Below, piece by piece: positions 1 to 43,636 of a stretch of DNA of 43,636 nt (position 1 is the first letter of the stretch; each line of letters opens with the position of its first letter). The stretch covers positions 1 to 43,636 of the forward strand of contig VEQZ01000008.1 in the NCBI GenBank assembly GCA_018882975.1, read 5' to 3'. The stretch comes from Rhodocyclaceae bacterium. GTDB lineage: Bacteria; Pseudomonadota; Gammaproteobacteria; Burkholderiales; UBA3065. The notes under the pieces were generated by a model. That model worked only from the letters and a program-made list of their open reading frames with translations. It made no database searches and was not told the origin of the DNA. Both the position numbers and the translations under genes were made by a program.

Positions 1-1
1 C

Positions 2-511
2 CACGCGCGCTGGCTGGTGGCCGGCGTCGAGCCACCCGCAGCGCTGTTCGACGCCCCCGGCGACCGCGCCGCGCCGCTGTTGCCCGCCCCCACCGAGGGC
101 AGCGAGATCATCGCCAGCTACCGCCATACTGGCGTCAATCTGGGCCGCCACCCGCTCGCGCTGTTGCGTCCGGGTCTCCGCCGCGCGCGCTGGGGCACTG
201 CCGCCGATCTGCTGTGCGCGCGCCCCGGCGCGGTTTGCCGCGTCGCCGGGCTGGTCACCTGTCGGCAGCGGCCGGGCACCGCCAGCGGTGTCATCTTCGT
301 CACCCTCGAGGACGAGACCGGCAGCGCCAACATCATCGTCCGCGCCAGCACCGCCGAGGCGCAGCGCGCACCGCTGCTGCATGCCCGCTTGCTCGGTGTG
401 ACCGGCACCGTCGAGCGCGCCGGGCCCTTGGTGCATGTGCTGGCCGGCCGCCTGACCGACTTGAGCCAGAGGCTTGGTGGCCTCGCAGTGGCGTCGCGGG
501 ACTTTCATTGA
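2..511 (+). CDS. dnaE2: Error-prone DNA polymerase DnaE2, C-terminal end (partial)
   Basis: This is the 3' end of a gene that enters from the left edge; the frame is open from base 2 with no start in the window. About 169 residues remain. They contain an OB-fold-like segment (VIFVTLEDETG followed by NIIV) and end in SRDFH, both typical of the C-terminus of DnaE2-type polymerase III alpha subunits. DnaE2 is the translesion alpha subunit that usually works with ImuA and ImuB in SOS mutagenesis; those partners would lie upstream and cannot be seen. The replicative DnaE usually has a longer C-terminal region after the OB fold, so DnaE2 is preferred. The polymerase and PHP domains are outside the window. 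Confidence 0.85.
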   Translation, partial: HARWLVAGVEPPAALFDAPGDRAAPLLPAPTEGSEIIASYRHTGVNLGRHPLALLRPGLRRARWGTAADLLCARPGAVCRVAGLVTCRQRPGTASGVIFVTLEDETGSANIIVRASTAEAQRAPLLHARLLGVTGTVERAGPLVHVLAGRLTDLSQRLGGLAVASRDFH

Positions 512-535
512 CGGTCGGTGGCCCAGCCGCGGGGG

Positions 536-703
536 AAAACCATTGGCGGGCGGCCCCCGTCGGGTGTCCTTTTCGAGCGACTTTTGAGGAGCGAGAGGAA
601 GACACCCGAGGTAGTGGGCCGCCCTCGGACGGTTTTCGAAGTGGGCCGCCCGCCACCGGTTTTAACTTGGGCCGCCCGCCCCGGGTTTTGAATCGGTCCG
701 CCC
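536..703. repeat. Structured intergenic repeat: one inverted and three direct copies of a 21-nt unit around a hairpin
   Basis: Three near-identical direct units, each running from GGGCCGCCC to GGTTTT, lie at 616-636, 643-663 and 669-689 (period 26-27 nt). A partial fourth unit starts near 695. An inverted copy lies at 536-556 and matches the reverse complement of the 643-663 unit at 19 of 21 positions. Between the inverted and direct copies sits a hairpin with 8-bp perfect arms at 561-568 and 601-608. The layout resembles a REP/BIME-type extragenic palindromic element. No coding capacity is apparent. It fills most of the gap between dnaE2 and the antiporter gene. Whether it is dispersed in the genome cannot be seen here. 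Confidence 0.7.
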
Positions 704-780
704 AACACCAGTCCTGCCCTCGACCGACCGGCAGGCCTACAATCGAGCCATACCCACCGCCGCCCCGCCGCGACCCTGCC

Positions 781-2733
781 ATGACCCCCGGCCTCCTGTC
801 GGTCTTGCTGCTGCTCGCCGGCGCCGTGCTGGCGGTGGTGGCGGTGCGCACGATGCGGCTGCCGGCGCTGTTCGGCTATGTGCTGGTCGGCGTGGTGCTG
901 GGGCCGAATGCGCTGGGCTGGGTCCAACCCTCGCACCAGACCGAGACGCTGGCCGAGTTCGGCATCGTCTTCCTCATGTTCACGCTCGGGCTCGAGTTCA
1001 GCCTGCCGCGCCTGCGCGCCATGCGCGGGTTGGTGTTCGGCGTCGGCGGGCTGCAGGTGTTCCTGACTTCGGGGCTGGTGCTGCTGACGGGGCTCGCCTT
1101 GGGGCTGGACTGGCGCTCGGGCTTGGTGCTCGGCGGCGCGCTGGCGATGTCGTCGACCGCCATGGTCGGCAAGCTGCTGGTCGAGCGCAGCGAACTCGAG
1201 ACGCTGCACGGCCGGCTGGTGATGGGCGTGCTGCTGTTCCAGGACCTCGCCGTGGTGCCGCTGCTCATCGTCATCCCGGCGCTGGCGGGGCAGGGCACCG
1301 ACCTCGTGCAGACGCTCGGCCTGGCGGTGCTCAAGGGTGTCGCGGCGCTGGCCCTGATCATCGGGCTCGGGCAGCAGGTGATGCGCCGCTGGTTCCACCT
1401 GGTGGCGCGCAAGCAGTCCGAAGAGCTGTTCATGCTCAACGTGCTGTTGACCACGCTGGCGCTGGCCGCCCTCACTGCTGCCGCCGGCCTTTCCGCGGCC
1501 TTGGGCGCCTTCCTCGCCGGCATGCTGATCTCCGAGACCGAGTACCGCTATCAGGTGGAGGCCGACATCCGGCCCTTCCGCGACGTGCTGCTCGGGCTCT
1601 TCTTCGTCACCGTCGGCATGCACCTCAATGTGCTCGGCGTGCTGGCCGAGTGGCAGGATGTGCTGCTGCTCACGGTGTTGCTGATGACAGTCAAGGCGAT
1701 GCTCGCCATGCTCGCCGCACGGTTTGGCAGCAAGGACCGGATGGCGGTGATGCGCACCGGCATCTATGTGGCGCAGGCCGGCGAGTTCGCGCTGGTGCTG
1801 CTCTCGCTGGCGGAAGAGGCGGGCGTGTTGCAGGCACGCGTCATGGCCGAAGCGCTGCCCGCGGTGATCCTGTCGATGCTGGCCACGCCGCTGCTGATCG
1901 AGCAGAGCCCACGCCTGCTGCGGCGCTTCAACGGCGGCGAGTGGATGAACCAGGCCCTGCAACTGACGCAGATCGCCATGCGTTCGATGGGCGCCGAGCA
2001 GCATGTGGTCATCTGCGGCTATGGGCGCACCGGGCAGCAACTGGCGCGCGTGCTGTCGCGCGACGGCGTCGGCTTCATCGCGCTCGACACCGACCCCAAG
2101 CACGTGCAGAGCGCGGCCGCCACCGGCGAGACGGTGGCGTTCGGCGACGCCGCGCGCCGCGAGGTGTTGCAGGCCGCCGGCATCCAGCGCGCCCGCGCGC
2201 TGGTCATCACCTTCGCCGAGACGCAGGCGGCGCTGGCGGTGCTGGCGCAGGCGCACGCACTGCGCCCCGACCTGCCGGTGCTGGTGCGCACTCGCGACGA
2301 GGCCGACATCGACCGCTTGCGCGCGGCGGGCGCCACCGAGGTGGTGGCGGAAGTGCTCGAGGCCAGCGTGATGCTGGCCAGCCAGACGCTGATGCTGGCT
2401 GGCGTGCCACTCAACCGCGTGCTGCGCGAGATCCGCGAGATGCGCGAGCAGCGCTACGAACTGTTCCGCGGCTTCTTCCACGGCATCACCGACGATGACG
2501 ACGGCAACGCGCCGCGCCTGCAGGCGCTGCAACTGCCGCCGGTGGCGCGCGCGGTCGGCCGGAGTCTCGCGACCTGCGGGCTCGACGGCAGCGGCGTGGT
2601 GATCAAGTCGGTGCGGCGCGGACCCGGGCCGGCGTTGGTCGCGGAGCCAGACCTGCGGTTCGAGGCCGGCGACACGCTGGTGCTGCTGGGCACGCCGGAG
2701 CAGCTGGCGGCAGCGGAACTGGTGCTCATCTAG
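781..2733 (+). CDS. Kef-type monovalent cation:proton antiporter (CPA2) with RCK domains
   Basis: A 650-residue inner-membrane antiporter of the CPA2 family (KefB/KefC/YbaL type). Residues about 1-390 form a dozen hydrophobic segments. From about residue 408 comes a TrkA-N (RCK) domain with the nucleotide-binding motif GYGRTGQQLA, followed near residue 580 by a TrkA-C-like domain ending in DTLVLLGTPEQL. Such proteins exchange K+ or Na+ for H+, gated by nucleotide or glutathione adducts. The presence of TrkA-C fits the YbaL-like branch better than glutathione-gated KefB/C. The ATG at 781 begins just before the first membrane helix; the frame stays open far upstream through the repeat element, but that extension has no homologous character. 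It stands alone, between dnaE2 and the mla operon. The transported ion is not certain. Confidence 0.88.
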   Translation: MTPGLLSVLLLLAGAVLAVVAVRTMRLPALFGYVLVGVVLGPNALGWVQPSHQTETLAEFGIVFLMFTLGLEFSLPRLRAMRGLVFGVGGLQVFLTSGLVLLTGLALGLDWRSGLVLGGALAMSSTAMVGKLLVERSELETLHGRLVMGVLLFQDLAVVPLLIVIPALAGQGTDLVQTLGLAVLKGVAALALIIGLGQQVMRRWFHLVARKQSEELFMLNVLLTTLALAALTAAAGLSAALGAFLAGMLISETEYRYQVEADIRPFRDVLLGLFFVTVGMHLNVLGVLAEWQDVLLLTVLLMTVKAMLAMLAARFGSKDRMAVMRTGIYVAQAGEFALVLLSLAEEAGVLQARVMAEALPAVILSMLATPLLIEQSPRLLRRFNGGEWMNQALQLTQIAMRSMGAEQHVVICGYGRTGQQLARVLSRDGVGFIALDTDPKHVQSAAATGETVAFGDAARREVLQAAGIQRARALVITFAETQAALAVLAQAHALRPDLPVLVRTRDEADIDRLRAAGATEVVAEVLEASVMLASQTLMLAGVPLNRVLREIREMREQRYELFRGFFHGITDDDDGNAPRLQALQLPPVARAVGRSLATCGLDGSGVVIKSVRRGPGPALVAEPDLRFEAGDTLVLLGTPEQLAAAELVLI

Positions 2734-2842
2734 GGCAGGCGGTGCCCGCGTAGGGCCTTTGCAACCGGCTTGCGGTGGCTCGCGCGGGCGGAACCGACAA
2801 GGCGCGTGCGCCGGCAACGGCTGCAGTTTGGCGATGCGCTGC

Positions 2843-2851
2843 TGTTAGAAT
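2843..2851 (+). promoter_or_regulatory. Candidate extended -10 promoter for the mla operon
   Basis: TG at 2843-2844, one spacer base, then TAGAAT at 2846-2851 forms an extended -10 element about 35 bases before the mlaF start. No convincing -35 box is present, which extended -10 promoters tolerate. It is the only good -10 match I saw in the 152-base gap. Confidence 0.45.
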
Positions 2852-2885
2852 CGACGTCCTCCAATCCACCTCCGGAGAGCCGTCG

Positions 2886-3698
2886 ATGGCCGGCGACCAC
2901 CTGGTCGACATCCGCAACCTCGAGTTTGACTACGGCACCCGCAAGATCCTGACCGGCATCGACATGACCATGGACCGTGGTCAGGTGGTGGCGATCATGG
3001 GCGGATCCGGTTGTGGCAAGACCACCCTGCTCAAGCTTATCAGCGGCATGCTGCGCCCCACCGCCGGCGAGGTGCTGGTCAATGGCGAGGCGGTGCACCG
3101 CATGGACACCGCCGGCCTCGCGCGGCACCGTCGCAAGCTGGGCGTGTTGTTCCAGTTCGGTGCCCTGTTCACCGACCTTTCCGTGTTTGACAATGTCGCC
3201 TTTCCGCTGCGCGAGCACACCGACCTGCCGGAGGAACTCGTCCGCGACCTGGTGCTGCTGAAGCTGCACTCGGTCGGCCTGCGCGGCGCCCATGCGCTGA
3301 TGCCGCACCAACTCTCCGGCGGCATGGCGCGGCGCGTAGCCTTGGCACGTTCCATTGCGCTCGACCCGGCGCTGGTGTTGTTCGACGAGCCCTTCACCGG
3401 CCTCGACCCGATCTCGCTCACGGTCACCGGCAACCTCATCCGCCGACTCACCGACACCCTTGGTCTGACCTCGGTGGTGGTGACGCACGATGTCGCCGAG
3501 TCGCTGAAGATCGTCGACAAGGTGTTCTTCATCGCCGATGGCCGCATCGCCGCCTCCGGTACGCCGGACGAGGTTCGCAGCACCACGGACCCATTCGTCC
3601 ACCAGTTCATCTACGGCGAAGAGGACGGCCCGATGCGCTTCCACTTCCCGGGCGGCTCGATGCCGGCCGACTTCGGGCTGGAGGGCGTGCGTGCTTAA
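2886..3698 (+). CDS. mlaF: Mla phospholipid transport system, ATP-binding protein MlaF
   Basis: A 270-residue ABC ATPase. It has Walker A (GGSGCGKTT), signature LSGGMARR, Walker B with DEPFTGLD and the switch His in VTHDVAE. MlaF powers the MlaFEDB inner-membrane complex that moves phospholipids between the inner and outer membranes to keep outer-membrane asymmetry. The ATG at 2886 gives the expected short N-terminus (MAGDHLVDI); a longer in-frame reading back to 2775 would add 37 unsupported residues. It is first in an mlaF-E-D-C-B operon and overlaps mlaE by 8 nt, which suggests coupled translation. Length and motifs are normal for the family. Confidence 0.95.
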
Positions 3699-4485
3699 GT
3701 CGCTGCTGGGCGGTTTCTCGACCATCGGCCGCCATGTCATCGATGGCACCTGGCGGCTCGGCTACGCCACCCGTTTCTTCGCGCTGCTGCTGCTGCGCTC
3801 CGGGCTGAGTTTCGCGCGCTTTGGTCTGGTGGTGCGCAAGGTCTACTTCAGCGGCGTGCTCTCGCTCATCATCATTCTGGTCAGCGGCCTGTTCGTTGGC
3901 ATGGTGCTCGGCCTGCAGGGCTACGAGACGCTGGTGCGCTACGGCTCGGCCGAGGCGCTTGGCACGCTGGTCGCGCTGTCTCTCGTGCGCGAGCTTGGCC
4001 CGGTGGTGGCGGCACTGCTGTTCGCCAGCCGCGCCGGCAGCGCCATCACCGCCGAGATCGGCCTGATGAAGGCCACCGAACAGCTCTCCGCCATGGAGGT
4101 GATGGCGGTGGACCCGATCGCCCGCGTGGTCGGCCCGCACTTTTGGGGCGCGGTCATCTCCATGCCGCTGCTGGCGGCCTTGTTCTCGGCGGTCGGCGTG
4201 TTCGGCGGTTGGCTGATCGGCGTGGTGTTGATCGGCGTTGACGATGGCGCGTTCTGGAGCCAGATGCAGGCTGCGGTAGACTTCCGCCACGACATTCTCA
4301 ACGGCGTCATCAAGAGCGCGGTGTTCGGCGTCGCGGTCGCGGCCATCGCCACCTTCGAGGGCTTCGACGCACCGCCCACCGCCGAGGGTGTCAGCGGCGC
4401 CACCACGCGGACCGTTGTCACATCAGCGCTGGCCATTTTGGCGCTGGATTTCGTGCTCACCGCATTCATGTTCACCGGGCAATAG
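3691..4485 (+). CDS. mlaE: Mla phospholipid transport system, permease MlaE
   Basis: A 264-residue inner-membrane permease of the MlaE/YrbE family with several hydrophobic segments. It shows the family's [18 protein letters not shown] region and a later stretch with [12 protein letters not shown]. It forms the transmembrane core of the MlaFEDB complex. The start is a GTG at 3691 lying inside the last codons of mlaF (8-nt overlap), giving MLKSLLGGF; an ORF reading from 3538 would run through mlaF and is not supported. mlaD follows after 18 nt. Sequence and length are ordinary. Confidence 0.94.
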
Positions 4486-4503
4486 ACCCCTAGCGAGACC
4501 GTC

Positions 4504-4998
4504 ATGAACAGAATCCTTATGGACTTGTGGGTCGGCATCTTCGTCGTTGCCGGCATTGGCGCCATCCTCGTGCTGGCCCTGCGGGTCGGCAATGCCAGCG
4601 CCACCTTCGACGTGGCAGACACCTATACTGTCTACGGCGACTTCGAGAACATCGGCGGGCTCAAGGTGCGCGCACCGGTGAAGAGCGCCGGTGTGGTTGT
4701 GGGCCGTGTCGCCAATATCCAACTCAACCGGCAGACCTACAAGGCAAGAGCGTCCCTGGTGATCGACAAGCGTTACCAATTCCCGGCCGACACCTCGGCT
4801 GCGATTCTCACCGCCGGTCTGCTCGGCGAGCAGTACGTTGGCTTTGATGCGGGTGGCGACACCGAGAGCCTCAAGGACGGTTCGGTGTTGCAGATCACGC
4901 AATCGGCGATCGTGCTCGAGCGGCTCATCAGCCAGTTCCTTTTCAACAAGGCCGCGGAAGGTTCGGCCGACAGCAAGCAGCCCCCGGAGACGCCATGA
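4504..4998 (+). CDS. mlaD: Mla system substrate-binding protein MlaD (MCE domain)
   Basis: A 164-residue protein with one N-terminal transmembrane helix (about residues 6-26) and a single MCE domain (about 38-115) containing GLKVRAPVKSAGVVVGRV. MlaD forms the periplasmic hexameric ring of the Mla complex and binds phospholipid. The short polar C-terminal tail is normal for single-MCE proteins. Its stop overlaps the mlaC start in an ATGA arrangement (4-nt overlap), so the two are probably translationally coupled. No vacJ/mlaA gene lies between mlaD and mlaC, although some betaproteobacteria have it in this cluster. Confidence 0.94.
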   Translation: MNRILMDLWVGIFVVAGIGAILVLALRVGNASATFDVADTYTVYGDFENIGGLKVRAPVKSAGVVVGRVANIQLNRQTYKARASLVIDKRYQFPADTSAAILTAGLLGEQYVGFDAGGDTESLKDGSVLQITQSAIVLERLISQFLFNKAAEGSADSKQPPETP

Positions 4999-5636
4999 AG
5001 ATTCTCGCCACCCTGTTTCTTTCGCTGGGCCTGCTCGGCCTGTCCGGCTCGCCGGCCTCGGCGCATGCCGCCAACGACCCCGAGCTCGCGCCCCATGTGG
5101 TCGCCAAACGCGCCAGCGAGGACGTCATCACGGCGCTGGCCAAAGACCCGAGTATCAGCAAGGACAGGGCGCGCGCGCTGGCCTTCATCGACGAGAAGAT
5201 CCTGCCCTACTTCGACTTCCCGGCCATGACCCGCCTCGCCGTGGGCCGCGCCTGGCGCGACGCCACGCCCGAGCAGCAGGCCCGCTTGGTCCAGGAGTTT
5301 CGCGTGCTGCTGGTGCGCACCTACGCCGCCTCGCTCGACACCCTGCGTGGGGCCGAGATCGACTTCCGGCCGGCCAACCTCGGCCCGAACGACAAGCGCG
5401 CCGTGGTCAAGGCGCTGGTCAAGCGCCCCGGCATGCAGCCGCTGACCATGGAGATGGCGGTGGATCGTCAGCCGGATGGCTGGCGCGTCATCGATGTGGC
5501 GATCGAGAACCTCAGCCTGGTGACCAACTATCGCAGCGAGTTCGGCATGATCGTGCAGCGCGACGGCATCAGTGGCCTGATCAAGTCGCTCGCCGACCGC
5601 AATGCGCCGCGCGAGAACTCGACGGCCGCCAAGTGA
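4995..5636 (+). CDS. mlaC: Periplasmic phospholipid-binding protein MlaC
   Basis: A 213-residue exported protein with a classical signal peptide (hydrophobic core about residues 4-17, likely cleavage after ASA near residue 24). The mature part shows MlaC/Ttg2D features, including a FDFPAMTRLAVGRAWR region and a C-terminal GLIKSLADRN. MlaC shuttles phospholipids across the periplasm between the outer-membrane MlaA complex and the inner-membrane MlaFEDB complex. It overlaps mlaD by 4 nt. The next gene, mlaB, starts about 10 nt after the stop. Nothing unusual was noticed. Confidence 0.93.
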   Translation: MKILATLFLSLGLLGLSGSPASAHAANDPELAPHVVAKRASEDVITALAKDPSISKDRARALAFIDEKILPYFDFPAMTRLAVGRAWRDATPEQQARLVQEFRVLLVRTYAASLDTLRGAEIDFRPANLGPNDKRAVVKALVKRPGMQPLTMEMAVDRQPDGWRVIDVAIENLSLVTNYRSEFGMIVQRDGISGLIKSLADRNAPRENSTAAK

Positions 5637-5646
5637 TGTCGCTACG

Positions 5647-5925
5647 GTGAGTGTCTCGCCACTCCATCTTTCAGGCGCGCTCACGGTCGATGAGGCTGCG
5701 GGTGTGCTGCGCGCCGCCACCGCCGCCATCGACGCCGGCTGTCGCGAGGTCAACGTAGGCCAACTGCTTACCGTCGACTCTTCGGCCGTGGCCACCCTGA
5801 TCGCGATTCGTCGGCATGCCATGGCCAAGGGCGTGGACCTGCGCTTCTCAGCGCCACCGCCGGCGCTCGCCGGCTTGGTCGGGCTCTACGAGGTGGGCGA
5901 CCTGCTCGGTCTGCCGGCGCGGTGA
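5647..5925 (+). CDS. mlaB: STAS-domain protein MlaB
   Basis: A roughly 92-residue STAS-domain protein, the cytoplasmic partner that binds MlaF and supports complex assembly. The STAS core is visible as LSGALTV near the N-terminus and VDSSAVATLIAIRR in the middle, where the family has its conserved D-S loop. I chose the GTG at 5647 because it directly precedes the first STAS strand; an ORF beginning at 5602 overlaps mlaC in another frame without support. The stop overlaps the GTG of the next gene by 4 nt (GTGA). Start assignment is moderately certain. Confidence 0.85.
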   Translation: MSVSPLHLSGALTVDEAAGVLRAATAAIDAGCREVNVGQLLTVDSSAVATLIAIRRHAMAKGVDLRFSAPPPALAGLVGLYEVGDLLGLPAR

Positions 5926-6854
5926 GCGTGACGCCGGTTCGCATGTCTTCGGGCGACACGCCGGCGCTTGCGGTGCGCTGTCTCGAGCGCGTCTACGGTG
6001 CGCTGCGCGCGCTCGACGGCATCGATCTCGAAGTGGCGCAGGGTGAGTTCTTCGCCCTGCTCGGCCCCAATGGTGCCGGCAAGACCACGCTGATCAGCAT
6101 CCTCGCCGGTCTGGTGCGGCCGACCGCCGGCGAGGCGCGTGTCATGGGCATTGATGTGGTGCGCGACGGCCCGGCGGCGCGCCGACAACTCGGCGTGGTG
6201 CCGCAGGAGCTGGTGTTCGACCCGTTCTTCACGGTGCGCGAGACGCTGCGCATCCAGTCCGGCTATTTCGGCCTGCGCCGCAACGACGACTGGATCGACG
6301 AACTGCTGCACGCCCTCGAGCTCACCGACAAGGCCGACACCAATATGCGTCGCCTGTCCGGCGGCATGAAGCGGCGTGTGCTGGTCGGGCAGGCGCTGGT
6401 CCACCGGCCGCCGGTGATCATTCTTGACGAGCCCACCGCCGGCGTCGATGTCGCGCTGCGCCAGGGCCTGTGGGCCCTGATGCGGCGGCTCAACGGCGAG
6501 GGCCACACCATCATCCTCACCACGCACTATCTTGAGGAGGCCGAGGAGCTCTGTGGCCGCTTGGCCATGCTCAAGCAGGGCCGTCTGGTTGCACTGGAGC
6601 CGACCGCGCAATTGCTCGCGCGGCATGCACGACGCGCGCTCTGGCTGCGGCTGGCTGAGCCGGGCCGTCTGCCGCCGGCGCTGGCTGCGCGTCTGCTGCC
6701 CGAGGGCGAAGGCTGGCTCGCCGGGCTTGACGACCTCGCCGAGGTCGAGCCGCTGCTGGCCGAGGTGCGCGCCGCCGGTGCCGGTCTGGAGGACATGGAG
6801 TTGCGCCGCGCCGACCTCGAGCAGGTGTTCCTGCACCTCACCGAGGCCGCCTGA
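5922..6854 (+). CDS. ABC transporter ATP-binding protein, YadG-like
   Basis: A 310-residue ABC-2 type ATPase with Walker A (GPNGAGKTT), signature LSGGMKRR, Walker B ILDEPTAGVD and switch His in TTHYLEEAEE. A C-terminal accessory segment of about 80 residues ends in LEQVFLHLTEA, usual for this family. In many betaproteobacteria a gene like this follows mlaB and is followed in turn by an ABC-2 permease (yadH-like), bolA and murA. Here the permease is missing and gmk follows with a 1-nt overlap. The substrate is unknown, and the protein may work with a permease encoded elsewhere. GTG at 5922 is used; an ATG at 5943 is the alternative. Confidence 0.88.
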   Translation: MSVTPVRMSSGDTPALAVRCLERVYGALRALDGIDLEVAQGEFFALLGPNGAGKTTLISILAGLVRPTAGEARVMGIDVVRDGPAARRQLGVVPQELVFDPFFTVRETLRIQSGYFGLRRNDDWIDELLHALELTDKADTNMRRLSGGMKRRVLVGQALVHRPPVIILDEPTAGVDVALRQGLWALMRRLNGEGHTIILTTHYLEEAEELCGRLAMLKQGRLVALEPTAQLLARHARRALWLRLAEPGRLPPALAARLLPEGEGWLAGLDDLAEVEPLLAEVRAAGAGLEDMELRRADLEQVFLHLTEAA

Positions 6855-7471
6855 TGAGCACTGTCAGCGGCAACCTGCTGATCGTCTCGGCGCCCTCGGG
6901 CGCCGGCAAGACCACGCTGGTGCGCGCGCTGCTGGAGCGCGACCCGCGGGTGGTGTATTCGGTGTCCTGCACCACGCGCGCGCCGCGCGCCGGCGAGCGT
7001 GACGGCGTCGACTACCTCTTTGTGAGCGATACGGAGTTTCGCCGCCGCATCGACGCCGGTGAGTTTCTCGAGCACGCCGAGGTGCATGGCCACCGCTACG
7101 GCACACTGCGCAGCTGGATCACGGCGCAGCTCGCCGCCGACCGCGATGTGGTGCTCGACATCGACACGCAGGGCGCCGCGCAGGTGCGCGCGCTGATGCC
7201 GGAGGCAGTCAGCATCTTCATCCTGCCGCCCTCTCTGGCCGAGCTCGAGGCGCGCCTGCGCGCCCGCGGCACCGACGCCGAGGCGGTGATCGAGCGCCGT
7301 CTGGCCGCCGCCCGGGCCGAGATCGCGCACGTGAGTGCCTACGATTACGCTATCATCAACAAGGACTTGGATGCGGCCATCGGCGACTTGGTGGTGGTCG
7401 TCCAAGCCTGCCGCTTGCGGCTGGCGCGGCAGTTGGCGCGCCACGCCGGACTGTTGGGCGAATTTCGCTAG
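6854..7471 (+). CDS. gmk: Guanylate kinase
   Basis: A 205-residue guanylate kinase that phosphorylates GMP to GDP with ATP, in purine nucleotide synthesis. The P-loop SAPSGAGKTTL lies at about residues 13-23, followed by the GMP-binding region (SCTTRAPRAGERDGVDY) and DIDTQGA. Length matches the family. The ATG at 6854 shares one base with the TGA of the ABC ATPase. rpoZ and spoT follow, the order usual in proteobacteria, where yicC rather than an ABC gene is normally found upstream. GMP and GDP feed directly into the (p)ppGpp chemistry of the downstream SpoT. Confidence 0.95.
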   Translation: MSTVSGNLLIVSAPSGAGKTTLVRALLERDPRVVYSVSCTTRAPRAGERDGVDYLFVSDTEFRRRIDAGEFLEHAEVHGHRYGTLRSWITAQLAADRDVVLDIDTQGAAQVRALMPEAVSIFILPPSLAELEARLRARGTDAEAVIERRLAAARAEIAHVSAYDYAIINKDLDAAIGDLVVVVQACRLRLARQLARHAGLLGEFR

Positions 7472-7567
7472 GTGCGTGTCGCGGCCCGAGCGCGCGCCTG
7501 CCATCTGTCGTGTCCGATTGCCGCTGTCCGCGATGCAGCCCCCGCTTGTGAACCTTCAGGAGGCCCC

Positions 7568-7771
7568 ATGGCCCGTATCACTGTCGATGATTGCCTGCAC
7601 GCCATCCCCAACCGCTTCGAGCTGACCTTGGTCGCCACCCAGCGCGCTCGTCAGTTGGCCAACGGCGCTGATTCTCCCCTGCCGCCGAGCCGCGACAAGG
7701 CCACCGTGCTGGCCCTGCGCGAGGTCGCTGCCGGTCTGGTCGGCCGCGAGTTGCTCAACCGCGGCCTGTAA
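7568..7771 (+). CDS. rpoZ: RNA polymerase omega subunit
   Basis: A 67-residue protein beginning [10 protein letters not shown] with the family segment [16 protein letters not shown]. Omega promotes assembly of the RNA polymerase beta' subunit and forms part of a ppGpp-binding site in proteobacteria. The ATG at 7568 is preceded by a strong Shine-Dalgarno (CAGGAGG). An in-frame upstream extension to 7472 lacks homology. The gmk-rpoZ-spoT order is conserved and links omega with (p)ppGpp metabolism. Confidence 0.94.
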
Positions 7772-7892
7772 GCCTGCCCGTCACCTGCGGCACTGGCTTG
7801 ACGCAGTGTCCGCCAGAGTGATCCCGGCGCGGCCGGTCATCAGCGTGTAATCTGCCACGGGTTGCCATCCGAAACCGCAGTCGCATCGCGCC

Positions 7893-10079
7893 ATGACCGC
7901 TTTCGCCAAAGCCGAACGCCGAACGCCGGACCGCGACGACGTCGATCCGACGGCAGTCTTCCGCGCCTTTGTCGAACGCTCCGCTGGTTACCTCAAGCCG
8001 GCTGACCGCGATCTGCTGGGGCAAGCCTTTGATTGCGCGCGCGAGGCGCACCGCGGGCAGTACCGCGCCAGCGGCGAACCCTACGTCACGCACCCGGTTG
8101 CGGTCGCCGAACTGCTGACGCAGTGGCACCTCGACGCGCACGCGCTCTCGGCTGCGTTGCTGCATGACGTGGTCGAGGACACCGGGGTGGACATCGGCGA
8201 GATCGGCGCGCGCTTCGGTGACAAGGTGGCGCACCTGGTCGAGGGCGTCTCCAAGCTCGACCGCATGCACTTTGCCTCGCGCGAGCAGGCGCAGGCCGAG
8301 AACTTCCGCAAGATGCTGTTGGCGATGTCGCGCGACGTGCGCGTCATCCTCATCAAGCTGGCCGACCGCCTGCACAATATGCGCACGCTGGGCGCAGTCA
8401 AGGCCGAGAAGGCTCGCCGGGTGGCCTCGGAGACACTCGAGATCTACGCGCCGATCGCCCGTCGGCTGGGCTTGGCGCGGCTGGTCGACGAGCTGGAGGA
8501 CCTCTCTTTCCGCCACCTCTACCCGGAGCGTTACCGGGTTCTCGACAATGAACTTGCGCGCATGCGCGGGCGACGCCGTGAACTCCTGCAGCGGCTTTCC
8601 GAGTCGGTCGGCGCGCGGCTCAAGGAATACGGGGTTGAGGGCGAGGTGAGCGGGCGCGAGAAGACGCTCTACAGCATCTACCGCAAGATGGTCGAGAAGC
8701 ACCTCTCCTTCTCGCAGGTCATGGACATCTACGCGCTGCGCGTAATCGTGCGCGACCAGCCGACCTGCTACCTCGCGCTGGGCGCCTTGCACTCGCTCTA
8801 CAAGCCGATTCACGGCAAGTTCAAGGACTACATCGCCATCCCCAAAGCCAACGGCTATCAGTCGCTGCACACCACGCTGTTCGGTCCCTTCGGCAATCCG
8901 GTCGAGATCCAGATCCGCACCCAGGAGATGCACCGTTTCGCCGAGACCGGCGTGGCCTCGCACTGGCTCTACCGCAAGCCGGAGTCGGCCCTGTCCGACG
9001 TTCAGCTGTCGACCACGCGCTGGCTGCAGAACCTCATCGAGACGCAGGCCGACAGCCCGGATGCCGGCGAATTCCTCGAGCAGCTGAAAGTCGACCTGTT
9101 CCCCGGCGAGGTCTATGTATTCACGCCGCAGGGCAAGATCCTCGCCCTGCCGCGCGGTGCCACCGTGGTCGATTTCGCCTATGCCGTGCACACCGACATC
9201 GGCGACCGCTGCATTGCCGCGCGTGTCAACGACGATCTGGCGCCGCTGCGCACCGAGCTGCGCAATGGCGATCGGATCGAGATCGTTACCGCGCCGCACG
9301 CCAGCCCCAACCCGCGCTGGCTCAACTTTGTGGTGAGCGGCAAGGCGCGCCACCAGATCCGGCACTTTTTGCGCACGCTCAAGCTCGAGGAGTCGGTGTC
9401 GCTGGGCGAGCGGCTGCTCGACCAGTCTCTCAACGCTTTTCACCACCACATCGGCGAGGTCAATGCGCGGCAGTGGCAGCAGCTGGCGCACGAGATGCAT
9501 CTGGCCGGGCGCGACGAGGTGTTGATGGAGGTCGGTACCGGCAAGCGGCAGGCACTCGACATCGCGCGGCGTCTGCTGCGCATCGAGGAGGCCGATGGCA
9601 CGCTGCAGGCTTTGGGTGCCATCACCGTGCACAGTGGTGAGAGCGGCGCCATCGAATACGCCAGTTGCTGCCAGCCGGTACCGGGCGACCCCATCATCGG
9701 CCTCATCGACCGCGGCCGCGGCTTGGTCATCCACACCCACGACTGCCCCTCGGTGCGGCGCAAGCGCCGTCGCACCGACGCTTCGCGCTGGGTCGATGTG
9801 GAGTGGGACGAGCACATGGAAGGCCTGTTCCCGGTCACCTTGCGCGTGGTCAGCGCGCACAAACCGGGCGTGCTTGCGGAACTGGCCAAGGCCATTGCCG
9901 AGGCCGACTCCAATATCAGCGGTGTCTCCGTGGACGAGGCCGATACCGGCAGCGCCTACACCACGGTGCGCTTCACCATCGAAGTGGCCAACCGTGTGCA
10001 GTTGGCCAGCGTGATGCGCAACCTGCGCAAGCGGCCGGAGGTGGTGCGCCTGGCACGCACGCGCAACGGCGTGCGCTGA
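7893..10079 (+). CDS. spoT: Bifunctional (p)ppGpp synthetase/hydrolase SpoT
   Basis: A 728-residue long RSH enzyme. The hydrolase domain has an intact HD pair (HDVVEDT, H91-D92). The synthetase domain has KFKDYIAIPKANGYQSLHT near residue 309 and the catalytic-Glu region with IQIRT near 340. A TGS domain (FPGEVYVFTPQGK) lies near 400 and a C-terminal ACT domain near 645-728. Because the HD motif is intact and the synthetase loop is of the basic (R/K)xKD type rather than the ExDD of monofunctional RelA, it should both make and degrade (p)ppGpp. It is the last gene of the gmk-rpoZ-spoT group. No clear Shine-Dalgarno precedes the ATG. Confidence 0.95.
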   Translation: MTAFAKAERRTPDRDDVDPTAVFRAFVERSAGYLKPADRDLLGQAFDCAREAHRGQYRASGEPYVTHPVAVAELLTQWHLDAHALSAALLHDVVEDTGVDIGEIGARFGDKVAHLVEGVSKLDRMHFASREQAQAENFRKMLLAMSRDVRVILIKLADRLHNMRTLGAVKAEKARRVASETLEIYAPIARRLGLARLVDELEDLSFRHLYPERYRVLDNELARMRGRRRELLQRLSESVGARLKEYGVEGEVSGREKTLYSIYRKMVEKHLSFSQVMDIYALRVIVRDQPTCYLALGALHSLYKPIHGKFKDYIAIPKANGYQSLHTTLFGPFGNPVEIQIRTQEMHRFAETGVASHWLYRKPESALSDVQLSTTRWLQNLIETQADSPDAGEFLEQLKVDLFPGEVYVFTPQGKILALPRGATVVDFAYAVHTDIGDRCIAARVNDDLAPLRTELRNGDRIEIVTAPHASPNPRWLNFVVSGKARHQIRHFLRTLKLEESVSLGERLLDQSLNAFHHHIGEVNARQWQQLAHEMHLAGRDEVLMEVGTGKRQALDIARRLLRIEEADGTLQALGAITVHSGESGAIEYASCCQPVPGDPIIGLIDRGRGLVIHTHDCPSVRRKRRRTDASRWVDVEWDEHMEGLFPVTLRVVSAHKPGVLAELAKAIAEADSNISGVSVDEADTGSAYTTVRFTIEVANRVQLASVMRNLRKRPEVVRLARTRNGVR

Positions 10080-10097
10080 CCACCCCTCGGCGGACGG

Positions 10098-10128
10098 CGA
10101 AAAAAGACCCCGGCCGGGACCGGGGTCT
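10098..10128 (-). terminator. Rho-independent terminator of the MHS transporter gene
   Basis: A 9-bp perfect stem (10105-10113 with 10120-10128, loop of 6) is preceded on the plus strand by a run of six As after G10099. Read on the minus strand this is a GC-rich hairpin followed by a T tract, about 50 nt past the stop of the transporter gene. On the plus strand no T tract follows, so for spoT it would act weakly at best. Confidence 0.85.
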
Positions 10129-10176
10129 CATCAGCGGCACAGGTCAGCCGGGCAGGCCCGGCGACCGGATCCCCTC

Positions 10177-11814
10177 TCAGGTGTGGTATGCGCCGCCATC
10201 GCGCGTGTCACGCACCAGCAGCAGGCCGATCACAAAGGTCATCATGGCGATGATGATCGGGTACCAGAGGCCCTTGTAGATGTCGCCGGTGGCCGCCACG
10301 ATGGCGAACGAGGTGGCCGGCAGGAAGCCGCCGAACCAGCCGTTGCCGATGTGGTACGGCAGGCTCATCGAGGTGTAGCGGATGCGCGCCGGGAACAGCT
10401 CCACCAGCAGCGCCGCGATCGGCCCGTAGACCATCGTCACGTAGAACACCATGACGAACAGGATGGCGATGATCAGCGGTTTGTTCATGGTGGCCGGGTC
10501 GGCCTTGTCCGGATAGCCGGCGGCCTTGAGTGCCGCGGCCATCTCGGCTTTGAAGCGGTCGGTCTCGGCCTTGGCGTCCTCAGCCTTGCCATCGTAGGAC
10601 TTGACCACCGTCTCGCCGACCTTGACCTCGGCAGTGGCCCCATAAGGTAGCGGCTGGTTCTGGTAGCTGATGCCGCCCTTGGCGAGAAACTCCTTGGCCA
10701 CATCGCAACTGCTGGTGAACTTGGCGGTGCCGGTCGGGTTGAACTGCAGCGAGCACTGACCCGGGTCGGAGAACACGGTGACCGGGCTCTTGGTTTGCGC
10801 GTCGGCCAGCGCCGGGTTGGCGGCGTGCATCAGCGCCCCGAACAGCGGGAAGTAGGTCAGCGCAGCGATCAGGCAGCCGCTGAGGATGATGTGTTTGCGG
10901 CCGATCTTGTCGGAGAGCCAACCGAAGAAAACGAAGAACGGCGTGGCCAGGATCAGCGCGGTGGCGACCATGATGTTGGCAGTCGGGCTGTCGACCTTGG
11001 CCATCTTCTCGAGGAAGAACAGTGCGTAGAACTGGCCCGTGTACCAGACCACGCCTTGGCCGGCGGCGGCGCCGAACAGTGCGATCAGCACCACTTTGAG
11101 GTTGCGCCATTCGCCGAAGGACTCGCCGAGCGGGTTCTTGGAGCCCTTGCCCTCGGCCTTCATGCGCTGGAACACGGGCGACTCGGCCAGTTGCAGGCGG
11201 ATCCACAGCGAGACCAGCAGCAGCAGCACCGAGACCAGATAGGGCACGCGCCAGCCCCAATCCTTGAAGGCGTCCTCGCCCAGATAGGTCCGCGTACCCA
11301 AGATCACCAGCAGGGCGAGCATCAGGCCGCCGGTGGCGGTGGTCTGGATCCAGCTGGTGTAAAGGCCGCGGCGACCGTCGGGCGCGTGCTCCGCCACGTA
11401 AGTCGCGGCGCCACCGTATTCACCGCCCAGCGCCAAGCCCTGCAGCAGGCGCAGGCTGATGAGGATGATCGGCGCAGCGATGCCGATGCTGTGGTAACTC
11501 GGCAGCAGGCCGACCAGAAAGGTCGATGCGCCCATGATCAGGATGGTGATGAGGAAGGTGTGCTTGCGCCCGACCAAGTCACCCAGCCGACCGAACACGA
11601 TGGCGCCGAAGGGCCGCACGGCAAAGCCGGCGGCAAACGCCAGCAGCGTGAAGATGGTCTTGGTCGATGCATCCAGCGGCGTGAAGAACTGGTCGGCGAT
11701 GATCAGCGCCATGACGCCGAACAGGTAGAAGTCGTACCACTCGAAGACGGTTCCCAGTGCCGAGGCGAAGATGACCTTCTTCTCTTCGCCGCTCATTGGC
11801 CGATGTTGCGTCAT
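10177..11814 (-). CDS. MHS-family MFS transporter (ProP-like) with a large periplasmic insert
   Basis: A 545-residue major facilitator of the metabolite:H+ symporter type. The N-terminus shows SALGTVFEWYDFYLFG and AVRPFGAIVFGRLGD (MFS motif between helices 2 and 3), followed by RLLQGLALGGEYGGA. A repeat of the motif, GWLSDKIGRKH, starts the second half. Between it and the last four helices lies a hydrophilic insert of about 110 residues (roughly 329-445) containing two cysteines (C354, C370). MHS proteins carry dicarboxylates, citrate, betaine, proline and similar compounds; the substrate here is not evident. A good GGAGG site precedes the ATG. The gene stands alone, with its own terminator. 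Confidence 0.87.
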   Translation of the reverse strand: MTQHRPMSGEEKKVIFASALGTVFEWYDFYLFGVMALIIADQFFTPLDASTKTIFTLLAFAAGFAVRPFGAIVFGRLGDLVGRKHTFLITILIMGASTFLVGLLPSYHSIGIAAPIILISLRLLQGLALGGEYGGAATYVAEHAPDGRRGLYTSWIQTTATGGLMLALLVILGTRTYLGEDAFKDWGWRVPYLVSVLLLLVSLWIRLQLAESPVFQRMKAEGKGSKNPLGESFGEWRNLKVVLIALFGAAAGQGVVWYTGQFYALFFLEKMAKVDSPTANIMVATALILATPFFVFFGWLSDKIGRKHIILSGCLIAALTYFPLFGALMHAANPALADAQTKSPVTVFSDPGQCSLQFNPTGTAKFTSSCDVAKEFLAKGGISYQNQPLPYGATAEVKVGETVVKSYDGKAEDAKAETDRFKAEMAAALKAAGYPDKADPATMNKPLIIAILFVMVFYVTMVYGPIAALLVELFPARIRYTSMSLPYHIGNGWFGGFLPATSFAIVAATGDIYKGLWYPIIIAMMTFVIGLLLVRDTRDGGAYHT

Positions 11815-12090
11815 GATTCCTCCGTGCGGGGCGTTATGGTTTTAGGCCGCAGGCGGATGGACGATGCCCCCGCGCATGGCAGGGGCATTGTGCGGGACGG
11901 GGTGGATTGCGTCTAGTTGAGCGGCACCTTATCGCGCTACCTCGAACTCGGGAGACCAATCTCTACGTCGCCATTGCCCCACCGGCCGATGTTGGAGATA
12001 TCGCGGCACAGACCTCTGGGGTCTTCCATCTCGTAATGAAGTCTGTTGCGCATCTGCAAGGAGATGCAACCGCCCCCAAGGGCCTGCTCG
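11815..12090. other. Intergenic region between the MHS transporter and ychF
   Basis: About 276 bases with no supported gene. It must hold the minus-strand promoter of the transporter and the 3' end of the ychF transcript. I see a hairpin with arms ATGCCCC/GGGGCAT near 11864-11890 and a small stem (GCATCT/AGATGC) near 12051-12068, neither with a following T run. Short frames here have no homology character. Confidence 0.4.
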
Positions 12091-13182
12091 TCAGACGTTA
12101 AACAGAAAATTCATCACGTCGCCGTCTTTGACCACGTAGTCCTTGCCTTCGGCGCGCATCTTGCCGGCCTCCTTGGCGCCGTGTTCGCCGCCGTGCGCGA
12201 CAAAATCCTCAAACCCGATGGTCTGGGCGCGGATGAAGCCTTTCTCGAAGTCGGTGTGGATGACGCCGGCGGCCTGCGGCGCGGTGTCGCCCTTGTGGAT
12301 GGTCCACGCGCGCACTTCCTTGACCCCGGCAGTGAAGTAGGTCTGCAGGCCGAGCAGGTCATAGCCGGCGCGGATCAGGCGGTTGAGGCCCGGCTCCTCG
12401 AGCCCCAGATCGGCCAGAAAGGCCAGCCTGTCCTCGTCCTCGAGGTCGGCCAATTCGGCCTCGAGCTTGGCGCACAGGGCGACCACCGGCGCGCCCTCTT
12501 TGGCGGCGAACTCACGCAGCCGGTCGAGAAAAGGGTTGTTCTCGAAGCCGCTCTCGTCGACATTGCCGACGTACATGGCCGGCTTGATGGTGAGCAGGCA
12601 CAGCGGCTTGACCAATACCTTCTCGTCGTCGGACAGCGCCAGCGTACGCGCGGGGCGGCCTTCGTTGAGGTGCGGCACCAGTTTCTCCAGCACCGCGACC
12701 AGCTTCTGCGCTTCCTTGTCGCCCGACTTGGCTTTCTTGCCGTCGCGGGCGATGGCTTTTTCGACACCGGCCAGATCGGCCAACGCCAGTTCGGTGACGA
12801 TGGTCTCGATGTCGGCGATCGGGTCGACGCGGCCGTTGACGTGCACCACGTTGGCGTCCTCGAAGCAACGCACCACATTCACGATGGCGTCAGTCTCGCG
12901 GATGTTGGCGAGGAACTGGTTGCCGAGACCCTCACCCTTGCTCGCACCCGCCACCAGACCGGCGATGTCGACGAACTCGACGATGGCCGGCTGGATCTTC
13001 TGCGGCTTGACGATGGCTGCCAGCTTGGCCAGTCGCGTGTCCGGCACCTCGACGATGCCGACATTCGGCTCGATGGTGCAGAACGGGTAGTTTTCGGCGG
13101 CGATGCCGGCCTTGGTCAGGGCGTTGAAGAGGGTCGACTTGCCGACGTTGGGCAGGCCGACGATGCCGCATTGGAGGCTCAT
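12091..13182 (-). CDS. ychF: Redox-regulated ribosome-binding ATPase YchF
   Basis: A 363-residue OBG-family P-loop protein. It has G1 [14 protein letters not shown] near the N-terminus, a switch region with [20 protein letters not shown], an ATP-specifying NVDE-type motif, and a C-terminal TGS-like domain ending [15 protein letters not shown]. YchF binds ATP rather than GTP and associates with ribosomes; it is linked to oxidative-stress response. In related genomes it follows pth directly on the same strand. Here about 1.6 kb of lower-GC sequence with two genes separates them. The start ATG at 13182 is the only one compatible with the conserved N-terminus. Confidence 0.96.
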
Positions 13183-13289
13183 AGTTAATGATTTCGGTCG
13201 GAAGTGTAAGTTTCAGGCAGCGCAAGCCAGTTGCAAGATGCGATTCAATGCATTGAGCCATCTGAAAAGGCCCCCAGGTAAACTTCTAT

Positions 13290-13949
13290 TCAAAAGCTTC
13301 CGGGCGAGCTGCCAGTGCGTATGGGAAAGGCGTGTATAGACAAATGGATCTGACTGCCGCTGCCTGATCGGAACGACCATTCTTGACCGCTGCGCTTCAG
13401 AGGCCTGAAGCGCCCCTCAATACTATTTGGAATTGCCATCGGAAACGAAATGCGTAGGCGGCGAACGACCGCCTGCATGGCGGGCAAGGCGTGGTACTGC
13501 TTCCAATGTTCTTTCATGCATGACATGGTATCGAATAAAAATCCTGTGAGGTCTCTTGATGCCAGTTCGGCGGTGAAGCCCTCGTGAAATTGACTCGAGC
13601 AAACGACCCCATGGCTTTCAGGGATTTGGGACAGGCCTTCGGAATAATCGTCAGTCGTCACGAATAGCGTTGATGATATTCCATGAGCCTCGACTTTTGC
13701 CTTAGCAAGAACCAAAGATGGATCGACAAACCGGAGTGCCTCTGCATCACCTACAAATACTTGAGTTCTTATTGGTTTCAAAAAATCAACTGTTATTGAA
13801 AAATCCAGAACATTTGGGGAAATCAGACGGCACAAAAACCCCGCAATGTCCGAGGAATTGACGTAGTTTCTCTCTCCTCTCAGAGCAAGGGGGAAGCTAT
13901 TCGCCGATGAATTGTTTATCAAAAAATTCTTCAATTGCTTTTGCTTCAA
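13290..13949 (-). CDS. Hypothetical protein of the low-GC islet, possible tandem hotdog fold
   Basis: About 219 residues that I do not recognise. Two stretches share a similar layout: a helix-like segment, then a beta strand with a Pro-turn (ITVDFLKPI near residue 52, RLRISFPMAIP near 165), then further strands. This resembles the helix plus five-strand pattern of hotdog proteins (thioesterases, acyl dehydratases), so a double-hotdog fold is possible, but this is inference from pattern only. The ATG at 13949 makes it overlap the hydrolase gene by 53 nt; the first 15-20 residues are the alternate frame of the hydrolase C-terminus, so a later start is possible. The two genes are probably co-transcribed. 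Confidence 0.55.
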   Translation of the reverse strand: MKQKQLKNFLINNSSANSFPLALRGERNYVNSSDIAGFLCRLISPNVLDFSITVDFLKPIRTQVFVGDAEALRFVDPSLVLAKAKVEAHGISSTLFVTTDDYSEGLSQIPESHGVVCSSQFHEGFTAELASRDLTGFLFDTMSCMKEHWKQYHALPAMQAVVRRLRISFPMAIPNSIEGRFRPLKRSGQEWSFRSGSGSQIHLSIHAFPIRTGSSPGSF

Positions 13950-14757
13950 TATTGCAGGAAAGGGACAGCGGGTGCCCGGCCATCGTAAAAACTTTTTCCT
14001 CGGAGTTCGGCAGGGAAGCGCCCATCTGTTCCGCGAAAAGCTTCCTCAGCCTGCTTTGTTCACCCCACATCGCCAGCGTTGGATTGGGCAGGCTCTCTTT
14101 TCCCGCAAGTATGTTGAATTCCTTAAGACTTTCGGGGTTCACGGGGCGCAAAGCGGGTTGCAATGCACCGTTGCGAGGTCGGAGTCGTCCGCGGATGAAT
14201 CGTCGTTTGGTCTCATTGTCGTCAAAGACAAGCGCTCTGAGAGGACTGTTGTCCCAAGCCATCTCAGCCGACTCCAGATTCAAAAAGGCTTTGCCGAGAA
14301 AGACTTGACATTCCTTTATGTAGGACCGCGTTTCTTCATCGAAGCCGAATGCCGGCTCCGCCAGGGCAAGGGGGATCGTTTTGAATTTTTCGTCGTCCCG
14401 GTTCTGGTACAGGCAGGCCAAACTCGCTATAGCCCCGCCCGAGGAGGTGAGCAGGCCAATCCGGAGTGTGGATTTCTTCAGAATGGCGCTCAATACCTTC
14501 AACTTCACGGCGAACGGCGGGACAGTGGAATTGGGTTCCGAATAGCCGCTTCCGGGAGCATCAAACGCAATCACCTTGTATGGCACGGCGCGCGCAGGGT
14601 GGCTGAGGCGTTCGGCCAGGAACGTGAAATCGGCAGAATTCCCGCCTGCCCCATGTAGGCACACGACCTGAGCAGATGGCTCAGGGGGAGACCAAGAACG
14701 ATAAAAAACTCGCTTGAGGTCTTTCGATGTATTGATAAAGCCTTCAGTGTACGTCAT
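13897..14757 (-). CDS. Alpha/beta-hydrolase of the low-GC islet
   Basis: A 286-residue alpha/beta-hydrolase fold protein. It has an oxyanion-type HGAGGN at residues 35-40, FDAPGSGYS at 65-73, and a nucleophile elbow TSSGG with Ser106 as probable nucleophile (Thr replaces the usual first Gly). A C-terminal His262 lies in AGHPLS. At the usual catalytic-acid position after strand 7 the motif is WGEQS (231-235), where relatives have an Asp at the last place; Glu233 or another acid may substitute. No signal peptide is present, so it is probably cytoplasmic. It lies between pth and an unrecognised gene in lower-GC DNA. The substrate is unknown; an ester, thioester or lactone is likely from the fold. 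Confidence 0.8.
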   Translation of the reverse strand: MTYTEGFINTSKDLKRVFYRSWSPPEPSAQVVCLHGAGGNSADFTFLAERLSHPARAVPYKVIAFDAPGSGYSEPNSTVPPFAVKLKVLSAILKKSTLRIGLLTSSGGAIASLACLYQNRDDEKFKTIPLALAEPAFGFDEETRSYIKECQVFLGKAFLNLESAEMAWDNSPLRALVFDDNETKRRFIRGRLRPRNGALQPALRPVNPESLKEFNILAGKESLPNPTLAMWGEQSRLRKLFAEQMGASLPNSEEKVFTMAGHPLSLSCNIEAKAIEEFFDKQFIGE

Positions 14758-14822
14758 CAGGCGCTGTCCAGTGTCTAAGGCAACCGAAGGATAACCCAGG
14801 GCTTGCCCGGATATCGCGTAGG

Positions 14823-15404
14823 TCAGCCTGTTGGCGAGTGGAGCTTGTTCATCGCGAGCTCAAAGTCGCCGCGTGCCATGTCCGGCCAGACGTCGAGCGC
14901 GCGGCGCATGGCGAGTTCTATGCCGTCTTCCTCCGCGCAGCTCGGGCGGTCGAGCACGAAGCCGGTCACCTTGGCTCGATCACCCGGGTGGCCGATACCG
15001 AGGCGCAGCCGCCAGTAGTCCTTGCCGAGTTGCACGTCGATGTCCTTGAGCCCGTTGTGTCCGCCGTGGCCGCCACCGACTTTAAGCCGTGCGGTGCCGG
15101 GGGGCAGGTCGAGTTCGTCGTGCACCACCAGCACCTCGCCCGGTGCGATCTTGTAGAAGCGCGCGAGCGCGCCTACGGCCTGGCCGCTGCGGTTCATGAA
15201 GGTGTCGGGCTTGAGCAGCCAGAGTTCGCCGGCCGGACCACGCACCTTGGCGACCAGACCGAAGAACTTGCCCTCGTTCGACCACTGGCCGCCCAGTTCC
15301 GCCGCCAGCTGGTCGACCCACCAGAAGCCGGCGTTGTGGCGGGTGGCAGCGTATTCGCGACCAGGGTTGCCGAGGCCGGCGACGAGGCGGAGCGGGGTGG
15401 GCAT
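14823..15404 (-). CDS. pth: Peptidyl-tRNA hydrolase
   Basis: A 193-residue Pth that cleaves peptidyl-tRNAs released prematurely from ribosomes. It shows [19 protein letters not shown] with the catalytic His in RHNAG, the [10 protein letters not shown] segment, and HDELDLPPG followed by [11 protein letters not shown]. Length matches the family. It lies downstream of rplY on the same strand; a terminator hairpin in the gap suggests partly independent expression. Its usual downstream neighbour ychF is displaced by the lower-GC islet. Confidence 0.96.
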
Positions 15405-15440
15405 GGTGCGTGCGGAGGAGTTGGACGGCTACGTTTGGCA

Positions 15441-15468
15441 AACAAAAAGCCCGTACGCGACGGGCTTT
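15441..15468 (-). terminator. Rho-independent terminator between rplY and pth
   Basis: A 9-bp perfect stem (15446-15454 with 15460-15468) with a 5-base loop. On the minus strand it is followed by a TTTTTGTTT-type tract, just after the rplY stop. It should end or attenuate rplY transcription before pth. A shorter T run (TTTCT) on the plus side makes weak bidirectional action possible. Confidence 0.8.
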
Positions 15469-15489
15469 CTGTCGGCTGCGTGACCGCGA

Positions 15490-16098
15490 TTACTGCGCTT
15501 GGCTTTCCGCGGCGCTCTCGTCGGCGCCACCGCGCGGTGCCATGCACACCGCCACCACGGCATTGTCGCCATGGCGCAGCGCGGTGCTTTCGACGCCTTC
15601 CGGCAGATTCAGGTCGGCGAGGTGCACCGATTGGCCGGCATTAAGGCCGCTCAGATCAACGGTGATGAACTCCGGCAGATTTTCCGGCAGACAGGCAATG
15701 TCGAGCTCCAAAACGACGTGGCTCATTTTGCCCCCCTGCAGCTTGACGCCCGGGGCGAGGTCTTCGCCGGTAAAGTGCAGCGGCACCTTCATGTGGATCT
15801 TCTCGCCGGCGGCGATGCGCTGGAAGTCGATGTGCAGGACCTGCTGCTTGAACGGGTGCATCTGGTAGTCGCGCAGCAGCACCGGCTCCTTCTTGCCGTC
15901 GAGCGACATGCTCAGCACCGAGGCGTGGAAGGCCTCTTCCTGAAGCGCGTAATAGAGAGCGTTGTGGTCGAGCTCGATGGCGACAGCATCCTTGTGTCCG
16001 CCATAGACGATGCCCGGCACCTTGCCCGTACGACGCAGGCGGCGGCTCGCTCCGGTGCCCTGCGTGGTGCGGTTGAGTGCGATGAATTCGATGGTCAT
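15490..16098 (-). CDS. rplY: 50S ribosomal protein L25, long (CTC) form
   Basis: A 202-residue L25/TL5/CTC-type ribosomal protein that binds 5S rRNA. The N-terminal L25 domain includes [18 protein letters not shown], and the second, beta-rich CTC domain includes [15 protein letters not shown] and [16 protein letters not shown] short Glu/Ala-rich tail ends the protein. The long form is the usual one in betaproteobacteria, unlike the 94-residue E. coli L25. A GGGAG site precedes the ATG. It lies between prs and pth on the same strand, the conserved order. Confidence 0.96.
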
Positions 16099-16147
16099 TT
16101 GAATCTCCCTGACTGCATGTGGACTGCGGTGAGTACTGCTTGCGAAA

Positions 16148-16169
16148 CCCCGGCCGCGACCAGCCGGGG
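16148..16169 (-). terminator. Weak hairpin between prs and rplY
   Basis: Arms CCCCGGC (16148-16154) and GCCGGGG (16163-16169) form a 7-bp stem with an 8-base loop, followed on the minus strand by only TTT. It may be an attenuator or mRNA-stability hairpin rather than a full terminator. Confidence 0.35.
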
Positions 16170-16200
16170 GTGGGTGCCCTTGCGGGCGTCTGTCGGCGCG

Positions 16201-17151
16201 CTACTCGGTGAACAGCGAGCTGACGGAATCTTCGTTGCTGATGCGGCGGATGGTTTCGGCCAGCAGGTCGGCACACGAGAGTTGCAGGATGCGGCCGCAG
16301 GCCTCGCCGGCCGGCGACAGCGGGATGGTGTCGGTCACCACCAGCTGGTCGAGGTGCGAGCGGCTGACGCGCTCGATGGCCGGTCCCGACAGCACCGGGT
16401 GGGTGGCATAGGCCAATACCTTGGCGGCGCCACGCTCCTTAAGGGCGGCTGCGGCTTGGCACAGCGTGTTGGCGGTGTCGACCATGTCGTCCATGATCAC
16501 GCAGGTGCGGCCCTCGATCTCGCCGATGATGTGCATCACCTCGGCCACGTTGGGGCGCGGCCGGCGCTTGTCGATGATGGCGAGGTCGCAGCAGAGTTGC
16601 TTGGCGATGGCACGGGCGCGCACCACGCCGCCGACGTCGGGAGACACCACGACGAGGTCGGGGTAGGACTGCTGCTGCAGGTGCTTGAGCAGCACCGGCG
16701 TGGCGTAGATGTTATCGACCGGGATATCGAAGAAGCCCTGGATCTGGTCGGAGTGCAGGTCCATGGTCAGCACGCGGTCGACACCGGCGCTGGACAGCAT
16801 GTTGGCCACCAGCCGCGCCGAGATGGCGACCCGCGCCGAGCGCGGGCGGCGGTCCTGCCGCGCATAACCGAAGTAGGGGATGGCGGCGGTGATGCGCCCG
16901 GCCGAGGCGCGCCGCAGCGCATCGACCATGATCATCAGTTCCATCAGGTTGTCGTTGGTCGGCGCGCAAGTCGACTGCAGCACGAACACGTCCTTGCCGC
17001 GCACGTTCTCGAGCAACTCGACCATCACCTCGCCGTCGGAGAAGCGGCCTACCTGCGCGCGACCGAGTGCGATCCCGAGGTTCTTCGCCACCGCCGAGGC
17101 CAGCAACGGGTTGGCGTTGCCGGCAAACACCATCAGGGATTCAAGAGACAC
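16201..17151 (-). CDS. prs: Ribose-phosphate pyrophosphokinase
   Basis: A 316-residue PRPP synthetase that makes phosphoribosyl pyrophosphate from ribose 5-phosphate and ATP, feeding purine, pyrimidine, His, Trp and NAD synthesis. It shows [18 protein letters not shown], the flexible-loop segment [28 protein letters not shown], and the PRPP-binding loop [14 protein letters not shown]. Length and motifs are standard. The start is a GTG at 17151 preceded by GGAG, giving [13 protein letters not shown]. tRNA-Gln and ispE lie just upstream on the same strand. Confidence 0.96.
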
Positions 17152-17199
17152 GCTGGCGTTCTCCGCAACGCTGCTGGCACCGGGGTGCCGTGGGGATGT

Positions 17200-17274
17200 T
17201 GGCTGGGGAGGTAGGGATCGAACCTACGAATGCCGGAATCAAAATCCGGTGCCTTACCACTTGGCGACTCCCCA
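17200..17274 (-). tRNA. tRNA-Gln (anticodon TTG)
   Basis: A 75-nt cloverleaf on the minus strand. The acceptor stem TGGGGAG pairs fully with CTCCCCA, the anticodon loop TTTTGAT carries TTG, the T arm is GTAGG-TTCGATC-CCTAC, and the CCA end is encoded. It lies between ispE and prs, a placement conserved in betaproteobacteria, and is probably processed from their shared transcript. Confidence 0.97.
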
Positions 17275-17288
17275 GTGACGGGTGCGGG

Positions 17289-18122
17289 CTATGCAGCCCA
17301 ATCGCGCAGAGGATGAACGTCCAACCCCTGCGCGACGAATCCGTTGCGCTGCGGACGCGCGAGATGCAGCACGCGTTCGGCATCGCCGGCGCTGGCGAGT
17401 TCGACGAAGACGCTGGAACCGGATCCGGACATCAGCGCTTGGCCGTACTGCGAGAGCCACTCGAGGTGCTCCGCGATGGCCGGCTCCAAACCGGTCGCCA
17501 CGGCCTGCAGGTCGTTGCCTGCCAGCCCCTCGAAAAAGCCGCGTATTGTGATGGGCGCATGGTTGCGTGTCAATTCGGGCGCGGCAAAGACGGCCGCCGT
17601 GGACACGCCGCGCGGCGGTGTCAGCACGACGTACCATGCCGGTGGCAAGTCGACCGCTTGGAGCCGTTCGCCCACGCCCTCGGCCCAGGCGTTGCGCCCG
17701 AAGACGAACACCGGCACGTCGGCGCCGAGCGGCAGGGCGAGTTCGAGCAGGCGCTCGCGGGGCCAGTCGAGCCGCCACAGGCGGTTGAGGCCGAGCAGTA
17801 CGGTGGCTGCGTCGGAACTGCCGCCGCCGAGGCCGCCGCCCATCGGCAATCGTTTCGTCAAGCCGATAGTCGCGCCGAGCCGGGTGCCGCTCGCGGCTTG
17901 CAAGGCGCGTGCGGCACGCACCGTCAGGTCCCGTTCGGAGTCGACACCGGGCAGGGCGCCTTCGCGCACGATGGCACCGTCATCGCGCACCTCGAGGTGC
18001 ACCGTGTCGCCAAAGTCGAGCAGGCGGAACAGCGTCTGCAGTTCGTGGTAGCCATCCGCGCGGCGGCCGGTGATGTGCAGAAAGAGGTTGAGCTTGGCCG
18101 GTGCCGGCAGGCTGTGGCGCAC
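17289..18122 (-). CDS. ispE: 4-diphosphocytidyl-2-C-methyl-D-erythritol kinase
   Basis: A GHMP kinase of the MEP isoprenoid pathway that phosphorylates CDP-methylerythritol. It shows PAKLNLFLHITGRRADGYHEL at the N-terminus and the ATP-binding PMGGGLGGGSSDA loop. There is no ATG near the conserved N-terminus. I chose the GTG at 18122, which leaves seven residues before PAKLN as in E. coli IspE and gives about 277 residues. A GTG at 18146 is an alternative; the open frame further upstream overlaps lolB and looks non-homologous. It is downstream of lolB and upstream of tRNA-Gln, the usual arrangement. Confidence 0.92.
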   Translation of the reverse strand: MRHSLPAPAKLNLFLHITGRRADGYHELQTLFRLLDFGDTVHLEVRDDGAIVREGALPGVDSERDLTVRAARALQAASGTRLGATIGLTKRLPMGGGLGGGSSDAATVLLGLNRLWRLDWPRERLLELALPLGADVPVFVFGRNAWAEGVGERLQAVDLPPAWYVVLTPPRGVSTAAVFAAPELTRNHAPITIRGFFEGLAGNDLQAVATGLEPAIAEHLEWLSQYGQALMSGSGSSVFVELASAGDAERVLHLARPQRNGFVAQGLDVHPLRDWAA

Positions 18123-18202
18123 GCCCGGCAGACAGAGCGCCGGCACGGGCGGGGGCAGGGGTCGGGCAAAGCGGGCGTCGGGCGCGGCGCCGCCGCCCCG
18201 GC

Positions 18203-18856
18203 TCAGGGGTCCAGCCACTGGTCGATGATCAGGCGCACGCTCAAGGCCGCACCCGCGGCGGCGCCCGCGTCGGGGCAGGGTGCGCCGCATTCCGCATCAA
18301 GCCGCAAAGGCCTGCCGGTCTCGTCGCGTGCGCCGTAGCGCACGGTCCAGCCACGCTGCGCGAATCCGCCCTCGGTGGTCGCCTCCGCCGGGACGTCCGG
18401 TGCCGCGCGCCCGCTGAGCCACCAGGTCAGGTGCTCGAGCGGCAGCGTCAGGCCGAGGCCGCGCCGCGCCAGTTCGGAGAGGCTGCCGGCGCGGAATTGC
18501 CGACCGTCGGCGGTGCTGAGGCGCGCGCCGTCGGCATCCACATCGATGGCGGCCACCGCCTGGCCGAGCGGCGTGGTGACGAAGATGCGACTGGTGTCGG
18601 CATGCATCCAGCGCAAGTTTGCGTTGAAGCGGCGATTGCCGTCACTGGCAAGCAGGCGCCCGTTGAAGTTGAAGGCCGGGGCTTCCGCTCGGGCAGCCGC
18701 GCCGGCGGGCGCCCGAGGCGCACTGGCGCAGGCCGCGAGCAGGACCAAGGCGGCGAGCGACGCGACGCGCCCAGCGGCGCTGCCAACGCCACCCCGTGCG
18801 CGCCGCCCGGCGTGGCCGCGCGACGGCCGCAGGGCCGGGGCTGCGGCGGGCGACAC
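18203..18856 (-). CDS. lolB: Outer-membrane lipoprotein insertion protein LolB
   Basis: A 217-residue lipoprotein. A hydrophobic signal with lipobox LAAC (about residues 40-43) marks the lipidated Cys. The mature part has FNFNGRLLASDGNRRFNANLRW and a C-terminal LRLIIDQW-like strand, as in LolB. LolB receives lipoproteins from LolA and inserts them in the outer membrane. The GTG at 18856 gives a long basic n-region; a start at an internal GTG nearer the hydrophobic core is possible. It lies 8 nt after the TPR lipoprotein gene and before ispE, the conserved order. Divergent, as LolB usually is, but position and lipobox agree. Confidence 0.87.
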   Translation of the reverse strand: MSPAAAPALRPSRGHAGRRARGGVGSAAGRVASLAALVLLAACASAPRAPAGAAARAEAPAFNFNGRLLASDGNRRFNANLRWMHADTSRIFVTTPLGQAVAAIDVDADGARLSTADGRQFRAGSLSELARRGLGLTLPLEHLTWWLSGRAAPDVPAEATTEGGFAQRGWTVRYGARDETGRPLRLDAECGAPCPDAGAAAGAALSVRLIIDQWLDP

Positions 18857-18864
18857 TGCGCCGG

Positions 18865-20598
18865 TCAGGGCAACAGCCGCGACTGCGCCGCCTGCAGCAC
18901 GCTGTTGCCAGGGTTCTTGCGCAGACCGCCGGCGATCAGCTTGCCCGCCTCGTCGGCCTTGCCGCGCTTGACCAGCACCTCGGCCAGATGTGCGACCACT
19001 TCCGGGTCGTCCTTGATCGACATGGCGCGGCGGAGGGTCTTCTCGGCTTCCTCGAGTTCACCGAGGCGGTACTGCACCCAACCGAGGCTGTCGATGATGT
19101 ACGGGTCCTCCGGCTGCAACTGCAGCGCCTGCTCGATGTAGCCGCGCGCCTCGAGCAGGCGCACGTTGCGGTCGGCCAAGCTGAAGCCCAACGCATTGTA
19201 GGCGTGGGCGTGGTCGGGCTTGAGTTCGATCACCTTGCGGAGACTCGTTTCCACCACGTCGAGCATGTCCAATCGCTCGGCAGCCATGCCATGGTCATAC
19301 CAGAGGTCGGCGATGCCAGCGTAGTCCCGGGTGGCGGCGTCGAGGACCTCGAACGCCGCGCGGTCATCGCCCGACTCGCGCAGCAGCGCGGCCTCGGAGA
19401 GGATCAGTTGAACCTGCTCCAACGGCGTGTCTGCGCGCACCGCGCGCAAGCGCTCGCGAGCGGCGTCGAGCCCGGATTGTTTCAGCACCAGCCGCGCGAT
19501 GCTGACCTGTGCCGGCATGTAGGCGGTGCTGCCAGCCTGGATGCTCTCGTACCAGCGCAGCGCCGCTGCGCTGTCGCCACGCTCCGCCTCGACCTGGCCG
19601 AGCATCAGACGCACGCTGTCCTTCTCCGCATAGTCGCTCTCCAGCGCCATGCGCAGGTATTCGCTGGCGGTCGCGGCGTCGCCCACCTGGCTCGCCAGCG
19701 CACCGGCCGTGACGCGGATCTCGCCGTCGTTGGGATGCAGCTTGGCCAGTCGCTTGAACTCGACCAACGCCGCCGGGTACTGGCTGCTGCCAGCCAGCGC
19801 GCGCGCATAGGCCAAGCCGACCGCCCGCGAGCCGGGCACCCGCTTGCTGGCCGCGCCCAGATACTGCATAGCTGCCGTCGGGTCGCGGCTGGCCGTGACC
19901 TGCGCCACGAACAGCAATGCCGGCTCCCAATCGCGCCGCAGTTCGACGGCGCTCTGCCCGTGGCGCAGCGCCAGGTCGCCATCGCCGGCGTTGAATGCCA
20001 TCTGCGCCAGCAGGAGGTTGGCTTCCGGCAGCTTGAGGTAAGGTGCGGCGAGTCTCTGTGCAAACGCGAGCGCGGCGGTGCGGTCGCCGCTGCGGTTGAG
20101 CATGGCGCCGACCTGCAGCAGCGCAGCGCCGGTACGCGAGCCCTGCCGCTTGAGTACGTCGGCCATCACCGGCTCGGCGGCTTCGAACTCGCCGGCGCTG
20201 AGCAACACCGATGCGTGCGTCTGCGCCGCGGCTTCGTCGCCCGGATCGGCCTCCATCCAGATGCGGCTGGCGCGAATCGCCATCTCCGGGTTTTGCGCGT
20301 ACATCGCCGCTTCGGTCGCCCGTTTGGCAACCCGCGGGTCGCGCGTAGTCTTGGCAAGGTCGGCGTAGGCTTCGGCCGCCAAGCCGATTTCGCCGCGTTG
20401 TCCGGCCACTTCGCCGACCAACAACTTGAACAGGATGTCGCGGGTCAGGGCCTGCGCCGGCAACTGGGGTTGAGGCTCGATGCTGTTCGCCGATTTACCG
20501 GGAGTGCCATCGGCCAGCGTCGGGTGGACTGGTTTGGCCGCGGATGCGCACCCGGCCAAGGCGGTGGCGATGAGGAAGGCGGAAAGGTGACGGGGCAT
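18865..20598 (-). CDS. TPR-repeat lipoprotein
   Basis: A 577-residue predicted lipoprotein with lipobox LAGC at about residues 14-17, followed by a long series of tetratricopeptide helices. Clear units include AHAYNALGFSLADRN, DPYIIDSLGWVQYRLGELEEA and DPEVVAHLAEVLVKRGKADEA in the C-terminal third. Proteins of this kind sit upstream of lolB and ispE in many betaproteobacteria and are probably scaffolds at the inner face of the outer membrane. No catalytic function is suggested by the sequence. It appears to lead an operon with lolB and ispE. Confidence 0.88.
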   Translation of the reverse strand: MPRHLSAFLIATALAGCASAAKPVHPTLADGTPGKSANSIEPQPQLPAQALTRDILFKLLVGEVAGQRGEIGLAAEAYADLAKTTRDPRVAKRATEAAMYAQNPEMAIRASRIWMEADPGDEAAAQTHASVLLSAGEFEAAEPVMADVLKRQGSRTGAALLQVGAMLNRSGDRTAALAFAQRLAAPYLKLPEANLLLAQMAFNAGDGDLALRHGQSAVELRRDWEPALLFVAQVTASRDPTAAMQYLGAASKRVPGSRAVGLAYARALAGSSQYPAALVEFKRLAKLHPNDGEIRVTAGALASQVGDAATASEYLRMALESDYAEKDSVRLMLGQVEAERGDSAAALRWYESIQAGSTAYMPAQVSIARLVLKQSGLDAARERLRAVRADTPLEQVQLILSEAALLRESGDDRAAFEVLDAATRDYAGIADLWYDHGMAAERLDMLDVVETSLRKVIELKPDHAHAYNALGFSLADRNVRLLEARGYIEQALQLQPEDPYIIDSLGWVQYRLGELEEAEKTLRRAMSIKDDPEVVAHLAEVLVKRGKADEAGKLIAGGLRKNPGNSVLQAAQSRLLP

Positions 20599-20660
20599 GG
20601 GCTGGGCAGATTCTCTGGCAGGTCGCTATGACCCTGCCAGCGGCTCAAGGTTCTGCGATT

Positions 20661-22118
20661 CTATCGCCCGAACGCCCCGATCACGCCGCTCACGATCAAC
20701 ACCCCGGCGAGGTTGAGCCAGAACCCGGCCCGCGCCATGCGCCCGATGTTGACGTGTCCGGTGCCATACACCACCGCGTTGGGCGGGGTGGCGACCGGCA
20801 GCATGAAGGCGCACGAAGCCGAGATCGCCGCCGGGAGCATGGTCCACTCGGGTGGCAGCCCGGTGGCCAGCGAGAAGCTGGCCAGCACCGGCATCATCAG
20901 GGTGGTGATGGCGGTGTTGGACGTGACTTCGGTGATGAAGGTGACCAGCAGGCAGATGGTCAGCATGATCAGCCACGGGTCGGCATCGCGCAGGGCGCCG
21001 AGCGAACCGGCCAGCTCGGCCGACAGTCCTGATGCCTGAAAGCCTTTGGCCAGCGCCAGCCCGCCGCCGAACAGCAGAATCACCTCCCACGGGATGCGGC
21101 TGGCGGTCGGCCAGTCCAGCAGGCGCTCGCCGGCGCGCGCCGACGACGGCCAGAGGAACAGCAGCAGCACGCCGAGCACCGCCACGGTCGAGTCGTCGAC
21201 CAGCTTGCCGAGCCCTAGCAGCGGTGCCCAGCCGAGGCTGACGAGACTGCCGTCGGCGGCCACGCCGAGGTCGATCTTGCGGGTCACCCAGAGCAGGACC
21301 ATGGCACCGAAGATCAGCGCCACGGCGCGCTCGTCACGACTGGTGAGGCCCAAGGCCCGCCATTCGCCCTGCAGCACGTCGCGCGCGGCGGCCGCGTCGC
21401 CGGCATGGCGGGGGATACCCTGGCGCAGCAGCAAAAAAGCCACCACGACCATCAGGATCGAGATCGGCAAGGCCACGCTCATCCAGTCGAAGAAGCCGGG
21501 CACCCTGCCGTCGAGTTTCTCCACGGCGGAGAGGTAGATGAGGTTGGGTGGCGTGCCAAGCGGTGTGGCGATGCCGCCGATCGAGGCACCCCATGCAATG
21601 GCAATACAGATCGCGCCGGCAAAACCGGCCACCTGCTGCGTGCGTTCGAGCCGCGCCACCAGCGCCAGAGCCACCGGCAGCATGATCAGCGTGGCGGCGG
21701 TGTTGGCGATCCACATCGAGGCCAGCGCCGTGGCCACCAGCATGCCGAGGATGAGTCGTCGAGGCGATGTGCCGACGCGCAGCAGCACCGCCAAGGCGAG
21801 GCGGCGGTGCAGCCCGCAGCGCTCGATGGCCAGCGCCGCCATGAAGCCGGCCATCATCAGCAGGATGAAGCGGTCCATGTAGGCGCCAGCGGTTTCCTCG
21901 GAGCCGAGCACGCCGGCGACCGGCAGCAGCAAGGCCGGCAACAGCGATGTCGCGGCGATGGGCAGCGCCTCCGTCACCCACCACAGCGCCACCCACAGCG
22001 TGATGCCGAGCATGCCCAGCGCAGGGCCCTGCAAGCCGGCGACGGCCACACCGGCCTTGCCGGCCAATATCAGCGCGAGCCCGACCAGGGGGCCGGCAAC
22101 AATCGGCCAAGCGATCAT
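20661..22118 (-). CDS. SLC13/DASS-family anion transporter
   Basis: A roughly 485-residue membrane protein of the divalent anion:Na+ symporter family. It has the two Ser-Asn-Thr-type hairpin motifs (WIANTAATLIMLPVA and EVTSNTAITTLMMPV), each followed by a TPPN motif (PLGTPPNLIY and VATPPNAVVYGTG). Such proteins import dicarboxylates, citrate or sulfate. I chose the ATG at 22118, directly before the first hydrophobic segment; an in-frame TTG at 22163 would add 15 residues. No Shine-Dalgarno is evident for either. It is the first minus-strand gene of this block, upstream of the TPR lipoprotein gene, separated by about 60 bases. Confidence 0.88.
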   Translation of the reverse strand: MIAWPIVAGPLVGLALILAGKAGVAVAGLQGPALGMLGITLWVALWWVTEALPIAATSLLPALLLPVAGVLGSEETAGAYMDRFILLMMAGFMAALAIERCGLHRRLALAVLLRVGTSPRRLILGMLVATALASMWIANTAATLIMLPVALALVARLERTQQVAGFAGAICIAIAWGASIGGIATPLGTPPNLIYLSAVEKLDGRVPGFFDWMSVALPISILMVVVAFLLLRQGIPRHAGDAAAARDVLQGEWRALGLTSRDERAVALIFGAMVLLWVTRKIDLGVAADGSLVSLGWAPLLGLGKLVDDSTVAVLGVLLLFLWPSSARAGERLLDWPTASRIPWEVILLFGGGLALAKGFQASGLSAELAGSLGALRDADPWLIMLTICLLVTFITEVTSNTAITTLMMPVLASFSLATGLPPEWTMLPAAISASCAFMLPVATPPNAVVYGTGHVNIGRMARAGFWLNLAGVLIVSGVIGAFGR

Positions 22119-22221
22119 CGGCGTATCGTGTGTCCGTGGGGTGGATAGGGCAATGTGCGTCAACTATAGGTGTTTGGCGCAGGCTTGGCGACGCTGCACC
22201 GCAACACGAATTCCCCAGTTT

Positions 22222-22243
22222 CTGTGGACAAGTTTGTGCACAG
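22222..22243. promoter_or_regulatory. 22-bp inverted repeat resembling two facing DnaA boxes
   Basis: Arms CTGTGGACAA and TTGTGCACAG are separated by GT and match as an inverted repeat at 9 of 10 positions. Each arm reads as TTGTNCACA on one strand, one base from the DnaA-box consensus TTATNCACA. An AT-rich patch follows about 70 bases later. It could be an operator for a dimeric regulator or a DnaA-binding control site. Confidence 0.4.
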
Positions 22244-22548
22244 ACCCCAATCGGCTCGCCGGCCGGGCTGACGAGCCATCGATGCGACACAGCTTGCGCA
22301 GAATTTGGGCAGCCGCAAAAATATTAAAAAATCAGCAATATGCAAAAGTGCGAAAGGCTTCTCGGGTGGCCCTGTCGTCGCGCCGTTTCGGGCACTCTTG
22401 GCGGGTTGGTGCCGAGTCTGACGGTGGACAAGCGCCGGTCGATCATCGGCGCCACGGCAGTCCGGCCCGGCGCCGTTTGCCTCAATCAGCGTTGGGGTCA
22501 CACATCGCTCCACTCCAACATTCGGTGCAGGGGGCTGCGCGAGTCGGG

Positions 22549-22577
22549 TGGCCAACCCGCAGTTCCGGTGATAGACT
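22549..22577 (+). promoter_or_regulatory. Candidate sigma-70 promoter for tRNA-Val
   Basis: TGGCCA at 22549-22554 and TAGACT at 22572-22577 are separated by 17 bases; each matches four of six consensus positions. The -10 ends 18 bases before the tRNA. Confidence 0.4.
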
Positions 22578-22595
22578 GCGCGCCGCAGTAGCGGC

Positions 22596-22672
22596 AGGCG
22601 CGTAGCTCAGTTGGTTAGAGCACCACCTTGACATGGTGGGGGTCGTTGGTTCGAATCCAATCGCGCCTACCA
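22596..22672 (+). tRNA. tRNA-Val (anticodon GAC)
   Basis: A 77-nt cloverleaf. Acceptor AGGCGCG pairs fully with CGCGCCT, the D arm is GCTC/GAGC, the anticodon stem-loop is CCACC-TTGACAT-GGTGG, the T arm is GTTGG-TTCGAAT-CCAAT, and ACCA is encoded. It lies upstream of thrS. Confidence 0.97.
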
Positions 22673-22706
22673 GTCCGCTTCGTCGCTCTCGCGACCTGCT
22701 CATGAC

Positions 22707-22727
22707 GCGCGGCCCGGCCGCGCTTTT
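22707..22727 (+). terminator. Candidate terminator after tRNA-Val
   Basis: A 7-bp perfect stem (GCGCGGC with GCCGCGC, loop CCG) followed by TTTT, 35 bases after the tRNA and 53 before thrS. The short T run makes it weak; it may act as a leader attenuator for thrS. Confidence 0.5.
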
Positions 22728-22779
22728 GCGTTCATGTGGTCCGCAGCCTGCGGTCCGCTGGACCGGAGCCCCACAGTCC

Positions 22780-24693
22780 ATGCCCAGCATCACCCTGCCC
22801 GACGGTTCCCAGCGCGCGTTCGACCACCCGGTGACGGTGGCCGAAGTCGCCGCGAGCATCGGCGCCGGTCTCGCCAAGGCGGCGTTGGCCGGTCGTGTCG
22901 ATGGGCAACTGGTCGACACCAGCCACCGCATCGAGCGTGACGCCAGTCTGGCCATCGTCACCGTCAAGGACGCGGACGCGCTCGAACTGGTGCGCCACGA
23001 CGCCGCGCACATCATGGCGCAGGCGGTGCAGGAGCTCTACCCCGGCACGCAGGTGACCATCGGCCCGGCGATCGAGGACGGCTTCTATTACGACTTCGCG
23101 CGCAGCGAGCCCTTTACGCCGGAGGACCTCGAGCGCATCGAGGCGCGCATGACCGAGATCGTCGGCCGCGACCTGCCGATCGTGCGCGAGGTCTGGAGCC
23201 GCGAGCAGGCGCGCGAGACCTTCGCCGCCATCGGGGAAAAGTACAAGGTCGAGATCATCGAGGACATCATCAAGCCCGGCGAGGAACTGAGCGTCTACCG
23301 TCAGGGCGAGTGGTTCGATGTCTGTCGCGGCCCGCATTTGCCCTCCACCGGCAAGTTGCCCAAGGCCTTCAAGCTGATGAAGCTGGCCGGCGCCTACTGG
23401 CGCGGTGACCACCGCAACGCCATGCTCCAGCGCATCTATGGCACCGCCTGGCTGCGCAAGGAAGACCTCGACGCCCACCTGCACCGTCTGGAAGAAGCCG
23501 AGAAGCGCGACCACCGGCGTTTGGGCCGCGCGCTGCACCTGTTCCACATGCAGGACGAGGCGCCGGGCATGGTGTTCTGGCACCCGCGCGGCTGGGTGCT
23601 GTGGCAGCAGGTCGAGCAGTACATGCGGCACAAGTTCGTCGAGTGGGGCTATCAGGAGGTGCGCACGCCCACGGTGATGGACCGCGTGCTGTGGGAGCGC
23701 TCCGGCCACTGGGAGAACTACCGCGACAACATGTTCACCACGGCCTCCGAGAACCGCGACTATGCGGTCAAGCCGATGAACTGCCCGGGCCACGTGCAGA
23801 TCTTCAACAGCGGCTTGCACAGCTACCGCGACCTGCCGCTGCGCCTGGCCGAGTTCGGCTCCTGCCACCGCAACGAGCCCTCCGGCGCGCTGCACGGCCT
23901 GATGCGCGTACGCGCCTTCACCCAAGACGACGCACACATCTTCTGCCGCGAGGACCAGGTCGAGGCCGAGGTGGCCGACTTCATCCGCATGCTGCAGGCG
24001 GTATACGCAGACTTCGGCTTCGAGGACGTGCTGGTTAAGCTCTCCACCCGCCCGGCCAAGCGCGTCGGCAGCGACGACACCTGGGACCGCGCCGAACAGG
24101 CGCTCGACGCCGCGCTGCGCGCCAATGGCCTTGCCTTTGATCTGCAGCCGGGCGAGGGCGCCTTCTACGGCCCCAAGATCGAGTTCACGCTCAAGGACTC
24201 GCTCGGCCGCCTGTGGCAGTGCGGCACCATCCAGCTTGATTTCAACCTGCCCGAGCGCCTGGACGCCGAGTTTGTCGACGAGGACAACACGCGCAAGCGC
24301 CCGGTCATGCTCCACCGCGCCATCGTTGGCAGCATGGAGCGCTTCCTCGGTATCCTCATCGAACACCACGCCGGCGCCTTCCCCACTTGGCTCGCGCCGG
24401 TGCAGCTGGCGGTGCTCAATATCTCCGAAAGTCAGGCCGAGTACGCCACCGCAGTGGCCAGCCGTTTGAAAGAAAAAGGCTTTCGTGTCGAACTGGACTT
24501 GAGGAACGAGAAGATCGGCTATAAAATCCGGGAGCACAGCCTGCAGAAGCTGCCTTTCATGGTGGTGGTGGGCGACAAGGAAGTGGCTTCGCAAACGCTT
24601 GCCGTTCGCGGTCGTGGCGGGGCGGATCTCGGGTCGATGGGCCTTGACGGGCTCGTAGGCATGCTCGAGAAGTCCGTTGCCGAGCGTACCTAG
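22780..24693 (+). CDS. thrS: Threonine--tRNA ligase
   Basis: A 637-residue class II synthetase that charges tRNA-Thr. It has an N-terminal TGS domain ([11 protein letters not shown]), an editing domain with the HxxxH motif at H73/H77 (HDAAH), the catalytic core with zinc-ligand region MNCPGH and class II motif 2 around [13 protein letters not shown], and a C-terminal anticodon-binding domain. The ATG at 22780 matches the conserved N-terminus; the frame is open upstream to 22633 without homology. GGAG lies 11 bases before the start. It leads the conserved thrS-infC-rpmI-rplT group. Confidence 0.96.
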
Positions 24694-24759
24694 AGCGGTT
24701 TTGTTTTTTGTGAGCGACCGTCAGCCGCGCGGTTTCGCGGCCTTCAAGGAGATCTGAAC

Positions 24760-25281
24760 ATCGCGCAAGAAAAAGACATGCGCATCAACGGCGAGATCAC
24801 CGCACGTCAGGTGCGCTTGATCGGCGTTGATAACGAGCAGCTGGGTATCGTTTCACTGGAGACCGCCATGCAGATGGCGGGAGACGCGGACACCGATCTG
24901 GTCGAGATCGCGCCGACCGCCGAGCCTCCGGTGTGCCGGCTGATGGATTTCGGCAAGTTCAAGTACCGCGAGAGCAAGAAGCGGCACGAGGCCAAGCTCA
25001 AGCAGAAGCAGGTGCAGGTCAAGGAAGTCAAGTTCCGGCCCGGCACCGACGAAGGCGACTACCAGATCAAGCTGCGCAATCTGCTGCGCTTTCTGGAGGA
25101 GGGCGACAAGGCCAAGGTCACCTTGCGTTTTCGCGGACGCGAGATGGCGCATCAGGAGTTCGGCATCCGCCTGCTCGAGCGGGTGCGCGATGACCTCGGC
25201 GAAGTTGCTACGGTCGAGCAGTTTCCGAAGTTGGAAGGCCGCCAGATGATCATGGTGGTCGCGCCCAAGCGTAAGCAGTAG
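24760..25281 (+). CDS. infC: Translation initiation factor IF-3, with a rare ATC start
   Basis: A roughly 173-residue IF-3 that binds the 30S subunit and checks the start codon and initiator tRNA. The IF3 N-domain begins with RINGEITA and the C-domain contains [15 protein letters not shown] and [14 protein letters not shown]. The start is assigned to ATC at 24760, giving (M)[11 protein letters not shown], which fits related IF-3 N-termini; AAGGAG lies 9 bases upstream. The first ATG (24778) is seven codons in and has no ribosome site. Rare AUU/AUC starts are known in infC and give feedback control, because IF-3 discriminates against non-canonical start codons. rpmI and rplT follow. Confidence 0.93.
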
Positions 25282-25400
25282 CGCGCGGGTGCATGGCGGG
25301 GCCTCACGGCCCCGAAACAAGGCGTGTCCGGGTCTGCAAGTGTCGCCAGACCACCCGGCGCGGTTTAAAACAGAGTGCCCCCACGGGCCGAGGAGTTGTC

Positions 25401-25598
25401 ATGCCGAAGATGAAGACCAAGAGCAGTGCGAAGAAGCGCTTTCGCACGCTCGGCAGCGGCGCCGTCAAGCGCAGCCAGGCGTTTCTGCGCCACATCCTGA
25501 CCAAGAAGGCGACCAAGCGTAAGCGTCAGTTGCGCGGCACCTCGCTGGTCCACGAAACCAATATCAAGAGCGTGCGTGCCATGCTCCCCTACGCGTAA
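25401..25598 (+). CDS. rpmI: 50S ribosomal protein L35
   Basis: A 65-residue basic protein, [14 protein letters not shown] at the N-terminus, of normal L35 length. The ATG at 25401 follows GAGGAG. It lies between infC and rplT as in most bacteria. The 119 bases after infC may carry the mRNA structure through which L20 represses rpmI and rplT in some bacteria, but I could not demonstrate it. Confidence 0.96.
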
Positions 25599-25610
25599 GG
25601 AGATCACGAC

Positions 25611-25970
25611 ATGCCTCGCGTCAAACGTGGTGTGACCGCCCGCGCGCGTCACAAGAAGGTCCTCGCACTGGCCAAGGGTTACCGCGGCCGCCGCAAGAAC
25701 GTCTACCGCATCGCCAAAGAAGCGGTGATGAAGGCCGGTCAGTATGCTTACCGTGACCGCCGCCAACGCAAGCGCCAGTTCCGTGCGCTGTGGATCGCCC
25801 GCATCAACGCCGCCTCGCGCGAGTGCGGCCTGAGCTACTCGGTGTTCATGAACGGCCTCAAGAAAGCCGCCATCGACATCGACCGCAAGGTGCTGGCCGA
25901 TCTGGCCGTGTTCGACAAGGCGGCGTTCGCCAAGATCGCCGAACAGGCCCGCGCCGCCCTGCCGCAGTAA
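25611..25970 (+). CDS. rplT: 50S ribosomal protein L20
   Basis: A 119-residue basic protein with the L20 segments [18 protein letters not shown] and [16 protein letters not shown]20 binds 23S rRNA early in 50S assembly and can autoregulate its operon. AAGGAG precedes the ATG; it lies 12 bases after rpmI. A strong terminator follows. Confidence 0.97.
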
Positions 25971-25987
25971 GTCGGTACGCCATGGGA

Positions 25988-26010
25988 GGGGGCTCACGCC
26001 CCCTTTTTTT
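25988..26010 (+). terminator. Strong Rho-independent terminator after rplT
   Basis: A GGGGGC/GCCCCC stem with a TCAC loop is followed by seven Ts, 17 bases after the rplT stop. It ends the thrS-infC-rpmI-rplT unit. It could also serve as a pheST attenuator, but no Phe-rich leader peptide is seen. Confidence 0.92.
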
Positions 26011-26034
26011 GCGTCCGGCGCAGTCGGTCGCTGA

Positions 26035-27108
<1,074 letters not shown>

Positions 27109-27129
27109 GTCGCCGAGGGAGCGCGGATC

Positions 27130-29520
27130 ATGAAGTTCTCCGAGAATTGGCTGCGTGAATGGGTGTCGCCGCGCGGCGACACCGAGGCCCTGGCCGACCT
27201 GCTGACCATGGCCGGCCTCGAGGTCGAGTCGCTTGAGCCAGCCGCGCCGCTCTTCAGCGGTGTGGTGGTGGGCGAGATCGTCGCCATCGCGCCGCACCCT
27301 GACGCCGACCGGCTGCGCGTCTGCCAAGTGGCCTGCGGCGCAGCCAAGCCGCTGACTATCGTCTGCGGCGCGCCCAACGCGGCGCAAGGTCTCAAGGCGC
27401 CGCTCGCCGTGGTCGGCGCCAAGTTGCCCGGCGGTCTGGAGATCGGCAAGGCGAAGATGCGTGGTGTTGAGAGCTTCGGCATGCTCTGCTCGGCCAAGGA
27501 ACTCGGCATCTCGGCCGAGGCGAGCGGTCTGCTCGAATTGCCGGCCGACGCGCCGGTGGGTGCCGACATTCGCCAGTACCTCGACCTCGCCGACACCGTG
27601 ATCGAGCTCAAGCTGACGCCGAACCGAGGGGATTGCCTGAGCATCGCCGGGCTGGCGCGCGAGGTGGCGGCGCTCAGTGGTGCCAAGGCCGAGGCCATGC
27701 CGGCGCAGGACCCGGCCGCGGCGCATGCCGAGGCGCGCGGCATCGCGGTGCCGGCCGGCGCCGACTGCCCGGTGTATCTGGGCCGTGTGTTCACCGGCAT
27801 CGACACCACCGCGCAGACGCCGGCGTGGATGCGGCGGCGCATCGAGCGTGCTGGCCAGCGCTGCGTGTCGCTGGTGGTCGACATCACCAATTATGTGATG
27901 CTCGAACTCGGCCAGCCGCTGCACGCTTTCGACGACGCCAAACTGACCGGCGACATCGTCGTGCGCCGCGCCAACGCTGGCGAGCGCATCGCCCTGCTCG
28001 ACGGCAGCGAAGCGACGCTGGACGACTCCTTCCTGGTCATCGCCGATGGCACCGGTGCGCAGGCGGTGGCTGGCGTGATGGGCGGGGCGCACTCGGCCGT
28101 GACGCCTGAGACCACCCGCGTCTTCCTCGAGAGCGCGCATTTCACGCCAGGCGTCATCGCCGGTCGCGCGCGGCGCCTGAACGTGGGCAGCGAGGCGGCG
28201 CACCGCTTCGAGCGCGGCGTCGACCCGACCCTGCCGGCACGCGCCATGGCGCGTGCCGGGCAGCTGCTGGTCGAGTTGGCCGGTGCGCAGTCCGGGCCGC
28301 TGACCGCGATTCGCCAACCTTTGCCGCAGCGCGCGGCGATCCGCCTGCGCGAGTCGCGGGCCAACGCGGTGATCGGCGTCGCGCTGGGCAGCAAGACCAT
28401 TGCCGGAATACTGGATCGGCTTGGTCTGGCGCACCAGAAGAACGGCGACGCCTGGACCGTGACGGTGCCACAGCACCGCTTCGACCTGAGCATCGAGGAA
28501 GACCTGATCGAGGAACTGGTGCGCGTGCACGGTTACCAGCAGGTGCCGGTGCGCGCGCCGCTGGCCAGCCTCGGCATGCCGCCGCGCGGCGAGTCGGTGC
28601 TCAAGGTGGCCGGGCCGGCTGCGCGTCTGGCTCTGCGCGACTACCAGGAAGTGATCACTTACTCCTTCATCGACGAAGCGGATGAGACGGCTTTGCATGG
28701 CAACGCCGCCCCGGTGCGGCTGGCCAACCCGATTGCCCGCCAGATGGCGGTGATGCGCTCGAGCCTGCTTGCCGGCTTGCTCGGGGTGCTGCGCGGCAAT
28801 CTGGCGCACCGGCAGCCGCGCGTGCGCATCTTCGAGCGTGGCCGGGTATTCCTCGGCCTTGGTGAGACCGGTGGCGTGGCCGCCACCGACACTGCGGCTC
28901 AGCAACCCGAGCGCCTCGGCGGGCTGGTTTGGGGTGGCGCGGTGGACGAGCAGTGGGGCACGCCGGCGCGCGCCGTGGACTTCTTTGACGTCAAGGCCGA
29001 CCTCGAGGCGGTGCTGGCGCCGCACGCGCTCGCCGCCGAACCGTGGACCGGGCACCCGGCGCTGCACCCGGGCCGCGCCGCGCGCCTGAGTGTGGCCGGT
29101 CGCGACATCGGCTGGCTCGGTGAACTGCACCCGCGTGCGGTGCAGGCCCTCGACCTCGGCCGCGCGCCAGTGGTGTTCGAGATCGACCTGGCCGCGCTGC
29201 CGCCGCCTGGCGTCGCCAACGCCGAGCCTCCGGCGCGCACACCCGCTGTGCGGCGCGACATCGCGGTGGTGGTGGACGAGGCGGTGCAGTGGCGACAGAT
29301 TGCCGCGGCCATTGCCGAACCACCCATCGAGTTTCTCCAAGATGTCTCACCATTTGACATCTATCGGGGCCAAGGCATTGAATCTGGTAAGAAAAGCCTT
29401 GCCATTGCGATGGCCATCCAAGATACTCGCAAGACCTTCACCGATGCCGAGATCGAAGCCGTAGTGTCTGCGGTGATCGGGCGTCTGGTGTCGACGGTCG
29501 GCGCATCCCTCCGGCAGTGA
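27130..29520 (+). CDS. pheT: Phenylalanine--tRNA ligase beta subunit
   Basis: A 796-residue beta subunit. It has an N-terminal tRNA-binding OB domain ([18 protein letters not shown]), the B3/B4 editing domain, B5, a catalytic-like core, and a C-terminal ferredoxin-fold anticodon-binding domain ([12 protein letters not shown] and GKKSLAIAM). The length is normal. GAGGGAG precedes the ATG. ihfA follows after 19 bases, the conserved pheST-ihfA arrangement. Confidence 0.96.
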
Positions 29521-29539
29521 CTCATTCAAGGACCTGGCA

Positions 29540-29842
29540 GTGACCACCCTCACCAAAGCGGAACTCGCGGAACTCCTCTTCGAACGTCTGGGCCTGAACA
29601 AGCGCGAGGCCAAAGACATGGTCGAGGCATTCTTCGAGGAGATCCGCTCGGCGCTCGAGGCCAACGAGACGGTCAAGCTCTCGGGCTTCGGCAACTTCCA
29701 GCTCCGTGACAAGCCGCAGCGCCCTGGGCGCAACCCGAAGACCGGCGAGGAGATCCCGATCAGCGCGCGGCGCGTGGTCACCTTCCACCCATCGCAAAAG
29801 CTCAAGTCCGCGGTCGAGGCCGCCGCAGGTGCAGACGGCTGA
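29540..29842 (+). CDS. ihfA: Integration host factor alpha subunit
   Basis: A 100-residue HU/IHF-family DNA-bending protein beginning [15 protein letters not shown]. The beta-arm motif [20 protein letters not shown] is intact. IHF-alpha pairs with IHF-beta to bend DNA at specific sites in transcription, replication and recombination. The start is GTG at 29540, with AAGGA 8 bases upstream. The 3' end overlaps the MerR-type gene by 14 nt. Confidence 0.96.
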
Positions 29843-30239
29843 CCTCGCCCCCCTGCCGCCGATCCCGGCCAAGCGCTACTTCACCATCGGTGAGGTGAGC
29901 GAGCTCTGCCAGGTCAAGGCGCACGTGTTGCGCTACTGGGAGCAGGAGTTCACCCAGCTGCGGCCGGTGAAGCGGCGTGGCAACCGTCGCTACTACCAGC
30001 ACCACGAGGTGCTGCTGATCCGCCGCATCCGCGAGCTGCTCTACGGCCAAGGCTTCACCATCCAGGGCGCGCGCCAGCAACTCACTGCGGCGCCGCGCAA
30101 TGGTACTGCGCCGGAATCCGAGGACGCCCCGGCGGCCGCCGCGGCGCCAGCGCCGGTTCAGTCGAAGGCCCCGGCCCTGCCGGCTGCGGTCCGTGCCGAG
30201 CTGTTGGCCATACGCGACCTGCTCCTGGGCGAGGCCTGA
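29829..30239 (+). CDS. MerR-family transcriptional regulator
   Basis: A roughly 136-residue regulator with an N-terminal MerR helix-turn-helix ([25 protein letters not shown]) and wing RRGNRRYYQ, followed by [19 protein letters not shown]. The rest is an Ala/Pro-rich linker and a short helix; no metal-binding cysteines or ligand domain are seen. GTG at 29829 is the only reasonable start and overlaps ihfA by 14 nt. A gene like this sits after ihfA in many betaproteobacteria and gammaproteobacteria; its target is not known to me. Confidence 0.9.
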
Positions 30240-30252
30240 GCCGCAGCGCTGC

Positions 30253-30258
30253 TATAAT
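30253..30258 (+). promoter_or_regulatory. Consensus -10 box for tRNA-Pro
   Basis: A perfect TATAAT lies 12 bases before the tRNA-Pro 5' end. The -35 region falls in the end of the MerR gene and is a poor match. Confidence 0.6.
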
Positions 30259-30269
30259 CGCGTCTTCGT

Positions 30270-30347
<78 letters not shown>

Positions 30348-30369
30348 TCTCCCCGGACCCGCGGCCCCG

Positions 30370-31122
30370 ATGCGCATCCTCATCAGCAACGACGACGGCT
30401 ACTTCGCGCCCGGTATCAACGCGCTTGCTCGGGCCATGGCGGAATTGGGCGATGTCACCGTGGTGGCGCCCGAGCGCGACCGCAGCGGCGCCTCTAACTC
30501 GCTCACGCTGGACCGGCCGCTCACCGTGCGTGAGGCGCCCGGCGGTTTCCTGTTCGTCGATGGCACGCCCACCGACTGCGTCCATCTGGCGGTGACCGGC
30601 CTGCTCGACCAGGTGCCGGATGTGGTGGTCTCGGGTGTGAACGCCGGCGCCAATATGGGCGACGACACCATCTATTCGGGCACCGTCGCCGCCGCCACCG
30701 AAGGGTATCTGCTGGGCATCCCGGCGATCGCCGTGTCGCTTGCCTCGCGTAACGGTCTGCATTTTGATGCCGCAGCGCGGGTGGCGGTGGATCTGGTGCG
30801 GCAATGGATCGATGCGCCGCCGGCCGAGGGCCCGGCGCTGCTCAATGTCAATGTGCCCGACCTGCCCTACGAGCGCCTCGGACCGCCGGAGGTGGTGCGT
30901 CTGGGCAAGCGGCACAAGGCCGAGCCGGTGGTGCCCGCCACCAACCCGCGTGGCGAGACGGTGTATTGGGTCGGTGCCGCCGGCGCGGCAGCCGACGCCG
31001 GCCCCGGGACCGACTTCTTTGCCGTGCAACAGGGGCGTGTCGCCATTACTCCGCTGCAACTCGACCTCACCCACACCGGCCAGCTCGCTGCCGTGCGCGA
31101 CTGGCTCGGGCGCCGCGGCTGA
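30370..31122 (+). CDS. surE: 5'/3'-nucleotidase SurE
   Basis: A 250-residue metal-dependent nucleotidase, [16 protein letters not shown] at the N-terminus with the metal-binding Asp pair, and [13 protein letters not shown] further on. SurE dephosphorylates nucleoside monophosphates and short polyphosphate in stationary phase. The ATG at 30370 lies 23 bases after tRNA-Pro, with only weak ribosome-site character. pcm follows after 20 bases, as in other proteobacteria. Confidence 0.95.
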
Positions 31123-31142
31123 GCCAGCTGGCCGCGGCAGCC

Positions 31143-31811
31143 ATGAACCCGCGCCTCGCCGGCATCGGCATGACCTCGGAGCGCACCCGCACGCGGATGG
31201 TCGAGCGTCTGCGCGGCCAAGGTATTCGCGACGAGGCCGTGCTGGCGGTGATGCAGCAGGTGCCGCGCCACATCTTTGTCGACGAGGCCTTGGCCAGCCG
31301 TGCCTACGAGGACTCGGCACTGCCGATCGGCCACGGCCAGACCATCTCGCAGCCTTTCATCGTCGCGCGTATGGCCGAGCTGTTGCGCCAAGGCGAGAAC
31401 CTCGCGCGTGGCGGCGGCAAGGTGCTCGAGATCGGTACCGGATGCGGCTACCAGGCGGCCGTGCTGGCACGCCTGTTCGGCGAGGTCTGGTCGGTTGAGC
31501 GCATCGGCGCCTTGCAGGCGCAGGCGCGCCGCGCGACCCGCGAGCTGCGCCTGCTCAACCTGCGCTTCAAGCACGCCGACGGCATGCAGGGCCTGCCCGA
31601 AGCGGCGCCCTTCGACGGCATCACGGTGGCGGCAGCCGGCCTGCAGGTGCCGCCGGCGCTGCTCGAGCAACTCGCGGTGGGTGGCCGGCTGCTGATGCCG
31701 GTGGGTGGGCCGACGCAGGTGCTGCGGGTGGTCGACCGCAGCGCCGACGGTTACCACGAGCAGACGCTCGACGCGGTGCGCTTCGTGCCGCTGCTGGCCG
31801 GCATCCGCTAG
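31143..31811 (+). CDS. pcm: Protein-L-isoaspartate O-methyltransferase
   Basis: A 222-residue methyltransferase that starts repair of isoaspartyl damage in aged proteins. It has the PIMT segment [17 protein letters not shown] and the SAM-binding motif [16 protein letters not shown], with [11 protein letters not shown] near the end. The ATG at 31143 matches related N-termini. It sits between surE and rpoS; the nlpD gene often found after pcm is missing. Confidence 0.95.
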
Positions 31812-32019
31812 CAGCGCGCCGGGGGGGCGCGGCGGCTGACCCCCGGGGTGGGCGGCACGGGTGAATTTCTTTCTGGCGTGGAAACTATGCCGCTGCTTCG
31901 TGGTACAAAGAGTGTCGGGCGTTTGTCTAGGACGCTTTGACCAGATCATCCATCGTTTCCGGTGACCAGCGTCCTGTGAGACGGCCCGTGGAAGAATCAT
32001 CAAGAAAGGACCCCGAGCG
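31812..32019. other. Gap between pcm and rpoS
   Basis: 208 bases with no gene. A 7-bp GC stem (31819-31825 with 31840-31846) lies just after pcm without a T run. The remainder is the rpoS leader, ending in AAAGGA 10 bases before the rpoS start. No remnant of nlpD was recognised. Confidence 0.5.
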
Positions 32020-32985
32020 ATGCGCCACCCGCGGCAGGCCGACGATATTGAGCTCTACGAGGACGATGATGATCGCGAAGCGGACGCTCCTGGTGCCGAC
32101 GCCGAGGAGCCGGTCGTCACCGAATCGGAGGAACGCTCGCCGGCGGCCGAAGAGTTCGGCAGCGATACCACTCAGATGTACCTCAACGAGATCGGCCGCA
32201 GCCCGCTGCTGACGCCGGCCGAGGAGTTTGAACTGGCCTGCCGCTCGCAGCAGGGTGACCCGATCGCGCGCGAGCGCATGATTCGGCAGAACCTGCGGCT
32301 GGTGGTGAACATTGCCAAGCACTACATGAACCGCGGTCTGCCGCTGCTCGACCTGATCGAGGAGGGCAACCTCGGTCTGATCCACGCGCTGGAGAAGTTC
32401 GACCCGCACCGCGGCTTCCGCTTCTCTACTTATGCCACGTGGTGGATCCGCCAGAACGTCGAGCGCGCCATCATGAATCAGGCGCGCACCATCCGCTTGC
32501 CGGTGCACGTCATCAAGGAACTCAACGGCGTGCTCAAGGCGTTCCGGCACCTTGAGCAGCAGACCGGGGTGGAACCGCGTCCGGAGGATGTTGCGCACCT
32601 GCTCGACCGCCCGGTCGAGGAGGTGCGCCGCATCCTGCAACTCAACGAGCGCATGGCTTCGCTCGATGCACCGCTTGACGACGACTCTTCGCTGAGCATC
32701 GGCGATGCAGTGCCAGACGACCAAGCCATGCCGCCCGATGTGCTGTTGCAGACGCAGGAGATCGAGCAATACCTGCATGAGTGGCTGGGTGAACTCAATG
32801 AACGTCAGCGCACCGTCATCGTGCACCGCTACGGCCTCTACGACGCCGACGTCTACACCTTGGAAGAACTTGCCAGCCGCATGCACCTGACCCGCGAGCG
32901 GGTGCGCCAGATCCAGCTTGAAGCGCTAAAGCAACTCAAAAGCATATTGCGGCGCAACCGCGTCACCCGCGACGTCCTCCTCTAG
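32020..32985 (+). CDS. rpoS: RNA polymerase sigma factor RpoS
   Basis: A 321-residue stationary-phase and general-stress sigma factor. After an acidic N-terminus come region 1.2 (TTQMYLNEIGRSPLLTPAEE), region 2 (NLRLVVNIAKHYMNRGLPLLD, then RFSTYATWWIRQNVERAIM), the RpoS-typical RTIRLPVHVIKELN, and region 4 with the helix-turn-helix TLEELASRMHLTRERVRQI. No long region 1.1 is present, so it is RpoS rather than RpoD. The start ATG has AAAGGA upstream. It follows surE-pcm and precedes a decarboxylase gene. Confidence 0.94.
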   Translation: MRHPRQADDIELYEDDDDREADAPGADAEEPVVTESEERSPAAEEFGSDTTQMYLNEIGRSPLLTPAEEFELACRSQQGDPIARERMIRQNLRLVVNIAKHYMNRGLPLLDLIEEGNLGLIHALEKFDPHRGFRFSTYATWWIRQNVERAIMNQARTIRLPVHVIKELNGVLKAFRHLEQQTGVEPRPEDVAHLLDRPVEEVRRILQLNERMASLDAPLDDDSSLSIGDAVPDDQAMPPDVLLQTQEIEQYLHEWLGELNERQRTVIVHRYGLYDADVYTLEELASRMHLTRERVRQIQLEALKQLKSILRRNRVTRDVLL

Positions 32986-33098
32986 AAGCTGCTCCGGTGG
33001 CCGTCTGCGGCTTGGCTTAGACGCCCGAGTCTGACGCAGCCGGTATTGGCGTCGCCGCCCCTGCGCTATCATCCGCGCCTTCTCTGCGGAGACTCGCC

Positions 33099-35348
33099 AT
33101 GCGCTTTCATTTCCCGATCATCATCATCGACGAGGACTTCCGTTCGGAGAACGCCTCCGGCCTCGGCATCCGCGCGCTGGCCAAGGCCATTGGCGAAGAG
33201 GGCATCGAGGCGATCGGCGTCACCAACTACGGCGACCTGACCTCCTTTGCGCAGCAACAGAGCCGCGCCTCGGCCTTCATCCTCTCGATTGACGATGAGG
33301 AGTTGGCCAATGAGGAAGAAGAGACCATCGCCGAACTGCGCACGTTCGTCGGCGAGATCCGCCGCCGCAACGCCGAGATCCCGATCTTTTTGCACGGCGA
33401 GACGCGCACCAGCCGGCACATCCCCAACGACGTCCTGCGTGAACTGCACGGCTTCATCCACATGTACGAGGACACGCCGGAATTCATCGCGCGCTATGTG
33501 GTGCGCGAGGCGCGCAGCTACCTCGACTCGCTGGCGCCGCCGTTCTTTCGCGCGCTGACCCACTACGCCGCCGACGGTTCCTACTCATGGCACTGCCCGG
33601 GCCACTCGGGCGGGGTGGCCTTCCTCAAGAGCCCGGTGGGGCAGATGTTCCACCAGTTCTTCGGCGAGAACATGCTGCGCGCGGACGTGTGCAACGCGGT
33701 GGACGAACTCGGCCAGCTACTCGACCACACCGGCCCGGTGGCCGACTCGGAGCGCAACGCGGCGCGCATCTTCAACGCCGACCATCTGTACTTTGTCACC
33801 AACGGCACCAGCACCAGCAACAAGATGGTCTGGCACAACAGCGTGGCGCCGAACGACATCGTGGTGGTCGACCGCAACTGCCACAAAAGCGTGTTGCACT
33901 CGATCATCATGTGCGGCGCGATCCCGGTGTTCCTGACGCCGACGCGCAATCACTTCGGCATCATCGGGCCGATCCCGCTGTCCGAGTTCAGCCCCGAGAA
34001 CATCCGCGCCAAGATCGCCGCCAACCCCTTTGCGCGCGAGGCCGGCAACATCAAGCCGCGCATCCTCACCATCACGCAGAGCACCTACGACGGCGTGCTC
34101 TACAACGTCGAGACGCTCAAGGAACTGCTCGACGGCGAGATCGATGTGCTGCACTTCGACGAGGCCTGGCTGCCGCACGCCGCCTTCCACGACTTCTACG
34201 GCGACTACCATGCCATCGGCGAGGGCCGGCCGCGCTGCAAGGACTCGATGATCTTCTCGACGCAGTCCACCCACAAGCTCCTTGCAGGCTTGTCGCAGGC
34301 CAGCCAGATCCTGGTGCAGGACGCCGAGAACGTGCAGCTCGACCGCGACGTGTTCAACGAGGCCTACCTGATGCACACGTCCACCAGCCCGCAGTACTCG
34401 ATCATCGCCAGTCTGGACGTGGCTGCGGCAATGATGGAGCCGCCGGGCGGCACCGCGCTGGTCGAGGAATCACTGGCCGAAGCGCTGGATTTTCGCCGCG
34501 CCATGCGCAAGGTCGACGAGGAATGGGGTGCCGACTGGTGGTTCAAGGTCTGGGGCCCGGATGATCTGTCGGAAGAAGGCCTGGAAGAGCGCGAGGCCTG
34601 GATGCTCAAGGCCGACGACCGCTGGCATGGCTTCGGCAGCATGGCCGACGGCTTCAACATGCTCGACCCGATCAAGGCCACCATTATCACCCCGGGCCTG
34701 GACGTGGACGGCGACTTTGCCGACTGGGGCATTCCGGCCGGCATCGTCACACGCTATCTGTCGGAGCACGGCGTGATCGTCGAGAAGACCGGGCTCTACA
34801 GCTTCTTCATTATGTTCACCATCGGCATCACCAAGGGCCGCTGGAACACGCTGGTGGCGGCCCTGCAGCAGTTCAAGGACGACTACGACCGCAACCAGCC
34901 GCTGTGGCGCGTGCTGCCGGAGTTCGTGCAGAAGCACCCGCGCTACGAACGGGTCGGCCTGCGCGACCTGTGCCAGCAGATCCACTCGGTGTATGCCGAG
35001 AACGACATCGCCCGTCTGACCACCGAGATGTACCTGTCGGACATGGTTCCGGCCATGAAGCCGGCCGACGCCTTCGCCCGCATGGCGCACCGCGAGATCG
35101 AGCGGGTGCCGGTGGACCAGCTAGAAGGGCGCATCACCAGTGTGCTGCTGACGCCGTACCCGCCGGGTATCCCGCTGCTGATCCCGGGCGAGCGCTTCAA
35201 TGCCACCATCGTGCGCTTCCTCAAGTTCGCGCGCGATTTCAATGCGCGCTTCCCCGGTTTCGAGACCGACATCCACGGCTTGGTGAAGGACGAGACCGGA
35301 AACGGCGAGGTCGACTACTACGTCGACTGCGTGCGCGCCGATGCCTGA
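33099..35348 (+). CDS. Arg/Lys/Orn decarboxylase, fold-type I PLP enzyme
   Basis: A 749-residue enzyme of the large LdcI/AdiA/SpeF family. It has an N-terminal receiver-like wing domain (FPIIIIDEDFRSENASGLG), a PLP core with HCPGHSGG near residue 165, the DEAW segment and the Schiff-base lysine at K393 (STQSTHK), and the family C-terminal domain (TPYPPGIPLLIPGERF). It decarboxylates a basic amino acid, consuming a proton, for polyamine synthesis or acid resistance. Whether the substrate is arginine, lysine or ornithine cannot be told here. It follows rpoS and is followed after 9 bases by a second, unrelated decarboxylase. Confidence 0.9.
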   Translation: MRFHFPIIIIDEDFRSENASGLGIRALAKAIGEEGIEAIGVTNYGDLTSFAQQQSRASAFILSIDDEELANEEEETIAELRTFVGEIRRRNAEIPIFLHGETRTSRHIPNDVLRELHGFIHMYEDTPEFIARYVVREARSYLDSLAPPFFRALTHYAADGSYSWHCPGHSGGVAFLKSPVGQMFHQFFGENMLRADVCNAVDELGQLLDHTGPVADSERNAARIFNADHLYFVTNGTSTSNKMVWHNSVAPNDIVVVDRNCHKSVLHSIIMCGAIPVFLTPTRNHFGIIGPIPLSEFSPENIRAKIAANPFAREAGNIKPRILTITQSTYDGVLYNVETLKELLDGEIDVLHFDEAWLPHAAFHDFYGDYHAIGEGRPRCKDSMIFSTQSTHKLLAGLSQASQILVQDAENVQLDRDVFNEAYLMHTSTSPQYSIIASLDVAAAMMEPPGGTALVEESLAEALDFRRAMRKVDEEWGADWWFKVWGPDDLSEEGLEEREAWMLKADDRWHGFGSMADGFNMLDPIKATIITPGLDVDGDFADWGIPAGIVTRYLSEHGVIVEKTGLYSFFIMFTIGITKGRWNTLVAALQQFKDDYDRNQPLWRVLPEFVQKHPRYERVGLRDLCQQIHSVYAENDIARLTTEMYLSDMVPAMKPADAFARMAHREIERVPVDQLEGRITSVLLTPYPPGIPLLIPGERFNATIVRFLKFARDFNARFPGFETDIHGLVKDETGNGEVDYYVDCVRADA

Positions 35349-35357
35349 GCCCGGCGC

Positions 35358-36718
35358 TTGAGTCGGGCGCAGGGGGTGGCGTTGAGCGGGGGCGTGGCTG
35401 CGGCGGCAGCGGGCCTGACCTTGCCCGCGGCGCGCAGCGCTCCCTGCAGTGTGCCGCTACGCCCGGCGGCCGAGGTGGTGGCGCGCGCGACGGCCCGCGC
35501 TGCGCACGGCCCGCTCATCCTCATTTCGCGTTCGGGCGCCCTGCGGGCGCTGGCGCAGTTGCGCGCGGCGCTGCCGGGAGTGAGTGTTCACTACGCGGTA
35601 AAAGCCTGTGCCGAGAACCCTCTGCTGGCTGCGCTGGCGGAGGCCGGTTGCGGCTTCGAACTGGCTTCGGCCGGAGAGTTGCCGGCGCTGGCGGGGGTGG
35701 ACGTGGCGCCCGAGCGGCTGCTGTGCGGCAACCCGGTGCGCGCGGCGGCGCAGACGGACGCCCTGCACGCGGCCGGTGTGCGCCTGTTTGCGGTGGATTC
35801 GGCGGAGGAGGTGGCGCGGACTGCGCGCGCTGCGCCGGGCGCGCGCCTGCTGCTGCGGGTGGCGGTGCCGGGCGTGCCGTCAGCCGAGGGGCGCGGCGCG
35901 GCTCCGGATGCGGGCCCTGTCAGCCCGTCGGCGGCTGGGTCCGACGCCATGGCGGAGCCGGCTTGGTGGCCGATGCGCGACACCTTCGGCGCTGCGCCCG
36001 AGGACGTCGCCGCCATCGTCGCCGCCGCCAGTGACCACCAAATGGACATCGCCGGTGCGTGTTTCCACGTCGGTTCGCAGTGCACCGAGCCGGCTGCCTG
36101 GGTGCGTGGCGCGCACGCCGCCGCGGCGGCGCTGCAGGCGGCCCGCGCTGCCGGCCACAGCGCCAATGTGTTGAGCCTCGGCGGCGGCTTCCCGGTGGTG
36201 CTGGAGGGGACCTGCGGGCCGCTGACGGCCGGCGGTACCGCCGATCATGGGGACGCGAGCCCGCCCGCTGGGCCCACCGGCGAGACGCCCACCGTCGAAG
36301 CCATTGGCACGGCGCTGGCCCCCGCACTGGCAGCCTTGCCGACGGGCGTGCAGCTGCTGGCGGAACCGGGGCGTTACATCGTCGCCAGCGCCGGGGTGCT
36401 GCTGACGCGCGTCACCGCCACCCGCAGCCACCGTGGCGCGCGCTGGCTGCAACTCGACTGCGGCCTGCACAACGGCCTGATCGAGTCGGCACGCGGCCTG
36501 CCTTACCGCATCCGGCCGCTGCGCGGCAGCGGCGCGAGGGTGGTGTGGCGCATCGCCGGCCCGAGTTGCGATGGGGCCGACGTGCTGCCCGGCGAGTGGC
36601 TGCTGCCGGCCGGCACTGCAGAGGGCGACTGGCTCGCCATCGACGGCGCGGCGGCCTACGCGCAGAGCCGCGCCAGTCGCTTCAATGGCCTGCCGCTTCC
36701 GGTCACGCGGGTGGTGGA

Positions 36719-36722
<4 letters not shown>
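35358..36722 (+). CDS. Ornithine decarboxylase-like, fold-type III PLP enzyme
   Basis: A protein of up to 454 residues of the Orn/DAP/Arg decarboxylase group 2 family (alanine-racemase-like barrel). The PLP lysine is in HYAVKAC (K82 from the longest start), followed by HVGSQC, LSLGGGFP, AEPGRYIVASAG and the catalytic-Cys motif GPSCDGADVLPGEW (C404), which favours ornithine over diaminopimelate. Two Pro/Gly/Ala-rich loops (about 175-200 and 285-315) look like insertions. There is no ATG: TTG at 35358 is the longest option, and GTG at 35376 or 35394 are alternatives, the last with GAGCGGGGG upstream. It probably makes putrescine. Its stop shares CTAG with the convergent terC-type gene. Confidence 0.85.
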
Positions 36723-37468
<746 letters not shown>

Positions 37469-37581
37469 GGGGCGAGGGGAGCAGTGTGGGCGAGGGTGAC
37501 GGGAAGCTTGATCGTGGCACGCGGACGCGCTTGTCGGCGCCGGCTTAGAATGCCTGAATCGGCAAAGATTGCATCGGCCAG

Positions 37582-38544
37582 ATGACCATCAACCAGATCG
37601 CCACCCCAGAGCTTGAGGATTGGTACCGGCTTAACATCGGGCGCGGTTGCAGCTTGGACCAACTGCACGATTCGCTGTTGCAGGCCGGCTATGCGGCCAC
37701 CTTTGCGCTGGATTTTCTGCGATGGCGCAGTGGTGGCGAGTGGCAGCCCAAGCCGGTGCAGGCCGGGGCCGCTGGCGATCCTGCAGTTACCGGCCCGGCC
37801 GGCGGCGGTGCCACCACCGATGGTGGGGAGACGATCGTGGCGCGCGCGCTGGCCGACCACGCCGGCAAGCCCGCGCTCGAAGCCTGGTGGGCGCGTTGCG
37901 ACGAACTGGCCGCGGCCAGCCACATCGACCTCGGCGACCGCGCGGCGCGCATCACCGGCCGCCACGTCCGCAACGGCATCTTCTTTTTGCGCGGCGTGCT
38001 CTCGCCCGAAGAATGCGATGCCATGGTCGCGGCATCGGTGGCGCGCATCCACGACTCCACGGTGGTCGATCCGACCACCGGCCAGTTCGTGCCGGACCAC
38101 CGGCGCACCAGTCAGGGCACCCATTTTGCGCGCGCCGCAAACCCGGTGGTGGCGGCCGTGGAGCAGCGCCTGGCGCGGCTTTCAGGTCTGCCCGAACCCA
38201 ATGGCGAAGGCCTGCAGATCCTCCATTACCGAGTCGGCGGCGAGTACCGCCCGCACTTCGATTATTTCGATCCGGCCACGCCCGGCTGCGCCCTGCAACT
38301 CAAGCACGGCGGCCAGCGGCTGCTCACCATAATCCTCTATCTGAATGACGTGGAAGCCGGTGGCGGCACCATCTTTCCCGAACTCGGGCTCGAGTTTCTG
38401 CCGGAGAAGGGCGCCGCGCTGCTGTTCGCGTCGATGACGCGCGAAGGCGCACTGCAGCCGCTCTCGCTGCATGGCGGCAGCCCGGTCACGGCCGGTGTCA
38501 AGTGGATCGCCACGCGCTGGATCCGCGTCGGTACCTACGTCTGA
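37582..38544 (+). CDS. 2-oxoglutarate/Fe(II) oxygenase, prolyl 4-hydroxylase-like
   Basis: A 320-residue protein with a C-terminal P4H-type domain. The iron ligands are H225 and D227 (RPHFDYF) and H297 (SLHGGSPV); K307 in GVKWIATRW should bind 2-oxoglutarate. LQILHYRVGGEY and GGGTIFPELG support the assignment. The first 110 residues form a separate helical region (ELEDWYRLNIGRGCS) joined by a Gly/Ala-rich linker, perhaps for substrate recognition. It is cytoplasmic, with no signal peptide. The substrate, probably a prolyl residue in a protein, is not known. It stands alone on the plus strand. Confidence 0.9.
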   Translation: MTINQIATPELEDWYRLNIGRGCSLDQLHDSLLQAGYAATFALDFLRWRSGGEWQPKPVQAGAAGDPAVTGPAGGGATTDGGETIVARALADHAGKPALEAWWARCDELAAASHIDLGDRAARITGRHVRNGIFFLRGVLSPEECDAMVAASVARIHDSTVVDPTTGQFVPDHRRTSQGTHFARAANPVVAAVEQRLARLSGLPEPNGEGLQILHYRVGGEYRPHFDYFDPATPGCALQLKHGGQRLLTIILYLNDVEAGGGTIFPELGLEFLPEKGAALLFASMTREGALQPLSLHGGSPVTAGVKWIATRWIRVGTYV

Positions 38545-38698
38545 TGACCGACACGCGCGCGCGGCCCTCTCCAGACGCCCGCCGGCGCGGTTAAGATGCG
38601 CCGGTCGCGCGGCAGGCGCGGGGGCTAACCCGTCGCCCTCGGCAGCGCCCCGCACCGCGCCCGCCCCATCCCCTCCCCCCAATGCAGGCCACACCACC

Positions 38699-39226
38699 AT
38701 GTTCAAAGCCGTCGAAGCCTTTCTCGAGAAGCTGATCTTTGCCAGCCGCTGGATCCTGGCGCCGTTCTACCTCGGCCTGATTGGCGGGTTGCTCATGCTG
38801 CTGTACAAGTTCGGCGAGGGCTTCATGCACTCGCTGCACCACCTGCAGACGGTGAGCGAACAGGAGGCGGTGATGGACATCCTGGCGCTGATCGACATGT
38901 CGCTCGCCGCCAATCTGGTGCTGATCGTGATCTTTGCCGGCTGGGAGAACTTCGTCTCCAAGCTCAACATCGACGACCACGAGGACCGCCCGGAGTGGAT
39001 GGGCCACGTCGACTTCTCCAAACTCAAACTCAAGCTGCTGGCGTCGATCGTCGCCATCTCGGCCATTCAACTGCTGCGCGCCTTCATGCAGGTGGGTGAG
39101 TACAGCAACGAGCACCTGGCGTGGATGGTCGGCATCCACATGACCTTCGTGGTGTCGGGGCTGATCCTCGCCATCATGGACAAGGTGTCGGATGGCGGCC
39201 ACGGCGGGGACAAGGGCGGGCATTGA
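38699..39226 (+). CDS. UPF0114 (YqhA-like) membrane protein
   Basis: A 175-residue protein with three to four membrane helices and the family's ILAPFYLGLIGGLLMLLYKF and VLIVIFAGWENFVSKL segments. It ends in a Gly/His-rich tail. The function of UPF0114 is not established. The ATG at 38699 precedes MFKAVEAFLEKLIF, the expected amphipathic N-terminus; no clear ribosome site is seen. A 7-bp GC hairpin (39258-39264 with 39270-39276), without a T run, lies shortly after the stop. Confidence 0.88.
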   Translation: MFKAVEAFLEKLIFASRWILAPFYLGLIGGLLMLLYKFGEGFMHSLHHLQTVSEQEAVMDILALIDMSLAANLVLIVIFAGWENFVSKLNIDDHEDRPEWMGHVDFSKLKLKLLASIVAISAIQLLRAFMQVGEYSNEHLAWMVGIHMTFVVSGLILAIMDKVSDGGHGGDKGGH

Positions 39227-39365
39227 CGCGGCGCTGTTTGCCAACAGCGGGAATCCCGCGGCCCCCAGCGGGCCGCGCTGCGGGTGTCGAAGTGCTTCGC
39301 GGTCAGGTGCGGGCGGATTTCACACTTGACGCTGGTTGTTCTATCCGGAGGTTGCACGGCGAGAT

Positions 39366-39390
39366 ACCATAACGTCATCATGGTTATGGT
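39366..39390 (+). promoter_or_regulatory. Perfect 8-bp inverted repeat before the PQQ dehydrogenase gene
   Basis: ACCATAAC (39366-39373) and GTTATGGT (39383-39390) are perfect inverted arms around a 9-base centre. The right arm abuts the CAGGAG ribosome site, 14 bases before the ATG. It may be an operator for a dimeric regulator, or an mRNA hairpin that limits ribosome access. A TTGAC at 39326-39330 could belong to the promoter. Confidence 0.55.
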
Positions 39391-39404
39391 CAGGAGCCTC
39401 TGAC

Positions 39405-41309
39405 ATGAGACGCAGCACGACAATCAAGCGCATGCCCCTCCTGCAAGGCATTGCGGCGGCACTCGCCTGCATGTTGGCGGGATCGGCAGGTGCTGCTCCG
39501 CCGGTCGGTGCAATGACCGGCGCCGAGTGGCCGACCGCACTGGGCACTGCCCAAGGGACGCGCTACAGCAGCCTCGCCCAGATCAATGCCGGCAATGCCG
39601 CCGGCTTGGTCGAAGAATTCTCGATGCCTACCGGCATCCGCGCCGGCCATCAGGGCCAGCCGCTGGTGGTCAGCATAGGCGGCAAGCCGCGCATGTTCGT
39701 CGTCACGCCATACCCCAACCGGCTCATCGCGCTCGATACGGCCGGCAAGGTGGTGTGGACCTATACGCCCTCCAACCGCGAATACGCGCAGGGCGTGGCC
39801 TGCTGCGACGTGGTCAACCGCGGCGCTGCCTATGCCGCCGGCAAGGTGGTCTACAGCCTGCTCGATGGCTCGGTGGTGGCGGTCGACGCATCCACCGGCA
39901 AGCAGGTCTGGCGCACCACCGTCGGTGCGGTGAGCAAGGGCGAGACGCTGACCGGCTCGCCGATCATCGTCGGCGACAAGGTCATCGTCGGCAATGCCGG
40001 GGCCGAACTCGGCATCCGCGGGTGGGTGGCCGGGCTCAGCCTTGCCAACGGCAAGCTGGTCTGGAAAGCCTTCAACACTGGTCCCGACAGCGACGTCAAG
40101 ATCAACGCGTCCAACAACTTCTATGCCAAGGACAAGGGCACCAACCTCGGCACGTCGACCTGGCAGTCCCCCGGCGCCAGCCTCTGGCAGCAGGGCGGAT
40201 CGACCGTGTGGGGGTGGTTCACCCACGACCCGGACCTCAAGCTGGTCTACTACGGCACCGCCAATCCGGGTGTGTGGAACCCCGACATGCGCCCCGGCGA
40301 CAACAAGTGGAGCGCAACGATCTTCGCGCGTGACCCGAACACGGGGGTTGCCAAGTGGGCCTACCAATTGACCCCCCACGACGGCTGGGACTTCGATGCC
40401 ATGAACGAGGCGATCGTCATTCCGGCACCGTCCGGCGTGGCCACCGTCAAGGGCAAGGTGTTGGTCCATTTCAACAAGAACGGCTTTGCCTACATGCTCG
40501 ACGCGTGGACCGGCAGGGTGGTCAAGGCCGATCCGTTTGTGCATGTGAGCTGGGCCAGCGATGTGAACCTCGCCACCGGGCAGCCGACGGTGGTTCCCGC
40601 CATGAATCCGCACGAGGGCCAAGTCACCCCGGGTGTGTGTCCGTCTCCGCTCGGCGGCAAGGAGTTCGCGCCTGCCGCTTACTCCAACTCGACCGGTCTC
40701 TTTTACATCCCGGGCATCAATTTCTGCACGTCGCACGAGCCGCTCAAGGCCGTGTACATCCCGAGCACGCCCTTCGTCGGCGACGACCTCGGTTTCTCGC
40801 CCGACTTCGACACCACCACGGCACCGTCGGCGCCGGTGATCGTGCCGCCCGGTTCCCCGGTGGGCTTCCGTGCACTCGGCGAGTTCATCGCCTGGGACCC
40901 GGCCACGGCGAGCAAGGCATGGTCTATCGCCGAGGCGCTACCGCTCTGGGGTGGTGTGCTGGCGACAGCCGGCAACGTGGTCTTCTACGGCACGCTGGAC
41001 GGCTGGTTCCGGGCGGTGGATGCCCGCGACGGAACTGTGCTGATGAGCACGCTGTTCGACTGCGGCGTGATCGGCAACCCGATCACCTATGTCGGCGCCG
41101 ACGGCAAGCAGCGTGTCGCCGTGTATTCCGGTATTGGTTGGTTGCCCGGGGCGTTCGCCGGCGGCGCGTGTCCGGCGCGGCTCGACGGCGACGGCAACGA
41201 GAAGGAAGGTGAAGACTACGGCAGGGCCTCGCGCGCGGTCGCGCCCATGGCATCGGTGCCGGGCGGCGGGGCGTCCAGCGGCGTGCTGCACGTGTTCCGC
41301 CTGCCTTGA
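39405..41309 (+). CDS. Exported PQQ-dependent alcohol dehydrogenase, probably lanthanide-type
   Basis: A 634-residue quinoprotein with a signal peptide (cleavage probably near GSAGAA, about residues 27-32) and an eight-bladed propeller. Hallmarks are the vicinal Cys pair C133-C134 (ACCDVV), E201 in GAELG, N287 in GTANPGVWN, and D329 in GWDFDAMNE. D331, two residues after the catalytic Asp, makes the D-x-D signature associated with lanthanide-dependent XoxF/PedH enzymes. K358 in NKNGF stands where methanol dehydrogenases have Arg, as in quinohaemoprotein ethanol dehydrogenases, but no haem domain is fused. It should oxidise a primary alcohol or aldehyde in the periplasm and pass electrons to the cytochrome encoded 40 bases downstream. 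The substrate is unknown. Confidence 0.88.
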   Translation: MRRSTTIKRMPLLQGIAAALACMLAGSAGAAPPVGAMTGAEWPTALGTAQGTRYSSLAQINAGNAAGLVEEFSMPTGIRAGHQGQPLVVSIGGKPRMFVVTPYPNRLIALDTAGKVVWTYTPSNREYAQGVACCDVVNRGAAYAAGKVVYSLLDGSVVAVDASTGKQVWRTTVGAVSKGETLTGSPIIVGDKVIVGNAGAELGIRGWVAGLSLANGKLVWKAFNTGPDSDVKINASNNFYAKDKGTNLGTSTWQSPGASLWQQGGSTVWGWFTHDPDLKLVYYGTANPGVWNPDMRPGDNKWSATIFARDPNTGVAKWAYQLTPHDGWDFDAMNEAIVIPAPSGVATVKGKVLVHFNKNGFAYMLDAWTGRVVKADPFVHVSWASDVNLATGQPTVVPAMNPHEGQVTPGVCPSPLGGKEFAPAAYSNSTGLFYIPGINFCTSHEPLKAVYIPSTPFVGDDLGFSPDFDTTTAPSAPVIVPPGSPVGFRALGEFIAWDPATASKAWSIAEALPLWGGVLATAGNVVFYGTLDGWFRAVDARDGTVLMSTLFDCGVIGNPITYVGADGKQRVAVYSGIGWLPGAFAGGACPARLDGDGNEKEGEDYGRASRAVAPMASVPGGGASSGVLHVFRLP

Positions 41310-41349
41310 GCGGCCGCTACCGTTTGCCCGCCACGCTTTGGAGAAGATC

Positions 41350-41751
41350 ATGAAATCTACGACAGCCTTTGTTCTGGTCGCCGCCGCGGCGGTTCTTGCC
41401 GGTGCGGCCATCCCTTTGGACCGCGGTGCTTTTGCCGCCACCGGTGTGGGCGGGGGCAGTGGCCTCGGCCCGGTGACCGGGGCCGCCGCCGAGGGCCGCA
41501 AGCTCTGGCTTAAACTCAACTGCAGCGGCTGCCACGGCGCGCACGACGAGGGCGGTATGGGGCCGAGCATCCACCACGAGGCCGATGACGTGGCTGAGGC
41601 GGTGCTGCAGGGCAAGGGCGAGGGCATGCCCGCCTATTCGGGGCGCGTCACCCGTGCCCAACTCGCTTACCTGAGTGCCTATCTGCGCAGCATCGACACG
41701 GCCGGCGAGCCGCGTTTCACGCACTGGTGGGAGGCGACGCCGAGTCGCTGA
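41350..41751 (+). CDS. Exported monohaem cytochrome c, partner of the PQQ dehydrogenase
   Basis: A 133-residue protein with a signal peptide (hydrophobic to about residue 28, AFAA cleavage region). There is one haem site, C58-S-G-C61-H62, and a likely axial Met93 in GMPAYSGRV. The fold looks like class I cytochrome c. Gene position right after the PQQ dehydrogenase suggests it is the electron acceptor, analogous to cytochrome cL or XoxG, though it is short. No periplasmic binding protein of the MxaJ/XoxJ type accompanies it. Confidence 0.9.
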   Translation: MKSTTAFVLVAAAAVLAGAAIPLDRGAFAATGVGGGSGLGPVTGAAAEGRKLWLKLNCSGCHGAHDEGGMGPSIHHEADDVAEAVLQGKGEGMPAYSGRVTRAQLAYLSAYLRSIDTAGEPRFTHWWEATPSR

Positions 41752-41774
41752 AAGGCCCAATGCCACATTGGTTG

Positions 41775-41850
41775 TGGCGCCCAAGACAGGAATCGAACCT
41801 GTGACCTACCGCTTAGGAGGCGGTCGCTCTATCCACTGAGCTACGAGGGC
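41775..41850 (-). tRNA. tRNA-Arg (anticodon CCT), with a mismatched acceptor stem
   Basis: A 76-nt cloverleaf on the minus strand. The anticodon stem-loop ACCGC-CTCCTAA-GCGGT carries CCT, the T arm ACAGG-TTCGATT-CCTGT is perfect, and CCA is encoded. The acceptor arms GCCCTCG and CTTGGGC leave T5-T68 and C6-T67 unpaired, so only five of seven pairs form. It may still function. It lies 12 bases downstream of the P-type ATPase gene on the same strand. Confidence 0.9.
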
Positions 41851-41862
41851 GGGCACCGGATT

Positions 41863-43636
<1,774 letters not shown>

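Follow-up and report, generated by a model that had tools for sequence, protein, structure and literature searches.

A low-GC segment with two reading frames lies between pth and ychF

The window analyzed here, a stretch of 43,636 nucleotides from a Rhodocyclaceae bacterium, carries on one strand prs, rplY, pth, two further reading frames, and ychF. The identities of rplY and prs, like those of the two flanking genes, are backed by Pfam. The two frames, termed gene 1 and gene 2, lie in the same orientation in the 1640 bases that separate pth from ychF (Table 1), a segment that we refer to as the islet. Its GC content is 0.518 as compared to 0.672 for the whole window, and the lowest 1-kb GC windows of the entire stretch start at positions 13001 (0.509) and 13501 (0.498). 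The same deviation was seen in the third codon positions, with GC3 values of 0.603 for gene 1 and 0.505 for gene 2 as opposed to 0.814 to 0.905 in six neighboring genes (ychF, pth, rplY, prs, a gene for an MFS transporter, and a GHMP kinase gene taken for ispE). These measurements bear out the sequence-only reading, which had described a low-GC islet of two same-strand genes at this position and had proposed a sliding-window check of its composition.

The two frames, of 286 and 219 codons, overlap by 53 nt. Of 1000 dinucleotide shuffles, 1 equaled the longest open frame in the islet, and 7 equaled that in the part downstream of gene 1; thus, both exceed the length expected by chance. Four further frames within the islet had no Pfam match at E ≤ 0.01. 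With respect to the borders, in all four congeners the match to pth stops at residue 190 or 191 (of 193), and the last codons of pth in the window are unlike theirs. Thus, the join is probably situated within pth, a few codons before its end, which would correct the upstream border. At the other end, an AAGGA-like sequence precedes ychF in each of the four congeners and is missing before ychF of the window.

The earlier statement that no integrase or transposase is present also held. Neither the gene 1 nor the gene 2 protein matched a mobility gene in Pfam, NCBIfam, or PHROGs, and the four other frames had no such match in Pfam. No tRNA is located at the islet, Rfam matched nothing within positions 11500 to 16500, and inspection of the repeat list yielded no convincing terminal repeat. 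The islet thus shows none of the marks of an integrative mobile element that were looked for, namely an integrase or transposase match, terminal repeats, and a tRNA target. A tRNA-Gln (anticodon ttg) is found at 17200-17274, upstream of prs; at about 2.4 kb from the islet, it is not an obvious integration target. Readings of the islet as an anti-phage defense system, as phage DNA, or as an RNA family were set aside; neither protein matched any PADLOC family at E ≤ 1, and PHROGs gave a single weak match, to gene 1.

Table 1. Features of the islet and its flanks, and genes found in the corresponding interval of other genomes of the order.
Feature	Position	Strand	Remarks
ychF	12091..13182	-	Downstream flank; Pfam-confirmed
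Low-GC islet between ychF and pth	13183..14822	.	No counterpart in four congeners
Gene 2 (P0002), orphan frame	13290..13949	-	219 codons from TTG; no family
Gene 1 (P0001), divergent α/β hydrolase	13897..14757	-	286 aa; Pfam PF12697 and PF00561
pth	14823..15404	-	Upstream flank; Pfam-confirmed; last codons diverge from congeners
Pseudouridine synthase in pth-ychF gap	L121:2882-3715		
Chemotaxis receptor in pth-ychF gap	L134:2604-4220	other strand	
Acyltransferase in pth-ychF gap	L141:476-1729		
248-aa frame in pth-ychF gap	L127:742-1485		No Pfam match

The islet is missing from sister species, and other lineages carry other genes in the same interval

The ychF gene is present in all five genomes of the genus, own included, and the copies of the congeners are 93 to 96% identical to that of the window. 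In the four congeners, ychF starts 12 to 74 nt past the end of the pth match; the two genes overlap or abut in three of them (L018, L020, and L022) and are separated by a longer spacer in L019. Neither islet protein had a match at E ≤ 0.001 in the four congeners, and the islet DNA, searched in the five genomes of the genus, matched only its own. Two of the four congener assemblies are only 79% and 82% complete, and the pth-ychF junction is present in all four. The islet is thus probably a species-level insertion, missing from every one of the four congeners. In the congener G001 (L022:1348-2431), ychF matches in pieces, with residues 1-230 and 251-363 aligning separately, which would fit a broken frame or an assembly error.

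The comparison was extended to 30 genomes besides the own one, comprising the four congeners and 26 others of the order. The 26 loci are the best-scoring ychF matches from the 59 of 60 genomes that have ychF, and the sample leans to closer relatives. Distances were counted from the point where the pth match stops and not from the end of the gene. In 17 of the 30 genomes, ychF starts no more than 151 nt from the pth match (four of four congeners and 13 of the 26 others), while three further genomes have spacings of 361, 825, and 1041 nt. The remaining ten had no pth within the 1.5-kb flank, and a search of extended upstream DNA located it at about 1.4, 1.9, and 7.6 kb in three of them; in the other seven, pth was not found within 9 to 10 kb of ychF. 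The 26 genomes outside the genus are therefore divided into 13 with ychF within 151 nt, 6 with a larger distance, and 7 without pth within 9 to 10 kb. The earlier view that the block is normally contiguous consequently applies to the four congeners, where the two genes are neighbors, but to just half of the other genomes of the order.

Four of the wider gaps likewise hold extra genes (Table 1). This cargo is mutually unrelated, and none of it gave a tblastn match to either islet protein. Thus, the genes received into the pth-ychF interval differ from lineage to lineage in the order.

Gene 1 encodes a divergent α/β hydrolase lacking the usual acid residue

Gene 1 matched the Pfam profiles PF12697 (Abhydrolase_6, E 6e-11) and PF00561 (Abhydrolase_1, E 5.5e-10). 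The PF12697 match scores 43.9 bits against a cut-off of 26.3 and aligns residues 31-266 with positions 1-208 of the 217 in the profile; the PF00561 match also covers residues 31 to about 265. By these profile matches, gene 1 is a member of the very large and well-known α/β hydrolase superfamily. In an alignment with ten distant homologues, TSSGG at residues 104-108 (Ser105) and GH at 261-262 (His262) coincide with the Ser and GH motifs of all ten, while the glycine ahead of the motif is not conserved. We take the aligned Ser, His, and Asp motifs to be the catalytic ones of α/β hydrolases. The usual acid site reads Ser235-Arg236 in gene 1, whereas nine of the ten homologues carry Asp there (five in the second column and four in the first); in the remaining homologue, L006, Asp is missing as well. 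Gene 1 thus shares with α/β hydrolases an above-cut-off profile match, a nucleophile-elbow-like TSSGG, and a C-terminal GH, but differs from most of its aligned homologues in the acid residue. A substitute acid such as Glu134, picked out by eye, could take its place. The hydrolase may be active, or the missing Asp may mean that it is not.

Among near-full-length matches from the class and phylum samples, the best, L041, is 28% identical to gene 1. NCBIfam listed ten families, and gene 1 scored far below the cut-off of each; PHROGs gave one weak match to an esterase/lipase (E 8.5e-4). Searches for a second copy in genomes, genome_contigs, viral_contigs, plasmids, and phages brought up just generic hydrolases for gene 1, for example matches at E ≤ 0.001 in 37 of 100 genomes (own included).

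Gene 2 is an orphan frame, and the pair was found nowhere else

The start of gene 2 is uncertain, with no ATG before codon 142 and no clear ribosome site upstream of the possible TTG starts. Searches of Pfam, NCBIfam, PHROGs, and PADLOC at an E limit of 1 returned nothing. When the two parts of the protein were searched in Pfam at an E limit of 10, only DUF4904 (0.12) and DUF446 (0.16) appeared, and PDB sequences gave nothing better than E 1.3. Judged by its open length in the shuffles, gene 2 is probably coding or has been so. Its codon-model score per codon is 0.046 as compared to 0.119 for gene 1, and its halves score 0.074 and -0.021. One antisense frame with nine stops outscores it (0.081), and thus composition by itself does not prove that gene 2 is coding. 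The gene may be decaying.

Each islet protein was searched in sets of 100, 369, and 398 genomes, which overlap and include the own genome, as well as in genome_contigs by peptide patterns, viral_contigs, plasmids, and phages. For gene 2, there was no credible match outside its own genome, only matches at the level of chance, and none in plasmids and phages. In the class sample of 369 genomes, seven matches at E ≤ 0.01 fell outside the own genome, while about 3.7 were expected by chance. Over all genome sets, the sole row at E ≤ 0.001 besides the own genome (8e-4) runs antisense to another long frame. Thus, the pair was seen nowhere else in the sets searched. Recurrence of the two proteins in other contexts had been proposed as the mark of a functional module, and with no second copy, such a module is unsupported.

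The identity of gene 2 was pursued along two lines. One would make the islet a real functional pair, in which the α/β hydrolase acts on acyl groups together with a partner of the hotdog fold resembling thioesterases or dehydratases. We consider this reading unlikely, although several observations point in its direction. Two single-sequence structure models of gene 2 suggest two repeats of a helix followed by strands, an order similar to that of hotdog thioesterases (4HBT_3, PF13622, and relatives), but their confidence is low (mean pLDDT 39.8 and 41.6). Among the 18 VIA-align rows listed, seven, representing four distinct proteins with Z of 2.0 to 2.4, are thioesterases: three by title, one as another entry of one of these proteins, and three as entries for PA5185, which we take to be a hotdog thioesterase. 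However, four unrelated rows (Z 2.5 to 2.8) outrank them, and their alignments scatter 66 to 71 residues across both halves of the model. Foldseek found nothing at E ≤ 0.001, and no thioesterase or dehydratase title occurs among the 50 rows listed per search. At the sequence level, PF13622 frames collected from 30 loci (29 frames, of which four above 400 aa were dropped) were divided into a profile of nine long (220 to 400 aa) and one of 16 short (120 to 219 aa) proteins. The score of residues 1-110 of gene 2 against the 16-protein profile was equaled in 6 of 3000 shuffles (2346 were reported and the rest counted as lower), which is weak because nine profile tests were made. The whole protein was equaled in 23 of 3000 shuffles with this profile and in 137 of 3000 with the nine-protein one, the first half in 34 of 3000 with the latter, and the second half gave no signal with either. 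Pfam contained no hotdog match for gene 2 at E ≤ 10. Thus, the likeness amounts to a weak profile signal in the first half without a significant sequence or fold match, and a hotdog fold, first noticed by eye and then examined with profiles and models against the PDB, was not accepted. The alternative that gene 2 derives from a short-chain dehydrogenase (SDR) gene and is a relic truncated on insertion is very improbable. It arose because, in four of the 26 other class genomes matching at E ≤ 0.1, the match fell on Pfam-confirmed SDRs in the same region of the frame, and a profile of those four scored 18.8 bits on gene 2, with 5000 shuffles reaching 8.8 at most. However, the four sequences had been chosen by their similarity to gene 2 itself, and an unselected profile of 27 SDRs (30 frames, of which three above 400 aa were dropped) gave no signal; we therefore dropped the SDR relic. 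Pfam SDR models likewise had no match on gene 2, and the near-chance number of matches in the class sample also speaks against it. The SDR motif is YxxxK; gene 2 has YVNSS at the site of YVA[AS]K in the selected SDRs.

In L038:83-2419, L039:7578-9836, and L040:6063-8395, we observed a trio consisting of a small frame, an SDR, and an AMP-binding ligase. The small frame resembles an acyl carrier protein by eye and has no Pfam match at E ≤ 1e-5. In L039 and L040, the trio sits among genes that, also by eye, look like those for surface polysaccharides.

Origin of the islet

The best reading of these data is that the islet is acquired or lineage-restricted cargo, consisting of a hydrolase gene and one orphan frame. 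Specifically, a foreign or lineage-restricted segment of about 1.64 kb probably entered close to the last pth codons, in this species alone, and separated pth from ychF. The case for transfer is built on composition and on absence in relatives, because no donor or close homologue of the islet was found in genome_contigs searched by peptide patterns or in plasmids. The same lack of a donor would fit an islet that dates back to the ancestor of the genus and has since disappeared from the four congeners. This scenario is very improbable, as it needs a loss in all four, in three of which pth and ychF overlap or abut, and leaves the composition of the islet unlike the rest of the window. We regard an artefact of assembly or binning, by which foreign sequence was joined into the contig, as the least probable of all. 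The assembly is in 106 contigs and the islet is of unusual composition, but the order of the flanking genes is as in the congeners, and two independent false joins near gene ends would be needed. An elaboration of the insertion reading, in which a two-gene acyl-hydrolysis module made up of a hydrolase with a displaced catalytic acid and a hitherto unrecognized hotdog-like protein family moved into the translation-linked pth-ychF transcript and is co-expressed there, appears only marginally more credible than the ancestral islet.

Under the favored reading of inserted cargo, gene 1 would be expressed by read-through from the rplY-pth transcript. This is suggested by the same-strand order and by the lack of a match to a sigma-70-type promoter in 12900-15200, where shuffles average 0.7; the stretch from pth to gene 1 contains no terminator-like match. 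Early in gene 2, in the orientation of the genes, one terminator-like site occurs at 13855-13839 and may be due to chance, as shuffles average 2.5 sites. If real, it would work against transcription continuing into the remainder of gene 2 and on to ychF. The product of gene 1 would be a serine hydrolase that acts on a small ester or acyl substrate by means of Ser105, His262, and an acid elsewhere than at the usual position, and it would hydrolyze such a small molecule only if the missing acid is replaced. Gene 2 could be a partner that has diverged fast and is translated by coupling across the 53-nt overlap, or else a start-less, decaying gene. Translation of the gene downstream, ychF, may now be weaker or depend on other signals.

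The islet had been put forward as a candidate for a small undescribed system. This did not stand, since gene 1 falls into a very large known superfamily and gene 2 has neither a detectable relative nor a clear start; on present evidence, the islet does not reveal a new system. The proposed comparison of the pth-ychF interval among relatives supports an insertion of low-GC DNA, with islet protein and DNA missing from all four congeners. In a host with a small genome (1.95 Mb assembled), the locus provides a clean case of apparently recent foreign cargo splitting a translation-linked gene pair, with a short-junction counterpart in the sister species, and in several lineages of the order the space from pth to ychF has come to be occupied by unrelated genes.

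Follow-up and report, generated by a model that had tools for sequence, protein, structure and literature searches.

Two overlapping genes lie between pth and ychF in this DNA, and they raise the question of where they came from and whether their products act together on one compound. The initial annotation had read the upstream gene as an alpha/beta-hydrolase and its partner, which we call gene 2, as a possible double-hotdog protein. We analysed the pair in the context of the whole 43,636-nt stretch (the window); the features concerned are listed in Table 1. The pair is a real, foreign two-gene insert that joins a protein of known fold, with an apparently unusual active-site layout, to an orphan, and its products probably handle an acyl ester or thioester.

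Table 1. Features of the pth-ychF locus (positions in the window)
Feature	Position	Strand	Description	Basis
ychF (GTPase), downstream flank	12091..13182	-		Pfam YchF-GTPase_C, MMR_HSR1
Insert between ychF and pth	~13183..14830		Right boundary approximate, within divergent pth end	
Orphan gene 2	13290..13949	-	At most 219 aa	ORF; no family
Gene overlap with three TTG starts	13897..13949	-	In-frame TTG at 13949, 13934, 13922	
Alpha/beta-hydrolase gene	13897..14757	-	286 aa, ATG start	ORF + Pfam
pth (peptidyl-tRNA hydrolase), upstream flank	14823..15404	-		Pfam Pept_tRNA_hydro

The gene pair is a species-specific horizontal acquisition inserted between pth and ychF. In each of the four congeners (genome completeness 79-98%), pth lies immediately upstream of ychF and both the hydrolase gene and gene 2 are missing; the pth stop and the ychF start are joined as ATGA in three of them, and a gap of ~60 nt separates the two genes in the fourth. 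The GC content of the pair is 51.9% versus a mean of 67.7% outside it, where no 1.5-kb stretch falls under 61.6%. Likewise, third-position GC is 0.50 and 0.60 in the pair against a range of 0.81-0.91 across the eight neighbouring genes measured, and the pair is enriched in rare codons. The adjacency of pth and ychF in the four congeners, together with the difference in GC content (52% versus 68%), therefore identifies the pair as acquired. The hydrolase gene follows pth on the common strand after 65 nt, and the wider gene order is lolB-ispE-tRNA-Gln-prs-rplY-pth-ychF, in which lolB, ispE and prs were assigned by reading ORF translations and tRNA-Gln by a separate tRNA result. We found no convincing flanking repeats at the ends of the insert, and no tRNA or RNA family at the insertion site. 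The insertion cost ychF both the ATGA junction with pth and the ribosome-binding site of AAGGA type that lie before it in the congeners (window 13183-13200), and the window shows no clear replacement site ahead of ychF. Further along, at 10177-11814 on the minus strand, an MFS/sugar-transporter-family protein (Pfam Sugar_tr, MFS_1) carries about 100 additional residues of soluble appearance between transmembrane segments.

Both ORFs were recovered as initially annotated, on the minus strand and overlapping by up to 53 nt. The hydrolase stop codon occupies 13897-13899, and no ATG or GTG start fits gene 2; starts at TTG 13949, 13934 and 13922 would give products of 219, 214 and 210 aa and overlaps of 53, 38 and 26 nt, respectively, and a strong Shine-Dalgarno sequence precedes none of the three. 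Since base-shuffling the 611-nt gene 2 stretch 2000 times never yielded an open frame of at least 200 codons in any of the six frames, gene 2 is a real frame rather than a chance one. Neither frame is interrupted, and the two proteins are small and devoid of membrane segments. From the overlap, translational coupling of the two genes is plausible. Two overlapping frames on the same strand might also be produced by a frameshift or an assembly error in one gene, but we regard this as scarcely credible: the hydrolase is full-length, with the catalytic His and the C-terminal helix in place, and it terminates where its relatives L105, L107, L108 and L109 also do; on the alignment with them we rejected a split gene.

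The hydrolase matches Pfam Abhydrolase_6 (E-value 6e-11, 43.9 bits, cut-off 26.3) and Abhydrolase_1 (5.5e-10, 39.8 bits, cut-off 25.8), which bears out its initial assignment. The nearest NCBIfam models are MenH, AcoC and BioH, none of which reaches its equivalog cut-off (MenH, 32.8 versus 208.55 bits needed; BioH, 21.2 versus 206.95), and we therefore rejected the hydrolase as an equivalog of any of the three. The nucleophile Ser105 in LLTSSGGA and the base His262 in MAGHPLS are both where expected: the elbow RIGLLT-SSGGAIA aligns to RIGLLGLSMGGAIA of 7q4h minus one residue, and AGHP aligns to 1imj and to the GHA of L105 and L107-L109. The turn after beta7, however, reads G-E-Q-S235-R236 where relatives have D; the G-D-Q-D of 1imj and the G-R-E-D of 5jzb align with its G-E-Q-S235, and Ser235/Arg236 at the canonical acid position excludes a group A enzyme, whose acid follows beta7. 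In other alpha/beta-hydrolases the catalytic acid sits at the end of beta6 instead, an established alternative ("position IV", group B) (PMC7034887). LALAEPAF of the hydrolase aligns to LVLWAPAF of 7q4h, which would put Glu134, directly before Pro135, at the end of beta6 and at the group B position. Because the beta7 acid is missing and Glu134 aligns at a known alternative site, we propose Ser105-Glu134-His262 as the likely triad, whose acid would then belong to the end of beta6.

Gene 2 shows no meaningful match in Pfam (up to E 10), NCBIfam, PHROGs, PADLOC or PDB sequences. Because HMMER filters can miss remote members, the lack of a Pfam match counts against the described families and not against a hotdog fold. 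Read by eye, the protein consists of two halves, each running strand-helix-strands: RNYVN / SSD34IAGFLCRLI / VLDFSITVDFLKPI / TQVFVGDAEALRF / LVLAKAKVEAHG in the first, and FTAELA / SRD133LTGFLFDTMSCMKEHWKQY / MQAVVRRLRISF / SIEGRFRPLK / SQIHLSIHAFPI in the second. The motif S-x-D-[IL]-x-G-F-L heads both proposed central helices, 99 residues apart, as S-S-D34-I-A-G-F-L and S-R-D133-L-T-G-F-L. A loosened form of it occurred twice in none of 20,000 shuffles, the motif having been picked after being seen, and the alignment of one half against the other is not significant (shuffles equal the score in a fraction of 0.128). In its strand/turn pattern, DFSITVDFLKPI...TQVFVGDAEAL...LVLAKAKVEAHG, gene 2 resembles PaaI-type proteins such as L019 and L021, and the hotdog-like strand pattern includes an FLKP motif. 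Among the three hotdog alignments built for hhalign (4HBT_3, 4HBT_2 and Acyl-ACP_TE), 4HBT_3 gave gene 2 a score of 19.7, against a 95th percentile of 16.1 and a maximum of 20.1 in 100 shuffles, whereas the other two did no better with gene 2 than with shuffled sequence; since three families were tried, the 4HBT_3 score is suggestive at most.

The structure prediction and fold search that the initial annotation had proposed as a check were run and leave its hotdog assignment where it stood. The AlphaFold2 single-sequence model of gene 2 had a pLDDT of 39.9 (43.0 when trimmed), too low for reading a fold; in the C half, both low-confidence models show a helix followed by four strands. In the fold searches, the first model returned one FabZ row (Z 2.0, rmsd 3.7, 63 aligned) and the second no hotdog row, so no hotdog cluster appeared, and searches with models of pLDDT 40-43 are uninformative in either direction. 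The suggestion of a double hotdog thus keeps the strand pattern, the repeated motif and the borderline 4HBT_3 score in its favour, and has no library match. On these sequence features we hold it to be somewhat more likely than not that gene 2 encodes a double-hotdog protein. Side-by-side, same-strand genes for PaaI-type single-hotdog proteins at near-equal spacing occur in four genomes of the same order (G024:C343 1385-2114, L018/L033; G007:C1 3128948-3129657, L021/L034; G016:C1 1176378-1177095, L023/L037; G030:C1 300861-301588, L019), and these may be a heteromeric, unfused counterpart of a double hotdog.

We found no second copy of gene 2 in the 100 nearest, 369 class and 398 phylum genomes, samples that partly overlap. 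Six weak matches turned up in the 369 class genomes and were all rejected: L003-L006 lie in or against unrelated genes (response regulator, short-chain dehydrogenases, type I restriction methylase), and L007-L008 are interrupted by stops. In the phylum sample, a further weak match, L014 (G470:C10:74016-74213), covers 66 residues of the C-terminal part with 36% identity (E 8e-4) in an open frame of 112 aa. Scanning an 85k-species set with 8-mer peptide patterns found no gene 2, and the 15 matches there to Y-V-N-[ST]-[ST]-D-x-x-G-F-L are all chance, 10 of them being one aspartokinase-like protein by our reading. No relatives of gene 2 were seen in IMG/VR, plasmids or phages; for some of the IMG/VR searches the patterns were the query varied by conservative substitutions rather than real homologues. 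As pattern scans catch close relatives only, more remote ones may have escaped them. For the hydrolase, too, no close relative turned up: L105, the nearest in the genomes searched, shares 28% identity (E 2e-9). We saw the two genes adjacent nowhere else in the genome samples, pattern scans, IMG/VR, plasmids or phages. The initial annotation had also proposed checking for conserved pairing in other genomes; as no second copy of either gene turned up in these searches, a joint function is argued from adjacency in this one genome. Nothing speaks for a phage origin of the pair beyond a weak match of the hydrolase to a generic esterase PHROG, and a defence system was set aside as PADLOC returned no match.

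We propose that a two-gene cassette was acquired horizontally in one species and inserted between pth and ychF in their transcriptional orientation. Gene 1 encodes a serine hydrolase of the alpha/beta fold with, most likely, a Ser105-Glu134-His262 triad, the acid having moved to the end of beta6, and gene 2 would be translated by re-initiation or coupling from a TTG inside gene 1. The product of gene 2 would most likely be a highly diverged double hotdog of the thioesterase/hydratase kind, in which Asp34 and Asp133 are the candidates for catalysis. A single acyl compound would most likely be the target of both proteins: its thioester with CoA or a carrier protein would be the substrate of the hotdog protein, the hydrolase would cleave this acyl group's ester, lactone or thioester, and the two would serve catabolism or detoxification as an accessory step. 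The idea of a shared substrate draws on the family of the hydrolase, on the probable hotdog fold and on the adjacency of the genes. Of the whole proposal, the ORFs, the hydrolase's family, the insertion and the foreign composition are shown, and the triad, the hotdog fold, the coupling and the shared substrate are inferred. Taken as a whole chain, from acquired hydrolase and double-hotdog cassette to a single acyl compound, the proposal is tentative and somewhat short of an even chance; in the stronger form of a new, very divergent double-hotdog family that with a beta6-acid hydrolase makes up a mobile pair making or removing an undescribed acyl molecule, it is improbable. A hotdog fold for gene 2 would mean a hotdog protein that every current profile library misses and, in the pair, a compact unit of acyl-ester chemistry moving between genomes; otherwise, the hydrolase travels with an orphan partner as one of many acquired cargo pairs. 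In either case the insertion site is known and the congeners provide natural controls.

Several other readings bear on this proposal. Gene 2 may be an orphan of some other or unknown fold that partners the hydrolase as an accessory, an inhibitor or an immunity-like protein and might, for instance, regulate or neutralise it, which we consider almost as likely as the proposal itself. The empty library searches and the failure of the low-confidence models to match any fold agree with it, but the hotdog-like strands with FLKP, the twice-occurring S-x-D-x-x-G-F-L and the borderline 4HBT_3 score speak against it. The pair may also be recent cargo that has no selected function in its host and is heading for loss. 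It is confined to one species and missing from the four congeners, a search for a sigma-70-like promoter found none, and the start codons and ribosome-binding sites are weak; however, two intact frames, one of them far longer than chance, and a position on the pth-ychF strand argue against decay, so we think this unlikely. As the pair shares the orientation of pth and ychF, it could be expressed by read-through.

AfsA and AvrD carry hotdog-like domains, and a pair with gene 2 in an AfsA or AvrD-family role might make or release a diffusible acyl molecule of the butenolide or butyrolactone type. In favour of this, AvrD/MmyD-type butenolide synthases have been found in acquired islands (PMC11195616), but gene 2 lacks any Pfam match, the window genes examined include no regulator, receptor, ketosynthase or carrier protein, and the insert consists of two genes only, which makes the idea very unlikely.

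Compared with known systems, the putative double-hotdog protein resembles double-hotdog thioesterases and dehydratases (TesB, Acyl-ACP thioesterase, polyketide-synthase dehydratase) in approximate length, in its two proposed helix-plus-strands halves and in the Asp that opens both of the proposed helices, although it has no detectable sequence membership among them and lacks the HGG and H-V-N-N motifs of the sampled hotdog proteins. PROSITE PS01328 is the active-site motif of the YbgC / 4-hydroxybenzoyl-CoA thioesterase class I (PMC516016). R27-x6-D34-x2-G37 of gene 2 fits part of it, with R at -7, the Asp and Gly at +3, as do 5.6% of shuffles; the remaining positions disagree, gene 2 having Ser for T/C before the Asp, Asn for [IV] after R, and G-F-L for G-[IV]-V. 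The hydrolase has the common features of its fold, namely, the nucleophile elbow, the position of the His and an HGAGG oxyanion loop, and differs from enzymes of the MenH/AcoC/BioH type in having no acid after beta7. The beta6-end acid proposed for it is found in haloalkane dehalogenases of the LinB/DhaA type and in ZenA and ZHD101. Zearalenone lactonases combine this acid with a second Ser after the nucleophile (PMC10913051), which S105-S106 of the hydrolase matches; the acid of ZenA is Asp, whereas that of the hydrolase would be Glu. Neither ZenA nor ZHD101 is named among the PDB sequence matches of the hydrolase to E 10, and its likeness to the zearalenone lactonases would be one of working parts, short of demonstrated kinship.
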